From Mumia flava (GTDB lineage: Bacteria > Actinomycetota > Actinomycetes > Propionibacteriales > Nocardioidaceae): a DNA stretch of 64,000 nucleotides. This document shows positions 1 to 64,000 of the stretch, one piece after another. The stretch is from assembly GCF_002797495.1 (NCBI RefSeq), contig NZ_PGEZ01000001.1, positions 2,356,001-2,420,000 of the forward strand, read 5' to 3'. The notes below the pieces were generated by a model. That model saw nothing but the letters and a program-made list of their open reading frames with translations, was not told the origin of the DNA and searched no databases. The stretch's first letter is position 1. Each line of letters opens with the position of its first letter. Position numbers and translations under genes: made by a program.

Positions 1-1614
1 CCGCTGCTGACGGCGTTGATCGGTGTCGGGATCGGCGTCGCGGGCATCACGACGCTGACCGGGTTCATGTCCCTGGGGTCGACCACCCCGATCCTCGCGA
101 CGATGCTCGGCCTCGCGGTCGGGATCGACTACGCCCTGTTCATCGTGTCGCGCTACCGGCACGAGATCGGGATCGGGCGCGAGCCCGAGGAGGCGGCGGG
201 ACGCGCCGTCGGGACCGCGGGGACCGCGGTCGTGTTCGCCGGTCTCACGGTCGTGATCGCGCTCGCGGGGCTGTCGGTCGTGAACATCTCGATCCTGACC
301 GAGATGGGGCTCGCCGCCGCGGCCACGGTCGCGATCGCCGTCATCATCGCGATCACGCTCCTGCCGGCGCTGTTCGGCTTCGCGAAGAAGCGGATCGTCA
401 AGGGCAAGATCCCGTTCCTGCGCCAGCACGATCCCGAGCTCGCCGACGAGTCCGACAAGCCGCCGATGGGCCTGCGCTGGGCACGGTTCGTCTCCGGCAA
501 GAAGATCCTCGTGACCGTCGTGGGGATCGCGGTCGCCGCGATCGCGTCGATCCCGGTGCTCTCCCTGGAGGAGTCGCTCCCGGACGACGGTACGGCGCCG
601 ACCGACACCACGCAGCGCAAGGCGTACGACCTGATCGCCGAGGGCTTCGGCGCCGGGGCGAACGGACCCCTGCTCGTCGTCGTCGACACCGAGGGCGTCG
701 ACGACCCCGAGGCGGCGGTCGGGGCCGCGGCGTCGGCGGTCGAGTCGGTCGACACCGACCTGGCGGCGGTGCTGCCGGGCCAGCCGGCCGGCGAGAACCT
801 TTACACGATCACGGCGATCCCGCAGACCGGGCCCGCCGAGGCCGAGACCCAGAGCCTCGTGGGCGACATCCGCGACGCGGTCGCTCCGGTCGGCGACGAC
901 ACCGGCGCCGACGTCCTGGTCAGCGGCCAGACCGCGGTGACGGTCGACGTGTCGGAGAAGCTCGCGGACGCGCTGCCGGTCTACCTCGCGCTCGTGGTCG
1001 GCCTCGCGTTCCTGCTGCTGATCCTGGTGTTCCGGTCGCTGCTGGTGCCGCTGTCGGCGGTCGTCGGGTTCCTCCTGACCATCGGCATCGCGCTCGGCGC
1101 GACGGTCGCGGTCTTCCAGTGGGGCTGGCTGTCGGGCCTCTTCGGGGTCGACACCCCCGGTCCGATCATCAGCATCCTGCCGCTGCTGATGGTGGGCATC
1201 CTGTTCGGCCTGGCGATGGACTACCAGATGTTCCTGGTGTCGCGGATGCGTGAGGAGTTCGTCCACCGTGGCGACGCCGCCGACGCCGTCGTGACCGGCT
1301 TCAGCCACAGCGCCCGCGTGGTCACCGCAGCCGCGATCATCATGATCTCGGTCTTCGGGAGCTTCATCATCAGCGACGTCGCGATGATCAAGCCGATCGG
1401 GTTCGGGCTCGCCTTCGGCATCCTCGCCGACGCGTTCCTGGTCCGGATGACGCTGATCCCGGCGTTCATGGCGATCGTCGGCAAGGCTGCCTGGTGGATC
1501 CCGCGCTGGATGGACCGGCTGATCCCGAACCTCGACCTCGAGGGGGACCAGCTGACCAAGCGTCTCGACGCCGAGGCGCGGGCCAAGGAGCCGGAGCCCG
1601 CGGCCGCCGGCTGA
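1..1614 (+). CDS. MMPL family transporter, C-terminal part (5' end outside window)
   Basis: The reading frame is open from the first base, so the gene starts upstream; about 537 residues are visible. It is a polytopic inner-membrane transporter of the RND/MMPL superfamily, which exports lipids or small hydrophobic molecules using the proton gradient. Visible features: a first transmembrane block with the motif GLAVGIDYALFIVSRYRHE (about residues 35-55), an extracytoplasmic domain (about 185-320), then a second membrane block with the matching motif GLAMDYQMFLVSRMREE (about 405-420). The paired GxxxDY/F motifs in equivalent helices are the family signature. The cytoplasmic tail is short and charged. 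The substrate cannot be told from sequence. The next gene is convergent, and a long hairpin separates them. Confidence 0.9.
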   Translation, partial: PLLTALIGVGIGVAGITTLTGFMSLGSTTPILATMLGLAVGIDYALFIVSRYRHEIGIGREPEEAAGRAVGTAGTAVVFAGLTVVIALAGLSVVNISILTEMGLAAAATVAIAVIIAITLLPALFGFAKKRIVKGKIPFLRQHDPELADESDKPPMGLRWARFVSGKKILVTVVGIAVAAIASIPVLSLEESLPDDGTAPTDTTQRKAYDLIAEGFGAGANGPLLVVVDTEGVDDPEAAVGAAASAVESVDTDLAAVLPGQPAGENLYTITAIPQTGPAEAETQSLVGDIRDAVAPVGDDTGADVLVSGQTAVTVDVSEKLADALPVYLALVVGLAFLLLILVFRSLLVPLSAVVGFLLTIGIALGATVAVFQWGWLSGLFGVDTPGPIISILPLLMVGILFGLAMDYQMFLVSRMREEFVHRGDAADAVVTGFSHSARVVTAAAIIMISVFGSFIISDVAMIKPIGFGLAFGILADAFLVRMTLIPAFMAIVGKAAWWIPRWMDRLIPNLDLEGDQLTKRLDAEARAKEPEPAAAG

Positions 1615-1625
1615 TCCATCCCGAC

Positions 1626-1709
1626 CCGTCCCGACCACGAGGTGGGCGAAACAGGGAGGAGCTCTGCATGCAGAACCTCCCCGTACCGCCCACATCGTGG
1701 TCGGGACGG
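1626..1709. terminator. Long nested inverted repeat between convergent genes, probable bidirectional terminator
   Basis: The arm CCGTCCCGACCACGA (1626-1640) is perfectly complementary to 1695-1709. The pairing continues with 1642-1648 against 1687-1693, giving about 22 of 23 paired positions. The loop holds a GGGAGG/CCTCCC pair and the 12-bp perfect palindrome TCTGCATGCAGA (1663-1674). It lies between the MMPL stop and the stop of the convergent gene, which fits a bidirectional terminator. No U-tract is seen, and its size is unusual. Confidence 0.6.
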
Positions 1710-1714
1710 TCAGG

Positions 1715-2383
1715 TCAGGGTGTGCGGCGGGGGAGCAGGAGGTAGGCGCCGGCGAAGAAGCAGACCGCGCCGAGGAACGTGCCGGTGTTGACGATCGCGA
1801 TGTTGCCCGGCTTCTGGTCGGTCTCCAGTGCGTACTGCGCCAGCGCGGCGATCATGAAGAAGATCGACCCGAGGTAGTTGAGCGCCGCGATCCACCAGTC
1901 GGTGTTGCGCGGCTGCCAGACCCAGACCCGGTGCGCGACGGTGAGCCAGGCGAGGTGGCTCGCGACGAGGAACGCGATCGAGCCGAAGAAGTCGGGCGCC
2001 CACACCAGCCGTACGGCCTGGGCGGTGGTGAACGTGGTCGACAGGCCCGCGATCGTGGTCACGTTGAAGAACAGCGTGCCAGCGAACTGCACCACGCACG
2101 CCCACCACGCCAGGTCGCGGGGGCGCCACCCCCAGTACGGGCCGCCGCTTCCGTCGGCGCGCCCGTGCGGGTCGCCGGCCAGGACCTGGACGAGCTGGCT
2201 GTACGACGCGGCGGTGAAGAACAGTGCACCGACGACGAAGGTCATCCCGAGGGCGCGGTCGTCGACGATCTGCGTGTAGGCCGGGAACGACCCGAGCGCG
2301 AACAGCGCCGACCCCACCATGAAGAAGACCGCGACCCGCCACGCCAGGTCGTCGAGATGCCATCCGAGCTCGCGTCGCTGCAC
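1715..2383 (-). CDS. YrhK-like domain integral membrane protein
   Basis: This is a 222-residue membrane protein with about six to seven hydrophobic segments, rich in Trp, Phe and Tyr. Two similar halves can be seen, each with a helix pair of the type FMVGSALFALGSFP and YLGSIFFMIAALAQY, which resembles the YrhK-like domain; the identification is tentative. The start chosen is the GTG at 2383 (V-QRRELGWHL), 11 nt downstream of the stop of the flavoprotein gene, because the frame upstream of it is only the shadow of that gene. It is probably co-transcribed with the flavoprotein. No catalytic residues are recognised and no function is proposed. Confidence 0.7.
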   Translation of the reverse strand: MQRRELGWHLDDLAWRVAVFFMVGSALFALGSFPAYTQIVDDRALGMTFVVGALFFTAASYSQLVQVLAGDPHGRADGSGGPYWGWRPRDLAWWACVVQFAGTLFFNVTTIAGLSTTFTTAQAVRLVWAPDFFGSIAFLVASHLAWLTVAHRVWVWQPRNTDWWIAALNYLGSIFFMIAALAQYALETDQKPGNIAIVNTGTFLGAVCFFAGAYLLLPRRTP

Positions 2384-2394
2384 GGTCTGGGAGC

Positions 2395-3387
2395 CTAGTG
2401 GACGCTCGGCGACTCCGTGGGCCCGTTGACGCTGCCGGCGACCGCGTCGGCGGTGTCCTCCGTGATCAGGTCCATGTTCATCACCGCACCGGCCATGGTC
2501 CCCGCGGCGGCGGACGCGATCACCTGGGCGGTGGGCTCGACCACGTTCCCGGCGGCCCACACCCCGGCGACCGACGTCGCCCCGGTCGGATCGGCCGTGA
2601 CCTGGGTGCCCACGACCTGGCCGCCGCGTTCGACGACCGCGGTGTCCAGGCCGAGCGCATCGAGCCCGTCGAGCCGGGCCTCGACCCGGGTCGCGACGGC
2701 CAGGGCGTCCCGCTCGATCGCTGTGCCGTCGGCGAGCCGGACCGTACGGAGCCGGTCGCCGTCCGCGTCGACGGAGGCGACGGTGCCACGGATCACCGTG
2801 ACGCTGCGCGCCGCGAGCTGAGCCGACTCCTCGGCGCTCGGCTCGGGCGCGGTGTGCAGGAAGAGCACGACGTCGTCGCTCCACTGGCTCCACAGCAGGG
2901 CCTGGTGCACCGACATCGCACCGGAGCCGAGGACGCCGATCCGCTGGTCGCGCACCTCCCAGCCGTGGCAGTAGGGGCAGTGCAGCGCGGTGCGTCCCCA
3001 GATCGCGTCGAGTCCGTCGACGTCGGGCAGGCGGTCGACGGCGCCCGACGCGATCAGCAGGCGGCGCGCGGTCACCGGGCGTCCGTCGTCGAGCGTGACC
3101 CGGAAGCGCCGGTCGTCGAGGCGTCGTGCCGCCGCGACGGACCCGACGACGAGGTCGACCGCGTACGGCTCGAGGTCGGCGCGTCCCGCAGCGAGAAGCT
3201 CGGCCGGGGGCGTTCCGTCCCGGGTGAGGAAGGCGTGGGCCTGCGTCGCGGGTGCGTTGCGGGGTTCGCCGGCGTCGACGACGAGGACCGTACGGCGGGC
3301 CCTGCCGAGGGCCAGGGCGCCCGACAGGCCGGCGGCGCCGCCGCCGATCACCACGACGTCGTAGGAGGAGGTGTGTGAGCTGGTCAT
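2395..3387 (-). CDS. Thioredoxin-reductase-like NAD(P)/FAD-dependent oxidoreductase
   Basis: This 330-residue cytoplasmic flavoprotein has the pyridine nucleotide-disulfide oxidoreductase class II fold. The FAD-binding GxGxxG motif is VVIGGGAAGLSGALALGRA (about residues 11-30). A CPYCHG motif near residue 140 supplies the redox-active CxxC, and a second dinucleotide-binding motif, IGVLGSGAMS, follows directly. The C-terminal FAD motif is GVWAAGNVVEP. The length matches short thioredoxin reductases, but the CPYCHGWE type is common in a paralogous actinobacterial group whose partner is unknown. The ATG at 3387 is preceded by GGAGGG. The gene is divergent from an XRE-cupin regulator with a palindrome between them, suggesting control by that regulator. 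Confidence 0.88.
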   Translation of the reverse strand: MTSSHTSSYDVVVIGGGAAGLSGALALGRARRTVLVVDAGEPRNAPATQAHAFLTRDGTPPAELLAAGRADLEPYAVDLVVGSVAAARRLDDRRFRVTLDDGRPVTARRLLIASGAVDRLPDVDGLDAIWGRTALHCPYCHGWEVRDQRIGVLGSGAMSVHQALLWSQWSDDVVLFLHTAPEPSAEESAQLAARSVTVIRGTVASVDADGDRLRTVRLADGTAIERDALAVATRVEARLDGLDALGLDTAVVERGGQVVGTQVTADPTGATSVAGVWAAGNVVEPTAQVIASAAAGTMAGAVMNMDLITEDTADAVAGSVNGPTESPSVH

Positions 3388-3427
3388 GTCTCGACGATCC
3401 CTCCGACATCACACATTCGCAAGAAAC

Positions 3428-3444
3428 TTTGCCGCCGTGGCAAA
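3428..3444. promoter_or_regulatory. Palindromic operator candidate between flavoprotein and XRE-cupin regulator genes
   Basis: TTTGCC (3428-3433) and GGCAAA (3439-3444) form a perfect 6-bp inverted repeat around GCCGT, and the flanks extend it imperfectly (AAAC on the left, CTTGC on the right). It ends 8 bases before the regulator start, where the -10 region would lie, and 40 bases from the flavoprotein start. That is the position expected for autoregulation and repression of the divergent gene. Binding is inferred. Confidence 0.45.
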
Positions 3445-3452
3445 CTTGCAGG

Positions 3453-4034
3453 ATGGAGGAGTCAGACCCCGTCGCCGCCGTCGCCCCTCGCCTGCGCGCG
3501 CTCCGGACCGAGCACGAGCTGACGCTGGCCGAGCTGGGCAGCCGCACGGGCATCTCGGTGAGCACGCTGTCGCGGTTGGAGTCGGGCGCGCGGCGTCCCA
3601 CGCTCGAGCAGCTGCTGCCCCTCGCCCGGACGTACGAGGTCTCGCTCGACGACCTGGTCGGCACGGCGACCAGCGCCGACCCGCGCGTCGAGCAGCGCCC
3701 GTTCACCCGGCACGGGCGGACGTTCGTCCCGCTCAGCCGGACGCTCGACGGGCTCCAGGCCTACAAGCAGACGATCCCGGCCCGACCGGGCCCGATGGAG
3801 GACCTCGACCAGGCGACGCACGACGGGTACGAGTGGCTGTACGTGCTGTCGGGCCGCCTTCGCCTCCTGCTCGGCACGCACGACCTCGTGCTCGGACCCG
3901 GGGAGGCCGCCGAGTTCGACACGCGGGTGCCGCACGCGATCGCCAACGCCGGACGCGAGCCGGTCGAGCTGCTCAGCCTCTTCGGCCCTCAGGGCGAGCG
4001 GATGCACGTGCGGGCCCGGCCGAAGGGCCGCTGA
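3453..4034 (+). CDS. XRE-family transcriptional regulator with C-terminal cupin domain
   Basis: This is a 193-residue DNA-binding regulator. An N-terminal helix-turn-helix (about residues 10-65) contains LTLAELGSRTGISVSTLSRLE, the usual XRE signature. The C-terminal cupin beta-barrel (about 105-190) has the stretch HDGYEWLYVLSGRLRLLLG and the second cupin motif VPHAIAN, a probable small-ligand or metal sensor. The architecture is that of the SutR/PuuR-type XRE-cupin regulators. The ATG at 3453 is the first Met with an intact N-terminus; upstream codons in this frame overlap the divergent gene. The most likely target is the divergent flavoprotein. The ligand is unknown. Confidence 0.88.
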   Translation: MEESDPVAAVAPRLRALRTEHELTLAELGSRTGISVSTLSRLESGARRPTLEQLLPLARTYEVSLDDLVGTATSADPRVEQRPFTRHGRTFVPLSRTLDGLQAYKQTIPARPGPMEDLDQATHDGYEWLYVLSGRLRLLLGTHDLVLGPGEAAEFDTRVPHAIANAGREPVELLSLFGPQGERMHVRARPKGR

Positions 4035-4068
4035 AGCCCACGCTCCGCGCACCTCGCCGGGCCGCGCG

Positions 4069-4081
4069 TACGCTCGATGCG
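4069..4081 (+). promoter_or_regulatory. Leaderless-type -10 element of the sirtuin gene
   Basis: TACGCT (4069-4074) is followed by exactly six bases and then the GTG start at 4081. No Shine-Dalgarno sequence is present. This TANNNT-N6-start layout is the known signature of leaderless transcripts in actinobacteria. Confidence 0.5.
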
Positions 4082-4908
4082 TGGAGGCTGTCGCAGCAGG
4101 TCCGAGCGTGGAGGAGGTCACTGCGCTGCTGCGCCGTGGACGCGTCGTCGTCCTGACCGGCGCCGGGATCTCGACCGACTCCGGGATCCCCGACTACCGC
4201 GGACCCACGTCGACTCCCCGCACTCCGATGACCTACCAGGAGTTCGTCCGCACGCGCGAGGCGCAGCAGCGCTACTGGGCCCGGGCGCACGTCGGCTGGC
4301 GCCACATGACCGGCGCGGCCCCCAACACCGCGCACCACGCGCTCGTCGCCCTCGAGTCCGCCGGGGTCGTCGACGCCGTCATCACGCAGAACGTCGACGG
4401 CCTGCACGAGGCCGCGGGCCAGCGCAGCCTGGTGACGCTGCACGGCCGGATCGCCGACGTGGTCTGCCTCGACTGCCGCGCCCGGATCGCACGGTCGGCC
4501 CTGCACGAGCGCCTGGAGGAGATCAACCCCGGCTACGGCGGCGGGGCGTACGCGATCGCACCCGACGGCGACGCGGTGCTGGAGGAGACCTCGGCGTTCC
4601 GCGTCGCGGACTGTCCGGGGTGCGGCGGCGTGCTCAAGCCGGACGTCGTGTTCTTCGGCGAGAGCGTGCCGAAGGACCGCGTCGCCCGCTGCCGCGCGCT
4701 CGTCGACGAGGCCGCGACGCTGCTGGTGGTGGGGTCCTCCTTGCAGGTGATGTCCGGCCTGCGGTTCGTCCGTCAGGCCGCGAAGGCGGGCACCCCCGTC
4801 GTGATCGTCAACCGCGGCCCGACCCGCGGCGACGAGCTCGCGACGCTGCGTCTCGACGCGGGGTGCGCCGAGACGCTGGCACCGCTTGCGGCGGCCCTCG
4901 CCGCCTGA
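4081..4908 (+). CDS. NAD-dependent protein deacylase, Sir2 (sirtuin) family
   Basis: This 275-residue cytoplasmic enzyme is predicted to remove acyl groups from protein lysines using NAD+. Visible motifs: GAGIS at residues 27-31 with the following SGIPDYRGP (NAD pocket), TQNVDGLH (about 102-109), the catalytic His121 in LHGR, zinc ligands Cys129/Cys132 and Cys178/Cys181 (CPGC), and GSSLQV near residue 220. All four zinc cysteines and the catalytic His are present, so the enzyme should be active. The sequence looks closest to the class II (SIRT4-like) group. The GTG start fits the leaderless promoter. It sits 43 bp upstream of cobQ; any link to B12 metabolism is unproven. Confidence 0.93.
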   Translation: MEAVAAGPSVEEVTALLRRGRVVVLTGAGISTDSGIPDYRGPTSTPRTPMTYQEFVRTREAQQRYWARAHVGWRHMTGAAPNTAHHALVALESAGVVDAVITQNVDGLHEAAGQRSLVTLHGRIADVVCLDCRARIARSALHERLEEINPGYGGGAYAIAPDGDAVLEETSAFRVADCPGCGGVLKPDVVFFGESVPKDRVARCRALVDEAATLLVVGSSLQVMSGLRFVRQAAKAGTPVVIVNRGPTRGDELATLRLDAGCAETLAPLAAALAA

Positions 4909-4939
4909 CTCCGCGATCTGCCCGGCGCGTCCACCCTCG

Positions 4940-4952
4940 TATCCTGGCGGGG
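4940..4952 (+). promoter_or_regulatory. Leaderless-type -10 element of cobQ
   Basis: TATCCT (4940-4945), then six bases, then the GTG start at 4952, without a ribosome binding site. The fixed spacing also supports the choice of this GTG as the cobQ start. Confidence 0.5.
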
Positions 4953-6532
4953 TGTCCGGGAGCCTCTTGATCGCCGCCACGAGCTCCGACGCCGGCAAGT
5001 CGGTCGTCACGACCGCGCTGTGCCGGGCGTTCGCTCGACGAGGTCTCTCGGTGGCACCGTTCAAGGCCCAGAACATGTCGAACAACTCGATGGTCACCGC
5101 CGCCGGCACCGAGATCGGCCGCGCGCAGTGGGTCCAGGCGCTCGCTGCCGGTGCGGAGCCCGAGGATGCGATGAACCCGGTGCTGCTCAAGCCCGGCTCC
5201 GACCGGCGCAGCCACGTCGTCGTGCGAGGGCGCCCGTACGGCACGCTCGGCTCCGGCGAGTTCGCCGGGGGGCGGGCGGCGTTGGCGGAGGCGGCGTTCG
5301 CGGCCTACGACGAGCTGCGGGTGCGCTTCGACGTGGTGGTCTGCGAGGGCGCCGGCAGCACCGCCGAGATCAACCTGCGCGACTGGGACTACGTGAACCT
5401 CGGCCTCGCGCAGCACGACGCGATCCCGACGGTCGTCGTCGGCGACATCGACCGCGGTGGGGTGTTCGCGGCCCTGTACGGGTCGGTCGCGCTGCTGGAG
5501 GAAGAGGACCAGGCGCTCGTGGCCGGGTTCGTGGTCAACAAGTTCCGCGGCGACGTGTCCCTGCTCGCCCCGGGGCTGGACCGGCTGACCGCGCTCACCG
5601 GCCGCCCCACGTACGGGGTGCTGCCGCACGAGTCCGGGCTGTGGCTCGACGCCGAGGACGCGGTCGCGCTCGAGGAGCGGCCGCGAGCGTCGTGGACGGG
5701 CGGGACCGACCGGTTGCGCGTCGCGGTCGTCGGTCTCCCGCGGATCAGCAACTTCACCGACGTCGACGCGCTCACCCTCGAGCCGGACGTCGACGTGGAC
5801 TGGGTCCGCGGCCCGGCCGGGATCGGCGACGCCGACCTCGTGGTCGTCCCCGGCACCCGGGCCACGCTCGCGGACCTGCGCTGGCTGCGTACGACCGGGC
5901 TCGCGGAGGCGATCGCAGCGCACGCAGAGCGTGGCGGTGCTGTGCTCGGGATCTGCGGCGGGGCCCAGATGCTCGGGCGGGTGATCGCGGATCCCGACGG
6001 CACGGAGGGGGAGGCGGCGACCGTGGACGGGCTCGGGCTCGTGGACGCCGCGACGCGGTTCGGGCCGGACAAGGCGCTGCGGCTCGCGGAGGGCCGCTGG
6101 TCCGGCGAGGACGTGACGGGGTACGAGATCCACCACGGGCGGCTGTCGGTCCGGAGCGGGGAGGCGTTCCCCGGAGGGGTTCGCGACGGCGCCGCGTACG
6201 CGACGATGTGGCACGGGACCCTGGAGTCGGACGGCTTCCGGCGCGCGTTCCTGGCGGCGGTCGCGTCAGGTGTCGGGCGGGACCGGTTCGAGTCCGACCC
6301 GTCGGTGTCGTTCGCCTCCGCCCGCCAGGAGCGGATCGACCGCCTCGCCGACGGTGTCGAGAAGCACCTCGACGTCGACGCGCTGCTCGCTCTCGTGCGC
6401 GACGGCGTCCCCGCAGGGCTGCCGACGCTCGCCGCCGGTCCGGTGGTCGTGCCTCCGCAGGCACCGCCCGGGTCGGCGGTCGAGCGGGTCGAAGCCCAGC
6501 CGGCCGAGACGCCGACGGAGGGACCGGCATGA
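4952..6532 (+). CDS. cobQ: Cobyric acid synthase (glutamine-hydrolysing)
   Basis: CobQ amidates the b, d, e and g side chains of adenosylcobyrinic acid a,c-diamide, using ATP and glutamine, to give adenosylcobyric acid. The 526-residue protein has an N-terminal dethiobiotin-synthetase-like domain with the P-loop variant SSDAGKS (about residues 10-16) and the family motif FKAQNMSNNS. A class I glutamine amidotransferase domain follows, with nucleophile Cys335 in GICGGAQML and His421 in MWHGTLES. The length is normal with a short disordered tail. The GTG start at 4952 places SGSLLIAATSSDAGKS at the N-terminus, as in the family. The stop overlaps the cobK ATG (ATGA). Confidence 0.96.
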   Translation: MSGSLLIAATSSDAGKSVVTTALCRAFARRGLSVAPFKAQNMSNNSMVTAAGTEIGRAQWVQALAAGAEPEDAMNPVLLKPGSDRRSHVVVRGRPYGTLGSGEFAGGRAALAEAAFAAYDELRVRFDVVVCEGAGSTAEINLRDWDYVNLGLAQHDAIPTVVVGDIDRGGVFAALYGSVALLEEEDQALVAGFVVNKFRGDVSLLAPGLDRLTALTGRPTYGVLPHESGLWLDAEDAVALEERPRASWTGGTDRLRVAVVGLPRISNFTDVDALTLEPDVDVDWVRGPAGIGDADLVVVPGTRATLADLRWLRTTGLAEAIAAHAERGGAVLGICGGAQMLGRVIADPDGTEGEAATVDGLGLVDAATRFGPDKALRLAEGRWSGEDVTGYEIHHGRLSVRSGEAFPGGVRDGAAYATMWHGTLESDGFRRAFLAAVASGVGRDRFESDPSVSFASARQERIDRLADGVEKHLDVDALLALVRDGVPAGLPTLAAGPVVVPPQAPPGSAVERVEAQPAETPTEGPA

Positions 6533-7275
6533 CCGTGCTCCTGCTCGGCGGGACCGCCGAGGCCCGCGCCCTCGCGGGCGCGCTCCGGGACGCCGGCATC
6601 GCGGCGACGTCGTCGCTGGCGGGCCGGGTGTCCGATCCGCGCCTCCCGGTCGGCGACGTGCGGGTCGGGGGGTTCGGCGGCGCCGGCGGCCTCGCGGCGT
6701 ACCTCCGTGAGACCGACGTCGACGCCGTCGTCGACGCGACCCATCCGTTCGCCGTCGGCATCTCCGCGAACGCGGTCGCCGCGAGCGCCCGGACCGGGAT
6801 CCCGCTGCTGCGCTTCGTGCGGCCCGGCTGGTCCGACCACCCCGACGCCGAGACGTGGACGTGGGTCGCCGACCACGCCGCGGCCGCGCGCACCGCCGCA
6901 GGATTGGGATCCCGCGTGCTGATCACCACCGGGCGGCAGGCCCTCGGGATCTTCGTCCCGGTGCTGCGCGAGGCGCCCGTGCTGGCCAGGGTCGTGGACC
7001 TTCCGGACCTGGTGCCGCCGCCGAGCTGGGAGATCCGGCGCGACCGCGGGCCGTACGACCTCGACGGCGAGGTGCGGCTCATGCGGGAGCACGGGACCGA
7101 GGTGCTGGTGACCAAGGACTCCGGTGGTTCGTACACCGCGGCGAAGCTCGACGCGGCCCGCGAGGTCGGCGCTGCCGTGGTCGTGGTCCGCCGCCCGGCC
7201 TGGACCGGCACGGGACCGACGGTCACGTCCGTCGGCGACGCCGTCGCCTGGGCTCGCTCGACCCTCGGGCCCTGA
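6529..7275 (+). CDS. cobK: Precorrin-6A reductase
   Basis: CobK reduces precorrin-6A to precorrin-6B with NADPH in the aerobic corrin pathway. The 248-residue protein shows the N-terminal LLLGGTAEAR motif, DATHPFA near residue 70, and the C-terminal VTKDSGG motif near residue 190, all typical of CobK/CbiJ. The ATG overlaps the cobQ stop by the ATGA arrangement, so translation is probably coupled. The gene is convergent with cobD, 21 bp apart. Confidence 0.95.
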   Translation: MTVLLLGGTAEARALAGALRDAGIAATSSLAGRVSDPRLPVGDVRVGGFGGAGGLAAYLRETDVDAVVDATHPFAVGISANAVAASARTGIPLLRFVRPGWSDHPDAETWTWVADHAAAARTAAGLGSRVLITTGRQALGIFVPVLREAPVLARVVDLPDLVPPPSWEIRRDRGPYDLDGEVRLMREHGTEVLVTKDSGGSYTAAKLDAAREVGAAVVVVRRPAWTGTGPTVTSVGDAVAWARSTLGP

Positions 7276-7296
7276 GCGGAGCCCGGCGCTCGCACG

Positions 7297-8247
7297 TCAC
7301 GGCCGGCGGCGACGCGCGAGGACGACGGCGACGGCGAGGGAGGCGAGGCCGACCGCGCGCGCGAGCCGGACCGTACGGACGATGTCGCTCGTCTCGACCG
7401 CCCTTCCGTCGCCGAGCGTGCCGCGGTCCTCGACCACCCCGGCGTAGACGTTCACCCCACCCAGCCGGACGCCGAGGGCGCCTGCGAACGCGGCCTCGAC
7501 CGGACCTGCGTTCGGGCTCGGGTGCCGGTGCGCGTCGCGGCGCCACGCGCGTACGGCCGCGGTCGGGTGCCCACCGACGAGCGGGGCAGCGATCGCGGCG
7601 AGCAGAGCGCTCAGGCGCGACGGGACCAGGTTGAGCACGTCGTCGAGCCGCGCCGCCGCCCAACCGAACCTGCGGTAGCGGTCGCTGCGGTGCCCGACCA
7701 TCGCGTCGAGCGTGTTCGCCGCACGGTACGCGAGAAGGCCCGGGACGCCCGCCACGGCGCCCGCGAGCAGGGGTGCGACCACGGCGTCGGAGGTGTTCTC
7801 GGCGACCGACTCGACCGTCGCCCGTGCCACCCCGGCAGCATCGAGAGCGGTCGGGTCGCGGCCGACGAGGTGCGTGACCCGCCCGCGAGCCGCATCCAGG
7901 TCGCCGGCGGCGAGGTGCGCACGGACGGCTTCGGCCTCGCGTTCGAGCGTTCGGCCGCCGAGCACCGCCCACGTGGCGGCGCCGACGAGCACGGTCCGCG
8001 CGCCCGGGCGGGAGACGGTCACGCGCTCGGCGACGACGCCGATCGCGCTGGACGCACCGACCAGCGCCAGGGCGTACGCGATCCCGCGGCGGCGGCGGTC
8101 TGCGTGCAGACGACGCTCGACGCTCGCGGCGACCGTCCCGAAGAGCGCGACCGGATGCCCGCGGCGCGGGTCGCCGGCCAGCCGGTCCGCCGCGAAGCCG
8201 AGCACCAGCCCGAGGGCCGTGCTCGACGTCGGGCGGGCGACGGGCAC
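7297..8247 (-). CDS. cobD: Adenosylcobinamide-phosphate synthase, CobD/CbiB family
   Basis: This 316-residue integral membrane enzyme attaches the aminopropanol (phosphate) arm to adenosylcobyric acid. Typical motifs: the N-terminal DRLAGDPRRGHPVALFG, ENTSDAVVAPLLAGAVAG in the middle, and AYRAANTLDAMVGHRSDRY with RFGWAAARLDDVLNLVPSR following. Several hydrophobic segments lie between them. It starts with GTG at 8247, two bases after the cbtA stop, so it is the last gene of the riboswitch-controlled cbtB-cbtA-cobD operon. Confidence 0.95.
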   Translation of the reverse strand: MPVARPTSSTALGLVLGFAADRLAGDPRRGHPVALFGTVAASVERRLHADRRRRGIAYALALVGASSAIGVVAERVTVSRPGARTVLVGAATWAVLGGRTLEREAEAVRAHLAAGDLDAARGRVTHLVGRDPTALDAAGVARATVESVAENTSDAVVAPLLAGAVAGVPGLLAYRAANTLDAMVGHRSDRYRRFGWAAARLDDVLNLVPSRLSALLAAIAAPLVGGHPTAAVRAWRRDAHRHPSPNAGPVEAAFAGALGVRLGGVNVYAGVVEDRGTLGDGRAVETSDIVRTVRLARAVGLASLAVAVVLARRRRP

Positions 8248-8248
8248 G

Positions 8249-9085
8249 TCAGCGTGCGGTCGAGGTCTCGACCGACGAGGGGTGCGGCTCGACCGGCGAC
8301 GACCCGGCGGCCGACTGCCGCCGGGCGATGAGCGCGGTCAGGACGAGCGTCGCCGTCGCCCACAGCGCCGCCTGGGTCAGCAGCGACGAGATCCGGAAGC
8401 CGTAGAGCACGTCCGCAGAGAAGTCCGCAGGCACCTCCGACTCGCGTGGCAGCACCAGTGCCATCCCCAGGACGACCACGAGGTAGCCGACGCCGGCGAT
8501 CGTGACCCCGAGGTAGCCGCGGCCAGCGCGGTGCAGCGCCCGGGCGAACGACACCGCGGCGAACGCCGCCACCACCGAGACGAGCAGGACCGAGAAGTAC
8601 TGCGCCGTGCGCTCGTCGATCGTGTCCCCCGACCCGACCGCGGGTGGGTTCGGCGGGAAGAGCAGCCACGGCACGAGCGCGACGGCCACGAACGCGAGCA
8701 ACCCGACGAGTGCGGTGCCGGCGAGCGGGCGCAGTGCGCCGAGCCGCCCGACCGCGTACGCCGCGACGATGCCGAGCAGCCCGCCGAACGCGGTGCCGAG
8801 CACGAGCAGTCCCGTGAGCAGACCGGTGGTCTCCTGCGTCGTGCGCGTGATGCCGCCCTCCTCGTCGCCGTGGGAGTGCGGCTCCTCCGCGGCCGACCCG
8901 TCGGAGGCGTGGTCGTGCGTGTGACCGTCGTCGGCGGCGGCGCTCGAGCCGGCCTCCTCGATCGCGATCGCGTCGCGGACCGCCGGCTCGCCGACGGTGT
9001 AGGCGACGGCGAACGCGACGACGCCGGCGACGAGCCCGGCGATCAGTCCGGAGACCAGGAACGTACGAAGTGACAGGACAGGCAT
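8249..9085 (-). CDS. cbtA: Predicted cobalt transporter subunit CbtA
   Basis: This 278-residue membrane protein has about six or seven transmembrane helices and a His-rich periplasmic loop (residues about 45-70, HTHDHASDG and EEPHSHGDEEGG) that can bind cobalt. CbtA/CbtB pairs are known as B12-riboswitch-linked cobalt uptake systems. The ATG at 9085 was chosen because the hydrophobic N-terminal helix (LRTFLVSGLIAGLVAG) begins just after it; the open frame upstream shows no protein-like composition. It lies 117 bp downstream of cbtB and 1 bp upstream of cobD. Confidence 0.92.
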   Translation of the reverse strand: MPVLSLRTFLVSGLIAGLVAGVVAFAVAYTVGEPAVRDAIAIEEAGSSAAADDGHTHDHASDGSAAEEPHSHGDEEGGITRTTQETTGLLTGLLVLGTAFGGLLGIVAAYAVGRLGALRPLAGTALVGLLAFVAVALVPWLLFPPNPPAVGSGDTIDERTAQYFSVLLVSVVAAFAAVSFARALHRAGRGYLGVTIAGVGYLVVVLGMALVLPRESEVPADFSADVLYGFRISSLLTQAALWATATLVLTALIARRQSAAGSSPVEPHPSSVETSTAR

Positions 9086-9202
9086 GGGAATCCCCTGGGA
9101 GGTGGTGAGGACGGGACGACCGACGGCCGCCCGGTCCCGAGAGCAGGGACGGACGTCGGCAGGATCACGACGCGGCGTCGACGGCACGCCGACGCGTCGG
9201 CG

Positions 9203-9424
9203 TCAGTGGCAGGGGAATCCCATGAGGTGACGTGCGTCGTGCACGTACTCGTGGATCGCGGTCCCGGAGAAGAGCGCGGTCGCGCCCTGCTCGGCCCCGA
9301 CGAAGTACAGCGCGAGGACGGCCAGCAGGCCGAAGAGGATCGCGTACGGGGCGACGCCGCGGGCGGAGACGACCGGGGTGACCGGGGCCTGGGCGGCGAG
9401 GGGGGTGCTGACGGACTGAGCCAC
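9203..9424 (-). CDS. cbtB: Cobalt transporter subunit CbtB
   Basis: This 73-residue protein has one transmembrane helix (AILFGLLAVLALYFVG) and the conserved C-terminal metal-binding tail HEYVHDARHLMGFPCH, carrying four His and one Cys. That tail is the CbtB signature. The GTG start at 9424 is preceded by AGGAGG at a good distance. It is the first gene after the cobalamin riboswitch and partners CbtA. Confidence 0.93.
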   Translation of the reverse strand: MAQSVSTPLAAQAPVTPVVSARGVAPYAILFGLLAVLALYFVGAEQGATALFSGTAIHEYVHDARHLMGFPCH

Positions 9425-9479
9425 GGCTCGGACCTCCTGAGGGATGATGCGTCCCTGACGATGGAATGGGTCTCGCCGC

Positions 9480-9600
9480 CCGCGGGGTCTGACTCGGCTC
9501 GCTCTCGCGAGGCCACACAGTAGCGCCACTGTGTCGGATTCTCACCGACTTCCCGTGCGCGGCAGGACGAACCTACCCGGTGCGCGCCGGGTCCGCGAGT
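9480..9600 (-). promoter_or_regulatory. Cobalamin riboswitch upstream of cbtB-cbtA-cobD
   Basis: On the minus strand the conserved core reads GGGAAGTCGGTGAGAATCCG, followed by ACACAGTGGCGCTACTGTG, and the 3' part ends with a GAGTCAGACC segment corresponding to the family's AGACCGGC region. Order, spacing and position (55 to 175 nt before the cbtB start) match the AdoCbl aptamer. It should switch cobalt uptake off when B12 is plentiful. Confidence 0.92.
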
Positions 9601-9930
9601 GCGGGTCTCGCTCCGTGGTCTCGAACCGTGAGAACGGCCGACCGTTGGGCGACGCCGACCGACCGTTGGGCGATCCGGGCGGATCCGGCGCGCCGTCGTC
9701 GCCCGATCGTGACGCAGCATGGTGCGTGGCGCATCTGCACGTCGCGGGTGTTCCGCCCGAGGACGTGGCCTCGACGTCGTCGGGTCCACCTCGGGTTCAC
9801 GGGGGTGGGGAGCGGCCGTGCCGGGATCCCCGGGACGGTCGCTCCCGCACGTGTCGGGCGGTGTGGCCTGCCCACGTGCCACGATGTCGGGCGTGACGGC
9901 ATCGAGGCGCACGATCGGTCGGGAGCCCTG
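9601..9930. other. Intergenic region, no gene seen
   Basis: This stretch lies between the riboswitch and a divergent small membrane-protein gene. Open frames here have no protein-like composition. A short tandem of CGACCGTTGGGCGA occurs near 9640-9672. The promoter for the riboswitch transcript must lie here, but no clear -35/-10 pair could be picked. Confidence 0.5.
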
Positions 9931-10491
9931 ATGGGGTGGGCGGACGCGAGCGACGGGTCCGACCCGGATGACATCTGGCGGGTGGAGCGGCCGTGGCGCG
10001 AAGCGTGGCCGGTCGTGACGTGGGTGCTCGGTGCGTCCGTCGCGGCTGCGGCCGGGGTCACGCTCGCGATCGTCGCCATGGTCGCGATCCTGCTCGACTC
10101 GGTGCTCGAGTCGTACGCCGTGGTGCTCGCGCTGATCGTCGGGCCGCTCGCCCTGGCGCGGGTGTGGCTCTGGACGCGACGGCTCGGTTCCGTCCAGCTC
10201 GTGGCGGAGGCGGACGCCCTGACCGTGTGGCACCAGGACGATGCGTACGGGTGGTCCATGATCGCGGAGATCGACGTCATCGGTCCGCGCACCAGCCCGC
10301 GATTGCGGCAGCTCGTCGACAGCTCGCCCGGCTTCGGGCAGGTGTCGCTCAAGCCCAGAGCGCTGTGGGGCGACGACGTCGTGGTGACCGTGATGGTGAC
10401 GCGCCCCGACACGATGGCCGGACTGGTCGACTTCCTGAGCCGGCACGCAGAACCGCGGGGCATCCCCCTGCGGGTGCTCAGTGGTGACTGA
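9931..10491 (+). CDS. Hypothetical membrane protein with PH-like C-terminal region
   Basis: This 186-residue protein is not recognised. It has a charged N-terminus, two adjacent transmembrane helices (about residues 25-75), and a soluble beta-rich C-terminal region (VQLVAEADALTVWHQDD, then VVVTVMVTRPDTMAGLVDFL). This looks like the small two-helix plus PH-like-domain proteins common in actinobacteria. The ATG at 9931 is the best start; codon use upstream is not coding-like. It stands alone between cbtB (divergent) and cobBC (convergent), so context says little. Confidence 0.65.
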   Translation: MGWADASDGSDPDDIWRVERPWREAWPVVTWVLGASVAAAAGVTLAIVAMVAILLDSVLESYAVVLALIVGPLALARVWLWTRRLGSVQLVAEADALTVWHQDDAYGWSMIAEIDVIGPRTSPRLRQLVDSSPGFGQVSLKPRALWGDDVVVTVMVTRPDTMAGLVDFLSRHAEPRGIPLRVLSGD

Positions 10492-10577
10492 CCTGCCAGG
10501 GCCAGCGCCGCTCGGGCGCCATCGCGGCCCCGGCTGGGCGTCCGCGTCGAGAGCGTCGCGCCGAGACGTAGCGGCCG

Positions 10578-10614
10578 GATCTCCACAGGGTTGATCTCCA
10601 CAGGGTTGATCTCC
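10578..10614. repeat. 15-bp tandem direct repeat
   Basis: GATCTCCACAGGGTT occurs twice in tandem (10578-10592 and 10593-10607), followed by a third partial copy, GATCTCC. It is in the short gap between convergent genes and no function is evident. Confidence 0.6.
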
Positions 10615-10695
10615 AGCCGTGCTCACGGCGAGACTGCCTACCCCGTTCCGCTGTTCGACGAGTTCCTGCTTCGGAGGGTGCCCGACCGAGTCGGA

Positions 10696-13281
10696 TCAGG
10701 CCGGTGCTCCGCGGCTCGGCGCCGCCGCCCGCACGGAGGCGAGGGCCGCGACGAGACCGTGGCTCGTGGCAGGGTCGCGGACGGCGATGCGGACCCAGTC
10801 CGGGCCGAGCCCGGGGAAGGTGTCGCAGCGGCGTACCGCGAAGCCGGCCGTGCGCAGGGCCTCTCGCACACCGGTGCCGACGTGCGCGAGCACGAAGGGC
10901 GCTGCGTCGCCGTGCACCGCGATCCCGAGCTCGCGCAGACCGTCGACGAGGACAGCACGGTGGCGTACGACGGCGGCCGCGCGCCGCTCCGCCTCGGCGA
11001 CCGCGTGAGGACTCGAGCACGCGATCATCGCTGCCGCCGCCGGCGCGGAGACCGACCACGGAGGCTGGTGTGGTGCGGCGTCGGAGAGCAGCGTCGCGTC
11101 ACCGAGGAGGTAGCCTGCCCGGATCCCGGGGATCGACCACGTCTTGGTCAGGCTGCGCACCACGAGCAGGCCGGGCGTACGGGCGCTCGCGAGGCTGTCG
11201 CGCTCGCCGGGGACCGCGTCGATGAACGCCTCGTCGACGACGACCACCCGCCCCGGCCGCGCGAGGCTTCGCAGTGTGGGCGCGGGGTGGAGCGTGCCCG
11301 TCGGGTTCGTCGGGTTGCCGATGATCACGAGATCAGCGGCCTCGGGGATCCGGGCCGGGTCGAGGGCGAAGTCGTCGGTGTCGGAGAGGATCACCCGGTC
11401 GACCTCGTGCCCGGCGGAGCGCAGCGCGGCCTCGGGCTCGGTGAACTGCGGGTGCACGACGACCGGGTGTCGCCACGTGCGCATCCGCGCGACCAGCGTG
11501 AACGCCTCCGCGCCGCCGGCGGTCGGCAGCACCTCGTCGACCCCGCGCAGATGACGCGCGGCGATCGCGTCGCGGGCGGCGTCGGCGCTGGGGTAGTCCG
11601 TGGAGGCCGTCACGGCGTCGTGCAGGGCGCGATCGAGCCAGCCCGGCCGGGGCTCGCGCGAGACGTTCACGGCGAGGTCGACGAGGTCGGTGCCGCGGAC
11701 CTCGGCGTCGCCGTGGTGGTGCAGGTTGGCGGCCGGCGTGGGGGGTCTCGATCCTCGCTCCGCTCGGCCTCGACCAGCGGGGGTCGGCGTGGGGGGTCTC
11801 GATCCTCGCTCCGCTCGGCCTCGACCAGCGGGGTTGTCCTTCGTCGACGCGCGAGCCGAGCGAGTCTCCCCGTTCGTCGAGGCGCGAGCGGAGCGAGCGA
11901 TCGAGACGCCGCCCGCCCGCACCGCCTCGGCGAACCGCGCGACCGCGCCCGGCGTACCCGCCGTGTGCGTGTGGAGGTACGACGCGTGCACCGTCGCGTA
12001 CCCGACCCGGGCCGGATCGAGGCTGAAGCCGTCGGGCCGGCCGTCGAGCAGCCAGGCCGGCTGCTCGCCCGCCGCCGGGGCGACCGTGGTCCGGTGGAAC
12101 TCGTGCCCACGGACCCGTCCGCCGGCCGGTGCGAGGAGCGTCTCCTGGGGCGCGATCGCCGTGCGGTACGCGAGGGTGAGCCGTGGCGCCATCCCCGCCC
12201 GGGCCGCGATCGCGCCGGTCATCGGAGTGCCGTCGAGCCGGCCGGTGAGGTAGAGCAGCCCGGCGCACTCCGCGATCGTCGGCACCCCGCTGCGGACCGC
12301 GTCGCGCACGGCAGCCCGCAGCGGTGTGTTCGCCCCGAGTGCCGACGCGTGCACCTCGGGGAACCCGCCGCCGAGGTAGAGGCCTGCGGTCCCGTCGGGC
12401 AGCGCCTCGTCCCGCAGCGGGTCGAACGTCACGGGCTCGAGGCCGGCGGCGCGGAACGTCTCGACGGCCTCGGCGTAGCGGAACGTGAACGCGCGACCCC
12501 CGGCGACCGCGACCACGGGGCGCGGCGCACCCGCCCGTACGTCCTCGTCGGCCGGCGGCGACCACGGTTGGTCCGCCAGGTCCGGTGCCGTTCGCGCGAT
12601 CCGCAGAACCGCCTCGAGGTCGACCCGCTCGGCCACCTGCGCGGCGAGTCGGTGCACCGACGCCTCCGCATCGGCGCGTTCCTCGGCCGGCACCAGCCCG
12701 AGGTGGCGCGAGGGCGCGACCACTCCGTCGTCTCGTCCGATCACCCCCAGCACGTCGATCCCGGTGACCTCCAGTGCACGGCGGACCTCGTCGGAGTGCC
12801 GCTGCGAGCCTGCCTTGTTGAGGACCACACCCGCGATCCGGACCGCCGGGTCGAACGCCGCGAGGCCGGCGACGGTCGCGGCGATCGTGCGGGACGCATG
12901 GGAGATGTCGACGACGAGGATCACCGGCGCGCCGATCGCCGCAGCGACGTGCGCCGTCGACGCGTACCCGTCGGTGCCGATCTGCCCGTCGTAGAGCCCC
13001 ATCACCCCTTCGACCACCGCGACGTCGGCCGGCGTGGGCGTCGACGCGCCGTGCAGGAGCAGCGGGACGAGACGGTCGTCGCCGACCAGGTGGGGATCGA
13101 GGTTGCGTCCGGGGCGCCCGGTAGCGAGAGCGTGGTAGCCGGGGTCGATGTAGTCGGGGCCGACCTTGTGCGCGGACACCGTGTGGCCGGCCCTGCGCAG
13201 CGCGGCCATGAGCCCGGTCGCGATCGTCGTCTTGCCGTGACCGGAGGCCGGCGCGGCGACGACGAGCCGGGGCAGCCTCAC
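10696..13281 (-). CDS. cobB-cobC: Fused cobyrinate a,c-diamide synthase (CobB/CbiA) and CobC-type PLP aminotransferase/decarboxylase
   Basis: This 861-residue protein joins two normally separate enzymes. Residues 1 to about 445 are CobB/CbiA: P-loop ASGHGKTT, the motif KVGPDYIDPGYH, and a class I glutaminase domain with nucleophile Cys in IAECAGLLYL and the HASYLHTH motif; it amidates the a and c side chains. Residues about 520-861 are a fold-type I PLP enzyme like CobC/CobD (L-threonine-O-3-phosphate decarboxylase family), with the GNPTNPTG motif and PLP lysine in SLTKTWSIPGIRAGY. The linker, residues about 457-513, is encoded by at least four copies of repeat family A. The GTG start at 13281 overlaps the cobO stop (GTGA). 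Fusion is inferred from one uninterrupted frame. Confidence 0.93.
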   Translation of the reverse strand: MRLPRLVVAAPASGHGKTTIATGLMAALRRAGHTVSAHKVGPDYIDPGYHALATGRPGRNLDPHLVGDDRLVPLLLHGASTPTPADVAVVEGVMGLYDGQIGTDGYASTAHVAAAIGAPVILVVDISHASRTIAATVAGLAAFDPAVRIAGVVLNKAGSQRHSDEVRRALEVTGIDVLGVIGRDDGVVAPSRHLGLVPAEERADAEASVHRLAAQVAERVDLEAVLRIARTAPDLADQPWSPPADEDVRAGAPRPVVAVAGGRAFTFRYAEAVETFRAAGLEPVTFDPLRDEALPDGTAGLYLGGGFPEVHASALGANTPLRAAVRDAVRSGVPTIAECAGLLYLTGRLDGTPMTGAIAARAGMAPRLTLAYRTAIAPQETLLAPAGGRVRGHEFHRTTVAPAAGEQPAWLLDGRPDGFSLDPARVGYATVHASYLHTHTAGTPGAVARFAEAVRAGGVSIARSARASTNGETRSARASTKDNPAGRGRAERGSRPPTPTPAGRGRAERGSRPPTPAANLHHHGDAEVRGTDLVDLAVNVSREPRPGWLDRALHDAVTASTDYPSADAARDAIAARHLRGVDEVLPTAGGAEAFTLVARMRTWRHPVVVHPQFTEPEAALRSAGHEVDRVILSDTDDFALDPARIPEAADLVIIGNPTNPTGTLHPAPTLRSLARPGRVVVVDEAFIDAVPGERDSLASARTPGLLVVRSLTKTWSIPGIRAGYLLGDATLLSDAAPHQPPWSVSAPAAAAMIACSSPHAVAEAERRAAAVVRHRAVLVDGLRELGIAVHGDAAPFVLAHVGTGVREALRTAGFAVRRCDTFPGLGPDWVRIAVRDPATSHGLVAALASVRAAAPSRGAPA
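11744..11907. repeat. Cluster of repeat family A inside cobB-cobC, forming the linker
   Basis: Two identical 37-bp copies starting GGTCTCGATCCTCGCTCCGC and ending CTCGACCAGCGG lie at 11744-11780 and 11795-11831. Two inverted, more diverged copies follow (about 11850-11868, and 11874-11907 ending GATCGAGAC). The whole cluster is translated as part of the CobB-CobC linker, giving Arg/Ser/Ala-rich low-complexity sequence (for example GRAERGSRPPTP twice). Confidence 0.85.
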
Positions 13282-13891
13282 CACTCGATCCCCCGCTGGC
13301 CCTTCTGGCCGACGTCCATCGGGTGCTTGACCTTGGTCATCTCGGTGACGAGGTCGGCAGACTCGACGAGCCGGTGGTGGGCTCGTCGTCCCGTGATGAC
13401 GACGTGCTGGCGCCCGGGTCGGGTGCGCAACGTGTCGACGACGTCCTCGACGTCGATCCAGCCCCACCCGATCGGGTACGTCAGCTCGTCGAGGACGTAC
13501 AGGTCGTGCTGCTCGGCGGTGATCCGTCGCTTGATCTCGGCCCAGCCCTCGGCTGCCGCGGCCGCGTGGTCCTCGGACGTCCCGGCCTTGCGCGACCACG
13601 ACCAGCCGGCGCCCATGGCGTGCCACTCGACCGGACCGCCGACCCCGGTCTCGCGGTGCACGGCGGCGAGCTGCTCGAGCGCGCTCTGCTCGCCGATCCG
13701 CCACTTCGCGGACTTGACGAACTGGAACACGGCGACGGACCACCCCTGGTTCCATGCGCGCAGCGCGAGGCCGAAGGCCGCCGTCGACTTCCCCTTGCCG
13801 TCGCCGGTGTGGACCATCACGAGCGGGCGGTTGCGCCGCTGCCGCGTGGTCAGTCCGTCGTCCGGCACCACGCTCGGCTGCCCCTGCGGCA

Positions 13892-13892
<1 letters not shown>
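13278..13892 (-). CDS. cobO: Cob(I)yrinic acid a,c-diamide adenosyltransferase
   Basis: This 204-residue enzyme transfers the adenosyl group from ATP to Co(I) corrinoid. It has the CobO/BtuR P-loop HTGDGKGKSTAAFGLALRA (about residues 28-46), the FQFVKSAKW motif, VLDELTYPIGWGW (Walker-B-like) and VITGRRAH. Length and motifs are normal. The ATG at 13892 shares its A with the chelatase TGA stop, and the gene's own stop overlaps the cobB-cobC GTG start, so the three genes are probably translationally coupled. Confidence 0.96.
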
Positions 13893-16081
<2,189 letters not shown>

Positions 16082-16124
16082 CGCTGGGCTCCCGCAGGTT
16101 CGTGGTCGCTCGCGCGACCGGGTT

Positions 16125-16325
16125 CGCGAGGCCGGTCTTCGGACTTCCTGCCATGCCGCTCGGTCGCCTTCCCGGGCCGGAGCCCAGTGGCTGCGCGCAC
16201 GCCGTACGGCGGGTCGCGCGTGACCGAGGACGGACAGGTCACCGCAGCGGGTCCTGTGCCGGATTCTCACCGGCTTCCCTGATTCTCCCCGTGCGCCGCA
16301 GCGCGTGGGGCACCTCGCATCCTTG
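16125..16325 (-). promoter_or_regulatory. Cobalamin riboswitch upstream of chelatase-cobO-cobBC
   Basis: On the minus strand: GGGAAGCCGGTGAGAATCCG, then GCACAGGACCCGCTGCGGTGA in the core, a long variable arm, and the 3' end GGAAGTCCGAAGACCGGCC. These are the B12-box and closing elements of the classic AdoCbl riboswitch. It lies 44 nt upstream of the chelatase ATG and should control the whole three-gene operon. Confidence 0.95.
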
Positions 16326-16369
16326 CCGCCGCCACCCTAGCCCGACGCGAGCGCGGATGACAGGCGCGG

Positions 16370-16384
16370 TACGGTCAGCGACCA
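16370..16384 (+). promoter_or_regulatory. Possible leaderless-type -10 element of the first cobL
   Basis: TACGGT (16370-16375) lies eight bases before the ATG at 16384, and no ribosome binding site is visible. The spacing is two bases longer than at the other leaderless-type starts in the window, so this is less certain. Confidence 0.3.
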
Positions 16385-17592
16385 TGCGAGGCATCACCGT
16401 GGTCGGCGTCGGTGCGGACGGGTTGGACGGACTCACCCCCGCCGTACGCGGTCGCGTCCTCGAGTCCGAGGTGGTGATCGGTGGGGAGCGCCACCTCGCG
16501 ATGCTGCCGCCGATCGACCGTCAGATCCGGGTCGGGTGGCCCACGCCGCTGATGCCGGGCCTGCGCGGTCTGCTCGCGGCGCACGCGGACCGGGGTCTGG
16601 TCGTGCTGGCCTCGGGTGACCCGCTGCTCTCCGGCATCGGGACCGCTCTCGTACGGATGCTCGGGGCGGACGCCGTCGACGTCCTGCCGGCGGTGTCGTC
16701 GGAGACGCTGGCGCGTGCGCGGATGGGCTGGTCGGCCGAGGACACCGCCCTGGTCACGCTCGTCGGGCGCGATCCGCGTCGGGTCGTCGCCTGGCTCGCG
16801 CCGCGCCGGCGGCTCGTGGTGCTGTCGAGCGACGAGACCACGCCGGCTCGGGTCGCCGACCTGCTCGTCGCCGCGGGCTACGGCGACAGCGCGCTGAGCG
16901 TCCTCGGCGACCTCGGCGCTGCCGGCGAGTCGCGCGTCGACACGACCGCCGCGACCTGGGGAGACCGGGCCGCGCCCCGGCTGAACGTCGTCTGCATCGA
17001 GTGCGCCGCCGGACCGGAGACGCCTCCGTACGGGAGCGTCCCCGGGCTGCCCGACGACGCGTACGACAGCGACGGTCTGGTCACCAAGCGGGACGTCCGT
17101 GCCTCGGCCGTCGCCCGGCTGGTCCCGGCTCCGGGCCACGTGCTCTGGGACGTCGGGGCGGGCGCCGGCTCGATCGGGATCGAGTGGATGCGCGCCGCCG
17201 TCGGAGCCAAGGCGGTCGCGATCGAGCCGGACCCGCTGCGCGCGCAACGCTGCCGCGACAACGCGGCGTGGCTCGGCGTACCTGACCTCGAGGTCGTCGT
17301 CGGGACCGCACCGGGCGCACTGGGGGACCTGAAGCTGCGTCCGGACGCGGTCTTCGTCGGTGGCGGGGCCAGCGTCCCCGGTGTCCTCGAGGAGGCGTGG
17401 GCCCAGCTGCGCAGCGGAGGTCGGTTCGTCGCGCACGCGGTGACCGTGGAGTCGGAGGACGCGCTGCTGCGGATGTTCCGTGAGCACGGGGGCGAGATGG
17501 TGCGGCTGTCGGTCGAGCGGCTCGAGCCGCTCGGCACGCTCACAGGCTGGAAGCCGGCACGCGCGGTCACGCAGTGGAGCGCGATCCGGTGA
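16384..17592 (+). CDS. cobL: Precorrin-6Y C5,15-methyltransferase (decarboxylating), CbiE-CbiT fusion
   Basis: CobL methylates C5 and C15 of precorrin-6B and decarboxylates the C12 acetate side chain to give precorrin-8. The 402-residue protein has an N-terminal tetrapyrrole methylase domain (CbiE, about 1-200; VVGVGADGLDGL, LASGDPLLSGIG, AVSSETLARARMGW). The C-terminal class I SAM methyltransferase (CbiT, about 215-402) has the SAM loop WDVGAGAGSIGIEWMR, the acidic ribose-binding position in AIEPDP, and FVGGGAS. All key elements are intact, so this is the better candidate for the working enzyme of the two cobL copies. Its stop overlaps the cobM GTG. Confidence 0.95.
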   Translation: MRGITVVGVGADGLDGLTPAVRGRVLESEVVIGGERHLAMLPPIDRQIRVGWPTPLMPGLRGLLAAHADRGLVVLASGDPLLSGIGTALVRMLGADAVDVLPAVSSETLARARMGWSAEDTALVTLVGRDPRRVVAWLAPRRRLVVLSSDETTPARVADLLVAAGYGDSALSVLGDLGAAGESRVDTTAATWGDRAAPRLNVVCIECAAGPETPPYGSVPGLPDDAYDSDGLVTKRDVRASAVARLVPAPGHVLWDVGAGAGSIGIEWMRAAVGAKAVAIEPDPLRAQRCRDNAAWLGVPDLEVVVGTAPGALGDLKLRPDAVFVGGGASVPGVLEEAWAQLRSGGRFVAHAVTVESEDALLRMFREHGGEMVRLSVERLEPLGTLTGWKPARAVTQWSAIR

Positions 17593-18365
17593 ACCGGCCC
17601 GACGCGGGACCCGGCACCGTTCACGTCGTCGGCGCCGGTCCCGGGGCCGCTGACCTGCTGACGGTGCGGGCCGTCCGGCTGATCGAGCGTGCGGACGTCG
17701 TCGTGTACGCGGGCACGTACCTCGACGACGCGACGCTCGCGACGGCACGCGACGACGCGGAGCTGGTCGACTCCCAGCACCTCGACCTGGACGAGATCAC
17801 CGAGGTCCTCGCGACCGCCGCTCGCGCGGGCCGCGAGGTCGTACGGCTCTGCTCCGGAGACCCGTCGGTGTACTCCGCGATGGCCGAGCAGACCGCGCGG
17901 CTCGACGCGGCAGGCGTGGCGTGGGACGTGTGCCCGGGGGTGCCCGCGTACTCTGCGGCGGCCGCGATCCTGGGGGCCGAGCTGACCGTGCCGGAGGTTG
18001 CGCAGACGGTCGTGCTGACCCGGGCGCAGGCGCGGTCGACGGCGATGCCGCCGGGGGAGACGCTCGCGGCCTACGCGGCGACCGGCGCGACGCTCGTGCT
18101 GCACCTCGCGATCACACGGACGCGCGCGATCGCCGACGAGCTGGCGGCGTTCTACGGATCCGACTGCCCGGTCGCGGTGGTGTTCCGGGCGTCGCAGGCG
18201 GAGGAGCTCGTGCTGCGCGGGACGCTCGGGTCGATCGCGGACGCGGTGGAGTCCGCAGCCCTGCGGCAGGCGGCGGTGATCCTCGTCGGGCCGGCGCTCG
18301 GGGTCGCCGGGAGCGGGCCGCTGGTCTGCGAGTCGCACCTGTACGACCCGGCGCGGCAGCGCTGA
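17589..18365 (+). CDS. cobM: Precorrin-4 C11-methyltransferase
   Basis: CobM uses SAM to methylate C11 of precorrin-4. The 258-residue protein has the methylase motifs HVVGAGPGAADLLTVRA (N-terminal), LCSGDPSVYSAMAEQ (about residue 85), CPGVPAYSAAAA and the C-terminal ILVGPAL. The VYAGTYLD stretch is typical of the CobM/CbiF subgroup. GTG at 17589 overlaps the cobL stop (GTGA). It is the last B12 gene of the first block. Confidence 0.95.
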   Translation: MNRPDAGPGTVHVVGAGPGAADLLTVRAVRLIERADVVVYAGTYLDDATLATARDDAELVDSQHLDLDEITEVLATAARAGREVVRLCSGDPSVYSAMAEQTARLDAAGVAWDVCPGVPAYSAAAAILGAELTVPEVAQTVVLTRAQARSTAMPPGETLAAYAATGATLVLHLAITRTRAIADELAAFYGSDCPVAVVFRASQAEELVLRGTLGSIADAVESAALRQAAVILVGPALGVAGSGPLVCESHLYDPARQR

Positions 18366-18427
18366 CCCGCTCGCGCACTACCCTGGCTGGTAACCGACAT
18401 TGAAACCTAGCGTTAAGAAGGCGTGGG

Positions 18428-18860
18428 ATGAATCGCACGCGAGTCGTACTGGGGGGTCACGCTGGCCCTGATCCTCGTGCTGGTCGGTACAGCAGCTGCT
18501 TCGGCCGCAAGTACCGGATGGAAGGCGGTCAAACAGGGCAACGGTCAGGCAGAAGCGAAGTTCGTCGGCTACAAGAAGTGGTACAGCCGGAACGATCATC
18601 ACGGCGGATTTCGCATCAAGGGGCAGCTCAAGGACCTGAAGAACAATGACCGGGCCGTCAAGTTCCAGATCAAGGTTGTCGGGTACAGCCCGAAGGTGTA
18701 CAACGCTCCGGAAGATGCGAACCGGACCATCCCTGACCGGATCCACCATGACCCGGCCATGACGATCACTCCTTGCGCTCGGATCCAGACGTGCGAGCGC
18801 AACGTCGGGCCCGACGACTGTTCGGCGTGGCGCAAGTACAGCAACCCGTACTACGACTGA
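18428..18860 (+). pseudogene. Small secreted protein with apparent frameshift in the signal peptide
   Basis: The body, continuous from 18432 to 18860, begins with a perfect signal-peptide core (VTLALILVLVGTAAASAAS) but has no in-frame ATG; the first candidate in this frame is a GTG at 18477, which cuts the core. An ATG at 18428 starts MNRTRVVLG in another frame. The frames join if the run of six G (18451-18456) had five. So this is a frameshift, a sequencing error or a phase-variable tract. The mature part (about 110 residues) is Lys/Tyr/Asp-rich, has three Cys (PCARIQTCE, DDCSAW), and looks like small secreted actinobacterial proteins of unknown role. Base composition is clearly lower in G+C than the neighbours. 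The stop overlaps the ATG of the ABC ATPase (TGATG). Confidence 0.6.
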
Positions 18861-19561
18861 TGGCGACGCTCGCGCCGCAAGGTCCTGCGGCTCCTGCGGG
18901 ATCGACGTGCTTGGCCGTCACCGACGTGCATCACCAGTACACGAGCGAGCCGGTGCTCCGGGGCATCGACCTTGCGGTGGCACCCGGGGAGCGTGTCGCA
19001 CTCATGGGGCCCAGCGGGTGCGGAAAGTCGACGCTGCTGTTGGTGGCGGCTGGGATCCTTGTCCCGACCGCCGGCTCGGTCTCGGTCTGCGGTGAGCTCA
19101 TCTCCGGGCTCGGGTCGGACGAGCGGGCTGCCGTCCGGCGGCGAAGGGTCGGCTTCGTCTTCCAGTTCGGGGAGCTGGTGGCCGAGCTGTCCCTCCGTGA
19201 CAACGTCGCGCTCGCGGCTGAGCTGGCGGGAGCTCCGCGGCGGGAGGCCCTGCGGGACGCCGATGGCATTCTCGATCGCGTCGGCCTGCTCGCGCTCGGT
19301 CGCCGAAAGCCAGGCGAGGTGAGCGGAGGGCAAGCCCAACGAAGCGCGGTCGCACGAGCCCTGGTCCACCGTCCGAGCCTGGTGCTCGCCGACGAACCGA
19401 CAGGGGCGCTTGATCGCGAGAACGCGGCTGCCGTTCTCGATCTGATGGTGGAACTGGTCGCCGAACGCGATGCGGCCCTGCTCGTCGCGACCCACGACGA
19501 TGCAACAGCTGATCGCTGTGACCGTGTCGTCGGGATCATCGATGGCGCGGTCGACCGGTGA
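18860..19561 (+). CDS. ABC transporter ATP-binding protein, MacB/LolD type
   Basis: This 233-residue ATPase has Walker A GPSGCGKSTLL (about residues 50-60), the Q-loop in VGFVFQFGELV, the ABC signature VSGGQAQRSAVARAL, Walker B LVLADEPTGALD and the H-loop THDDAT. The PTGALD form is typical of MacB/FtsE/LolD-type ATPases that pair with FtsX-like permeases. It overlaps the upstream secreted-protein gene and the downstream permease, so the three form one unit. The function is probably peptide or lipoprotein handling or resistance; the substrate is unknown. Confidence 0.92.
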   Translation: MATLAPQGPAAPAGSTCLAVTDVHHQYTSEPVLRGIDLAVAPGERVALMGPSGCGKSTLLLVAAGILVPTAGSVSVCGELISGLGSDERAAVRRRRVGFVFQFGELVAELSLRDNVALAAELAGAPRREALRDADGILDRVGLLALGRRKPGEVSGGQAQRSAVARALVHRPSLVLADEPTGALDRENAAAVLDLMVELVAERDAALLVATHDDATADRCDRVVGIIDGAVDR

Positions 19562-21567
19562 GTCGGCCTCGGATCGACGACGTGCGGCTGGTGGCGAGGA
19601 TCGTTCTGCGGACCTGGCGTCCGCGCTCCAGGCACGAGTGGGGGACGATCGGATGGGCGTTCGCCGGGTCGGCGATGATCGTGGTCGCCGCAGCGCTCGT
19701 GCTGGCCCAGCTCGCATCCTACGGAGCGCGTTCGGCGGTACTCGAGTCGCGGAGCCCGGTCTGGACGGACGGCGAAGGACCGTGGGTCAACGAGGCGTCG
19801 CTGGACGTCGGCACCGGTGAGCTGGTGCTTGTGCACCTCGGCCCGCGCGACCCCGTGGTCGGGCTGCCCCCAGGCGTCGATCGGTGGCCCGGGGCGGGCG
19901 AGGTCATCGCGTCTCCCGCCGTTACGAGAGAGCGTGACTCGAACGTCTATCTCGCGGAGCTGGTGCGAGGCGTGGTCATCGGAGACATCGCCGCTGACGG
20001 CCTTCGCGACCCGGACGAGCGGCTGGCGTACGTCGGGGCGACCGAGCACGAGATCCGTGAGCTGGGTGGCGTTCGGATCTCGGGCTTCGGGGGTACGAGT
20101 GGCCAGGTCGAGGATCTGAGCGCGGGGGAGCGGCGCATGGTTGCGCTCTGGGGACTCGTGATCCTGCTCGCCGGGATCGCAGCGCTGGTCCTCGTCCTGG
20201 GGCGTCTGGCCGCCGCCGGGAAGCAGCGGCGATACGCCGTTCTGCGACTCCTTGGCGCGCCCGAGCGCTCCGTCGTGCTGGTGACCGGGATCTCGACGAT
20301 GCTGGCGTCCACACTCGGGGGCATGGTGGGCATCGTGCTCGCGGGACCCGTGATCCGCATGAGCGGGTCTGTGCCGTTTGTCCCGCTCAGCCGCTGGCCG
20401 GTCGACCTCGCGGCTCTGCTGCCTGCGCTGGCCGCAGTAGCGGCCCTTGTCGGAGCGGCGACCGGCACGTTCGCCGCTCGCAGCGCAGCCGGAGACCCGT
20501 GGAGGGTGCGCCGTCGTGGTGCGGATCGACGCCTGTCATCGTGGCGCCTGCTCCCTCTCGCGTCTGCGGCACTGGTCGTCGGTGCGCTCGCTGCGGCCCA
20601 GCAGGCTCGAGTCGGCTCGGGGGCAGCCACACCCATGAGTGGAGTATGGCTGCTCGTCGGCGGGATCCTCCTTGCCTGGTGGGGATTGATCCTCAGTGGT
20701 CCCGTTCTCGTACGGGGGGCTGCAGCGCTCGGACGCCGTGGACCGTTGAGCATCCGTGTCGCGGCCGCGCGCACGGATCACCACGCTCGCGCGACGTCGC
20801 GGCTCGCGGCGGCCCTTGTCACCCTCATGCTGGTCGTGGGCGTAGCGGGCGGCGCCATCGCTGGGGCGACGGACGACGGGACCGATGGGTGGCGCTTGAT
20901 CGAGCTTGATTCGCCGGACGCCTATTCGGATCCCGCCGCGTTGCGCCGAGCCGTTGCCGCAGCGCTCGGAGCCCGGGGCGTCGAGGAGGCGTGGGTGACA
21001 CGCGCGAACACCCGAGATCGGCGTCTGCTCTCGGCAGACGGCGTTCGTTCGGACGACTTCGGCTACACGTTCGTCGTCGCTGACGAGGCACTCTCCGGCA
21101 CCGCCGCCGCCATCGTCGAAGAGCTGCCGCAGGCAGCCGGATCGCTGATCGCCGGCTATCCAGCCGGCGAGCGACGGACCGCGATGACCAGCGCGGTCAC
21201 CATCCTCGCCCTGATGCTGTGCTTGATGCTGCTCACGGTCGCACTCGGCCTCTCGGTCGCCGCGATGCAGGCGGAACGAGAGGATGCGGATCGCGCGCTC
21301 TTGGCTTCTGGGATGGGGCGGTCGCGGCTCCGTTCCGTCCGCGGTGCGGAGGTCGTCCTCGCGACACTGCCGGGTCCTCTCGCGGCCGCTGCGATCGGCA
21401 GCCTCGTCGCGGTCGCGGCGGCCTGTGTCGACGATGTCGCAGTGCCGGTACCGTCAGCGGTGCTGATCGGGCTTGCGTGCGCACCGCTTGCCTGCGCGTT
21501 CGCGCTCGCGGGTGTCGCAGCGCTGCTGACGCCGAGGGCGGCGGAAGTCGCTCGGCGACGGGAATGA
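19558..21567 (+). CDS. FtsX-like ABC transporter permease
   Basis: This 669-residue membrane protein has an N-terminal helix (about residues 35-60), a large extracytoplasmic region, and two clusters of transmembrane helices (about 195-340 and 535-660). Each cluster has the FtsX-domain pattern (RRYAVLRLLGAPERSVVLVTG; DRALLASGMGRSRLRSVRGAEV), in which the coupling segment follows the first helix. The GTG at 19558 overlaps the ATPase stop (GTGA). With the ATPase it forms a MacB-like mechanotransmission system rather than a classical importer. Confidence 0.88.
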   Translation: MSRPRIDDVRLVARIVLRTWRPRSRHEWGTIGWAFAGSAMIVVAAALVLAQLASYGARSAVLESRSPVWTDGEGPWVNEASLDVGTGELVLVHLGPRDPVVGLPPGVDRWPGAGEVIASPAVTRERDSNVYLAELVRGVVIGDIAADGLRDPDERLAYVGATEHEIRELGGVRISGFGGTSGQVEDLSAGERRMVALWGLVILLAGIAALVLVLGRLAAAGKQRRYAVLRLLGAPERSVVLVTGISTMLASTLGGMVGIVLAGPVIRMSGSVPFVPLSRWPVDLAALLPALAAVAALVGAATGTFAARSAAGDPWRVRRRGADRRLSSWRLLPLASAALVVGALAAAQQARVGSGAATPMSGVWLLVGGILLAWWGLILSGPVLVRGAAALGRRGPLSIRVAAARTDHHARATSRLAAALVTLMLVVGVAGGAIAGATDDGTDGWRLIELDSPDAYSDPAALRRAVAAALGARGVEEAWVTRANTRDRRLLSADGVRSDDFGYTFVVADEALSGTAAAIVEELPQAAGSLIAGYPAGERRTAMTSAVTILALMLCLMLLTVALGLSVAAMQAEREDADRALLASGMGRSRLRSVRGAEVVLATLPGPLAAAAIGSLVAVAAACVDDVAVPVPSAVLIGLACAPLACAFALAGVAALLTPRAAEVARRRE

Positions 21568-21570
21568 GTC

Positions 21571-21896
21571 TCAGTCGGCGACGCCGAGGAAGGTGAGCAC
21601 CGACCGCTCCACCTCGACCATGAGCGCCGCCGGCAGGCGGCCGACGCGCGTCTGCACGCTCGTGCGTCGCACGGTCGTGATCTTGTCCACCATGATCCAG
21701 CTCGGCTCACGGATCCCTGTCGTCGTGGTGGCGGGACTGCGGTCCGGAGCAGCGGAGCGTCGACCGGCGTGGTCGTCAACGGGGCGACGGTGACGGAGTC
21801 CGTCGCATCGAACCGGTCGTCCTGGAGGATCAGGGCTGGTCTCGGCTTGGACGCGTCGACACCTCCGGCCACGGTCCAGAGCTCTCCGCGATTCAC
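21571..21896 (-). pseudogene. MazF/PemK-family toxin gene broken by a frameshift
   Basis: From GTG 21896 the frame reads NRGELWTVAGGVDASKPRPA and continues LILQDDRFDATDSVTVAPL, the MazF N-terminal half. After the LLRTAV segment the family-like sequence continues in another frame: TTTTGIREPSWIMVDKITTV and a tail to the stop at 21571. One missing base near 21727-21740, in a GGTGGCGGG stretch, would rejoin them. An intact product would be an mRNA endoribonuclease of about 108 residues. The GTG overlaps the antitoxin stop (GTGA), the usual arrangement. Confidence 0.72.
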
Positions 21897-22057
21897 TCGT
21901 CCCGGGTGTCCGAGACGGCCTCGACGAAGTCCAGGTCGTCGCTCGTCTGGGCTGCGCGTGCCACGGCAGCCGCCTGACGGTGCGCCTCCGCGGTGAAAGC
22001 CTCGGAGTGCACGTCGGGAAGCCAGATCTGCACCGGACGGCGTTCCATGTAACGCAT
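21893..22057 (-). CDS. MazE-like antitoxin, possibly 5'-shortened
   Basis: This 54-residue protein, RYMERRPVQIWLPDV with EAHRQAAAVARAAQ and a C-terminus DDLDFVEAVSDTRDE, matches the actinobacterial antitoxin-MazE family, in which RPVQIWVPD is the DNA-binding part and the tail binds the toxin. Family members usually have some 15-20 more residues before RPVQIW, so the 5' end may be eroded or the start lies further upstream in the same frame. It is coupled to the broken mazF. Confidence 0.65.
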   Translation of the reverse strand: MRYMERRPVQIWLPDVHSEAFTAEAHRQAAAVARAAQTSDDLDFVEAVSDTRDE

Positions 22058-22189
22058 GGGCGATGGAGCCGGTCTCCACAGGAGGTGGCCGGCGGTCCCC
22101 TCTGCTCGCACAGCACTGGGGGCGAGGTGCCTCGACGCACCCCGCCCCCAGCGGGCCGTACGGATCAGCCGATCGCAGCGATCAGGTGA

Positions 22190-23170
22190 TCAGGAGCGGC
22201 AGAACTTCTCGATCCCCATCGCGCTGAGGATGCCGTTGACCACGTGGTCCTGGAAGTACTCGTCGCCCTCCATCTCCTCGTCGGTCCACGCCGCGGTGTC
22301 GTGACCCAGGGTGGTGAGCCACGCCTTGCCGCCGTCGTAGTAGTGGCACCAGCTGACCGGGTGGCCCTTGGGGTGGCCCGGGTGGCCGGAGTCGCGCTCC
22401 GGCGTCACGCTGGTCTCGGAGTCGACCTCGGCGAGCACGTTGACGTAGCTCGGGAACGGCACGAGGTTGTACCACTCGTCGGTGAACGTCCACTCGCGCG
22501 GCAGGTTCTTCGTCGAAACGTCCTTGCGGTTGACGGTCTCGACCGTGCCCTCGCGGTTCGGGCGGTGGTCGAAGAAGTTCGCACCGCCGAGCAGACCCTC
22601 GTACCAGGGCCAGTGGTACTCGGCGCCGAACGCGTTGTGGATGCCGACGAAGCCGCCGCCGGCCCGGACGAACTGCTTGAGCGAGGTCTGGGCCGTGTCG
22701 TCGTACGCGTCGCGGTTCGCGCTCAAGGAGATGAACGCGTTGTATCCGCGGATGCGCGACAGCTGGCTGACGTCCTCGGTGTAGTCGACCTCGATCCCCT
22801 CGGCCTCGAGCCAGGCCTTCAGGTTGGACTGGGCGACGTTGGTCTCGTTCAGCGGCGGGTTCATCCCGGGCTCGAGCCGGTCGCCGAGGTGCGCGTGACG
22901 CGGTCCGGGGGTGTAGCTGTAGATCAGGACGCGCTTGGTCTCGCCCTCCTCCCAGCCGTTGCCCCAGTCGTTGTAGAGCTTCGACGAGGTGCCGCGCTCG
23001 ACGCCGTAGTCGGTGATGCCGTCCGTGTAGATGTTCTCCGCCGTACGCGACTCACCTCGGTCGTTGCCCCAGCCCCAGCCGTTGCCGTGCCCGGTGACGG
23101 CGGCTGCGCCGCTCGCTCCCAGGACAAGCGTTGCCGCGATGGCCGGGATGCTCAACCCTCTGAGTTTCAT
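22190..23170 (-). CDS. Secreted ThuA-like domain protein
   Basis: This 326-residue protein has a Sec signal peptide (MKLRGLSIPAIAATLVLGASGAAA), a Gly/Trp/Asn-rich spacer, then a ThuA-like (glutamine-amidotransferase-fold) domain from about residue 80: RVLIYSYTPGPRHA, NAFISLSANRD, FVRAGGGFVGIHNAFG, WYEGLLGG, and the C-terminal WCHYYDGGKAWLTTLGHD. ThuA-like domains occur in sugar metabolism and in secreted glycoside-related proteins; the reaction is not established. It is divergent from the PQQ-propeller protein across a 284-bp region holding an IclR-type motif. An SD-like GAGG precedes the ATG. Confidence 0.85.
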   Translation of the reverse strand: MKLRGLSIPAIAATLVLGASGAAAVTGHGNGWGWGNDRGESRTAENIYTDGITDYGVERGTSSKLYNDWGNGWEEGETKRVLIYSYTPGPRHAHLGDRLEPGMNPPLNETNVAQSNLKAWLEAEGIEVDYTEDVSQLSRIRGYNAFISLSANRDAYDDTAQTSLKQFVRAGGGFVGIHNAFGAEYHWPWYEGLLGGANFFDHRPNREGTVETVNRKDVSTKNLPREWTFTDEWYNLVPFPSYVNVLAEVDSETSVTPERDSGHPGHPKGHPVSWCHYYDGGKAWLTTLGHDTAAWTDEEMEGDEYFQDHVVNGILSAMGIEKFCRS

Positions 23171-23348
23171 GCTCGTTCCTCGATTCCACTAGGTGGACCG
23201 TGAAGGCCATTTCCGTGCGGTCACTGTAACCACGGTCACACGGCTCGGCAAGGGGTTCGCGACGTACGGCTGTCAGAACTAGCAGCCTGTGAGTTGATTT
23301 CGGGAGGGTTGCCACGCTGCGTCGCTCGCACTACGGTCAAGTCACCAG

Positions 23349-23373
23349 TCGGTTCAAATGGACCGCTAGATGG
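23349..23373. promoter_or_regulatory. IclR-type operator candidate upstream of the PQQ-propeller gene
   Basis: This 25-bp segment contains TCAAATGGACCGCTAGATGG. It agrees at about 19 of 25 positions with 29379-29403, in front of the aldehyde dehydrogenase and the iclR gene. GGACCGC against an imperfect GCGGTCC half-site gives a near-palindrome around an AAAT centre. It is 82 bp before the PQQ-propeller ATG and 179 bp from the thuA-like gene. Confidence 0.5.
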
Positions 23374-23454
23374 TTCACGCCGACAGGCTCGCTCGCGAGT
23401 CGCGGGCGAGACGGACGGACGTCGGGTCCGTCCGACCGACCAAGGAGAATTGGC

Positions 23455-26208
23455 ATGCGCACACCTCTGACCAAGAGGCGGGCTGTGTTGGTGCTCGGGA
23501 GCGTGCTGGCGCTGACGCTGGCAGCCGCACCCGCGACCGGACTCGTAGCCGCCGATCCCAGCTCACCACCAGGGCCGAGCGCCGTCGACCCCGCCGGAGC
23601 CGACATGCCCACCGTGGGTGGCAACTACGGCAACCAGAACTACTCGGCGCTCACCGACATCAACAAGCGGAACCTCAAGAAGCTCGGGCCGGAATGGCGC
23701 ACGCACGTCTCCGCGGTCGCGCCCGCCTCCGACGACACCGGCTCGCAGACGCACCCCATCGTCTCCGACGGCGTCATCTACCTCGACACGCCCAGTGGGG
23801 GCGCGATCGCGGTCGACGGCGCGACGGGCGAGGCGAAGTGGAAGTGGGAGCCCGAGGTTCCGGCCCGCACCCGCCGGGGTGTCTCGGTCGGTGACGGCAA
23901 GGTCTATGCCATGGCGGCCGGTGGCACGGCCGGCAACGACCAGAACCACGACCCGGACGCGCCTCCGGGAGAGGACGTCCAGATCTTCGCCCTCGACCAG
24001 GAGACCGGCGAGGAGGTCTGGGTCTCGTCACCGCTGAGCCCGGACGGCGACGCGCTCGGACGGGACTCCGGCCCGGCGACGCGCTACCACGACGGCCTGG
24101 TCTACATCCACACCAACAACGGCGACCGCGGCTCGGTCTCGGCGCTCGACTCCTCAGACGGCAGCGTCGTCTGGACGTTCTTCGGCGTGCCGAGGCGCGG
24201 GCAGACCTTCACCGACGTCAACGGCGAGACCTTCGAGCCGGGCGACACCTGGGGCCCGGTGCTGCCGGACGGCACCGACTGCGGTCTCGAGGGTGGCGCC
24301 ACCCCGTGGATGCACGGCGCGCTCGACCCCGAGCTCGGCATGTACTACATGACCTTCGGCAACCCCCGCAGCTGCAACACCTCGCAGGACGGCTCGCTGC
24401 GTCCGGGTGACAACCTGTTCTCCAGCTCGATGGTCGCGGTCGACATGAAGACCGGCGAGTACAAGTGGCACTACCAGTCGATCCCGCACGACGTGTGGGA
24501 CATGGACAACGTCCACCCGATGACGCTCGCCGACGTCGAGGTCGACGGCGACGAGCGTCAGGTCGTCTTCTACGGGAGCAAGTCCGGCCACCAGTTCGTG
24601 CTCGACCGCACCAACGGGAAGCCGGTCCTGCCCACGGTGGACAAGCCGATGATCACCGACTCGCGGCAGGCTCACTCCGAGACCCAGCCGTTCCCCGAGC
24701 AGCGTCTCCTTCCCGAGTGCCTCGTCTGGGAGAAGCTCGACCCGGACAACATCCCGGGAGACCCGTGGCGCGCGGTGCCCAACTACAACGGCTACCAGCC
24801 CGACGAGGACGGGAACCTCGTGTTCAACCCGGACAGCTACGTCAAGGAGGACGAGCCCTTCCTCACCTATCCCGACGGCGACCCGAAGCGCGAAGGCCAC
24901 CGTCAGGGCTGCATGTACGACCCGCAGTGGGACCTGCCGATCCTGTCCACCACCAGCCAGAACGGCGGCGGTGACTGGTCCAGCAACTCCTACAGCCACC
25001 GCACCAACATGGTGTACTTCCCGTACGGCACGAACCCGGTGGCGCACTGGAACGGCGCGAGCGCCAACGGCCAGCGCGCGATCGGCCAGTACCAGACCGG
25101 CGGCATCCTGGCGTACGACGCGTCGACCGGCGACGTCCAGTGGACCAACCACCTCGGGACCGACATGTCGCACGGCCAGAGCCCGCTGACCACGGCGAGC
25201 AACCTGCTGTTCGTCGGCCAGACCGACGGCCGCCTGCTGGCCCTGGACGCCACCGACGGCGACGAGCTCTGGGAGTTCCAGACCGGGTCCGCCATCTCGG
25301 CGCCCCCGATCACCTACGAGGTCGACGGCGAGCAGTACGTCGCGATCTTCGCGGCCGGCGCCACCAACCCGTACGGCGGGTCGGTGACGCAGGGAGACTC
25401 CCTGTGGGCGTTCAAGCTCGGTGGCGACTACACCACCGAGTCCGGCAGCCAGGAGGGGCCGGACACGGCGCCGCTGACGATCCGACGCCCCGTCCAGGGC
25501 GGTCCGGTCGAGGGCGACACGGTGGACAACACCGTCCTGCTGGCGCGTACGGACCGGACCGACTCGGCCGGCTCGCAGGACAGCACGTCACAACGCGGCA
25601 TGGCTCCGACGCACCTGCGGGTGCCCGTGGGGTCGACGGTCACGTTCCTCAACCCGGGCGCGGAGACGTTCCCGAACTTCCCGAACCAGCTGGAGCACTG
25701 TGCCACGCAGTACTTCGAGGGTGAGTTCAACGAGCGTCTGCAGCCAGGCGAGAGCTACGAGCACACCTTCGACCGTGCGGGTGAGTACTTCTTCAACGAC
25801 TGCACCGACCCGCGTCCGGTGGGCAAGATCGAGGTCTACCTCGAGCCGAACGACCAGCCGGGCGACCTGCACTTCCTGCCGGGGTGGCTCGACTTCCGGT
25901 CGAAGCAGTTCACCCAGGTGAAGGGCAAGGTGACGGCGGTGTTCGACGTGCCGCGTGGCTACCGCTACCAGAGCGGCGCTGTGCTCGAGACGCCGTTGTC
26001 GGAGTCTCCGGTCGCGGCGACGAAGGTCCGCACCATCGGGCTGGGCAAGCTGTTCCGGTCCCGGCTGATCGTGCAGTTCGACAAGGCGGCGCTCGACAAC
26101 AACGTGCCCGAGGGGCGCGACGTGCCGCTGACGCTGGTGGCGAACTTCCTGCACAACGGCGTGCAGAAGCAGCTGGCCTCGACCGACACGGTGAGGGTGA
26201 TCAAGTAG
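23455..26208 (+). CDS. Secreted PQQ-type beta-propeller protein with C-terminal cupredoxin-like domain
   Basis: This 917-residue protein has a Sec signal peptide (about 1-32). The quinoprotein propeller (about 50-665) starts with NYGNQNYSALTDINKRNL, the usual first strand of PQQ dehydrogenases, and carries repeated tryptophan-docking blades such as AVDGATGEAKWKWEPE, ALDQETGEEVWV and ALDATDGDELWEFQTG. The PHDVWDMDN segment corresponds to the catalytic-Asp region. A cupredoxin-like domain (about 720-795) has VPVGSTVTFLNPG, LEHCATQ, and GEYFFNDCTD, but the usual C-terminal His/Met copper ligands are not obvious. It may be an extracellular alcohol or polyol dehydrogenase. No PQQ synthesis genes are in the window. 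SD AAGGAG precedes the ATG. Confidence 0.85.
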   Translation: MRTPLTKRRAVLVLGSVLALTLAAAPATGLVAADPSSPPGPSAVDPAGADMPTVGGNYGNQNYSALTDINKRNLKKLGPEWRTHVSAVAPASDDTGSQTHPIVSDGVIYLDTPSGGAIAVDGATGEAKWKWEPEVPARTRRGVSVGDGKVYAMAAGGTAGNDQNHDPDAPPGEDVQIFALDQETGEEVWVSSPLSPDGDALGRDSGPATRYHDGLVYIHTNNGDRGSVSALDSSDGSVVWTFFGVPRRGQTFTDVNGETFEPGDTWGPVLPDGTDCGLEGGATPWMHGALDPELGMYYMTFGNPRSCNTSQDGSLRPGDNLFSSSMVAVDMKTGEYKWHYQSIPHDVWDMDNVHPMTLADVEVDGDERQVVFYGSKSGHQFVLDRTNGKPVLPTVDKPMITDSRQAHSETQPFPEQRLLPECLVWEKLDPDNIPGDPWRAVPNYNGYQPDEDGNLVFNPDSYVKEDEPFLTYPDGDPKREGHRQGCMYDPQWDLPILSTTSQNGGGDWSSNSYSHRTNMVYFPYGTNPVAHWNGASANGQRAIGQYQTGGILAYDASTGDVQWTNHLGTDMSHGQSPLTTASNLLFVGQTDGRLLALDATDGDELWEFQTGSAISAPPITYEVDGEQYVAIFAAGATNPYGGSVTQGDSLWAFKLGGDYTTESGSQEGPDTAPLTIRRPVQGGPVEGDTVDNTVLLARTDRTDSAGSQDSTSQRGMAPTHLRVPVGSTVTFLNPGAETFPNFPNQLEHCATQYFEGEFNERLQPGESYEHTFDRAGEYFFNDCTDPRPVGKIEVYLEPNDQPGDLHFLPGWLDFRSKQFTQVKGKVTAVFDVPRGYRYQSGAVLETPLSESPVAATKVRTIGLGKLFRSRLIVQFDKAALDNNVPEGRDVPLTLVANFLHNGVQKQLASTDTVRVIK

Positions 26209-26220
26209 CAGCAGCGGCAG

Positions 26221-26251
26221 GCCGCCGGACACGCCTCGCGTGTCCGGCGGC
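26221..26251 (+). terminator. Rho-independent terminator after the PQQ-propeller gene
   Basis: A perfect 14-bp stem GCCGCCGGACACGC (26221-26234) and GCGTGTCCGGCGGC (26238-26251) with loop CTC is followed by TTCGTCGTTGT. It begins 13 bp after the stop codon. Confidence 0.88.
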
Positions 26252-26280
26252 TTCGTCGTTGTGCCTGTCGAAACCACACG

Positions 26281-26430
26281 GGTCTCGATCGTCGCTTCGC
26301 GGCGTGCCCGTTGGTCGAGGCGGGCGAGGAACGAGCCCGATCGAGACCCGGAGGTTCGGCCACCCGGGGGTCTCGATCGTCGCTTCGCTCCGCCTCGACC
26401 AGCGGGGTGGTGCTCCGCCTCGACCAGCGG
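26281..26430. repeat. Repeat family A, intergenic cluster of three copies
   Basis: Copy 1 (26281-26348) is a full palindromic form, starting GGTCTCGATCG and ending CGATCGAGACC. Copy 2 (26369-26405) reads GGTCTCGATCGTCGCTTCGC and ends CTCGACCAGCGG. Copy 3 (26412-26430) is a 3' half, GCTCCGCCTCGACCAGCGG. The cluster lies between a terminator and the convergent citryl-CoA lyase-like gene, so here the family is not translated. Confidence 0.85.
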
Positions 26431-26436
26431 GAGGTG

Positions 26437-27249
26437 TCAGGCGTCCGGCGAGAGCCGGGCCGGCAGGATGCTCGGCGGCATCGGGCCCTTGTTGCGGCGA
26501 CCGGACTGCGACTCCTCCCACGCGTGGGCGAGGATGCCGACGCTGCGGCTCAGCACGAACAGCCCGCGGGCCAGCGGCGGCGGGCACCCCAGCTCGCCGT
26601 AGATCACCGCGGTCGCACCGTCGATGTTCATGGGGACGGGGCGGGCCCGCCCCTCGGCGAGCGCGTCCTCGATCGCGAGCGCGGCGGCGAGGTGACGCCC
26701 GGGGACCGTACCGTCGTCGCGGGCCTGCTCGACCAGGGCGAGCAGCGGGTCGCGGCGCGGGTCACGAGGGTGGAAGCGGTGGCCGAAGCCGGGGACGTAC
26801 CGGCCCTGCGACCGGACCTCCGCGACCACCTCGCGCGCCGCCGCCGCCAGGTCGTCGCCCGCGTCGGCGCGCGCCAGCAGGGCGTCGTACAGCGCGAGAC
26901 ACTGCTCGCCCGCGCCACCGTGGACGTCGCCCAGGGTGTTCACCGCGCTGGCCATCGCATTGTTGAGCCCGACGCCGCACGTGGCCGCCATCCGCGCGAC
27001 CGCGATCGACGGCGCCTGCGGGCCGTGGTCGGTGGCAGCGACGAGCGCGGCCTCGAGCAGGCGGGCACGCGGAGGCTCGCAGCGCTCGCCGGTGACCATG
27101 AACCAGATCATCTCGGCGAACCCGGTCCGGCCGATCAGGTCGGCGACCGGCACCCCTCGGTGCTCGATCACGCCGGGCTCGATGTACGTGATCGCGGTCC
27201 CCCACCACGCGGACACCGCGGAGGCGTCGGGGTGGTCGGGTGCAGTCAT
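26437..27249 (-). CDS. Citryl-CoA lyase / citrate synthase-like enzyme
   Basis: This 270-residue protein belongs to the citrate synthase superfamily but is shorter than true citrate synthase (about 370-430), as is usual for the citryl-CoA lyase-type group. Conserved elements: GVPVADLIGRTGFAEMIWFM (N-terminal), VNTLGDVHGGAGEQ (first active-site His), PGFGHRFHPRDPR (second His and Arg region) and NIDGATAVIYGELG. It is predicted to cleave or form a carbon-carbon bond in a (hydroxy)acyl-CoA. Its ATG overlaps the stop of the CoA-transferase gene, so the CoA-transferase product is its likely substrate. The natural substrate is not identified. Confidence 0.82.
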   Translation of the reverse strand: MTAPDHPDASAVSAWWGTAITYIEPGVIEHRGVPVADLIGRTGFAEMIWFMVTGERCEPPRARLLEAALVAATDHGPQAPSIAVARMAATCGVGLNNAMASAVNTLGDVHGGAGEQCLALYDALLARADAGDDLAAAAREVVAEVRSQGRYVPGFGHRFHPRDPRRDPLLALVEQARDDGTVPGRHLAAALAIEDALAEGRARPVPMNIDGATAVIYGELGCPPPLARGLFVLSRSVGILAHAWEESQSGRRNKGPMPPSILPARLSPDA

Positions 27250-28460
27250 CGTCCGGCGCCCCGGGCGGTACGGGTCGCTGCGTCCTCGACGCCCGCGCTG
27301 TGCTCGCCGAGCCGCGGAGCGCGTTCGAGGGGGTGCTGGGCGAGCCCGTCGACGAGCACGCCGGACCCCGCGACCCGCACGGCGCGGTCGGGCTGGTCCG
27401 GGAGCGGGAGGTCGGTGAAGAAGTCGCGGTGCCGCAGCTGCTCGAGCTCGACCGCCTGCGGCACCGTGAGGATGCGCGCAGCGGGCACTCCGTGACCCGA
27501 CAGCAGGTCTTCCCAGTGCTCGGCGCTCTGCTTCGCGAGCGCACCGTTGATCTCGGCGTTCAGATCCTCACGGTTGAGCTTGCGGTCCTCGCGCTGGGCG
27601 AAGCGGGGGTCGTCGATCAGGTCGCCGCGCTCGATCAGCCGGCAGAGCGTGACGAACTGCTCCTGTCGGTTCGCCGCGATGTTCAGCGGGCCGTCGGCGG
27701 CGTGGAACGTGCCGGACGGAGCGGCCGTCGCGTTCTGGTCGCCCATCGGCTCCGGAGGCACACCGCTGATCGTATAGTTGGACACCGCCCAGCCCATCGC
27801 CGAGAGCGACGCCTCCAGCATCGAGACGTCGAGGTGGGACCCGTGCCCCGTCCGCTCCCTTCGGAGCAGCGCGGCGTTGATCGCCATCGCGGCGGTGAGC
27901 CCGCCGACGGTGTCGCAGATCGGGAAGCCGACACGCTGCGGCGCGGTGTCGGGGGTGCCGGTGATGCTCATCATCCCCGACAGACCCTGGACGATCTGGT
28001 CGTACGCCGGGCGCTGGCTCATCGGACCGGACTGTCCGAACCCGGAGATCGCGCAGTAGACGAGCGCCGGGTTGCGGTCCCGCAGCACGGGCCACGGGTA
28101 GCCGAGACGGGCCATGACCCCGGGCCGGAAGTTCTCGAGCAGGACGTCCGCGTCCGCCACGAGGTTCTCGAAGGCCTCCCGGCCGTCCGGGGACTTCAGG
28201 TCGAGCTCGACCGACTGCTTGCCGGCGTTCTGCGCCAGGAACGAGGCGCCGAGCAGCCGCGTGTTCAGGTCGGGGTCGGGACCGAGCTGGCGGGCGAGGT
28301 CGCCGCGGCCGGGGACCTCGACCTTCACGACCTCAGCGCCCATCAGCATGAGCTGATAGCTGCAGTACGGTCCGGCGAGGACGTTCGTCAGATCGAGGAC
28401 GCGGATGCCGGCGAGGGGGCGCGTGGCCGCGGGTGGGGCGTCGCCGTCGTCGCCGCTCAT
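27246..28460 (-). CDS. Class III (CaiB/BaiF) CoA-transferase
   Basis: This 404-residue cytoplasmic enzyme moves CoA between carboxylic acids. It has the family N-terminus GIRVLDLTNVLAGPYCSYQL, GKQSVELDLKSPDGR, and the catalytic Asp154 in RPAYDQIVQGLSG. The C-terminal part (HWEDLLSGHGVPAARI) is also typical. The acid substrate cannot be read from sequence. It is co-translated with iclR upstream (overlap 28457-28460) and the citryl-CoA lyase-like gene downstream, giving a regulator, activation and cleavage order. Confidence 0.92.
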   Translation of the reverse strand: MSGDDGDAPPAATRPLAGIRVLDLTNVLAGPYCSYQLMLMGAEVVKVEVPGRGDLARQLGPDPDLNTRLLGASFLAQNAGKQSVELDLKSPDGREAFENLVADADVLLENFRPGVMARLGYPWPVLRDRNPALVYCAISGFGQSGPMSQRPAYDQIVQGLSGMMSITGTPDTAPQRVGFPICDTVGGLTAAMAINAALLRRERTGHGSHLDVSMLEASLSAMGWAVSNYTISGVPPEPMGDQNATAAPSGTFHAADGPLNIAANRQEQFVTLCRLIERGDLIDDPRFAQREDRKLNREDLNAEINGALAKQSAEHWEDLLSGHGVPAARILTVPQAVELEQLRHRDFFTDLPLPDQPDRAVRVAGSGVLVDGLAQHPLERAPRLGEHSAGVEDAATRTARGAGR

Positions 28461-29266
28461 GCGCCGGCTCCGCGGAAGGCGGTGCCCAGGCCCCGGGCCG
28501 ACATGGCGATCGAGGCGCTGCGCAGGGCCGAGGCGAAGTCGGCGACCGTGTCGTCGGTGAAGCGGTGGGTGGCGCCGCTCATGCTCAGGGCTGCGACGAC
28601 GCGTCCGCCGTCGTCCTTGAGCGGGACAGCGACCGCGGAGACGCCGGACTCACGCTCACCGTGCGAGACCGCGTATCCGACGTCGGCCACCTCGGCGACC
28701 TGTCTGCGCAGGTCGTCGAGGTCGACCCGGCCCCTCGGCGCGCCGGCCACCACCCGGGCGAGCAGGCCCTCCGGCGCTCCGTGCAGGAGCACCTTCGCCG
28801 ACGCGCCCGTCCACAGCGGGAACTCGTCGCCGACGTTGATCACGTGGCGCAGCGTCCTCGGGGACTGAGCGCTGGCGATGCAGAGCCGGTGGATGTCGCG
28901 TCGGATGTAGAGGTTGACCGTCTCCTGGTGCTCGCGCGCCATGTCGGTCATCATCCGGCGGATCTCGGGCGGCAGCTCCCAGGCGTTCTTCGCGAGGTGC
29001 GCCCACCGCCACAGGCCCGGGCCGGCCATGAAGCCGCTCTCCGTCCCCCACAGGAGTCCCGCGTTGACGAGCGTCTGTGCGAGGCGGATCGCCGTGGTCT
29101 TGGCGAGTCCCGTGTTGTCCACGATGTCGCGGATCGTGATCTGCGGGCGCTCCTCGTCGAGGAGGTTCAGGATCTCCAGCGCGCGCTGCACGCTGCGTAC
29201 CCCACCGGCGCCTCCGTCCAGCGCGGATCCGTCGATCGCGTCGGGCTCTGCGGGCCGCTTGGCCAT
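28457..29266 (-). CDS. IclR-family transcriptional regulator
   Basis: This 269-residue protein has an N-terminal winged helix-turn-helix (about residues 20-85; RSVQRALEILNLLDE, ITIRDIVDNTGLAKTTAIRL) and a C-terminal IclR effector-binding domain (about 100-260; HVINVGDEFPLWTGASAKVLL, GYAVSHGERESGVSAVAVPL). The ATG at 29266 was chosen because GAGGAGG lies seven bases upstream; the open frame upstream of it runs into the promoter. It is divergent from the aldehyde dehydrogenase, with an operator-like motif between, and overlaps the CoA-transferase start. Confidence 0.92.
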   Translation of the reverse strand: MAKRPAEPDAIDGSALDGGAGGVRSVQRALEILNLLDEERPQITIRDIVDNTGLAKTTAIRLAQTLVNAGLLWGTESGFMAGPGLWRWAHLAKNAWELPPEIRRMMTDMAREHQETVNLYIRRDIHRLCIASAQSPRTLRHVINVGDEFPLWTGASAKVLLHGAPEGLLARVVAGAPRGRVDLDDLRRQVAEVADVGYAVSHGERESGVSAVAVPLKDDGGRVVAALSMSGATHRFTDDTVADFASALRSASIAMSARGLGTAFRGAGA

Positions 29267-29378
29267 TCGACCTCCTCGAGACAACCGGGGCCGGGTGTCC
29301 CTCACCCCGGTGACCTGTTTCACATCGTCCCCTTGCCAGATCGGCGGGGCACGCCCTACCTTACTCACAGACCACTCA

Positions 29379-29403
29379 GCGGTCCAATAGGTCCGCTAGA
29401 CGG
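29379..29403. promoter_or_regulatory. IclR operator candidate between iclR and aldehyde dehydrogenase genes
   Basis: The segment contains GCGGTCCAATAGGTCCGC directly followed by TAGACGGAT. TCCG-CTAGA-CGGA is a perfect short palindrome, and GCGGTCC/GGTCCGC half-sites repeat. It ends 17 bp before the aldehyde dehydrogenase GTG. The similarity to 23349-23373 (about 19 of 25) suggests one regulator acts at both sites. Confidence 0.55.
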
Positions 29404-29420
29404 ATATCAGGAGATTTCAG

Positions 29421-30884
29421 GTGCACCCACCGGACAACCTTCCGCTCCCCACGCTCAATCTGGTCGCGGGTGAGTGGACCGACCGGGAGCAGCGGTCCGA
29501 GCGGATCGGTCCGGCTCTCGGCTCGGTCGTCAGCACGGCGGCCCAGGCCGACGGTGAGCTGGCCGATCGTGCGCTCGCCTGGGCCGAGAGTGCCGCGCGG
29601 CGGGTCGCCGCATGGTCGCCGGCCGCGCGGGCGTCGGTCCTCGAGCGAGCCTCGGACCTGCTCCAGGAGCGCCGCGACGACGTGGCGCGGCTGCTCGCAC
29701 TCGAGCTGGGCAAGCCGATCCGCGACTCCCGGGGCGAGGTCCAGCGGGCCGCCGAGACGCTGGCCGTCGCGGCGGCGGAGGGACGCAGGATCGGTGGCGA
29801 GGTGCTCCCGACCGCGGGCTGGGAGCGGGGCGTCGGCTCGACCGCGATGACGATCAGGGCGCCCGTCGGGGTGGTCGTCGCGATCACGCCGTTCAACGCC
29901 CCGGTCAACCTGCTCGCGCACAAGCTGTCCGCGTCCTTCGCGGCCGGCAACACGACGATCGTGAAGCCGCCGCCCCAGGCACCGGCCAGCTCGACGGCCC
30001 TGGTCGAGATCATGATCGAGGCCGGGCTCCCGCTCCAGGCCGTCCAGGTCCTGCACGGTGGGGTCGAGGTGGGAGAGCGCCTGACCTCGAGCCCGGTCGT
30101 GGCGGCGATCAGCTTCACCGGCAGCGCGGCCGCCGGCCACGCGGTCGCGCGCTCGGGCGCCGGCAAGCGGCTGGTCCTCGAGCTCGGCGGCAACGCGGCG
30201 ACGCTCGTCTGCGACGACGCGGACCTGGCCGACGCCGCCCGCCAGTGCGCGCGTACGGGCTTCAGCAACTCGGGGCAGAGCTGCATCTCGGTCCAGCGGA
30301 TCTACGTCCCGCGCGCTCTCGCCGCTCAGTTCGCCGACCTGCTGGTCGAGGAGGTCCGGGGCCTGCGGGTCGGTGATCCCCTCGACGAGAGCACGGACAT
30401 CGGCAGCATGGTCGACGAGCAGGCGGCCGAGCGGGTGCGCTCGTGGGCGGCCGAGGCCGAGCAGCAGGGCGCGAAGCTCCCGTGCGGCGCGGAGCGGAGC
30501 GGTGCCACGCTGCGCCCGGTCGTCGTCGTCGACCCGCCGCCGAACGCGCGGGTCGTCACCGAGGAGGCGTTCGGCGCGGTGGTCGTCGTGCTGCCGTACG
30601 ACGACCTCGATGCCGTCGTCGAGGAGTGCAACCGCAGCCGCTACGGCCTCCAGGCCGGGCTGTTCACCTCCGACGCCTCGCGGATCTTCGAGATCTGGCG
30701 GCGCCTGGAGGTCGGCGCCGTCGTGGTCGGCGGGACGTCGAACTACCGCCTGGACCACGTCCCGTTCGGCGGGGTGAAGGACTCCGGGATCGGCCGGGAG
30801 TCTCCCCGCTGGATGATCGACGACTACACGTACGTCAAGACGCTGCTGTGGAAGTCGGAGTCCGCGTGGGGGACCGGGCCGTGA
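29421..30884 (+). CDS. NAD(P)-dependent aldehyde dehydrogenase
   Basis: This 487-residue enzyme oxidises an aldehyde to the acid. It has the cofactor segment VVVAITPFNAPVNLLAHKL, ISFTGSAAAG, general base Glu254 in LELGGNAAT, and nucleophile Cys288 in SGQSCISVQR; a C-terminal YGLQAGLFT motif also fits. The length is standard. The GTG at 29421 is preceded by AGGAG. Its stop overlaps the start of the ThDP enzyme (GTGA), suggesting that the ThDP enzyme supplies the aldehyde. The substrate is unknown. Confidence 0.93.
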   Translation: MHPPDNLPLPTLNLVAGEWTDREQRSERIGPALGSVVSTAAQADGELADRALAWAESAARRVAAWSPAARASVLERASDLLQERRDDVARLLALELGKPIRDSRGEVQRAAETLAVAAAEGRRIGGEVLPTAGWERGVGSTAMTIRAPVGVVVAITPFNAPVNLLAHKLSASFAAGNTTIVKPPPQAPASSTALVEIMIEAGLPLQAVQVLHGGVEVGERLTSSPVVAAISFTGSAAAGHAVARSGAGKRLVLELGGNAATLVCDDADLADAARQCARTGFSNSGQSCISVQRIYVPRALAAQFADLLVEEVRGLRVGDPLDESTDIGSMVDEQAAERVRSWAAEAEQQGAKLPCGAERSGATLRPVVVVDPPPNARVVTEEAFGAVVVVLPYDDLDAVVEECNRSRYGLQAGLFTSDASRIFEIWRRLEVGAVVVGGTSNYRLDHVPFGGVKDSGIGRESPRWMIDDYTYVKTLLWKSESAWGTGP

Positions 30885-32704
30885 CCGCCGACGCCGACCG
30901 CAGTGCAGAGACGACCGAGACCGACAGGGAGCAGACCGAGATGACCGCCGACAACGCCGCCGCCGCCGCGACCACCGGAGCGCACGTCGTCGTGCGCCAG
31001 CTGGAGCAGTGGGGCGTCACGCACGTCTTCGGCCTGTGCGGGCACACCAACATCGCGTTGCTCGACGCGCTGGGCCACAGCGACATCGAGTTCGTGGTCT
31101 TCCGCCACGAGCAGACGGCCGCCCACGCCGCCGACGGGTACGCCCGGGCGACGGGCAAGCCGGGTGTCGTCGTGGTGCACGTGGGGCCGGGCATGATGAA
31201 CGCCGTCACGGGCGCCGCCACCGCGGCGCTGGACTCCGTCCCGCTCGTCGTGATCAGCGGCGACGTGCCGTCGTACTACCGCGGACGGCACCCGCACCAG
31301 GAGGTCAACCTGCATGCGGACGCCGACCAGACCGGGATCTACAAGCCGTTCGTGAAGCGCGCGTGGGACGTCGCCCGCGTCGAGGACCTGCCGCGCTTCC
31401 TCGAGCGCGCCTGGTGGACGGCCTCCAGCGGACGTCCGGGGGCGACCCTGCTCAACGTCCCCATGGACATGTTCTCCCGGGAGCTGCCGATCGAGGCCGC
31501 GAGCCGGTCGGTGCTCCCGGGTTCCACGTCGGTCCCGTCCGTCGACGAGGCCACCCTCGACCAGGTCGTCGACCTGCTCGCGTCCGCGCAGCGTCCTCTC
31601 GTGTACGTCGGCGGCGGTGCCCGTGATCCCGAGGCCCGCGACGCGCTGCTGCGGATCGCCGAGCACCTCGACCTGCCGATCGTGCACTCCCTGATGGCGA
31701 AGGGGCTGATCTCGGACGACCATCCGCTCCTGCTCGGGATGCCCGGGTTCTGGGGGCTGGAGTTCACCAACACGTACGCGCGCAACGCCGACGTCGTGCT
31801 GGCGCTCGCGACGCGCTTCGCCGAGACCGATGCGAGCTCGTGGGACCCGGCGTACACCTGGCAGTTCCCGCCCACGAAGCTGGTCCAGGTCGACCTCGAC
31901 CCCGCGGAGATCGGGCGGAACTACCCGGTCGAGGTCGGCGTGGTCGCCGACGTCGGGCAGACGCTGTCCGCGATCGAGCGCCGGCTGCGCGAGCGCGACG
32001 TCGCGCCGGTGGACCGCCCGGAGCTGCGCGACCAGATCGATCGGACCCGGTCCGCGCTCTGGGCGGAGACCGCTGATCGTGGTGCTGCTGAGGACTTCCC
32101 GCTCAAGCCGGAGCGGATCCTGCGCGACCTGCGGGAGGCGATGCCGGCCGACACGGTGCTGGTCACGGACGTGGGGTGGAACAAGAACGGGGTCGCCCAG
32201 CGGTATCCGATGCGGGACGTCGGCCGGTTCATCACGCCCGGCGGTGCGTCGACGATGGGATTCGGACCTGCGGCTGCGCTCGGTGTCCAGCTGGCCTGGC
32301 CCGACCGGCCGGTGGTGGCGCTGGTCGGCGACGGCGGCATGAGCGCGCAGCTCGCGGCGCTGCCGACGGCAGCGGAGCGGGACCTGCCGGTGATCTTCGT
32401 CGTGATGAACAACGCGGCCCACGGGACGATCGCGGACCTGCAGGCGTCGAGCTACGGCGCGAGCTACGGCTGCGAGTTCGTCGACGCCGACGGACGGCCG
32501 GCCACGCCTGACTTCGCCGCGCTCGGGCGTGCCTGCGGCCTGGACGGCTACCAGATCGGCGAGGTCGGTGAGCTCGCGAGCGCGCTCAAGGCCGCCCTCG
32601 CCGCCCGCCGGCCGGCCGTGATCGACGTGCCGATGGTCAACGACCCCGTCCCGACCCCCGGCCACTGGAACATCAACGACATCTACCGGGGCCGATTCGA
32701 CTGA
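30881..32704 (+). CDS. Thiamine-diphosphate-dependent enzyme, acetolactate synthase-like
   Basis: This 607-residue protein has the three ThDP-enzyme domains: pyrimidine-binding (FGLCGHTNIALLDAL; catalytic Glu in FRHEQTAAHAADGYAR, about residue 85), a central Rossmann-like domain (LVYVGGGARDPEARDAL), and the PP-binding domain with GDGGMSAQLAALPTA to NNAAHGT, the metal motif. The group includes decarboxylases, lyases and acetolactate synthase; specificity is not readable, and oxalyl-CoA decarboxylase features were not seen. The start is either GTG 30881 (overlap with the aldehyde dehydrogenase stop) or ATG 30941, which has AGGGAG upstream; the 20 extra residues are low complexity. Confidence 0.85.
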   Translation: MTADADRSAETTETDREQTEMTADNAAAAATTGAHVVVRQLEQWGVTHVFGLCGHTNIALLDALGHSDIEFVVFRHEQTAAHAADGYARATGKPGVVVVHVGPGMMNAVTGAATAALDSVPLVVISGDVPSYYRGRHPHQEVNLHADADQTGIYKPFVKRAWDVARVEDLPRFLERAWWTASSGRPGATLLNVPMDMFSRELPIEAASRSVLPGSTSVPSVDEATLDQVVDLLASAQRPLVYVGGGARDPEARDALLRIAEHLDLPIVHSLMAKGLISDDHPLLLGMPGFWGLEFTNTYARNADVVLALATRFAETDASSWDPAYTWQFPPTKLVQVDLDPAEIGRNYPVEVGVVADVGQTLSAIERRLRERDVAPVDRPELRDQIDRTRSALWAETADRGAAEDFPLKPERILRDLREAMPADTVLVTDVGWNKNGVAQRYPMRDVGRFITPGGASTMGFGPAAALGVQLAWPDRPVVALVGDGGMSAQLAALPTAAERDLPVIFVVMNNAAHGTIADLQASSYGASYGCEFVDADGRPATPDFAALGRACGLDGYQIGEVGELASALKAALAARRPAVIDVPMVNDPVPTPGHWNINDIYRGRFD

Positions 32705-32716
32705 GACCGATCTGTG

Positions 32717-32738
32717 ACCTGGGGATCGCGTCCCAGGT
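32717..32738 (+). terminator. Possible terminator hairpin after the ThDP enzyme gene
   Basis: ACCTGGG (32717-32723) pairs with CCCAGGT (32732-32738) around an 8-nt loop, 12 bp after the stop. No U-tract follows, so termination is only plausible. Confidence 0.4.
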
Positions 32739-32760
32739 GTTCCGCGTCACACGGTTCACA

Positions 32761-32783
32761 AGTAACGTACTAGTTAGGTAACT
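32761..32783. promoter_or_regulatory. TetR-type operator candidate upstream of the TRAP operon
   Basis: The minus strand reads AGTTACCTAACTAGTACGTT followed by ACT; it is a partial palindrome with GTTAC/GTAAC ends. The same half-sites GTTANNTAACTA and GTACGTTAC occur between tetR and the dehydroshikimate dehydratase gene at 42985-43017. The site is 32 bp before the dctP start. Confidence 0.5.
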
Positions 32784-32814
32784 CGCTCCGCCGGAGCGGA
32801 CAAGGGAGGAATCC

Positions 32815-33846
32815 ATGTCAGTCATCAGGAAGAGGAAGGGCCTCGGCCTGGCGGCGGCCGCCATGAGCGGCGCGCTGCTGATCACCGCCTGCGGCGGGGA
32901 CGACGACTCGGGCGGGAGCGGCGGCGACGAGTCGGTCACCCTCTCCTTCGCCAACAGCTACCCCGACGAGCACCCCCACAACCAGTGCGGCGCGATGGTC
33001 GTCCAGGAGACGCTCGCCGACGGCGACAGCGGCGTCGAGATCGAGGTCTTCTCCAACAGCCAGCTCGGTCCGGACGCGGAGCGCTTCACCTCCGTCGCCT
33101 CCGGCGACATCGACATCGACATCCAGGGCAGCTCCGCGATCTCGGCCTCCTTCGAGGAGATCGGGGCGATGGACGCCGCCTACGCGTTCGCGGACGCGGA
33201 CGAGCTGTTCACCTTCGTCGACACCGACGAGTTCGACGCGATGGCGGAGCGTCTGCTCGAGGAGACCGGCGTGCGCGTCCTCGACGTCTGGTACTTCGGC
33301 ATGCGGCAGTTCACCGCGAACCAGCCGATCCGCACCCCCGACGACTTCGACGGCCTGCGGATGCGCTTCCCCGACAGCCCGCAGTACCTGATGAACGCCG
33401 AGGCGCTCGGTGCCGAGGCCACCCCGGTGGCGTTCGAGGAGGTCTTCCTCGCGCTCCAGCAGGGCACGATCGACGGCCAGGAGAACCCGGTGCCGACGAT
33501 CCAGGACATGAACTTCACCGAGGTGCAGTCGCACGTCAGCCTGACCGGGCACCAGGTCGGCTCGGTGATGGCCATCATCTCCGAGGAGAGCTGGCAGAGC
33601 CTCTCGTCCGACCAGCAGGAAGCCGTCCAGGCCGCGATCAGCGACGCGCGCGAGGGCGATCGCCAGTGCGTCGAGGAGGCGGAGAACGACATCCTCGCCG
33701 AGTGGGAGGAGAGCGGCACGATGACCGTCGTGGACGACGTCGACCTGGACACCTTCTCGGAGCAGGCCGAGACGTTCTTCAACGAGAACTACGAGGGCGC
33801 TCAGCTGGAGCTCTACCAGGCGATCCGCGAGTCGGTCGGATCCTGA
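32815..33846 (+). CDS. dctP: TRAP transporter substrate-binding lipoprotein, DctP family
   Basis: This 343-residue extracytoplasmic solute receptor has a lipoprotein signal peptide with lipobox LLITAC at about residues 22-27 and a Gly/Ser/Asp linker. The DctP fold follows: TLSFANSYPDEHPHN, the motif RFTSVASGDIDID, FGMRQFTANQPIRTPDDF with the conserved carboxylate-binding Arg region (LRMRFPDSPQY), and ALQQGTIDGQENP. TRAP receptors bind organic acids. Downstream DctQ, DctM and the quinate/shikimate enzymes suggest a hydroxylated ring acid as ligand (inference). SD AGGGAGGA precedes the ATG. Confidence 0.93.
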   Translation: MSVIRKRKGLGLAAAAMSGALLITACGGDDDSGGSGGDESVTLSFANSYPDEHPHNQCGAMVVQETLADGDSGVEIEVFSNSQLGPDAERFTSVASGDIDIDIQGSSAISASFEEIGAMDAAYAFADADELFTFVDTDEFDAMAERLLEETGVRVLDVWYFGMRQFTANQPIRTPDDFDGLRMRFPDSPQYLMNAEALGAEATPVAFEEVFLALQQGTIDGQENPVPTIQDMNFTEVQSHVSLTGHQVGSVMAIISEESWQSLSSDQQEAVQAAISDAREGDRQCVEEAENDILAEWEESGTMTVVDDVDLDTFSEQAETFFNENYEGAQLELYQAIRESVGS

Positions 33847-34598
33847 TGCGAGCGCTGGTGACGGGAGGGCGCGGCGGCATCGGCCGCGCCGTGGTGGAGC
33901 GGCTGTCCGGCCGCGGCTACCACGTCGTGGTCGCGGACGCCGCGGCCCTCCCCACCAGCGCCGACCCTTCCACGAGCCACCTCCAGGTGGATCTGACCGA
34001 GGCCGACGAGGTCCGGGACGCGGTCGTCACGGCCGCCGGTGACGAGGGCCTGCACTGCCTGGTCAACTGCGCCGGCATCTCCCCGAAGCGCAACGGCGCG
34101 GCGCCGCAGATCCCCGAGATCGACACCGACGAGTGGGATCGCGTCTTCGCCGTCAACGTGCGCGCGTGCTTCCTCACGCTGCGCGAGTCCTGGCCGCTCC
34201 TGGTCGAGCACGACGGTGCGAGCGTGGTGAACGTGGTCTCCGCGGTCGCTCGGCTCGCCGCGGCGGGCCCGCCCGGCACGCAGTTCGGCCTCGTCCACCC
34301 CGCCGGCGCGCACTACACCGCGTCCAAGGCGGCGCTCGCGAACCTCACGTGGTCGGCGGCCCGCGCGCTGGGCCCCCGTGGCGTCCGCTGCAACGGAGTC
34401 GCACCCGGCTACATCAACTCGGGCATGCGCAACGCCACCGACCCCGAGGTCGAGCAGGCGATCGTGCGGCAGCTCCCGCTCGGCCGGCCCGGCACCAGCG
34501 ACGAGGTCGCCGCCGTGATCGACTTCCTCGTGTCGCCCGAGGCTGCGTACCTCACCGGCGAGATCATCGACGTCGACGGCGGGTGGAACCCCGACTGA
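33846..34598 (+). CDS. Short-chain dehydrogenase/reductase (SDR)
   Basis: This 250-residue classical SDR has the cofactor motif VTGGRGGIGRA (residues 5-15), NCAGIS, the catalytic Ser in NVVSAVA and the YTASK motif, and a C-terminal LTGEIIDVDGGWNPD. It is predicted to interconvert an alcohol and a ketone using NAD(P)H. Its ATG shares one base with the dctP stop (TGATG), so it is embedded between the TRAP genes and presumably acts on the transported compound. Confidence 0.92.
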   Translation: MRALVTGGRGGIGRAVVERLSGRGYHVVVADAAALPTSADPSTSHLQVDLTEADEVRDAVVTAAGDEGLHCLVNCAGISPKRNGAAPQIPEIDTDEWDRVFAVNVRACFLTLRESWPLLVEHDGASVVNVVSAVARLAAAGPPGTQFGLVHPAGAHYTASKAALANLTWSAARALGPRGVRCNGVAPGYINSGMRNATDPEVEQAIVRQLPLGRPGTSDEVAAVIDFLVSPEAAYLTGEIIDVDGGWNPD

Positions 34599-34639
34599 CG
34601 CCCTGACCTGTCCCTCCCCACCAGCGATCAGGAGAACCC

Positions 34640-35224
34640 ATGCCCGAGACGACGCGACCACGGGTCGCCCTCCAGCGACCCCGGTGGCTCGTTCGCGTGC
34701 TCCGCGGCGTCGAGCTGGCCGAGCTCACGCTCGGAGCCGTGCTGCTCGCGACCATCCTCGTCCTCGTGGTGCTCCAGGTCGTCACGCGGATCACGCCGTT
34801 GGACAGCAACGTCTGGAACGGCGAGATCGCGAAGTACGCACTGGTCTGGCTGGCGTTCGGGATGTCCGGCTACCTGCTCGGGCGCGACGAGCACATCACC
34901 CTCGACGTGATCGACAAGGTGCTGCCACCGCTCGGACGTCGGCTGGTGCAGGCCTTCGCGATGCTGGTCGTGGCGGCGACGTGCGGCCTGTTCGCGTACG
35001 AGGGATGGGACCTCGTCTCCTCGGGGTCGCCGATCAAGTCGCCGGCCGCGGGCATCCCGCTGCCGTGGATCTACGTCATCCCCACCATCGGGATCGCCCT
35101 GACCGCGGTGCGCGCCGTCCTGGAGGTCGTCTTCCCGACGTCCCATGAAGGCGTGGTCCACGTCGCCGGCGAGGCGATCGCCGACGAGTCCGTCCACCAG
35201 CCCGACGACAGGAGCGCGGTGTGA
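34640..35224 (+). CDS. dctQ: TRAP transporter small permease subunit, DctQ family
   Basis: This 194-residue protein has four transmembrane helices and the DctQ features NVWNGEIAKYALVWLAFGMS and LGRDEHITLDVI. Both termini are hydrophilic and somewhat longer than usual. The stop overlaps the dctM GTG (GTGA). SD CAGGAG precedes the ATG. Confidence 0.93.
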   Translation: MPETTRPRVALQRPRWLVRVLRGVELAELTLGAVLLATILVLVVLQVVTRITPLDSNVWNGEIAKYALVWLAFGMSGYLLGRDEHITLDVIDKVLPPLGRRLVQAFAMLVVAATCGLFAYEGWDLVSSGSPIKSPAAGIPLPWIYVIPTIGIALTAVRAVLEVVFPTSHEGVVHVAGEAIADESVHQPDDRSAV

Positions 35225-36495
35225 GCGTCGCAGTCCTCGGCATCGCGATCGCGGTGCTCATCGCCCTGCGGGTCCCGATCGCGTTCGCGATCCTCGGGCC
35301 CTGCCTCCTCTACATGTGGTCCCACGACCAGTCCGTCGGCTTCGCGATGCGGACCGCGACCAACGGCGTGAACAGCTGGCCGCTGCTCGCGGTGCCGCTC
35401 TTCATCCTGGTCGGGTTCCTCGCCACCCGAGCCGGCATCGCCGAACGTGTCTTCGCGCTCATCCTCTCCCTCGTGGGTCGGGTCCGCGGGGCGCTCGGCT
35501 ACGTCAACATCGGGGTCAGCCTCGGCTTCTCCTGGATGAACGGCTCGGCCCTGGCGGACGCTGCAGGTGTCGGCTCGATCGAGATCCCCCACATGCAGAA
35601 GAAGGGGTACCCGACGAAGTTCGCGGTCGGCCTGACCGCCGCGTCGTCGGTGGTCGGTCCGATCATGCCGCCGAGCATCCCGGCGGTGGTCTTCGCCTCG
35701 GTCGCGATCGTGTCGACCAGCGCGCTGTTCGCGGCGGCGATCGTCCCCGCCCTGCTGATCTGCGTCGCGCTCGCGGTCTACGTCTTCTTCTGGGCCCGCG
35801 GGCACGAGGAGCTGCGCAGCGAGGAGTTCTCCTGGCGCGAGGTCCGCTCGACCCTGGTCGGGGGCCTCGGCGCGCTGTTCGCGCCGGTCATCATCCTCGG
35901 CGGCATCCTCGGCGGCTACTTCACCCCGACCGAGGCCGCGGCCGTCGGTGCGGTCTACATGCTGCTGCTCGGCTTCCTCTACCGCTCCCTCAAGCTGCGC
36001 GATCTGCCGAAGGTCTTCGCGGACACCGCGGCGACGACGGCGGCGATCATGGTGATCCTGGGTGCTTCGAGCCTGCTGGGCTGGATCCTCGCCCGCGAGC
36101 AGGTCCCGCAGAACGTCGCGAGCGCCTTCCTCGAGCTGACCGACAGCACGTTCGTCTTCCTCATCATCGTCAACCTCCTGCTTCTGGTCCTCGGTGCGGT
36201 GATCGAGCCGACCTCGGCCCTCGTGATCAGCGTCCCGGTGCTGCTCCCGGTGGCGACGCAGCTCGGGGTCGACCCGGTGCACTTCGGGGTCATCGTCGTG
36301 CTGAACCTGATGATCGGACTGATGACACCTCCGATCGGCGGGGTGCTCTTCGTGCTCAGCTCGGTCACGAAGACCCCGGTGTCCACCGTGTTCAGCGGTG
36401 TGGCGCCGTTCCTCGTCCCGCTGCTCGCCGTGCTCCTGATCGTCACCTTCGTCCCGGCCCTGTCGTTGTGGTTGCCCACGCTGCTCGGCCTGTGA
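35221..36495 (+). CDS. dctM: TRAP transporter large permease subunit, DctM family
   Basis: This 424-residue protein has about 12 transmembrane helices and the normal DctM length. Typical motifs are VPLFILVGFLATRAGIA, GSALADAAGVGSIEIPHM, GPIMPPSIP and the C-terminal LMIGLMTPPIGGVLFV. It drives uptake with sodium or proton gradients together with DctQ and the lipoprotein receptor. The GTG start at 35221 overlaps dctQ; the stop overlaps the next gene (GTGA). Confidence 0.95.
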   Translation: MSVAVLGIAIAVLIALRVPIAFAILGPCLLYMWSHDQSVGFAMRTATNGVNSWPLLAVPLFILVGFLATRAGIAERVFALILSLVGRVRGALGYVNIGVSLGFSWMNGSALADAAGVGSIEIPHMQKKGYPTKFAVGLTAASSVVGPIMPPSIPAVVFASVAIVSTSALFAAAIVPALLICVALAVYVFFWARGHEELRSEEFSWREVRSTLVGGLGALFAPVIILGGILGGYFTPTEAAAVGAVYMLLLGFLYRSLKLRDLPKVFADTAATTAAIMVILGASSLLGWILAREQVPQNVASAFLELTDSTFVFLIIVNLLLLVLGAVIEPTSALVISVPVLLPVATQLGVDPVHFGVIVVLNLMIGLMTPPIGGVLFVLSSVTKTPVSTVFSGVAPFLVPLLAVLLIVTFVPALSLWLPTLLGL

Positions 36496-38441
36496 CCGGA
36501 CCCGACGTCGGCACTCCGCTGACCGTCCGGGACCTCACCCTGCGCAACCGCGTGGTGGGCGCCCCGATGGAGCGCAACCTGTGCGACCTCGCCGGACGCG
36601 TCACTCCCGCGTACGCTGCCTATCTCGAGGCACGTGCGGCGGGCGGGACGGCGCTGGTCTTCACGGAGTCCAGCTACGTGCGGGCGGACTCGCGGGCGCG
36701 GCTTCGGCAGATGGCGATGAGTGACGACGGGGTCGTCCCGGGCGTCCGGATGCTCGCCGACGCGGTCCACCGGCACGGGTCTCTGCTCGGCGTGGAGCTC
36801 AACCACGCCGGCCGGGTGGTGCCGCGCGCGGTCTCGCAGCGACAGCCCGTCGGGCCGTCTCCCGTGCCGTGCGTCGAGATCGGAGGCGACCTGCCGCGTG
36901 AGCTCGGGCTCGGTGAGATCGACGAGCTGGTCGAGGCGTTCGCGGACGCGGCCCAGCGAGCTCTGGACGGCGGAGCCGACGTTCTCTCCGTGCACGCGGC
37001 GCACGGCTACCTGATCGGGCAGTTCCTCTCGCCGCGGTCGAACCACCGCGACGACCGGTACTGCTCTCCGACCGCGTTCCTGGACGACGTCCTCGTCGCG
37101 GTGCGTGACCGGATCGGCCCGCGGGTCCCGCTGTTCCTGCGCTGGTCGGCCTTCGAGGGCCTCCCGGGTGGCCGGGACCGCGACGACGCGCTGGCGACGA
37201 TCACGCGGACCCGGCTCGACCTGGTCGACGTCGTGGACCTGTCGGCGGGGACCTACGGCGCGGGACAGTGGATCACGCCGAGCGGTGAGGTCGAGGAGGC
37301 GTACCTCGCCGAGACCGCGCGTCGCTACCGCGAGGAGACCGGGCTGCTGGTGGGGCTCGCGGGGCGGATCACCCGGCCCGAGACAGCGCAGCGGCTGGTC
37401 GCCGAGCGCGCCGCCGACCTGGTGGCGGTCGCTCGTGCCCTGCACGCCGACCCGACGTGGGCCCGGCACGCTGTCGCCGGCACGCAGCCGCGGCCGTGCA
37501 TCGCCTGCAACCAAGGATGTGCCGACGTCGTCTTCGCCGGCAACCCGCTGTGGTGCACCGTCAACCCGCGGACGGGGCACGAGGCCGAGTCGGACGGGGC
37601 AGGCTCGGTCGACGGCGCGCGGGTGCTCGTGGTCGGCGGTGGCCCTGCCGGTCTCGAGGCCGCCGCGACGCTCGCCGAGCGCGGCGCCTCCGTGATCCTG
37701 GCGGAGGCCACGTCCCGTCTCGGCGGTCAGGTCGTGCCGACCGCGGCGATGCCGTCGCGGCCACAGCTGGGACGCATCCTGGTCTGGTGGACACGACGGC
37801 TCGAGAGCCTCGGTGTCACGGTCCTGCTCGACACGCCCCTGGTCGGGAGCGAGGTCGCGGAGCGGTTCGAGGTCGACGCCGTCGTCGACGCCACGGGCGG
37901 TGTCGACAACGTTCCCTCCGTCGTGGGCGACCACGACCGGCTCGTGGGGATCCGGGCATGGCTCGCCGACCCGACCGACGACGCCGAGGTGGCGGTGTGG
38001 GGCGCGGACCGCGCCGCCACGTACACGGCGGATCTCCTGCGTTCCCAGCGACGGCGGGTCGTTCTGGTCTCGACCGAGCAGAGTCTGGCGGCCGAGGCCG
38101 GCGCGCGGGAGCGGCTGCACGCGGTCGAGCGGCTGACGGGCGACGACGGGGTCGAGCTCGTCCTTGGGCACACGCTCGAGCAGGTCGGCCCCGAGGCACT
38201 CGTCGTGGCCGACCCCGTGGGCCGGCGTCGGTCCGTGGAGTCGCGCGGGCCGATCCTGGTGTCGCAGGGGTCGCTCCCGCTCGGGCTCACCGACGTGGAT
38301 CCGGACCTGGTCGTCGAGACCGCGGGGGAGGCCGGCGGCAGCCGGTCGCTCGACGCGTCCGTCGCGTCCGGGCACGATGCGGCGCTGCGGACGCTGGCCC
38401 GGTTGCTGGCGCCGCGTCCGCGTGCGAGAGCGCGCACGTGA
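36492..38441 (+). CDS. FMN/Fe-S/FAD oxidoreductase, 2,4-dienoyl-CoA reductase (old yellow enzyme) family
   Basis: This 649-residue protein has an N-terminal old-yellow-enzyme TIM barrel (about 1-340: NRVVGAPMERNL, GVELNHAGRVVP, VHAAHGYLIGQFLSPRSNHR). An iron-sulfur motif C-x2-C-x3-C-x11-C follows (CIACNQGC ... WC, about residues 337-355). The C-terminal part is a pyridine nucleotide-disulfide-type region with VLVVGGGPAGLEAAATLAERG (about 377-397). The architecture matches 2,4-dienoyl-CoA reductase and trimethylamine dehydrogenase. It would reduce an activated double bond or demethylate an amine; here an enoate or cyclohexene acid is a guess from context. GTG overlaps the dctM stop. Confidence 0.9.
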   Translation: MTGPDVGTPLTVRDLTLRNRVVGAPMERNLCDLAGRVTPAYAAYLEARAAGGTALVFTESSYVRADSRARLRQMAMSDDGVVPGVRMLADAVHRHGSLLGVELNHAGRVVPRAVSQRQPVGPSPVPCVEIGGDLPRELGLGEIDELVEAFADAAQRALDGGADVLSVHAAHGYLIGQFLSPRSNHRDDRYCSPTAFLDDVLVAVRDRIGPRVPLFLRWSAFEGLPGGRDRDDALATITRTRLDLVDVVDLSAGTYGAGQWITPSGEVEEAYLAETARRYREETGLLVGLAGRITRPETAQRLVAERAADLVAVARALHADPTWARHAVAGTQPRPCIACNQGCADVVFAGNPLWCTVNPRTGHEAESDGAGSVDGARVLVVGGGPAGLEAAATLAERGASVILAEATSRLGGQVVPTAAMPSRPQLGRILVWWTRRLESLGVTVLLDTPLVGSEVAERFEVDAVVDATGGVDNVPSVVGDHDRLVGIRAWLADPTDDAEVAVWGADRAATYTADLLRSQRRRVVLVSTEQSLAAEAGARERLHAVERLTGDDGVELVLGHTLEQVGPEALVVADPVGRRRSVESRGPILVSQGSLPLGLTDVDPDLVVETAGEAGGSRSLDASVASGHDAALRTLARLLAPRPRARART

Positions 38442-39265
38442 TGGTGCCGGACCCACGGCGCGCCTGGGTCAGCACCTACACCGGCCTGGGCCGCCGCGAG
38501 CTCGGTGACCTGCTCGGCGATCTGGCGGAGGCCGGGTGCCCCGACGTCGAGGTGCTCGCCGCCCCGCCCCACCTCGATCTCGAGCACGGCGACGCCCCGG
38601 CGCGCCTCCGGTCGGCCACCCGACGGGCCGGAGTCCGCGTACGCAGTGTCGTGCCCAGCGGAGTCGACGTGAACCTGGCCAGCCCGCACGCGGGCATGCG
38701 TGCATGGAGCGTCGCCCAGTTCGGCGCGGTGGTCGCGATCGCCGCTGCGTGCGACGCCGACGTCGCGGTCGTCCACCCGGGGCGCCGCCACCCGCTCCGG
38801 CCGGCGCCGGCAGCGCAGCTCGCAGGCTGGGTCGTCGACGGGCTGGAGCAGGTCCTCGCTCTCGGTGACCGCCACGGTGTCCGGATCGCGCTGGAGAACG
38901 TCCCGACCGGGCTGTTCGACACGGTGGGCGAGTGCCGTGAGCTCGCCGCGTCGTTCGACGGCCGCCTCGGGACGTGCCTCGATGTCGCGAACGCATTCAT
39001 GGTCGAGGACGTCGTCGCGGCCGTGCGTGACGGGCGCGCCGCGCCTCCCGACCTCGTGCACCTCTCCGACACCACCCGCGCCCGCTGGCTGCACGACCCG
39101 ATCGGCAGCGGCGAGGTGGACTGGGTCGCGGTCGGCGCGGCGCTGGGCGCGATCGGATACGACGGTCCCGTCGTGCTGGAGACGCTGCACGACGGCGAGG
39201 CAGCAGCAGGGTTCGCCGCCGACCGCGACGCCCTCGCCGCCCTCGGGTGGGGTCGCTCTCGATGA
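38441..39265 (+). CDS. Sugar phosphate isomerase/epimerase-like TIM-barrel protein
   Basis: This 274-residue protein of the xylose isomerase-like TIM-barrel superfamily has the metal-site pattern typical of AP endonuclease 2-type barrels: VVHPGRRHP, IALENVPTG (Glu), LGTCLDVANAF (Asp), DLVHLSDTT (His) and VVLETL (Glu). The group includes isomerases, epimerases and dehydratases. The start overlaps the previous stop (TGATG) and the end overlaps the EamA gene (ATGA). The reaction is not known; it is probably part of the same catabolic route. Confidence 0.85.
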   Translation: MVPDPRRAWVSTYTGLGRRELGDLLGDLAEAGCPDVEVLAAPPHLDLEHGDAPARLRSATRRAGVRVRSVVPSGVDVNLASPHAGMRAWSVAQFGAVVAIAAACDADVAVVHPGRRHPLRPAPAAQLAGWVVDGLEQVLALGDRHGVRIALENVPTGLFDTVGECRELAASFDGRLGTCLDVANAFMVEDVVAAVRDGRAAPPDLVHLSDTTRARWLHDPIGSGEVDWVAVGAALGAIGYDGPVVLETLHDGEAAAGFAADRDALAALGWGRSR

Positions 39266-40224
39266 GCGCGGCGGAGGGCGGGACGGCCTCCTCCGGGTCG
39301 ACTCCGGGTGGGGGTCGGCTCGCGCAGGGCGGTCCCGCACGGGTGGACCTGACGATCCTCGCGGGCGCGGTCCTGTGCGCGTCGACGGCGCCGCCGCTGA
39401 CCGCGGCGATCGCGGCCCCCGCACTGGCGATCGCGTTCTGGCGCAACGCGATGGCGCTGCCGGTCTCGATCCCCATGGCGTGGTGGTACGAGCGCGGCGG
39501 CCTGCGCGGGCTCAGCCCGCGCGTGGCCCTGCTGGTCGGGTTCGCCGCCGTCATGCTCGCCCTCCACTTCGCCTCCCTGGCGGCCGCGCTGGACCGTACG
39601 TCGGTCGCATCGGCGGCGACCCTGGTGTGCGGCCAGAGTGTCTGGGCCGCGCTGTTCGCCGGGGCGCTGGGGGAGAGGCTGTCCCCGCTGGGCTGGGTGG
39701 GGACCGCCCTGGCGCTCGCCGGCGTCGTGGCGGTGACGGGGGTCGACGCGGTCGTCTCCGAGGGAACGCTCACCGGCAACCTGCTCGCGCTGCTGTCCGG
39801 CGTCGCCGGCGGCGCGTACATGGTCTCCGGCGGGGTCGCGCGTCAGCACGTGAGCGCGTCGCTGTACACCGCGCTGTGCTACTCCGCCTGCGCGGCGGTC
39901 CTCCTGGGCGCAGCCGTTCTGACGGGAACGGCGCTGACCGGCTTCGGGCCGGCGACCTGGATCGGGCTGGCGGCCCTCACCCTGCTCGCTCAGCTCCTCG
40001 GGCACTCGCTCTTCAACTTCGTGATGCGGTCGGTGAGCCCGAGCCTGGTGTCGCTGAGCCAGCTGATGACGGTGCCGATCGCGTCCGTCATCGCCGCCGT
40101 GGCGCTGGACCAGACGCCACCGCCGGCGTTGCTCCCGGCCATCGGCCTGATGGTGGTCGGGATCGGCCTGGTCGTCACGTCGCACCGGCGCCGTGCCGTG
40201 CGGCTGGTGGCGGACGAGTCCTGA
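39262..40224 (+). CDS. EamA/DMT-family transporter
   Basis: This 320-residue membrane protein has about ten transmembrane helices in two EamA repeats. The first has IAFWRNAMALP and TSVASAATLVCGQSVWAALF; the second has LLGHSLFNFVMRSVSPSLVSL. These are the usual drug/metabolite transporter signatures. The N-terminal 25 residues are Gly/Ser-rich. It is the last gene of the TRAP-to-EamA operon and may export or import a pathway metabolite. Confidence 0.9.
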   Translation: MSAAEGGTASSGSTPGGGRLAQGGPARVDLTILAGAVLCASTAPPLTAAIAAPALAIAFWRNAMALPVSIPMAWWYERGGLRGLSPRVALLVGFAAVMLALHFASLAAALDRTSVASAATLVCGQSVWAALFAGALGERLSPLGWVGTALALAGVVAVTGVDAVVSEGTLTGNLLALLSGVAGGAYMVSGGVARQHVSASLYTALCYSACAAVLLGAAVLTGTALTGFGPATWIGLAALTLLAQLLGHSLFNFVMRSVSPSLVSLSQLMTVPIASVIAAVALDQTPPPALLPAIGLMVVGIGLVVTSHRRRAVRLVADES

Positions 40225-40273
40225 CGCGCGGCCGGGGCGTCGAGCAGCGGCGGGGCGATGCCGTACGGGACGC

Positions 40274-41170
40274 TCAGGGGGCTGAGCGGGCGACGAGCTC
40301 GTCCAGGTCGCCCAGCATGAGCCTGTGGTCCGGCACCCGGCCGGTCACGAGCGTGAACGTGTGGCTGGCCTGGTAGACCGCCATGTAGCCGCCGTGCAGC
40401 ACCTGGCACCCGCGTTCGCGGGCACGCACGAGCAGCTCGGTCTCGAGCGGACGGTAGACGATGTCGGCGACCCACTGCGACGGCTCGAGGAGATCCACGT
40501 CGAACGGGACACCCGGGTGGTGTGCCATCCCGGTCGGGGTGCAGTGCACGATCCCGTCGGCGTCGCGGAGCGCGTCCGGGAGGTCGGCGTACGAGGCTGG
40601 GCGGACGTCCACGCCGGGGTGTCGCGCGGACAGGTCCGCAGCGAGGTCCTGTGCGCGTCGGTCCTCGGCGTCCACCACGACGAGCGGGCTTGCGCCGAGC
40701 CCGGCCGCCGCCTCCGCGACGGCCGAGCCCGCGCCACCCGCGCCGACGACGAGCACGTGGCCGAGGGGGTCGGCGGTCAGGTGCTCGCGTACGGCGGTGG
40801 TGAAACCGGTCAGGTCGGTGTTGTGGCCGACCAGCCGGCCGTCTTGGATCAGGACGGTGTTCACGGCGTTCAGCCGCCGCGTCGCCGGCTCGAGCTCGTC
40901 GAGGTGGGCGACGACAGCCCGCTTCAGGGGGTGGGTCACGTTCAGCGCGTCGAACCCGAGCACGCGCGCGGAGTCGAGCAGGCCCTTCAACGCGTCACCC
41001 GTCGGTGCCTGTGCCGGCATCTCCACCGGCCGGTACACGTAGCGCAGACCTTGCCGGTCGGCCTCGAGGCGGTGCAGGGCCGGGGTGAGGGAGGCCGTGA
41101 CGCCGTGCCCGAGGAGCCCCATCAGGTAGCCCTCCGCGCCGCGCTCCGTCGCCTGGACCGCGCCCGTCAC
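40274..41170 (-). CDS. Quinate/shikimate dehydrogenase (NAD-type), AroE superfamily
   Basis: This 298-residue protein has the shikimate dehydrogenase fold: substrate loop VTASLTPALH, NVTHPLKRAV (catalytic Lys), VNTVLIQDGRLVGHNTDLTG (catalytic Asp), GAGGAG dinucleotide motif and C-terminal GYMAVYQASHTF. Two details point to catabolism. The substrate motif is SLT rather than the biosynthetic SxS, as in Corynebacterium quinate/shikimate dehydrogenase. The second nucleotide-binding strand ends VVVDAEDRRA, an acidic residue favouring NAD+, instead of the NRT motif of NADP enzymes. GTG at 41170 overlaps the stop of the dehydroshikimate dehydratase gene, so the two are coupled. Confidence 0.88.
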   Translation of the reverse strand: MTGAVQATERGAEGYLMGLLGHGVTASLTPALHRLEADRQGLRYVYRPVEMPAQAPTGDALKGLLDSARVLGFDALNVTHPLKRAVVAHLDELEPATRRLNAVNTVLIQDGRLVGHNTDLTGFTTAVREHLTADPLGHVLVVGAGGAGSAVAEAAAGLGASPLVVVDAEDRRAQDLAADLSARHPGVDVRPASYADLPDALRDADGIVHCTPTGMAHHPGVPFDVDLLEPSQWVADIVYRPLETELLVRARERGCQVLHGGYMAVYQASHTFTLVTGRVPDHRLMLGDLDELVARSAP

Positions 41171-42969
41171 GCGACCACCGTCTGTGCCGCGAGCCGCACC
41201 GGTGCGTTCGGCGCGCCGAAGCCGTCGTAGGCCTGGCGACGCTCGACCAGCTCGAAGAACACGTCCCCGATGGTGCGCGTGTAGCAGTGCAGGAACTCGC
41301 CGTCGGCATCACGGTCGTAGAGCAGGTCCAGCGAGCGCAGCGACGTGACGAAGTCGGGGTCGAGGTCGAAGCGGGCGGTGAGGTCCTCGTAGTAGTTGTC
41401 GGGGACGTCGAGCACCCGTAGCCCGTGACGCCGCCCGTGCTCGACGGCGGCCCGGACGTCGCTGGTCGCGAACGCGACGTGCTGGGGGAGCCCGGCGCCG
41501 GCGGCCAGCCCTGCGGGGAGCAGGTTGAGCGCGAGCCGGACCGCACCGTCGGCCGTCCGCATCACCCGGCTGAGCACGAGACCGGCCGGCCCCGCCACCT
41601 CCTGGGCGGGCTGAGCGTGCAGCGCGAGCACGCTCTCGTAGAACAAGGCCGCCTCGTCGTAGTGCTGCCAGGGCTGGACCAGGTTCACGTGGTCCACACC
41701 GAGGATCGTCGACCCCGGGGGTGGGGATCCGCCCTCGAACTCGTCGACCCACCCCGGCTCCCGGCCGGATCCGGTCGCCGCGGACAGCATGATCTCGGTC
41801 CCGTCGGGAGCAGCGAAGGTGGGCAGCTCCTGCTCGCCCGCGTACGCCTGGCGGAATCGCGTCGGGGCGGCCAGGGCCTCGGCGCGGCGCTCCCCGGCGC
41901 GCGGGTCGGTGACGTCGAACCCGAGTGCTGCCAGGGACGGAGCCGAGTCGCGGGCGTGCTGCTCGTTGCACACGACGTACGCGTCGCCGGCGCTCCAGAG
42001 GCGCACCGGCTTGGTGCGGTGCCGACCGCGGAACGTGAAGCCCAGCTGGCCGAGCAGCGCCTCGACCGGTGAGGTGTCCTCTCCCTTGACCTCGACGAAC
42101 CCGAACGCGGTCGGATGCTGGACGTCGGGCAACGGCTCCATCCCCGCGCCGACGCCGGCGGCGGCCGCGTGGTCCTCGAGCCAGCGCAGGGAGCGACGGG
42201 CCTGGAGTGCGGTGCGTTCGGGATCGGTCTGGCGGAAGGTGTCGTTGAAGACCTCCAGCGAGATCGGGCCCTCGTACCCCGCGCGGAGGACGTGCCCGAG
42301 GAACGCCGGGAGGTCGAAGCCGCCCTCGCCCGGGAACAATCGGTGGTGGCGGCTCCACGACAGCACGTCCATCGTCAGCACGGGGGCGTCGGCGAGCTGG
42401 AGGAAGAAGATCTTGTCGCCGGGGATCTGCTCGATCCCGGCGGGGTCGTGGCCGCGGGACAGGATGTGGAAGCTGTCGAGGCACACGCCCACCTGCGGGT
42501 GGTCGGCCCGCTCCACGATCCGCCACGCGTGACGGTAGTCGTCGACGAACCGGCCCCAGGCGAGCGCCTCGTACGCGAGCCGGATCCCGTGCTCGCCGGC
42601 GACGTCGCCGAGGGCGGCGAGCTGGCGAGCCGAGACGTCGTCGCTGTCGCGGGTCGCTGTGGCGACGTTGCTGCAGACGAGCATCGTGTCGATGCCCATG
42701 CGGTTCATCAGGGCGAACTTCGCGCGCGCTCGCCGCACGACGTCACCGAAGGAGGCGTCGTCGACGCCTTCGGCGTCCCGGAACGGCTGGTAGAGGTCGA
42801 GCGCGAGCCCGAGGCGGTCGGCGAGGGCCGCGATCTCCTCGGGGCTGTGCTGGGAGACCACGAGGTCCGGCTCGAAGATCTCGACGCCGTCGAACCCGGC
42901 ATCCGCAGCAGCATGGAGCTTGCGGTCGAGCGCGCCGCTCAGGCACACGGTCGCGATCGATGTTCGCAT
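41167..42969 (-). CDS. 3-Dehydroshikimate dehydratase, TIM barrel fused to 4-hydroxyphenylpyruvate dioxygenase-like domain (QuiC1 type)
   Basis: This 600-residue two-domain protein. Residues 1 to about 285 are a xylose isomerase-like TIM barrel with metal-ligand candidates in RLAYEALAWGRF (Glu), VGVCLDSFHILSRG (Asp, His) and ISLEVFND (Glu). Residues about 300-600 are a vicinal-oxygen-chelate region like HPPD, with ILGVDHVNL (His), GLPQHVAFATSD (His) and TIGDVFFELVER (Glu), the HPPD metal triad. This architecture is that of Pseudomonas QuiC1, which dehydrates 3-dehydroshikimate to protocatechuate; the dioxygenase-like half has no settled activity. With the dehydrogenase next to it, shikimate could be converted to protocatechuate. 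It is divergent from tetR. Confidence 0.88.
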   Translation of the reverse strand: MRTSIATVCLSGALDRKLHAAADAGFDGVEIFEPDLVVSQHSPEEIAALADRLGLALDLYQPFRDAEGVDDASFGDVVRRARAKFALMNRMGIDTMLVCSNVATATRDSDDVSARQLAALGDVAGEHGIRLAYEALAWGRFVDDYRHAWRIVERADHPQVGVCLDSFHILSRGHDPAGIEQIPGDKIFFLQLADAPVLTMDVLSWSRHHRLFPGEGGFDLPAFLGHVLRAGYEGPISLEVFNDTFRQTDPERTALQARRSLRWLEDHAAAAGVGAGMEPLPDVQHPTAFGFVEVKGEDTSPVEALLGQLGFTFRGRHRTKPVRLWSAGDAYVVCNEQHARDSAPSLAALGFDVTDPRAGERRAEALAAPTRFRQAYAGEQELPTFAAPDGTEIMLSAATGSGREPGWVDEFEGGSPPPGSTILGVDHVNLVQPWQHYDEAALFYESVLALHAQPAQEVAGPAGLVLSRVMRTADGAVRLALNLLPAGLAAGAGLPQHVAFATSDVRAAVEHGRRHGLRVLDVPDNYYEDLTARFDLDPDFVTSLRSLDLLYDRDADGEFLHCYTRTIGDVFFELVERRQAYDGFGAPNAPVRLAAQTVVA

Positions 42970-42984
42970 GGACTCCCTCTCGTC

Positions 42985-43017
42985 GGTTAAGTAACTATAC
43001 GGTACGTACGTTACCGG
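42985..43017. promoter_or_regulatory. TetR operator candidate between tetR and the dehydroshikimate dehydratase gene
   Basis: The region holds GTTAAGTAACTA, an 8-bp spacer, then GTACGTTAC. These half-sites also occur next to each other at 32761-32783 before the TRAP operon. It lies 16 bp from the dehydratase ATG and 38 bp from the tetR ATG. GGTACGTACG adds a local palindrome. Confidence 0.55.
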
Positions 43018-43042
43018 TGTCAGCCCCCGCTGCCCGTCCCGA

Positions 43043-43055
43043 TAGGGTTCGGTCA
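43043..43055 (+). promoter_or_regulatory. Leaderless-type -10 element of tetR
   Basis: TAGGGT (43043-43048) is followed by six bases and the ATG at 43055; no ribosome binding site is present. The operator candidate lies just upstream. Confidence 0.5.
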
Positions 43056-43711
43056 TGGCGGAGCAGACTCCTGTGGCGCGCACGCGCGATGCCGAGCGGA
43101 CGCGCGCGGAGGTCCTGGACGTGGCCGGCGAGGTGTTCGCCGAGGCAGGGCTGGCCGGAGCGCGGGTCGACGAGATCGCGGCGCGCACCTCCACGACGAA
43201 GCGGATGCTCTACTACTACTTCGGCAGCAAGGAAGGGCTGTACCTCGCCGTCCTCGAGCGTGCCTACCTCGGGATCCGGCAGGTCGAGACCACCCTCGAC
43301 CTCGAGACGATGAGCCCCCACGAAGCCGTCCGTCGGCTCGCCGAGCTCACCTTCGACCACCACCTGCAGCACCCGGACTTCATCCGTCTCGTCGCGATCG
43401 AGAACATCCACCACGGCCGGTTCCTGCGCAAGATCGAGAGCCTGAACGAGCTCGGGACCCCGGCCGTCACCGTGCTGGAGGACCTGCTCGCGCGAGGGAA
43501 GGCCGCGGGGGAGTTCCGCGGAGACGTCACCGCGATCGACGTGCACATGGTGATCAGCGCCTTCTGCGTCTTCCAGGTCGCGAACAACCACACCTTCGGC
43601 TACCTCTTCGACTACGACATGTCGGCCCCGGAGGTGTCGGCACGCAACCGCGCGATGATCGGCGACGTGGTCGTGGCGTGGCTGACCGAGCCGGGGTCGG
43701 AGTCACGCTGA
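43055..43711 (+). CDS. TetR-family transcriptional regulator
   Basis: This 218-residue regulator has an N-terminal helix-turn-helix (about residues 12-60: RAEVLDVAGEVFAEAGLAG, TSTTKRMLYYYFGSKEGLY) and an all-helical ligand-binding part (HHLQHPDFIRLVAIENIHHG), a type often seen with aromatic or quinate-type catabolic genes. It is divergent from the dehydroshikimate dehydratase and shares operator half-sites with the TRAP operon, so it probably regulates both. It is followed by the convergent cobIJ gene. Confidence 0.93.
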   Translation: MAEQTPVARTRDAERTRAEVLDVAGEVFAEAGLAGARVDEIAARTSTTKRMLYYYFGSKEGLYLAVLERAYLGIRQVETTLDLETMSPHEAVRRLAELTFDHHLQHPDFIRLVAIENIHHGRFLRKIESLNELGTPAVTVLEDLLARGKAAGEFRGDVTAIDVHMVISAFCVFQVANNHTFGYLFDYDMSAPEVSARNRAMIGDVVVAWLTEPGSESR

Positions 43712-43749
43712 ACGGCGTGCTCGCCGACGGCGCGCGCACCTGACGGACG

Positions 43750-45342
43750 TCAGTCCCGCTCCGGGACGAACCGCGGGGTCCACGCCGCCCCGCCGGCGCC
43801 GATCCGCGTCGACGAGGCACCGACGAGGATCAGGCACTTCATGTCGATCGACTCGGGGTCGAGCCCGCCGAGCGTGGTGACGGTCAGCGACTCCTCCGCG
43901 CGGCCGACGTCGCGCCCGACGACCACGACGGTGGCCGGATCCCGCTCGGACAGCAGCACCCGCTTGGCGTCAGCGACCTGCGTCGTGCGCGAGCGCGACC
44001 GCGGGTTGTAGATCCCGAGGACGAGGTCGGCGCGCGCGATCGCGCGCAGCCGGTCCTCGATCACCGTCCACGGCTTGAGCCGGTCCGACAGGCTGAGGAC
44101 GGCGAAGTCCGCCCCGAGGGGCGCGCCCGCGCGGGCGGCGACCGCCTGCACGGCCGTCATGCCGGGGACCACCCGCACATCGAGGCGGGCGTACGCAGGG
44201 TCGCCCGCCACGGCCACGTCGAGCGCCTCGAACACCGCCGACGCCATCCCGAAGACTCCCGCGTCGCCGCCCGAGACGACCGCGACCCGCTCTCCCTCGA
44301 GCGCGAGATCGAGCGCGAACCGGGCCCGGTCGATCTCGACGGTGTTCCCGGACGCGTGCCGCTGCAGTCCGGCGCGCTGCGGGACCCGGCTGACGTACGG
44401 GCCGTAGCCCACGACGTGGTCGACCGCAGCGAGGACCTCGGAGGCCTCGGGGGTCAGCCACGCGTCCGGTCCCGGTCCGAGCCCGACGACGTGGAGGGTC
44501 GGTACGGGGTCTCGATCCTCGCTGCGCTCGGCCTCGGCCGACGGGTTCCCATCGCTGGTCGAGGCGTCGGCGAGGGACGAGCCGGCGATCGAGACCCCGC
44601 CCTCCTCGTAGCGTCGCCGCGACGGCGAGCTGTCGCCGGGCACCAGGACGATCGAGAAGTACGGGACTGAGTCCGGATCGACCTCGGCGACCGGGAGCAG
44701 GCGCTGGGAGTCCATCGATGCGCGCTCGACGTACACGGCGTCGTCGAGCCTCCCGGCCTGCGCGAGCGCGGACCGCACGGCAGGGAACCGGCGCCCGAGC
44801 TTCATGATGATGGCTCCGTCGGTGTCGGCGAGCCGGCGGGCGAGCTCGGCCTCGTCGAGGGTGCCCGGGAGCACGGTGAGCACGTCGGTCTGGCGCACGA
44901 GCGGGGCCGCCGCGGTGGCGCTCGCCGCCGCGAACGCCGGGACGCCGGGCACGATCTGGCTCTCGTACCGTCCGGACAGCCGGTCGTGCAGGTACATGAA
45001 CGACCCGTAGAACAGGGGGTCGCCCTCCGCGAGCACGACCACGTCGCGACCCGCGTCGAGGTGCGCGGCCACGCGAGCCTCGCAGTCGGCGTAGAAGTCC
45101 GTCATCGCCCCCGCGTACCCGCCCGGGTGGTCGGTGGTCCCGGTCGTGACCGGGTACTCGAGCACCTCTTCGTGGGCATCCGGTGGGATCAGATCGTCGG
45201 CGATCCGGCGGGCGTTCGAGCGCTTGCCGCGACCCTGGTGGTACGCGATCACGTCCGCGGCGGCGATCAGCCGGGCCGCCTTGAGCGTGACGAGCTCGGG
45301 GTCGCCCGGGCCGAGTCCGACGCCGTACAGCCGGCCGGTCAC
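43750..45342 (-). CDS. cobI-cobJ: Fused precorrin-2 C20-methyltransferase and precorrin-3B C17-methyltransferase
   Basis: This 530-residue protein has two tetrapyrrole methylase domains. Residues 1 to about 240 are CobI (GRLYGVGLGPGDPELVTLKA, VVVLAEGDPLFYGSFMYL, PGVPAFAAASA, IIMKLGR). Residues about 285-530 are CobJ (LHVVGLGPGPDAWLTPEA, HVVGYGPYVSRV, VVSGGDAGVFGMAS, YNPRSRSRT, VVVGRDVGR). CobI-CobJ fusions are known in actinobacteria. The linker (residues about 249-278) is encoded by a family A repeat. The GTG at 45342 overlaps the cobH stop. Together the domains methylate C20 and then C17 with ring contraction. Confidence 0.95.
   Translation of the reverse strand: MTGRLYGVGLGPGDPELVTLKAARLIAAADVIAYHQGRGKRSNARRIADDLIPPDAHEEVLEYPVTTGTTDHPGGYAGAMTDFYADCEARVAAHLDAGRDVVVLAEGDPLFYGSFMYLHDRLSGRYESQIVPGVPAFAAASATAAAPLVRQTDVLTVLPGTLDEAELARRLADTDGAIIMKLGRRFPAVRSALAQAGRLDDAVYVERASMDSQRLLPVAEVDPDSVPYFSIVLVPGDSSPSRRRYEEGGVSIAGSSLADASTSDGNPSAEAERSEDRDPVPTLHVVGLGPGPDAWLTPEASEVLAAVDHVVGYGPYVSRVPQRAGLQRHASGNTVEIDRARFALDLALEGERVAVVSGGDAGVFGMASAVFEALDVAVAGDPAYARLDVRVVPGMTAVQAVAARAGAPLGADFAVLSLSDRLKPWTVIEDRLRAIARADLVLGIYNPRSRSRTTQVADAKRVLLSERDPATVVVVGRDVGRAEESLTVTTLGGLDPESIDMKCLILVGASSTRIGAGGAAWTPRFVPERD
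44508..44596. repeat. Repeat family A inside cobI-cobJ, forming the interdomain linker
   Basis: It starts GGTCTCGATCCTCGCTGCGC at 44508 and ends GGCGATCGAGACC at 44596, with CTGGTCGAGGCGTCGGCGAG in the middle. The outer GGTCTCGATC and GATCGAGACC are perfect inverted repeats. Translated on the minus strand it gives VSIAGSSLADASTS and AEAERSEDRDP, linking the two methylases. Confidence 0.85.
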
Positions 45343-46028
45343 GCGTCGCCCTCGCGGACCACGGTGAGCTCGCGCTCGGCGGCCAGCGCGTTGAGCGCCG
45401 CCGACGCCATCGCGGATCCGCCCCGGCGCCCGTGCACCACGAGGTACGGGACCGTCGGTGCGTACGCCACGAGCGCCTCCTTCGACTCGGCCGCACCCAC
45501 GAACCCGACCGGGACGCCGACGATCGCGGCCGGCCGAGGTGCGCCGTCGGCGAGCAGCTCGAGCAGGTGGAACAGTGCCGTCGGCGCGTTGCCGATCGCG
45601 ACCACCGCCTCCTCGAGCCGGTCAGCCCAGAGCGAGACCGCGGCCGCGGACCGTGTCGTACCCCAGGCGCGGGCGAGGTCAGGCACCCGCGCGTCCTTCA
45701 GGGTGCAGACGACCTCGTTGTCGCGGGGCAGCCGGGCCCGGGTGACGCCGCTCGCGACCATGTGCGCGTCGGTGAGGATCGGTGCACCGGCGGCCAGGGC
45801 CGTACGGGCGGCGCCGACCAGGTCCGGGTGGATCGCGAGGTCGCGTGCGAGATCGGTCTGGCCGCAGGCGTGGATCATCCGGACGGCGACCTTCTCCGCG
45901 TCGGCCGGGATCGCGGACAGGTCGGCCTCGTCGCGGATCGTCGCGAACGACGCGCGGTAGATGTCGTCGCCGCCGCCGACGTAGCCGTACCGGCGGGTCG
46001 GACGGTCCGGGACTGGGGTCGTGCTCAC
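45339..46028 (-). CDS. cobH: Precorrin-8X methylmutase
   Basis: CobH moves the methyl group from C11 to C12 of precorrin-8 to give hydrogenobyrinic acid. The 229-residue protein has AEKVAVRMIHACGQTDL with the catalytic His, APILTDAHMVASGVTR, AIGNAPTALFHLLEL and VGVPVGFVGAAESKEAL, all diagnostic. The GTG at 46028 overlaps the cobG stop, and its own stop overlaps the cobIJ start, giving a coupled cobG-cobH-cobIJ operon. Confidence 0.96.
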   Translation of the reverse strand: MSTTPVPDRPTRRYGYVGGGDDIYRASFATIRDEADLSAIPADAEKVAVRMIHACGQTDLARDLAIHPDLVGAARTALAAGAPILTDAHMVASGVTRARLPRDNEVVCTLKDARVPDLARAWGTTRSAAAVSLWADRLEEAVVAIGNAPTALFHLLELLADGAPRPAAIVGVPVGFVGAAESKEALVAYAPTVPYLVVHGRRGGSAMASAALNALAAERELTVVREGDA

Positions 46029-46954
46029 AGGCGGATCTCCGGTCGTTCGGTCGGCAGGTCGGGCAGGACGACGGTGCGGGCCGGCGTGACGATCACCTCG
46101 GCCACCGCGCTCGCGGCGATCGTACGAGCCGCGTCCGCCGTCACCACGCCCTCCGGCGCCTTGATCACGTGCGCGTACCGCCCGTCCCGCTGCGCCAGCA
46201 CCCCCGCCCTCGCCCACACCTGCCCCGTCCCCGACGTGTCGAGTTGCGGCGCGAATCCGCCGGGTGAATCCGGCCCCGACTCGACGAATCGCGGTCGGGG
46301 TCGGAGGGGGTGGGGGAGCTCGCGCACGTGCCAGGGGGCGGACGGGCCGGTGCCGGCCGCGTCGAGGAACGCATGGGCGAGGTCGATGAGGGCCGGGACG
46401 GCGTCGGGCCACGCCACGACGCCGGTGTCGTGCTCGCCGGCCACGAGCCGCGCACCTCCGCCCGAGCCGCCCGTCGCGATCGCCGCCAGGTCGACGCCGT
46501 CGCCCGCCACGTCGTACGAGCCGTCGTCGAGCGCGAGCAGGAACTTCCCGGGCAGCCCGGCCAGCCGCTCGTCGGCGAGCAGCGCCGCGTCGAGAGCGGC
46601 GAGGACGGGGCGCAGGTCGACCGCGCCGCCGACCCGGCCGGTCAGCGGCGAGCAGGCCAGGTTGCGGACGAGGTCGTGGGCGCGCGAGGGCAGCAGGTGC
46701 GCCCGCTCGAGCGCGGCGGTGAAGGCCTCCACCGGTCGGCCGTCCGGGCCGACGGCGACGCTGCGGAGCTGGAGGTTCGCGCGCGACGTCAGCGACAGAC
46801 GGCCGACGCCGTACGCATCGGCGAGGTCGGCGACGAGCCGCAGCTGGTCCGGCGTGATCCGTCCGCCGGGGAGTCGCAGCCGGACGAGAGCACCGTCGTC
46901 GGCCGGCCACGGACGCAGCACCCCCGGGCAGCGGTCGACGCGGGTCCGGTCCAT
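46025..46954 (-). CDS. cobG: Precorrin-3B synthase-like protein, lacking the Fe-S C-terminus
   Basis: CobG normally hydroxylates C20 of precorrin-3A and forms the lactone, using a [4Fe-4S] cluster. The 309-residue product shows the N-terminal ferredoxin-like half (CPGVLRPWPADDGALVRLRL, GRLSLTSRANLQLRSV), VRNLACSPLTGRVGGAVDLRP, LPGKFLLALDDG and a second half ending TPARTVVLPDLP. It stops there. The family C-terminus with four cluster cysteines (about 50-70 residues) is absent, and only two Cys remain in the protein. A family B palindrome encodes residues about 219-242. It may be inactive, or use another mechanism. The ATG at 46954 was chosen over 46993 from family N-termini. Confidence 0.82.
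   Translation of the reverse strand: MDRTRVDRCPGVLRPWPADDGALVRLRLPGGRITPDQLRLVADLADAYGVGRLSLTSRANLQLRSVAVGPDGRPVEAFTAALERAHLLPSRAHDLVRNLACSPLTGRVGGAVDLRPVLAALDAALLADERLAGLPGKFLLALDDGSYDVAGDGVDLAAIATGGSGGGARLVAGEHDTGVVAWPDAVPALIDLAHAFLDAAGTGPSAPWHVRELPHPLRPRPRFVESGPDSPGGFAPQLDTSGTGQVWARAGVLAQRDGRYAHVIKAPEGVVTADAARTIAASAVAEVIVTPARTVVLPDLPTERPEIRL
46227..46296. repeat. Repeat family B, copy 2: 70-nt element inside cobG
   Basis: It has the same length as the copy at 13913-13982 and matches it at about 50 of 70 positions by eye, with the best conservation at both ends (GTCC..CGA..GTCGA and CTCGACGAATCG) and in TTGCGGCG. It is a less perfect hairpin than copy 1. It is translated on the minus strand in a different reading frame from copy 1 (RFVESGPDSPGGFAPQLDTS). 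Confidence 0.75.
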
Positions 46955-47014
46955 GGCGGCATCGTGGCACGGCCCGCTCGGAGCGCCGATCACCGCTCCC
47001 TGCGCAAGACCGTC

Positions 47015-48895
47015 TCAGCCCGCGTTGCGCAGCTGGACCCGGACGTAGACCGGCAGATGGTCCGAGGCTTGCGACGTCCCGGCCTGCGGGTCACGGACCT
47101 TCAGGCTGCGGGTCGCGAGCAGGTGGTCGATCCGGCGCTGTGGATCGTCGGCCGGTGAGGTCGGCGGGTCGGACCGGCGGAGCGCGTCGCGCAGCGGGCC
47201 GTCGGTCAGCTCCGCGAACGCCGCGGAGTCCGGCTCGGTGTTGAGGTCCCCGCCGAGCACGACGGGGATGCCGTCGGCGATCCGCTCCTGAGCGAGTGTC
47301 GCGAGGTCGCCGGCCTGCTCGTCGACGCCGTCGTCGTTCGGCTGGAGGTGGGTCGAGATCATCCAGAGGTCGGTGTCGGTGCCGCGCACCCGCACGGACA
47401 GGGCCTGCGCTCCGGTCACCGCGCCGTACGACGGGAGCGGCGTCCGCTCGACCGCAGCGACGGGCAGGGTCGTGATCACCGCATCACCCCAGACCGGGTC
47501 TGCGGCCGGCGAGAACACGGCGTCGCGGTCGAGCAGCCGTGCGAGGATCGCGAGCTGGTCCTGGCCGCCGTTCAGCAGCCACGCCCGGTCGACCTCGCTC
47601 AGCAGCGCGACGTCGGTGTCGGCGAGGTCGGCGGCGACCAGGTCCGGGCGGAACGTCCCGTCCATGCCGTACCCCATCCGGACGTTGTACGCCGCCACGC
47701 GCACGTCTCCCGGCAGGACGTCGCCTGCGGACTTCGCGTCGGCGCGAGCGTCGACGCCGTCGAGCGGGCGTACGGTCGCGGCCGGCCCGGCCAGCGCGAC
47801 GATGACCGCGATCGCGGCTGCGGAGGCGAGCACGACGAGCGAGCCCGCCGCGGTCACAGGCGTCGAGCCGTCGGCGTCGGGTCCGGTGGCAGCGACGATC
47901 CCGAGCACGAGGGCGGCCAGGACCACCAGCCAGGGGGCGGTGTACCCGAGGTCGTAGCCGGCGTAGTAGCCGAAGATCAGCGCGACCCAGATCAGCCCGC
48001 CGTACGTCGCGGTGGTCGCCGTGGCGCGCGCACCTCCGGAGGCCGCGACCCACAGGTGCGCCAGGGCCGGCATCCCGAGCAGGTACGCGGGCAGGCTCCA
48101 CGGCGGGAGCGACCCGCTGATCGCGTCGACCTCGGCGGTCGCGAGCATCCCGAGAGCGACCGACCCCACGAGGACGGCCGCTGCGATCCACGCGGACGTC
48201 CGCGAGGCCGCTACGGTGCTGACGCCGACGGCGACGACCGAGCTCAGCGCCACCGTGGCCAGGCCGACCCAGTCCGCGGCCACGGATGCGCGGGCGGCGT
48301 CCGCGAGCACGATCCCGGCCAGGAACAGCCCCGGCATCAGCAGGCAGGCCACCCGCGCGCTCGCCCGTACGGCGGGGCCGCCGCGTGCGGCCTGTGCGCA
48401 GCCTGCCGCGAGCCCGACCTGGACTCCGAGCAGGAGCCACCCCCACGGGTCACCCCGCCAGACCGCACCCCAGGTCCCGAGCCCGGCGTGCGTCACGACC
48501 GACAGCGCGATCCCGGCGGTCACACCGGCCACCAGGACGTCGCCGTGACGCACCGCCACCGTGCCCAACCACCACAGACCGAACGCGACGCCGAGCGAGG
48601 CGACGAGCAGCTGGGGGCGACCGCCGTCGGTGGCCTGCAGCCCGATCCGGCAGAGCCCGAGCAGGGCGAGGGCGAGGGCCCACACCGGCGGACGGCTGCG
48701 GGTGATGGAGGCGAGGAGCACGGCGACCACCGCGCAGCCCAGCGCGTACGCTCCCATCAGCTCGGGAGGGGTCTCGGCGGCCTGGCCGAAGATCGTGATC
48801 AACGACGGGGTCCAGACCCGAACGACGTCGATCAGCATCCACACCCCGGCCCCCACCGCGAGCATCGCGGCGCTGCGGGACCGGGGGGACGCCAT
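47015..48895 (-). CDS. Membrane protein with C-terminal endonuclease/exonuclease/phosphatase domain
   Basis: This 626-residue protein has about 10-11 transmembrane helices (about residues 10-360), followed by an extracytoplasmic endonuclease/exonuclease/phosphatase (EEP) domain (about 385-620). The EEP domain shows VAAYNVRMGYG, ALLSEVDRA (metal Glu), ISTHLQPN, VVLGGDLNTEPDS and the terminal SDHLPVYV, all catalytic motifs of the fold. The combination fits a membrane-anchored phosphodiesterase or GPI-remodelling-like hydrolase. The substrate is unknown. It precedes cobG on the same strand by 60 bp, with no functional link evident. Confidence 0.88.
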   Translation of the reverse strand: MASPRSRSAAMLAVGAGVWMLIDVVRVWTPSLITIFGQAAETPPELMGAYALGCAVVAVLLASITRSRPPVWALALALLGLCRIGLQATDGGRPQLLVASLGVAFGLWWLGTVAVRHGDVLVAGVTAGIALSVVTHAGLGTWGAVWRGDPWGWLLLGVQVGLAAGCAQAARGGPAVRASARVACLLMPGLFLAGIVLADAARASVAADWVGLATVALSSVVAVGVSTVAASRTSAWIAAAVLVGSVALGMLATAEVDAISGSLPPWSLPAYLLGMPALAHLWVAASGGARATATTATYGGLIWVALIFGYYAGYDLGYTAPWLVVLAALVLGIVAATGPDADGSTPVTAAGSLVVLASAAAIAVIVALAGPAATVRPLDGVDARADAKSAGDVLPGDVRVAAYNVRMGYGMDGTFRPDLVAADLADTDVALLSEVDRAWLLNGGQDQLAILARLLDRDAVFSPAADPVWGDAVITTLPVAAVERTPLPSYGAVTGAQALSVRVRGTDTDLWMISTHLQPNDDGVDEQAGDLATLAQERIADGIPVVLGGDLNTEPDSAAFAELTDGPLRDALRRSDPPTSPADDPQRRIDHLLATRSLKVRDPQAGTSQASDHLPVYVRVQLRNAG

Positions 48896-48942
48896 GAACG
48901 AGTTCTACCCGCCTGGGCCTCGCAGCGCCAGGGGGCTGGCCG

Positions 48943-49133
48943 TCACCGGCGCCAGCACTCGGTCCGCACACCCGGGACGCGCCGGAACTCGCGGGTGTTG
49001 CCGGTGACCACGACCAGGGAGAGGCTGCGCGCGTGGCCCGCGACCAGGACGCCGTACGCACCGATCTGCGTGCCTCGGCTCGTCAGCGCCGCGCCTCGAT
49101 CACTTCGTCGGTGTCGAGCAGGTGCGTGATCAC
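48943..49133 (-). pseudogene. VapC PIN-domain toxin remnant with internal deletion
   Basis: From the GTG at 49133 the frame reads ITHLLDTDEVIEARR and stops. This is the VapC N-terminus with its first catalytic Asp. Soon after, another frame gives TQIGAYGVLVAGHARSLSLV, then VVTGNTREFRRVPGVRTECW, the VapC C-terminus (canonical ...IAAHARSLGLTLVTNNTREFXRVPGLXXENW). The middle of the domain, about 60-70 residues, is missing. So this is a decayed toxin gene. Confidence 0.7.
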
Positions 49134-49231
49134 CAGCCGTGCTCCTGCGGCTCGGGCTGCTCGCGGTCGGCCAGGAAGTCCGCCGAGACCTCGGGACCGT
49201 GCTCGAACCAGAAGTCCCACCCGCGACGCTC
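49130..49231 (-). pseudogene. VapB antitoxin remnant (C-terminal part)
   Basis: The minus-strand frame ending at 49130 reads GWDFWFEHGPEVSADFLADR followed by EQPEPQEHGW, the toxin-binding tail of VapB antitoxins. The DNA-binding N-terminal half is not present; the upstream DNA is the start of the divergent methyltransferase gene. Its TGA overlaps the vapC GTG (GTGA), the normal vapBC layout. Confidence 0.6.
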
Positions 49232-49249
49232 ACCAGGCACGATGGAGAC

Positions 49250-49858
49250 ATGACGAGCACTTCGCCGGGCACTCCCCGCTGGTTCACCGATACCGGCGAC
49301 GGCCACGCGCAGTGGTACATCGAGCGGTTCCGGGCGATGGCGCGCGACGGCGCCGACCTCGAGGGCGAGGCGCGGCTGGTCGATGCGCTCGTGCCGCCGC
49401 AGTCGCGCATCCTCGACGCCGGGTGCGGGCCGGGACGCGTCGGCGGTGCGCTGCACGAGCGCGGGCACGACGTCGTCGGCGTCGACGTCGACCCCGAGCT
49501 GATCGCGGCGGCGCGCGAGGACCACCCCGGCCCGGACTGGGTGGTCGGTGATCTCGCGACGCTCGACCTCGGTGACGCCGAGCCGTTCGACCTCGCGGTC
49601 GTCGCCGGCAACGTGATGGTGTTCGTCGCGCCGAACTCCGAGCGGGCCGTCCTCGAGCGCCTCGCAGCCCACGTCCGACCGGGTGGACGGATCGTGCTCG
49701 GCTTCCGCACCGACCGGCCGTACGGTCCGGCTCAGCTCGCGGCCGATGCGGAAGGTGTCGGACTCGCGCTCGAGCAGCGGTTCGCGACGTGGGACCTGGT
49801 GCCGTACGACCCGGCCGCCGACTTCGCGGTCACGGTGCTGCGTGTGCCCGGGCATTGA
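49250..49858 (+). CDS. Class I SAM-dependent methyltransferase
   Basis: This 202-residue protein has the Rossmann-like methyltransferase core: motif I ILDAGCGPGRVGGALHERGH (about residues 50-70), acidic VGVDVDPELI, DWVVGDLATLDL, and FDLAVVAGNVMVFV. The C-terminal part (GGRIVLGFRTDRPYGPAQL) also fits. The substrate is unknown. The ATG at 49250 abuts the vapB remnant. It sits just before the cobN riboswitch and is not obviously part of B12 synthesis. Confidence 0.87.
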   Translation: MTSTSPGTPRWFTDTGDGHAQWYIERFRAMARDGADLEGEARLVDALVPPQSRILDAGCGPGRVGGALHERGHDVVGVDVDPELIAAAREDHPGPDWVVGDLATLDLGDAEPFDLAVVAGNVMVFVAPNSERAVLERLAAHVRPGGRIVLGFRTDRPYGPAQLAADAEGVGLALEQRFATWDLVPYDPAADFAVTVLRVPGH

Positions 49859-49954
49859 CGGCCGGACGACCGCGCGGACGTACGATTCCGCGCCGATGAG
49901 CTGCGCGCCGGGCCGGGCCGGACCGAGTCGTACGTCCGGACGGTCGTGCCGTCC

Positions 49955-50062
49955 CGTAGTCTGAGCGCGCACCTCCCACCGCGGACCCAGGAACCCGGCG
50001 CAACTCCGGGGCGGTTCCGCCACTGTGACCCGGCCGTACGGCCGGCAGCCAGACACTGATCG
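49955..50062 (+). promoter_or_regulatory. Cobalamin riboswitch upstream of cobN-cobF
   Basis: The segment contains CCCAGGAACCCGGCGCAACT, then CCGGGGCGGTTCCGCCACTG, a GC-rich arm GACCCGGCCGTACGGCCGGC and AGCCAGACACTGATC. This matches the actinobacterial B12 aptamer with its short-loop form and the CCGCCACTGTGA core. It ends about 48 nt before the cobN ATG. Confidence 0.9.
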
Positions 50063-50109
50063 CGGTGGATCCGATCGAGACAGGGCGAGAACCCTGCGAA
50101 GGAGCATCG

Positions 50110-53100
50110 ATGACGCGGATCGCGCTGCTGTCCACCTCCGACACCGACCTGCTCGCGGCTCGCGCGAGCGACGCCCCGTACGTGCTGGCGAACCCGTCGC
50201 GGCTGGACGTCGCGACCGAGGTGGAGCCGCTGGTCGCCGATGCGGATCTCGTGATCGTCCGGATCCTCGGGACGTCGCGGACGTGGGCCGACGGGCTCGC
50301 GCTGCTGCGGGCGACGGGGCGGCCTGTCGTCGTGCTGGGCGGTGAGCAGAGTCCGGATGCGGCGCTGATGGAGCTGTCGACGGTCCCCGTCGGTGTGGCG
50401 GCGCAGGCACACGCGTACCTGGCGCACGGCGGCCCGGCGAATCTCGCGCAGCTGCACGGATTCCTGTCCGACACGGTTCTGCTGACCGGGGTCGGGTTCG
50501 AGCCCCCGGAGGCGCTGCCGACCTGGGGCTGGCTGGAGCGGGACGGGTCGGCCGAGCGCGACCCGTCGGTCGAGCCTGTCGAGACCTCGGCCTCCACCAG
50601 CGGTCTCGATGCGAGCGACCGAGAGCCCTACCGCGTCGGCATCCTCGTCTACCGCGCCCACGCGCACGCGGGCAACGACCGCTTCGCCCACGACCTCGCC
50701 GACGCGATCGACGCGACCGGCGACGCCGTCGGTCTCCCGCTCCACACGTCGTCGTTGCGCAACCCGCCGCAGGACCTGATCGCGGCGCTCGGCACCCTCG
50801 ACGCGCTGGTCGTGACCGTCCTCGCCGCGGGCGGGACGCGCCCCGCGAACGCGAGCGCCGGCGGTGACGACGAGGCGTGGGACGTCGCCGCTCTCGCCGG
50901 TCTCGACATCCCGATCCTGCAGGGGCTGTGCCTGACGTGGTCGCGCGAGGAGTGGGCTGGGTCCGACGACGGCGTCTCACCGCTCGACTCGGCGAACCAG
51001 ATCGCGATCCCCGAGTTCGACGGCCGGATCATCACGGTCCCGTTCTCGTTCAAGGAGGTCGACCCGGACGACCCGACTGGGCTCCCGCGCTACGTCACGG
51101 ACCCCGAGCGGTGCGACCGCCTCGCCCGCACGGCCGTCGCGCACGCCCGGCTCCGCCACACCGCCCCGGCCGACCGGCGGATCGCGATGGTGCTCTCGGC
51201 GTACCCCACGAAGCACGCGCGGATCGGGAACGCCGTCGGTCTGGACACCCCGGTCAGCGCCGTCCGCCTGCTGCGCGCGATGCGCGAGGCCGGGTACGAC
51301 CTGGGCCCGACGGGTGTGATCCCGGGCCTCGACGCGGTCGATCGCGTCGACGGCGAGGACCCGGACACTACGGCCGGCAACGCGCTGATCCACGCCCTGA
51401 TCGACGCCGGCGGTCAGGACGAGGAGTGGCTGACCGACGCGCACCTCACGGCGAGCCACGTCAGGATCCCGGCGGCGCGGTACGCCGCGTGGTTCGCGAC
51501 GCTCGACCCCGCACTGCGCGAGGACGTCGAGCGGACCTGGGGACCGCCGCCGGGCCGGCTGTTCGTCAACCAGGACGACGAGATCGTGCTCGCGACGCTG
51601 CGCGCCGGGAACCTCGTGCTGCTGATCCAGCCGCCCCGTGGGTTCGGAGAGAACCCGGTCGCGATCTACCACGACCCGGACATGCCGCCGAGCCACCACT
51701 ACCTGGCGGCGTACCGCTGGCTGGAGAACGGCCCGGACGTCGGTGGGTTCGGCGCGCACGCGGTCGTGCACCTCGGCAAGCACGGCTCGATGGAGTGGCT
51801 GCCCGGCAAGAACGCGGCGCTGTCGGCGGCCTGTGCGACCGACGCCGCGATCGGATCGATGCCGCTGGTCTACCCGTTCCTGGTCAACGACCCCGGGGAG
51901 GGAGCGCAGGCGAAGCGCCGCGCGCACGCGACGATCGTCGATCACCTGATCCCGCCGATGGCGCGCGCCGAGTCGTACGGTGACATCGCGAAGCTCGAGC
52001 AGCTGCTCGACGAGTACGCGAACGTCGCCGCGATGGATCCTGCGAAGGTCCCCGCCCTCCGTGCGGAGATCTGGACCCTGATGACCGCGGCGCAGATGCA
52101 CCGTGACCTCGGGCTCGAGGAGCGGCCGGGCGACGAGGAGTTCGACGACTTCCTGCTCCACGTCGACGGGTGGCTCTGCGAGGTGAAGGACGCCCAGATC
52201 CGCGACGGCCTGCACGTCCTCGGCGCGGCGCCGACGGGAGCAGTACGGGTGGATCTGGTGCTGTCGATCCTGCGGGCGGCGCAGGTGTGGAGCGGGCGGA
52301 GCCACGCCGTACCCGGGCTTCGCAGCGCGCTCGGGCTGACCGAGGACGCCGACGCGCGGACGACCGACGCGATCGAGGCCCGGGCGCGGGCGCTGGTCGA
52401 GGCGATGGAGGACGCGGGCTGGGACCCGACGGCGGTGCCGGCGGTGCTCGAGGGTCTCGATCACTCGCTCCGCTCGCGCCTCGACCAGCGGAACGACGCC
52501 TCCCTCCCGGTCGTCGAGGCCGAGCGGAGCGGCTCCCTCCCGGTCGTCGAGGCCGAGCGGAGCGAGGATCGAGACGCCGTCGCCGAGGTCCTGACCTTCG
52601 CCGCCACCGAGGTCGTCCCCCGCCTGGCTCGCACCACCGACGAGATCGGGGCTGTCCTGCACGCGCTCGACGGCGGGTACGTCCCCGCGGGTCCGTCCGG
52701 CTCTCCCCTGCGCGGCCTCGTCAACGTGCTCCCGACCGGGCGCAACTTCTACACCGTGGACCCGAAGGCCGTGCCGAGCCGCCTCGCGTACGAGACGGGC
52801 GTGCGGATGGCCGACTCGCTGATCTCGACGTACGTCGCCGACCACGGCGAGCACCCGCGGTCCGTCGGGCTGTCGGTGTGGGGCACGTCGGCGATGCGCA
52901 CGTCCGGCGACGACGTCGGCGAGGTGCTGGCGCTGCTCGGGGTCCGCCCCACCTGGGACGAGGCCTCGCGACGCGTCACCGCGCTGGAGCCGGTCGACCT
53001 CGCCGAGCTCGGACGGCCGCGGATCGACGTGACGGTGCGGATCTCCGGCTTCTTCCGCGACGCGTTCCCGCACGTGGTCGCGATGCTGGACGACGCCGTA

Positions 53101-53922
53101 CGCCTCGTCGCGGAGCTGGACGAGCCGGACGACCAGAACTTCGTCCGCGCCCACGCCCGTGCCGACCTCGCCGAGCACGGTGACGAGAGGCGCGCGACGA
53201 CGCGGATCTTCGGCTCCGCCCCCGGCGCGTACGGCGCGGGGATCCTGCCGCTGATCGAGTCCGGGACATGGCGCGACGACGCCGATCTCGCCGAGGTCTA
53301 CACGACGTGGGGCGGGTACGCGTACGGCCGCGGGCTGGAGGGGCGTGCGGCGAACGACGACATGCGCACCGCGTACCGCCGGATCGCCGTGGCGGCGAAG
53401 AACACCGACACCCGCGAGCACGACATCGCCGACTCCGACGACTACTTCCAGTACCACGGCGGGATGGTCGCCACGGTCCGCGCGCTGACCGGCGCCGCGC
53501 CCGAGGCGTACGTCGGGGACTCGACCACGCCGGACGCGGTCCGTACCCGGACGCTGGAGCAGGAGACGAACCGCGTGTTCCGCTCCCGGGTGGTGAACCC
53601 CCGCTGGATCGCCGCGATGCAGCGGCACGGCTACAAGGGCGCGTTCGAGCTGGCGGCGACGGTGGACTACCTGTTCGGGTACGACGCGACGACCGGGGTC
53701 GTGGCGGACTGGCAGTACGAGGCGCTGGCGCGCGAGTACGTGCTGGACAAGGCGAACCAGGAGTTCATGCGCCGCGCGAACCCCTGGGCGCTGCGCGGGA
53801 TCGTGGAGCGGCTGTCCGAGGCCGCCGACCGTGGGCTGTGGGCGGAGCCCGACCCCGACGTGGTCGCGCAGATGCAGCAGGTCTACCTCGACGTCGAGGG
53901 CGACCTGGAGGACCGGGGGTGA
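50110..53922 (+). CDS. cobN: Cobaltochelatase subunit CobN
   Basis: This 1,270-residue large catalytic subunit inserts Co2+ into hydrogenobyrinic acid a,c-diamide with ATP hydrolysis by its AAA+/VWA partner. It has [19 protein letters not shown] (about residues 557-575), [64 protein letters not shown] and [20 protein letters not shown], all diagnostic. Two inserts of family A repeats occur, at residues about 153-171 and 782-823, probably in surface loops. The ATG at 50110 follows GAAGGAG. Its stop overlaps the cobF GTG. Confidence 0.96.
   Translation: [1270 protein letters not shown]
50568..50620. repeat. Repeat family A, short inverted pair in cobN (5' insert)
   Basis: GGTCGAGCCTGTCGAGACC (50568-50586) and GGTCTCGATGCGAGCGACC (50602-50620) form an imperfect inverted pair and share the family ends GGTCTCGA/TCGAGACC. 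It is translated as [20 protein letters not shown], not expected in the CobN core. Confidence 0.65.
52453..52577. repeat. Repeat family A in cobN (central insert) with a 33-bp tandem duplication
   Basis: A forward copy runs from GGTCTCGATCACTCGCTCCG (52453) to CTCGACCAGCGG (52491). Then a 33-bp unit starting TCCCTCCCGGTCGTCGAGGC is duplicated in tandem (52501-52533 and 52534-52566), and the inverted end GGATCGAGACG closes the cluster. The duplication gives [11 protein letters not shown] then [11 protein letters not shown]. All of it keeps the CobN frame open. Confidence 0.85.
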
Positions 53923-54716
53923 GTGCGGGGGCCGGCGCTGCGCGGCGGCGGGTCGACGTCCGCGTGGTCGGGATCGGCCCTGGCGGCGTGGACCAGCTCA
54001 CCGTCGAGGCGGTCGCGGCGTTGAACGCGGTCGACGTCTTCGTGGTCGCGGACAAGGGCGCGGCGTCGGCGGACCTTCGGCGTCTGCGCGAGGCGATCCT
54101 GGTCCACCACCGGACCGGTCCGTACGAGGTGGTCGACGTCGCGGACCCCGAGCGCGACCGCGGTCGCGCGGTCGCGGCCGACGCCGCGGCCTACGACCGG
54201 GCGGTGACCGACTGGCACGACGCCCGCGCCGAGGCGTACGAGGAGGTGCTGGCCGGTCTCCCGGAGGGAACCGTCGCCGGGTTCCTCGTATGGGGCGACC
54301 CCGCGCTGTACGACTCGACGCTGCGGATCCTCGACCGGATCGCGGCGCGGGGCCTGGTCGCGCCGGTCGTCGGGGTGGTCCCGGGGGTGAGCGCGGTCTC
54401 CCTCCTCGCGGCCCGGCACGGGCTGGTCCTGAACCAGGTCGGCTCAGCGCTCACGATCACGACGATGCGGCGGCTGCGCGATCACGCCGACGCCGGGCAC
54501 GACAACCTCGTCGTCGTCCTGGCCGCCGACGCGCCGCCCGTGGACCTGCCGGGGGAGTGGGACGTGTGGTGGGGCGGCAACCTCGGGACCGACGGTGAGC
54601 TGCTCCTCGCCGGGCCCTTGAGGGACGTCGCCCCGCGGATCGCGGACGCCCGCCAGGCGCTGCGGACCGAGCACGGCTGGGTGATGGACACGTCCCTGCT
54701 GCGTCGCCACGGATGA
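53919..54716 (+). CDS. cobF: Precorrin-6A synthase (deacetylating)
   Basis: CobF methylates C1 of precorrin-5 and releases the acetyl group; it marks the aerobic route. The 265-residue protein has VRVVGIGPGGVDQLTVEAV, VFVVADKGAASADLRRLRE, GTVAGFLVWGDPALYDSTL and VVPGVSAVSLLAA, and ends with GELLLAGPL. These are the CobF variants of the methylase motifs. The GTG at 53919 overlaps the cobN stop (GTGA), so both depend on the riboswitch. Confidence 0.95.
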   Translation: MSAGAGAARRRVDVRVVGIGPGGVDQLTVEAVAALNAVDVFVVADKGAASADLRRLREAILVHHRTGPYEVVDVADPERDRGRAVAADAAAYDRAVTDWHDARAEAYEEVLAGLPEGTVAGFLVWGDPALYDSTLRILDRIAARGLVAPVVGVVPGVSAVSLLAARHGLVLNQVGSALTITTMRRLRDHADAGHDNLVVVLAADAPPVDLPGEWDVWWGGNLGTDGELLLAGPLRDVAPRIADARQALRTEHGWVMDTSLLRRHG

Positions 54717-54849
54717 CCGGTGGACGACCGCGACGTGACCACCGGGTGACCGCGAGGTGACCGCATGGTGGACGCCGGGGGGTGCGAACGGGGCGGTGGC
54801 GTGCGACGCTGCCCGCATCGGATTCCTCCAGGGGCGAGAGGGGCACGAC

Positions 54850-55383
54850 ATGGGGCGCAAGGTGCTGGTGACCGGCGGGGTGCGGTCGGGCAAGTCGAGG
54901 TACGCGGAGTCGGTCTTCGCCGACGAGCCGGACGTGGCGTACGTGGCGCCGGGCCCGATGCCGGACGAGTCCGACCCCGAGTGGCTGGCGCGGGTCCGCG
55001 AGCACCAGGCACGACGGCCCGCGACCTGGCAGACGGTCGAGACCGCCGACGTCGCCGGGGCGCTGCGCGGCGTGGAGACGCCGGTGATCGTCGACTGTCT
55101 CGGCACCTGGGTGACGGCGACGCTGGACGAGCTGGAGGCGTGGGACGAGCCCGACGCGCAGTGGCGACCGGAGCTCGGCAAGCGGATCGACACCCTGACC
55201 GAGGCCTGGGCCTCGCGGACCCACCTGAGCGTGGCGGTGACGAACGAGGTCGGGTTCGGAGTCGTGCCCGACCACCGGTCGGGTCGGGTGTTCCGCGACG
55301 TCCTCGGTCTGCTCAACCAGCGGTTCGCGGAGGTCTCCGACGAGGTCGCGCTCGTCGTTGCGGGTCGCGTCCTCTACCTCTGA
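54850..55383 (+). CDS. cobU: Adenosylcobinamide kinase / adenosylcobinamide-phosphate guanylyltransferase
   Basis: CobU phosphorylates adenosylcobinamide and transfers GMP to it in the nucleotide loop pathway. The 177-residue protein has the P-loop VTGGVRSGKSRYAE (about residues 7-20), then REHQARRPATW, VIVDCLGTWVTATL, VAVTNEVGFGVVP and RVFRDVLGLLNQRFAEVSDEV, all conserved. The guanylylated His is in EHQARRP. The ATG at 54850 was chosen because the P-loop is near the N-terminus in the family. It stands alone, 133 bp after cobF. Confidence 0.95.
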   Translation: MGRKVLVTGGVRSGKSRYAESVFADEPDVAYVAPGPMPDESDPEWLARVREHQARRPATWQTVETADVAGALRGVETPVIVDCLGTWVTATLDELEAWDEPDAQWRPELGKRIDTLTEAWASRTHLSVAVTNEVGFGVVPDHRSGRVFRDVLGLLNQRFAEVSDEVALVVAGRVLYL

Positions 55384-55386
55384 CCG

Positions 55387-55430
55387 GCGACCGCGCCGCG
55401 GGTGACTCGCGACCGCGCCGCGGGTGACTC
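55387..55430. repeat. 22-bp tandem duplication between cobU and the cupin gene
   Basis: Two identical units beginning GCGACCGCGCCGCGGGTGAC (55387-55408, 55409-55430) fill most of the 59-bp gap between the convergent genes. CCGCG/CGCGG pairing is possible, so it may form termination hairpins. Confidence 0.7.
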
Positions 55431-55442
55431 GCGAGGGAGGCC

Positions 55443-55805
55443 TCAGAGCTCGCGGAGCGGGGACGTCATCGCGCCTCCGGCGTCGCCGGTGTTGACCGTC
55501 CCCTTCGGCTCGAACAGCAGCGCCTCGACCTCGCCCTCGGCCTTCGGGCAGTGCTCCACCCCGGCGGGGACGACGTAGACGTCCTCGGGGCCCAGCTCGA
55601 CGTCGTGGTCGCGCAGCTGGATCGTCAGGCAACCCGACCGGACGAGGAAGAGCTCGTCGGTGTCCGGGTGGGTGTGCCAGACGAACTCACCGTGGATCCT
55701 CACGACCTTGACGTCGTAGTCGTTGATGCTGACCAGGCGGTGCGGCTGCCAGAAGCCCTCGACGGACTCCAGCGCCTCGCCGATGTTGCGGGGCTGCTCC
55801 GACAT
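55443..55805 (-). CDS. Small cupin-domain protein
   Basis: This 120-residue single-domain cupin has metal-binding motif 1 WHTHPDTDELFLVRSG (two His and a Glu) and motif 2 VYVVPAGVEHCPKAEGEVE (His). N-terminal NIGEALESVEGFWQPHRLV is typical of mannose-6-phosphate isomerase-like cupins of unknown activity. The metal ligands are complete. It is convergent with cobU and upstream of cobS on the same strand (62 bp gap), perhaps fortuitously. Confidence 0.85.
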   Translation of the reverse strand: MSEQPRNIGEALESVEGFWQPHRLVSINDYDVKVVRIHGEFVWHTHPDTDELFLVRSGCLTIQLRDHDVELGPEDVYVVPAGVEHCPKAEGEVEALLFEPKGTVNTGDAGGAMTSPLREL

Positions 55806-55867
55806 GCGTCCAGGATCGCACCGCCGCGGGTGAGGCGCCCGGGCCGCACGGCCGCGGATCGCTCGCG

Positions 55868-56662
55868 TCACGCCGTGATCGTGAACAGCACCGCGACCGT
55901 CGCGACCTCGATCGAGGCGCCGATCACGTCGCCGGTGATCCCGCCGAGCACCGTGACGCACCGCCGGACGAGCAGCCCGACGGCAACGATCATGATCGCC
56001 ACGGCGAGCAGGCCCCGCCACCAGTCGATCGGAGTCAGCAGCAGCGCACCGCACAGGGCGGCGGTCATCAGCATCAGCACGCTCACGGCAGTCCCGACGG
56101 GGACGGTCCCGGCGACGCTCGCGCCGAGCCCGGTCGGAGTCGCCGCAGGCACCGGCCGCATGCAGACCAGCACGGTCGCTGCGCGCGAGACGCAGACCGC
56201 GACGCCGGCCGCGAGCCAGCCGAGCTCGACCCCCGCCAGCACGTCGAGCGCGCCCGCCTGGAGCAGCAGCACGAGGAAGAGCGTCGCCGCCCCCGCGGGA
56301 CCCAGATCACCGGCCCGCATGATCTCGATCCGCCGGGCGGGCTCGTACGGTGCCGTCAGACCGTCGGCGGTGTCCGCGAGACCGTCGAGGTGGATCGCGC
56401 GGGTCGCGAGCGCGAGCGCGCCGACGGCGATCGCGCCCGAGAGCAGACGCGGCACGTCGAGCGCGTGCGCCAGCAGCAGCACCCCGCCCACGACGACCGC
56501 GAGGGGGAGCGCGGCGACCGGGGTCACCGCCATCGCGATCCCTGCACGGCGCCGGTCCACGCGGCTCGGGGCGGGGACCCGGAACACCGACAGCGTCCCG
56601 GCGGCGAGCAGCAACCCGTCGACCAGCGGCGAGCGGGAGCCCGCCGAGGGGGACTCAGCCAT
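55868..56662 (-). CDS. cobS: Adenosylcobinamide-GDP ribazoletransferase (cobalamin synthase)
   Basis: CobS joins adenosylcobinamide-GDP with alpha-ribazole to make adenosylcobalamin at the membrane. The 264-residue protein has about seven transmembrane helices, the N-terminal SVFRVPAP motif and the catalytic region ATRAIHLDGLADTADGLTAP (conserved acidic cluster), followed by RIEIMRAGDLGPAG. The ATG at 56662 overlaps the end of cobT by eight bases, so the two are coupled. Confidence 0.95.
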   Translation of the reverse strand: MAESPSAGSRSPLVDGLLLAAGTLSVFRVPAPSRVDRRRAGIAMAVTPVAALPLAVVVGGVLLLAHALDVPRLLSGAIAVGALALATRAIHLDGLADTADGLTAPYEPARRIEIMRAGDLGPAGAATLFLVLLLQAGALDVLAGVELGWLAAGVAVCVSRAATVLVCMRPVPAATPTGLGASVAGTVPVGTAVSVLMLMTAALCGALLLTPIDWWRGLLAVAIMIVAVGLLVRRCVTVLGGITGDVIGASIEVATVAVLFTITA

Positions 56663-57731
56663 CGTGGTCGGGTGCTGCCGCCGAACCGTCGGACCCGGCC
56701 GCCAGCACGTCCTCCAGCAGCGACACTTCGCCCAGCAGCGCCGCTGCGGCGCGCAGCACCGGTACGGCGGCGACCGCGCCGGATCCCTCGCCGAGCCGCA
56801 TCCCGAGGTCGAGCAAGGGCTCGATCCCGAGCTTCGACAGCGCGAGCGCCTGGGCCGGCTCGGTCGAGCGGTGGCCGCCCGCGAACCACGCGGCAGCACC
56901 GGGCGCCAGGTCGTCGGCGACGAGCGCGCAGGCTACCGAGATCACCCCGTCCAGCAGCACCGGGACACCGCGCTCGGCCGCACGGACCAGGAAGCCGACC
57001 TGGGCCGCGAGATCGGCCGAACCGAGGGCGGCCAGCCGCTGGGTCGGGTCCTCCACCCGCGACCCGACCCGTGCCAGCGCCTCGTCGACCAGCGCCTCCT
57101 TCGCCGCCAGAGCGGTGTCGCCGACGCCCGATCCCCGGCCGACGACGTCCCGCGCCGGCAGCCCGAGGCTCGCGGCGATCAGCGCGGCGCTCGGCGTGGT
57201 GTTGCCGATCCCCATGTCGCCGGCGATCAGGAGGTCGGCACCCGCAGCGATCTCCGCGTCGGCGATCGTACGGCCGGCCGCGAGCGCGCGTACGGCCTCG
57301 TCGGCGGTGATCGCGTCGCGCAGGTGGAGGGGCTCGGAACCGCGGCGGACCTTGTGCGCGGTCACGTCCCCGGGGACGCCGTCGAGGTCGTCGTCGACGC
57401 CGAGGTCCACGACCTTCAGCGCGACGTCGTGCTGACGCGCGAGCACCGCGACCCCGGCCCCGCCTCCGAGGAACTGCCGCACCATCAGGGCGGTGATCTC
57501 CTTCGGGTACGCGGAGACGCCGTACGAGGCGACACCGTGGTCGCCAGCGAACACGACCGCGCGGACGCGGCTCGGCGCCGGTGCCGGGCAGGTCCCGCTG
57601 ACGGCCGACCACCAGACCGCCGCCTCGCCGAGCCGCCCCAGCGCCCCCACGGGGGTGGCCAGCCCGGCGAGCCGGGCGGCGGCCTCCGTACGGACGTCGT
57701 CGTCGGGCGGGGTCACGCGCACGGTGCTCAC
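56655..57731 (-). CDS. cobT: Nicotinate-nucleotide-dimethylbenzimidazole phosphoribosyltransferase
   Basis: CobT makes alpha-ribazole phosphate from nicotinate mononucleotide and the lower-ligand base. The 358-residue protein shows TPVGALGRLGEAAVWW, FAGDHGVASYGVSAYPKEIT, the GDMGIGNTTPSAAL motif, LDGVISVACALVA, AGHRSTEP in GGHRSTEPAQ, and the catalytic Glu in LDLGMRLGEGSGA. It starts with GTG at 57731. No bluB for dimethylbenzimidazole is in the window. Confidence 0.96.
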   Translation of the reverse strand: MSTVRVTPPDDDVRTEAAARLAGLATPVGALGRLGEAAVWWSAVSGTCPAPAPSRVRAVVFAGDHGVASYGVSAYPKEITALMVRQFLGGGAGVAVLARQHDVALKVVDLGVDDDLDGVPGDVTAHKVRRGSEPLHLRDAITADEAVRALAAGRTIADAEIAAGADLLIAGDMGIGNTTPSAALIAASLGLPARDVVGRGSGVGDTALAAKEALVDEALARVGSRVEDPTQRLAALGSADLAAQVGFLVRAAERGVPVLLDGVISVACALVADDLAPGAAAWFAGGHRSTEPAQALALSKLGIEPLLDLGMRLGEGSGAVAAVPVLRAAAALLGEVSLLEDVLAAGSDGSAAAPDHDG

Positions 57732-57783
57732 AGGTCCTCCTGGTCGGGGTCGGGTGCCGCTCCAGACTAGGCCGCGGCGCGTC

Positions 57784-58881
57784 TCACGCCTCGGGGTCGA
57801 ACCCCGCGACGGCGCCGATCACCGTGATCGCGGGAGCGCCGATGCCTTCCTCGGCCATCCGCGCGGCGATCGTCGCCACGTCCGCGCGCACCACGCGCTG
57901 GGTCGGCAGAGCCGCGTCGGCGATCGTCGCGGCGGGAGTCGCCGGGTCGAGCCCCTCGGCGACCAGCGTGGAGGTGATCGCCGGCAGGCTCGCCACCGCC
58001 ATCAGCAGCACGAGGTCGGTGCCGGAGCGCGCGAGGGCGCCGTAGTCGATCGTCGAGCGAGGGTCGCCGGGAGCGACGTGCCCGGAGATCACCGTGAAGC
58101 CCTGGTTGAGGCCGCGGTGCGTCACGGGGACGCCGGCGAGCGCGGGACCGGCGAGGGCGGAGCTGACCCCGGGGACGACGCGGACCGGGATGCCGGCACC
58201 CGCGCAGGCCGCGACCTCCTCGCCGCCCCGTCCGAAGACGAAGTTGTCGCCGCCCTTCAGGCGGACCACCCGGCGTCCGGCCCTCGCCTGCTCCACGAGG
58301 ATCCGGTTGATCTCCTCCTGCGCGGTGAACCGGCCGCGCGGGATCTTGCCGACGTCGATCACGTCGACGTCGAGCTCCGCGAGAGCGCCGAGCGGCGCGA
58401 GCCGGTCGACGACCACCACGTCGGCCGAGCGCAGGGCCTCGAGCCCGGAGACCGTGAGCAGGCCGGGGTCCCCCGGCCCTCCGCCGACGAGGGTGACCGA
58501 GCCCGGCTCGAGCGACGCCCGCTCGTCGGCACCGTCGCGTCCGCCGCGGTCGGTCCTGCGGCGCGCGGTGATGCACCATCGGTCGCGCTTGCGGGCCTCG
58601 GCGGCGACGTGCTGGTCGACCTGGGTCCGCCCGGTCGCGGCAACGACCAGCTCGGCCTCCTCGAGGTCGGTGACGTCGAACGGGCGGCGGTGCCAGGTGA
58701 CGACGCCGCGCTGCGCGAGATCCTCGACGGACTGGACGGCGTCCGGTGCGACGACGGTGACGGCCGCGTCGGCGTCGCGCAGGGCGGTGACCTGGGCCAG
58801 CGCGGTCGCTCCCGCTCCGACGACGAGGACCCGACGGTCGGCGACATCGAGCTGCGCCCGGAATCCTGCGCTGCCTGCCAT
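57784..58881 (-). CDS. cobA: Uroporphyrinogen-III C-methyltransferase with shortened N-terminal precorrin-2 dehydrogenase-like domain
   Basis: This 365-residue protein's C-terminal part (about residues 125-365) is a SUMT: VTLVGGGPGDPGLLTVSGLEAL, VDRLAPLGAL, VIDVGKIPRG, VRLKGGDNFVFGRGGEE, VVPGVSSALAGPALAGVPVTHRG, making precorrin-2, the entry to B12 and siroheme. The N-terminus (about 1-115) is a Rossmann domain like Met8/CysG (RRVLVVGAGATALAQ, AELVVAATG), but the family's region after WC (with the DPRR segment and dimerisation helix) is missing, and the glycine loop lacks its usual Arg pair. Dehydrogenase/ferrochelatase activity is therefore doubtful. It is divergent from cobL copy 2. Confidence 0.92.
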   Translation of the reverse strand: MAGSAGFRAQLDVADRRVLVVGAGATALAQVTALRDADAAVTVVAPDAVQSVEDLAQRGVVTWHRRPFDVTDLEEAELVVAATGRTQVDQHVAAEARKRDRWCITARRRTDRGGRDGADERASLEPGSVTLVGGGPGDPGLLTVSGLEALRSADVVVVDRLAPLGALAELDVDVIDVGKIPRGRFTAQEEINRILVEQARAGRRVVRLKGGDNFVFGRGGEEVAACAGAGIPVRVVPGVSSALAGPALAGVPVTHRGLNQGFTVISGHVAPGDPRSTIDYGALARSGTDLVLLMAVASLPAITSTLVAEGLDPATPAATIADAALPTQRVVRADVATIAARMAEEGIGAPAITVIGAVAGFDPEA

Positions 58882-59037
58882 GGGTGTCCCTTCCTCGGTG
58901 CGTCTGCCCGAGAACGCCGTCGTACCGGGGTCTTCGATGGTAGTCAGACCGGGCGACCCCGGCGCCCGGTGGCCGGATCGCGGGACGGCGTCCGGGACTG
59001 GGGCCGGGTGCGGGTTCCCGGTGGGCCCCGCAGCCGA

Positions 59038-59050
59038 TAGCGTCTGCGCA
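59038..59050 (+). promoter_or_regulatory. Leaderless-type -10 element of cobL copy 2
   Basis: TAGCGT (59038-59043), six bases, then the ATG at 59050, without a ribosome binding site. The intergenic region to divergent cobA shows no riboswitch core. Confidence 0.5.
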
Positions 59051-60252
59051 TGCATCGGATCACGGTGGTCGGAATCGGTGCGGACGGTTGGGACGGACTC
59101 GCGATGTCGTCGCGCAAGATCGTCCGCGAGGCCGAGGTGGTGATGGGCGGCAAGCGGCTGCTCGACACCCTGCCCTGGGCGTGGTGGCAGGAGCGTGTGG
59201 AGTGGCCCGCCTCGCTGGAGGACGCGCTCGCCACGCTCCTCGCCGAGCACGAGGACAAGAAGGTCGCCGTGATGGCCTCCGGCGACCCGCTGGTCGCCGG
59301 GATCGGCGGCCTGCTGGTCGACGCGGTCGGCGCCGAGTCGGTCGAGATCCTGCCCGGGCTGTCGTCGGAGACGCTGGCGCGTGCCCGGATGCGCTGGTCG
59401 TACGAGCAGACCTCGCTGGTCTCCCTCGAGGACCACGAGGTCCGGCGCCTGGTCCAGCACCTGGCTCCGGGCCGCCGGTTGATCGTCCTGTCCGGCGACG
59501 GAGGCACGCCGTCGTCGGTGGCCTCGCTCCTGCGCGAGCGGGGGTACGGCGGCAGCACGATGACGGTCCTCGGCGACCTCGGGGCGATCACCGAGTCGCG
59601 CACCGAGGCCCGTGCGGACGCGTGGGCGGACCGCGTCTCGCCGGAGCTGAACGTGATCTGCCTCGAGTGCGTCGCCGATCCCGACCGGCGCTCGGCCACG
59701 TCGCGGGTCCCCGGGCTGCCCGACGACGCCCACGCGACGGGAGCGCTCGCCCGCGACCTCCGTACGGCGGCTCTCGCCCGCCTGGGACCGGCCGCGGGCG
59801 ACCTGCTGGTCGACGTCGGCTCCGGCGCCGGGTGCGTGGCGGTCGAGTGGGTCCGGGCCGAGCCGCTGGCCCGCGCCGTGACGCTCGTGCGCGGTGCCGG
59901 TGAGGTGCGCGAGGCCCGCGCCGTCGGCACCGAGCTGGGCGTGCCGGCACTGGAGCTCCAGGAGGCCACGGACGAGGACGCGGTGATCGCGGCCCTCGTC
60001 GCCCTGGATGCGCCGGACGCCGTCTTCGTCGGACCGCGATACCTGAGCGCGGCCGTGCTCGACGCAGCGCGGGGTTCGCTGAAGCCCGGGTCCCGGCTCG
60101 TCGCACAGGCGGTCACGCCCGCGGACCAGGCGATGCTGACCGGCCAGTTCCTCGAGCTCGGCGGCGAGCTCGTGCGGCTCCAGGCCGACGTGGCCCAGGA
60201 GGCGGCGTGGCAGGTGGCCGAGCCGACCGTGCAGTGGAGCCTGCTGCTCTGA
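59050..60252 (+). CDS. CobL paralogue: CbiE domain with diverged CbiT-like methyltransferase domain
   Basis: This 400-residue protein is collinear with the CobL at 16384. The CbiE half is well kept (RITVVGIGADGWDGLA, VMASGDPLVAGIGGLL, PGLSSETLARARMRWSY, TVLGDLGAITESR). In the CbiT half the SAM loop VDVGSGAGCVAVEWVR remains, but the acidic ribose-binding position (AIEPDP in the other copy) reads TLVRGAGE. The following variable stretch and FVGGGAS (here FVGPRYLS) also differ. The second half may therefore not bind SAM normally. It may be a decaying duplicate, a CbiE-only enzyme, or an enzyme with altered chemistry. It is not coupled to other cob genes on its strand. Confidence 0.85.
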   Translation: MHRITVVGIGADGWDGLAMSSRKIVREAEVVMGGKRLLDTLPWAWWQERVEWPASLEDALATLLAEHEDKKVAVMASGDPLVAGIGGLLVDAVGAESVEILPGLSSETLARARMRWSYEQTSLVSLEDHEVRRLVQHLAPGRRLIVLSGDGGTPSSVASLLRERGYGGSTMTVLGDLGAITESRTEARADAWADRVSPELNVICLECVADPDRRSATSRVPGLPDDAHATGALARDLRTAALARLGPAAGDLLVDVGSGAGCVAVEWVRAEPLARAVTLVRGAGEVREARAVGTELGVPALELQEATDEDAVIAALVALDAPDAVFVGPRYLSAAVLDAARGSLKPGSRLVAQAVTPADQAMLTGQFLELGGELVRLQADVAQEAAWQVAEPTVQWSLLL

Positions 60253-60321
60253 GGCCCGGGCCCGCCCCACCAACGGTCCGGACTCCCGTAGGCGGGTCGC
60301 TTGCGCACCACCGGCGCGGGC

Positions 60322-60334
60322 TATCGTGAGCGGG
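60322..60334 (+). promoter_or_regulatory. Leaderless-type -10 element before the copper-operon membrane protein
   Basis: TATCGT (60322-60327), six bases, then the GTG at 60334. This also supports the start chosen for that gene. Confidence 0.45.
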
Positions 60335-60897
60335 TGCCCGACGACGCCTCCGGACCGCCGACCGCGGCCCTGCTGACCCCGGCGGCACTGACCGCCGGCC
60401 CGGTCCGCGCGGTCCGTTCGGTGGCAGTCGCTGGTCTGATCGGGGCCACCGCCCTGAGCGCGCACCTGGCCGCCGGCGGGGCCGCCCCCGCCGACCTCGC
60501 GCTCCTCGCCGCCGGCCCGATCGCGGTCGGCGCGTGCTGGCGGCTGAGCGCTCGGCGCTGGTCGGTGCGCGACCTGCTCGGCCTCTTCCTGGTTGCGCAG
60601 GCTGCGGTGCACGTCCTCGCGATGCTCGCTCCGGCGGCGGGTGCGGTCGACCAGACACGCGCCGCGCCGATGGCGATCTCGCACGTCCTCGGTGCGCTCG
60701 TCCTGGTCGTGCTGGTCCAGCACGGCGAGGGGGTCCTGTGGACGCTGACCCAGCACCTGGGGCTGCGCGCGGCCGGACTGCTGGACGCGCCGAGCGCGAC
60801 CGGGACCTGCCGGTCCGTCCCGGTCCTGGCGCGCACCGCCGAGGTGGTGCCCGGACCGGAGCGCCGGGTCTGCCGAGGGCGTTCTCCGCCGCGGTGA
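60334..60897 (+). CDS. Hypothetical membrane protein upstream of copC
   Basis: This 187-residue protein has four predicted transmembrane helices (about residues 25-50, 55-75, 85-110, 120-140). Histidines near helix ends (QAAVHVLAMLAP, AISHVLGALVLVVLVQHGEG) could bind metal. The C-terminus is Arg/Pro-rich with two Cys. Similar small membrane proteins often precede CopC/PCu(A)C genes in actinobacteria; the role is unknown but probably linked to copper. It starts at GTG 60334 after the leaderless-type promoter. Confidence 0.7.
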   Translation: MPDDASGPPTAALLTPAALTAGPVRAVRSVAVAGLIGATALSAHLAAGGAAPADLALLAAGPIAVGACWRLSARRWSVRDLLGLFLVAQAAVHVLAMLAPAAGAVDQTRAAPMAISHVLGALVLVVLVQHGEGVLWTLTQHLGLRAAGLLDAPSATGTCRSVPVLARTAEVVPGPERRVCRGRSPPR

Positions 60898-61005
60898 CGT
60901 CGGCGACGCGTCGTGCGTCGCGCGTCCCTGTCCGCACGGCCCCGCCCCTCGGCGGGGTGTTCGCCGCGCCCACGTGGGTGCGGCACCACGAGGAGAACAC
61001 CCGAC

Positions 61006-61665
61006 ATGAGTCTGTCCCGCACGGGACGGGCGATCCTGGTGAGCGTCCTGGTCGTGGCCTCGAGCAGCATCGCGCTGCCGAGCGCCTCGGCGCACGCGTC
61101 CCTGGTGAGCTCGTCCCCGTCCGACGGCGAGGTGCTCGATGAGCCGCCTCGATCCCTCAGCCTGACCTTCACCGATGACCTGATGGATACCGCCCCGGCG
61201 CTGGTTCTGCTCGACGGCGAGGGGTCGGTCGTCGCGAAGCCCGAGCCCACGGTCGAGGGCGACACCCTGCTCGCTGCCGGTCCGTCCGACCTGCTCCCGG
61301 GCGACTACACCATCGGCTATCGCGTGGTCTCGGCCGACGGCCACCCGGTCGACGGCGAGATCGATTTCACCATCGAGGGCGAACCGGCGGCCGCGACGAC
61401 GGCGCCGGAGTCCGCGACGCCGTCGTCGGACGCCACCGCGGGCGCGTCACCCGATGCCGCCACCGGCGCCGACGTCGGTGGCGACGAAGCCGACGGCGAC
61501 GCGATCGACGGCACGTCCGACGACAGCAGCGTCGGGCCGTGGGCGTTCGGGGCCGCCGTCGCCGCCACGGTGGCGGTTCTGGCCGCCGCCGCGATCTGGC
61601 TCACGAGGCGCCGTCGTCGCGACACCACCCCTCCCACATACCCCTCCTCAGGAGATTCCGCATGA
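61006..61665 (+). CDS. copC: CopC-domain copper resistance/trafficking protein, membrane-anchored
   Basis: This 219-residue protein has a Sec signal peptide (about 1-30, ending SASA before HASLVSSSPSDGEVL). The mature N-terminal His begins the CopC beta-sandwich, and that His is a known Cu(II) ligand in the family. Further motifs: LSLTFTDDLMD and YRVVSADGHPVDGEIDFTI with the second His. A Ser/Thr/Asp/Ala-rich linker and a C-terminal transmembrane helix (about 180-205) anchor it to the membrane. It precedes a PCu(A)C lipoprotein with a four-base overlap. SD GAGGAG lies upstream. Confidence 0.93.
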   Translation: MSLSRTGRAILVSVLVVASSSIALPSASAHASLVSSSPSDGEVLDEPPRSLSLTFTDDLMDTAPALVLLDGEGSVVAKPEPTVEGDTLLAAGPSDLLPGDYTIGYRVVSADGHPVDGEIDFTIEGEPAAATTAPESATPSSDATAGASPDAATGADVGGDEADGDAIDGTSDDSSVGPWAFGAAVAATVAVLAAAAIWLTRRRRRDTTPPTYPSSGDSA

Positions 61666-62246
61666 ACCGCACCCTGCCCGGTACCCCCGCCCCCGTCCGT
61701 ACGCGCGGACACGTCCGCCTGCGCCGTGGCGCCGCGGCCCTGGCCGGCGCCGCGCTCGCCGTCACGGCGCTCGCCGCGTGCGGCGACGACTCGTCGGCTG
61801 CTGATGCCGGCGACCAGGCCTCGAGCGTCAGCATCCAGGATCCGTGGGTGAAGGCCGTCGACTCCGGCGCGACCGCCGCCTTCGGCATCGTGACGAACGA
61901 CGGCGACGCCGACGTCACGATCACCGGAGCCGACTCCGAGGTCGCCGGCACGACCCAGCTGCACGAGACCACGATGAGCGACGACGGCGGCATGTCGATG
62001 CAGGAGATGGAGGGCGGCCTCACGGTCGGGGCGGGGGAGGACCACGCGCTCGAGCCGGGCGGCGACCACGTGATGCTGATGGAGCTGACCGAGCCGCTCG
62101 AGCCGGGTGCCGAGGTCGAGGTGACCTTGACGTTCGCCGACGACTCGCAGACGACCTTCACCGCGCCGGTCCGCTCGTACACCGGCGCCCAGGAGGAGTA
62201 CGAGCACGACCACGGCGACGACGGGCACGACCACGAGCATGAGTGA
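61662..62246 (+). CDS. PCu(A)C-type copper chaperone lipoprotein
   Basis: This 194-residue protein has a lipoprotein signal peptide with lipobox LAAC at about residues 37-40. The DUF461/PCu(A)C fold carries the copper motif: His and Met in LHETTMSDDGGMSMQEM and HALEPGGDHVMLMEL, matching H-M-x10-M-x21-H-x-M in outline. A His/Asp-rich tail (EYEHDHGDDGHDHEHE) adds metal binding. It would deliver Cu(I) to cytochrome oxidase or other cuproproteins. The ATG lies in the copC 3' end; the stop overlaps the DyP gene by eight bases. Confidence 0.92.
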   Translation: MNRTLPGTPAPVRTRGHVRLRRGAAALAGAALAVTALAACGDDSSAADAGDQASSVSIQDPWVKAVDSGATAAFGIVTNDGDADVTITGADSEVAGTTQLHETTMSDDGGMSMQEMEGGLTVGAGEDHALEPGGDHVMLMELTEPLEPGAEVEVTLTFADDSQTTFTAPVRSYTGAQEEYEHDHGDDGHDHEHE

Positions 62247-63501
62247 GCGCGACCCCGAGCAGACGGACCGGCGGGCCGGGCGAAGCGGCGTCAGCCGCCG
62301 CGGGCTGCTGGTCGGCGCTGCGGCGCTCGGCGGGGCCGGTGTCGGCGGGGTCGCCGGCGCCGGCCTGGCCCGCGCGTCGGCGGCGGACGTTCCCGCCGCA
62401 GACGCAGCGGGACAGCGGGTCGTCTCGCCGTACGGTGCGCACCAGGCGGGGATCGCGACGCCGGCGCAGGGGTTCGCGACGCTCGTGGCGTTCGACCTCG
62501 TCGCCCGGACGGACCGGGACGCGCTGGTCCGTCTGATGCGGATCTGGAGCGACGACATCGGTCGTCTGTGCGCCGGGAGGGCGGGGCTGTCCGACACCGA
62601 GCCGGAGCTCGCCCAGGTCCCGGCCGCGCTCACGATCACCCTCGGGTACGGCCCGGGACTGTTCACGGCGGCGCGTCTGGAGTCCGAGCGGCCGAGCTGG
62701 CTCGCGCCGCTGCCGCCGTTCGGAGTCGACCGGCTGGAGGACCGCTGGAACGGTGGTGACGTGCTGCTCCAGGTGTGCGCGGACGACCCGACGACCGTCG
62801 CGCACGCGGTCCGGCTCCTGACGAAGGAGGCGCGGACGTTCACGACCGTCCGCTGGGTCCAGCACGGGTTCCGCCGGGCCCCGGGGTCCACGCCGCCCGG
62901 CACCTCGATGCGCAACCTGATGGGCCAGGTCGACGGCACCCACACCATCGCCGACGACGAGATGGACGGGCTGGTGTGGGTGGGGGACCGCTCCGCGGAG
63001 TGGTTCGGAGCCCAGCCGGCGTGGCTCGAGGGCGGCACGTCGTTGGTGGTCCGGCGGATCGCGATGAACCTCGACACCTGGGACGAGCTCGACGCCCCGG
63101 CGCGCGAGGACGTGATCGGGCGCAGGCTGGCCGACGGTGCCCCGCTCACGGGAGGCGCCGAGCACGACGACGTCGACCTGGACGCGGTCGGAGACAACGG
63201 GCTGCCCGTGATCGGGGCGTACGCGCACGTGCGCCGGGCCCGCAGCGACGACCCGCACCAGCGCTTCCTCCGGCGGCCCTACAGCTACGACGCGGCGCCG
63301 ACCGGGGGCGCCCTCAGCGACTCGGGGCTGATCTTCGCGACCTACCAGGCCGACGTGACCCGGCAGTTCACGCCGATCCAGCAGCGGCTCGACGAGCTCG
63401 ACCTGCTGAACCAGTGGACGACCCCGGTCGGGTCGGCGGTCTTCGCCGTACCGCCGGGGTTCGAGCAGGGTGGGTGGCTCGGCGAGCCGCTGCTCGGGTG
63501 A
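62239..63501 (+). CDS. DyP-type haem peroxidase, Tat-exported (EfeB-like)
   Basis: This 420-residue protein has a twin-arginine signal peptide (SRRGLLVGAAALGG, Arg20-Arg21). DyP features: QVDGT with catalytic Asp232 in the GxxDG motif, proximal haem ligand His330 in YAHVRRARSDD, and the FLRRPYSYD and GLIFATYQAD motifs. It would be exported folded with haem. Coupling to the PCu(A)C and CopC genes suggests a role in metal or redox handling at the cell surface; the combination is known in actinobacteria. Confidence 0.93.
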   Translation: MSERDPEQTDRRAGRSGVSRRGLLVGAAALGGAGVGGVAGAGLARASAADVPAADAAGQRVVSPYGAHQAGIATPAQGFATLVAFDLVARTDRDALVRLMRIWSDDIGRLCAGRAGLSDTEPELAQVPAALTITLGYGPGLFTAARLESERPSWLAPLPPFGVDRLEDRWNGGDVLLQVCADDPTTVAHAVRLLTKEARTFTTVRWVQHGFRRAPGSTPPGTSMRNLMGQVDGTHTIADDEMDGLVWVGDRSAEWFGAQPAWLEGGTSLVVRRIAMNLDTWDELDAPAREDVIGRRLADGAPLTGGAEHDDVDLDAVGDNGLPVIGAYAHVRRARSDDPHQRFLRRPYSYDAAPTGGALSDSGLIFATYQADVTRQFTPIQQRLDELDLLNQWTTPVGSAVFAVPPGFEQGGWLGEPLLG

Positions 63502-63552
63502 GCCGTTCCCACCGCCCGGCCGGCGCTCGTTCCGGGGCGCCGGCCGGGCTGG

Positions 63553-63670
63553 GATACCCTGAGGCGGACGTCAGGGGAAGCCGGTCGAAGTCCGGCGCTG
63601 ACCCGCAACCGTAGGTCCCGGTCCCCGGGACGAGCCGGAGCACCTGCCGTCAGCCCCGCTCCGCGGGGTC
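63553..63670 (+). promoter_or_regulatory. Cobalamin riboswitch with hairpin expression platform
   Basis: The core reads GGGGAAGCCGGTCGAAGTCC, then GGCGCTGACCCGCAACCGTA, and GACGAGCCGGAGCACCTGCC at the 3' side, the usual aptamer order. CCCCGC (about 63653-63658) pairs with GCGGGG (63663-63668), a compact stem that could be the expression platform. It precedes the gene starting at 63739. Confidence 0.9.
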
Positions 63671-63738
63671 CTGACCACCTCCACGACGCTGCCGAGGTAC
63701 GCGGGCGAGTCCGCCGCAGCGGGAAGGATCGAACGATC

Positions 63739-64000
63739 GTGCGTCTCTACGCCCTCGCCGCCGCCACCCTGGTCGGCGCCGCTCTCTCGTTCCCCCTGGC
63801 GGCCCACGCCTCGGTCCCTCTGGCGGCCTCCGCCTCGGTCCCTCTGGCGGCCAAGGCCGACGTGGCCCCCGTCACCGGTGAGGTGTGCGAGGACGCCACC
63901 GGCACCACCGTGGTGGTCGACTTCACCGACCTCGGCGGCGACGTCGAGGCCGGGTGCGCCGCTGACTCCGTCGGGATGACCGGGCTGCAGGCGCTCGACG
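63739..64000 (+). CDS. Secreted protein under B12 riboswitch control (3' end outside window)
   Basis: The frame from GTG 63739 is open to the window end (87 complete codons). It has a long signal peptide containing three 8-residue repeats (FPLAAHAS, VPLAASAS, VPLAAKAD), then a mature start VAPVTGEVCEDATGTTVVVD and FTDLGGDVEAGCAADSVGM, with two Cys visible. The product is probably an extracytoplasmic component of B12 or cobalt uptake, inferred only from the riboswitch. Family not recognised with certainty. A Met or TTG further in does not improve the start; AAGGATC lies upstream. Confidence 0.8.
   Translation, partial: MRLYALAAATLVGAALSFPLAAHASVPLAASASVPLAAKADVAPVTGEVCEDATGTTVVVDFTDLGGDVEAGCAADSVGMTGLQALD
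63790..63861 (+). repeat. 24-bp tandem repeat, three units, in a signal-peptide coding region
   Basis: Units at 63790, 63814 and 63838 share the core CCTCTGGCGGCC followed by an NNNGCC codon pair. Each unit encodes xPLAAxA, a potential signal peptidase site. The repeat length is a multiple of three. Confidence 0.85.

Follow-up and report, generated by a model that had tools for sequence, protein, structure and literature searches.

A CCG-tagged, REP-like palindromic repeat of Mumia flava that is translated within linkers of fused B12 genes

Among the described systems, the closest to the repeat reported here are the GTAG and CGTC REPs, palindromes of 20-40 nt that carry an unpaired tag at one end, show complementary changes in their stems and reach high copy numbers (available text of PMC3733652, Di Nocera et al. 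2013). According to the same text, they occur as singles, pairs and arrays, lie between convergent or unidirectional genes and are in some cases intragenic, with DnaE2 and repair genes among the hosts, and the CGTC REPs are described without a dedicated transposase (PMC3733652). GTAG REPs are thought to be mobilised by RAYTs, relatives of the stem-loop-recognising IS200/IS605 enzymes (available texts of PMC2817692 and PMC3116915). Two further systems bear on the present case. REPINs join copies of the same REP as inverted pairs at preferred distances and are linked to RAYTs (available text of PMC3116915), and Rickettsia palindromic elements are insertions of about 150 bp with a conserved peptide, translated in frame in unrelated genes (available text of PMC10969869).

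The window analysed here, a 64-kb stretch of the Mumia flava genome (G000), contains copies of a short palindrome inside fused and single B12 genes and in an intergenic group (Table 1). The initial annotation had reported two identical 37-bp copies in a fused B12 gene, and both are present in an open frame of the reported length, in which CobB domains are followed by an aminotransferase domain; the encoded protein belongs to NCBIfam NF053748 bifunc_CobBC (1212.8 bits, cut-off 950). The two copies are 51 bp apart and are contained in 51-bp tandem units that are 96% alike. Of the two inverted, diverged copies that had also been claimed, both exist; one is complete, a subtype B copy whose outer stem reads CGTC/GACG, with both sides changed, and the other is truncated. 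The further family members claimed in the cobI-cobJ linker, in cobN and near 26.3 kb were found as well. A 36-letter pattern with up to three mismatches matched the window five times, compared with no match in 100 shuffles, and at Rfam gathering scores the cobalamin riboswitch was the sole match in the window.

Table 1. Repeat copies and their host genes in the window
Feature	Position	Strand	Remarks
cobB-cobC fused gene, 861 codons	10696..13281	-	insertion host; CobB domains first, aminotransferase domain last
Subtype A copy 1 with tag	11744..11780	-	tag end at 11780
Subtype A copy 2 with tag	11795..11831	-	identical to copy 1
Diverged copy, truncated	about 11841..11866	+	read from the sequence; spacer between neighbouring copies
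Subtype B copy with tag	11870..11908	+	inverted to copies 1 and 2; core 11874-11908, tag from 11870
Intergenic group	26281..26426	.	C-type and A2-type copies, partial copies at both ends
C-type copy of the intergenic group	26312-26348	+	
A2-type copy of the intergenic group	26369-26401	-	
cobI-cobJ fused gene	43750..45342	-	linker hosts insertion; NCBIfam
Inverted pair in the CobI-CobJ linker	44508..44596	.	A(-) 44508-44540, D(+) 44556-44596
cobN	50065..53922	+	host of two insertions; NCBIfam
Short form GGTCGAGCCTGTCGAGACC in CobN	50568..50586	+	CobN region differing in G001 and G005
Inverted pair in CobN	52453..52576	.	B(-) 52453-52487, A(+) 52544-52576, truncated copy between

The motif of the initial annotation, with up to three mismatches, was found 106 times in G000, and the reversed pattern 0 times. 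Mumia is a genus of the Nocardioidaceae, and five other Mumia genomes (G001-G005) were compared with that of the window. A looser pattern, TGGTCGAGN{10,26}TCGAGACC, gave 156 matches in G000, 114 in G001 and 118 in G005, as well as 14 in G002, 12 in G003 and 3 in G004, with one control match each in G001 and G004 and 0 in the other four genomes. In 375,139 bases picked around copies among the matches listed, 209 copies were recognised at up to six mismatches to five subtype strings (A 72, A2 42, B 77, C 13 and D 5; 14 further, weaker matches were excluded), compared with 0 in the same bases reversed; they group into 110 clusters, and these counts hold for those places, not for the whole genome. 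At the level of the family, the strict pattern CCGNTGGTYGAGN{8,28}TCGARACC matched in 25 of 61 Nocardioidaceae genomes and in 13 of 26 genera, with controls of 0 in all. Eleven of the 25 positive genomes have at least ten matches and six have one, while the remaining 36 of the 61 gave no match. A search of plasmids and phages with one 38-nt subtype A string returned no match at E 0.1. The idea of a small palindrome that is dispersed and tolerated in protein is thus borne out by genome-wide copies and by the in-frame insertions described below; the relatives do not all carry the same linker, and the motif is not rare elsewhere in the genome.

The unit is approximately 30-45 nt long, with a core of 33-41 nt. 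An unpaired 5' tag, CCGNY, precedes a hairpin whose outer stem covaries, whose tandem G-A mismatches are nearly invariant and whose loop, in this genome, is GNA. In subtype A, read in the tagged orientation, CCGNT is followed by GGTC, GA, G, an inner stem with a second GA, and the loop GNA, and the return side consists of GA, the inner stem, C, GA and GACC; the outer stem is GGTC/GACC, and the inner stem is variable. Pairs were counted in 104 A and A2 copies with up to four mismatches (36 distinct; 10 copies with five or six mismatches, some of them truncated array units, were excluded), in 77 B copies with up to six mismatches and in 12 C copies with up to four (one excluded). The outer pair 1-32 of A and A2 is Watson-Crick in 102 of 104 copies (G-C 65, C-G 37), compared with 54.7 when partners are shuffled, and pair 10-22 is Watson-Crick in 99 of 104, compared with 55.7; in subtype B, pair 2-33 is Watson-Crick in all 77 copies, with three pair types, compared with 59.5. 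Nearly constant pairs are uninformative for covariation in either direction. The outer tandem G-A is present in 104/104 copies of A and A2, in 74/77 at each position in B, and in 10/12 and 12/12 in C, and the GNA loop is present in 103/104, 77/77 and 12/12, respectively. The tag letters are similarly constant (C 189/191, G 191/191). Pair 10-24 of subtype B is G-T in 26 of 77 copies, for which pairing is possible on the tagged strand only.

RNA folding of the tagged strand returned the proposed hairpin for subtypes A and B. The folding energies were no better than those of shuffled sequence (tagged-strand z-scores of -1.10 to 0.37), and the hairpin is therefore argued from covariation instead. 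With DNA folding parameters, a different fold is chosen for both subtypes, which in subtype A pairs CCGCT with AGCGG; its partners do not covary. The fourth base of the tag is free (C 96, T 50, G 32, A 13; n=191), whereas its would-be partner is almost always G, and the alternative fold was rejected on this ground. According to the available text of PMC4686876, DNA mini-hairpins in which a GNA or GNNA loop is closed by two or more G-C pairs are extraordinarily stable, GCGAAGC melting at 78 C.

In size, tag logic, hairpin, placement and entry into repair and polymerase genes, the Mumia element resembles the GTAG and CGTC REPs as they appear in the available text of PMC3733652. It is an imperfect palindrome of 20-40 nt, in high copy, mainly extragenic and with an unpaired tag at one end, and it is in this wide sense a REP. 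On the other hand, the GTAG tag is absent, the Mumia tag being CCGNY, and G000 has no Y1 transposase. The stems are built around tandem G-A mismatches and closed by GNA loops, and the host is actinobacterial, whereas the main text of PMC3733652 contains no word starting with 'actino'. The CGTC REP carries CGTC as an unpaired tag beside an 8-9 bp stem and a 4-5 nt loop, whereas in Mumia CGTC pairs with GACG as an outer stem and the loop is GNA. The element is set apart from the described REPs by its tag, by a hairpin based on G-A mismatches, by its group of hosts and by the lack of a Y1 enzyme, and it shares with them the placement, the tag logic and the entry into repair and polymerase genes. 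The initial annotation had instead likened the element to Rickettsia palindromic elements. This analogy is fair for the outcome, that is, palindromic insertions translated in frame in unrelated genes, but in size, tag, hairpin and placement the nearer match is the REP; the Mumia unit is much shorter than the elements described in the available text of PMC10969869 and keeps no one peptide. A CCG-tagged family of this kind is not named among the open-licence papers listed in the searches, nor in the available text of PMC1590033, and a description elsewhere is possible.

The arrangement of neighbouring copies within 150 bp depends on their direction, A and A2 being counted as one subtype. All 44 pairs in the same direction match in subtype and look like tandem duplications. 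Neighbours in opposite directions share a subtype in only 1 of 55 pairs, whereas 5000 shuffles of the partners gave 19.6 on average and never fewer than 8. Long perfect palindromes are unstable in DNA, and the avoidance of same-subtype inverted pairs could reflect this instability. Inverted pairs with the tags inside are found in 10 of 13 in-frame clusters, compared with 25 of the 97 others (P = 0.0005); the spacers of tags-inside pairs measure 12-139 nt. The idea that a dimer of constant composition moves as a unit was rejected, as the spacers vary in both length and sequence. The enrichment of inverted hairpin pairs among in-frame insertions recalls REPINs; however, the Mumia pairs join different subtypes (54/55) across spacers of no fixed length, unlike the same-REP, RAYT-linked pairs in the available text of PMC3116915.

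Thirteen clusters lie in frame inside genes. The hosts that score above an NCBIfam cut-off are CobBC, CobI and CobJ, CobN, DnaX, the error-prone DNA polymerase DnaE2 and an allantoate amidohydrolase; Mfd reaches 652 bits, below its cut-off of 800, in a frame clipped by the end of the locus. By Pfam, the hosts further include an oxidoreductase with a molybdopterin domain, a transporter with a universal stress domain, AtuA, an ABC transporter, a flavin monooxygenase-like protein and an E1-E2 ATPase. One may suppose that the encoded peptide was selected as a useful flexible linker, as the peptides are rich in Arg, Ser, Ala and Gly and the frame is kept in all 13 clusters, although the latter follows from how the class is defined. 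Against this, both strands and several reading frames of the element are used, which gives unrelated peptides such as VEAERSEDRD, GRGASGASDRD and GRGRAERGSRPP, with no single one kept, and 97 of the 110 clusters were not classed as intragenic, and selection for a linker is considered highly improbable. Even more remote is the proposal of the initial annotation that the palindrome bridges frames and in this way creates or maintains fused genes, tempting as it is given that the linkers of both cobB-cobC and cobI-cobJ hold the element. Among 80 loci matched by the CobB-CobC protein, 37 are fused in one frame; in 16 the two genes are neighbours with a frame each, in 18 the locus gives no CobC match, and in 9 CobC lies further off. 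The element class with a closed stem is found in two of the 37 linkers of the fused loci (L051 of Nocardioides sp. AX2bis, as an array, and L064 of Nocardioides luteus BAFB) and is absent from the other 35. Lone head or tail cores without a closed stem in L040, L041, L042 and L060, and an unrelated stem in L065, are taken as chance; L046, L061 and L091 contain other strong palindromes (0/100 shuffles equally good). In G001, CobB-CobC is fused through a 30-nt linker without the element, and in the two sister genomes examined for CobI-CobJ, G001 and G005, these genes are likewise joined, through a linker without a head or tail core. The other in-frame copies (in CobN, Mfd, DnaE2 and more) lie away from known fusion joints. 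Since CobB-CobC, a bifunctional family named in NCBIfam, and CobI-CobJ are both fused elsewhere without the element, the fusions did not need it. The fusion came first, and the element entered a pre-existing CobB-CobC linker; the palindromes decorate gene fusions and did not make them, which corrects a tempting reading.

The placement of the clusters raises another alternative, namely, that selection keeps the hairpins as bidirectional transcription terminators or as mRNA 3'-end structures, their spread being secondary. Coding flanks were assigned with a codon model that had been trained on 161 frames of the fragments picked around the copies. They converge on 26 of 110 clusters, compared with 33 of 3000 places drawn at random from these fragments, and clusters with a one-sided coding flank lie downstream in 28 cases and upstream in 11; five clusters have divergent flanks, two were too close to a fragment end to be classed, and in general about half of the 110 lie at gene ends. 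These figures, together with the hairpin returned by RNA folding, are what a terminator would lead one to expect. Nevertheless, the tag and the G-A positions are conserved beyond the needs of a terminator, tandem arrays are formed, 13 clusters (compared with 1343 of 3000 random places) are inside open frames with coding on both sides, where a terminator would be harmful, and more than half of the family genomes give no strict-pattern match, so that this explanation is judged unlikely. A closer call, only a little short of even, is the history in which each gene received one ancient insertion, followed by gene conversion within genomes and by loss in some species, rather than repeated insertion. 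The Mfd loop is filled in four of the six Mumia genomes (G000, G001, G003 and G005) by differing subtypes, and because these inserts share their direction and almost share their starting codon, a single old insertion competes seriously with repeated insertion. The G001 insert contains an exact copy of a subtype that recurs many times among the matches listed for that genome, a point in favour of this history. Between the same anchors, Mfd has 27 residues in G002 and includes GGTCTCGACC (10 nt, overlapping head and tail), which could be chance or the remnant of a deletion between the element's two TCGA repeats; these letters gave the single-insertion history more weight. In CobN, the stretch between the same anchors has 68 residues in G000, 90 in G005 and 29 in G001; G000 and G005 carry different inserts of the element class that share the inverted-pair layout, and G001 has none at the site of the 52453-52576 pair. 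Against one ancient insertion, Mfd of G004 (35 residues between the same anchors) has no head or tail core, the element class is found in only two of 37 other fused CobB-CobC loci, and DnaE2, which has inserts in G000 and G005 and two head cores without a tail in G001, is free of cores in G002, G003 and G004, which have other short sequence at this place.

Empty sites, which the initial annotation had suggested looking for, were thus found in CobN (G001), CobB-CobC (G001), CobI-CobJ (G001 and G005) and Mfd (G004). Target duplications, suggested at the same time, were not found in a weak search of 48 single copies, in which no excess was consistent (for five letters, the best of 32 offsets gave 2/48, compared with 0.16). 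MITEs are likewise short, non-autonomous and dispersed, and they carry a target site duplication; the Mumia element resembles them in the former respects and may differ in the latter, no clear duplication having been seen in this search. The Mfd loop, the DnaE2 loop and the CobB-CobC linker provide a natural set of enzyme sites with and without the insertion, in which the cost of an in-frame insertion is measurable.

Based on the results presented above, the element is probably a REP-like palindromic repeat that is copied as a single strand by an enzyme acting in trans, with the fusion of CobB and CobC older than the insertion in their linker. In this mechanism, the tagged strand would fold as single-stranded DNA, and the folded strand would be the recognised form; the nearly invariant G-A mismatches and the GNA loop make this a direct prediction. 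An enzyme other than a Y1 transposase would then copy the element to new places. Most intragenic insertions would be lost, and those that keep the frame and lie in a loop or linker would survive and be translated, the CobB-CobC linker being one such landing place. The observations are differences between species in presence or absence at matching sites, and no insertion event itself was seen. As for the mover, the Y1 transposase domain PF01797 is absent from G000 and is found in two of the 61 family genomes, neither of which has a match to the element pattern. An origin by RAYTs was rejected, as Y1_Tnp is absent from G000 and from all 25 pattern-positive genomes of the 61. A large actinobacterial family with another tag and without a Y1 enzyme raises the question of what moves it.

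A bolder proposal, which we put forward only tentatively, is that the repeat represents a third tagged REP-like superfamily, CCG-tagged and of the Nocardioidaceae, whose G-A hairpin with a GNA or GNNA loop may be recognised as single-stranded DNA by a mover other than Y1, and which may have repeatedly colonised the same loops (Mfd, DnaE2, CobN and CobB-CobC) in different species with their own subtypes. Outside the genus, 103 distinct strings were obtained from the matches listed, representing part of the genomes, and 66 of these 103 have a GNA/GNNA core, while 37 do not. A GNA/GNNA loop with two G-C pairs is present in 51 of the 103 listed, compared with 16.8 (maximum 29) after shuffling of the inner region, and a GNA loop closed by one G-C pair between G-A pairs is present in 15, compared with 0.07. 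By a separate feature, 15 of the 103 listed out-of-genus matches resemble two short forms side by side.

In the genome under study, the units of four tandem arrays of the REP-like palindromic element lack the 3' outer stem, and each array closes with one complete copy. This suggests that the incomplete units originated by slippage within the hairpin. Among element copies lying within 150 bp of each other (A and A2 counted as one subtype), all 44 of the 44 direct pairs belong to the same subtype, and only 1 of the 55 inverted pairs does.

Coordinates of arrays and other features (C1, contig of the Mumia flava genome)
Feature	Reference	Position	Strand	Remark
Tandem array of element	C1	924566-924730		
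Tandem array of element	C1	1031083-1031189		
Tandem array of element	C1	1320045-1320182		
Tandem array of element	C1	1592864-1592998		
Chelatase-like gene	window	13892-16270	-	
21-bp tandem repeat	window	14804-14918		region separating AAA and VWA domains of chelatase-like gene
Cobalamin riboswitch RF00174	window	16124-16320	-	66.6 bits

The DnaE2 site carries palindromes in the M. flava genome and in the Mumia genome G005; at the same site, G004 (locus L214) and G002 (L215) have another short repeated sequence, based on GCGGGTCACTC or GCGAGTCACTC, of which G003 (L217) has a shorter version. At the Mfd insertion site of G002 (L208), GGTCTCGACC is present, the letters that would remain if an element were deleted from one of its two TCGA repeats to the other; it could be a remnant or a chance match.

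Other strong palindromes are present in the CobB-CobC linkers of other genera, with arms of 10 bp (L046 and L061) and 15 bp (L091), and this linker therefore accepts several kinds of palindrome. In the chelatase-like gene, a short palindrome adjoins the start of the 21-bp tandem repeat, and it differs by one letter from the abbreviated palindrome in cobN.
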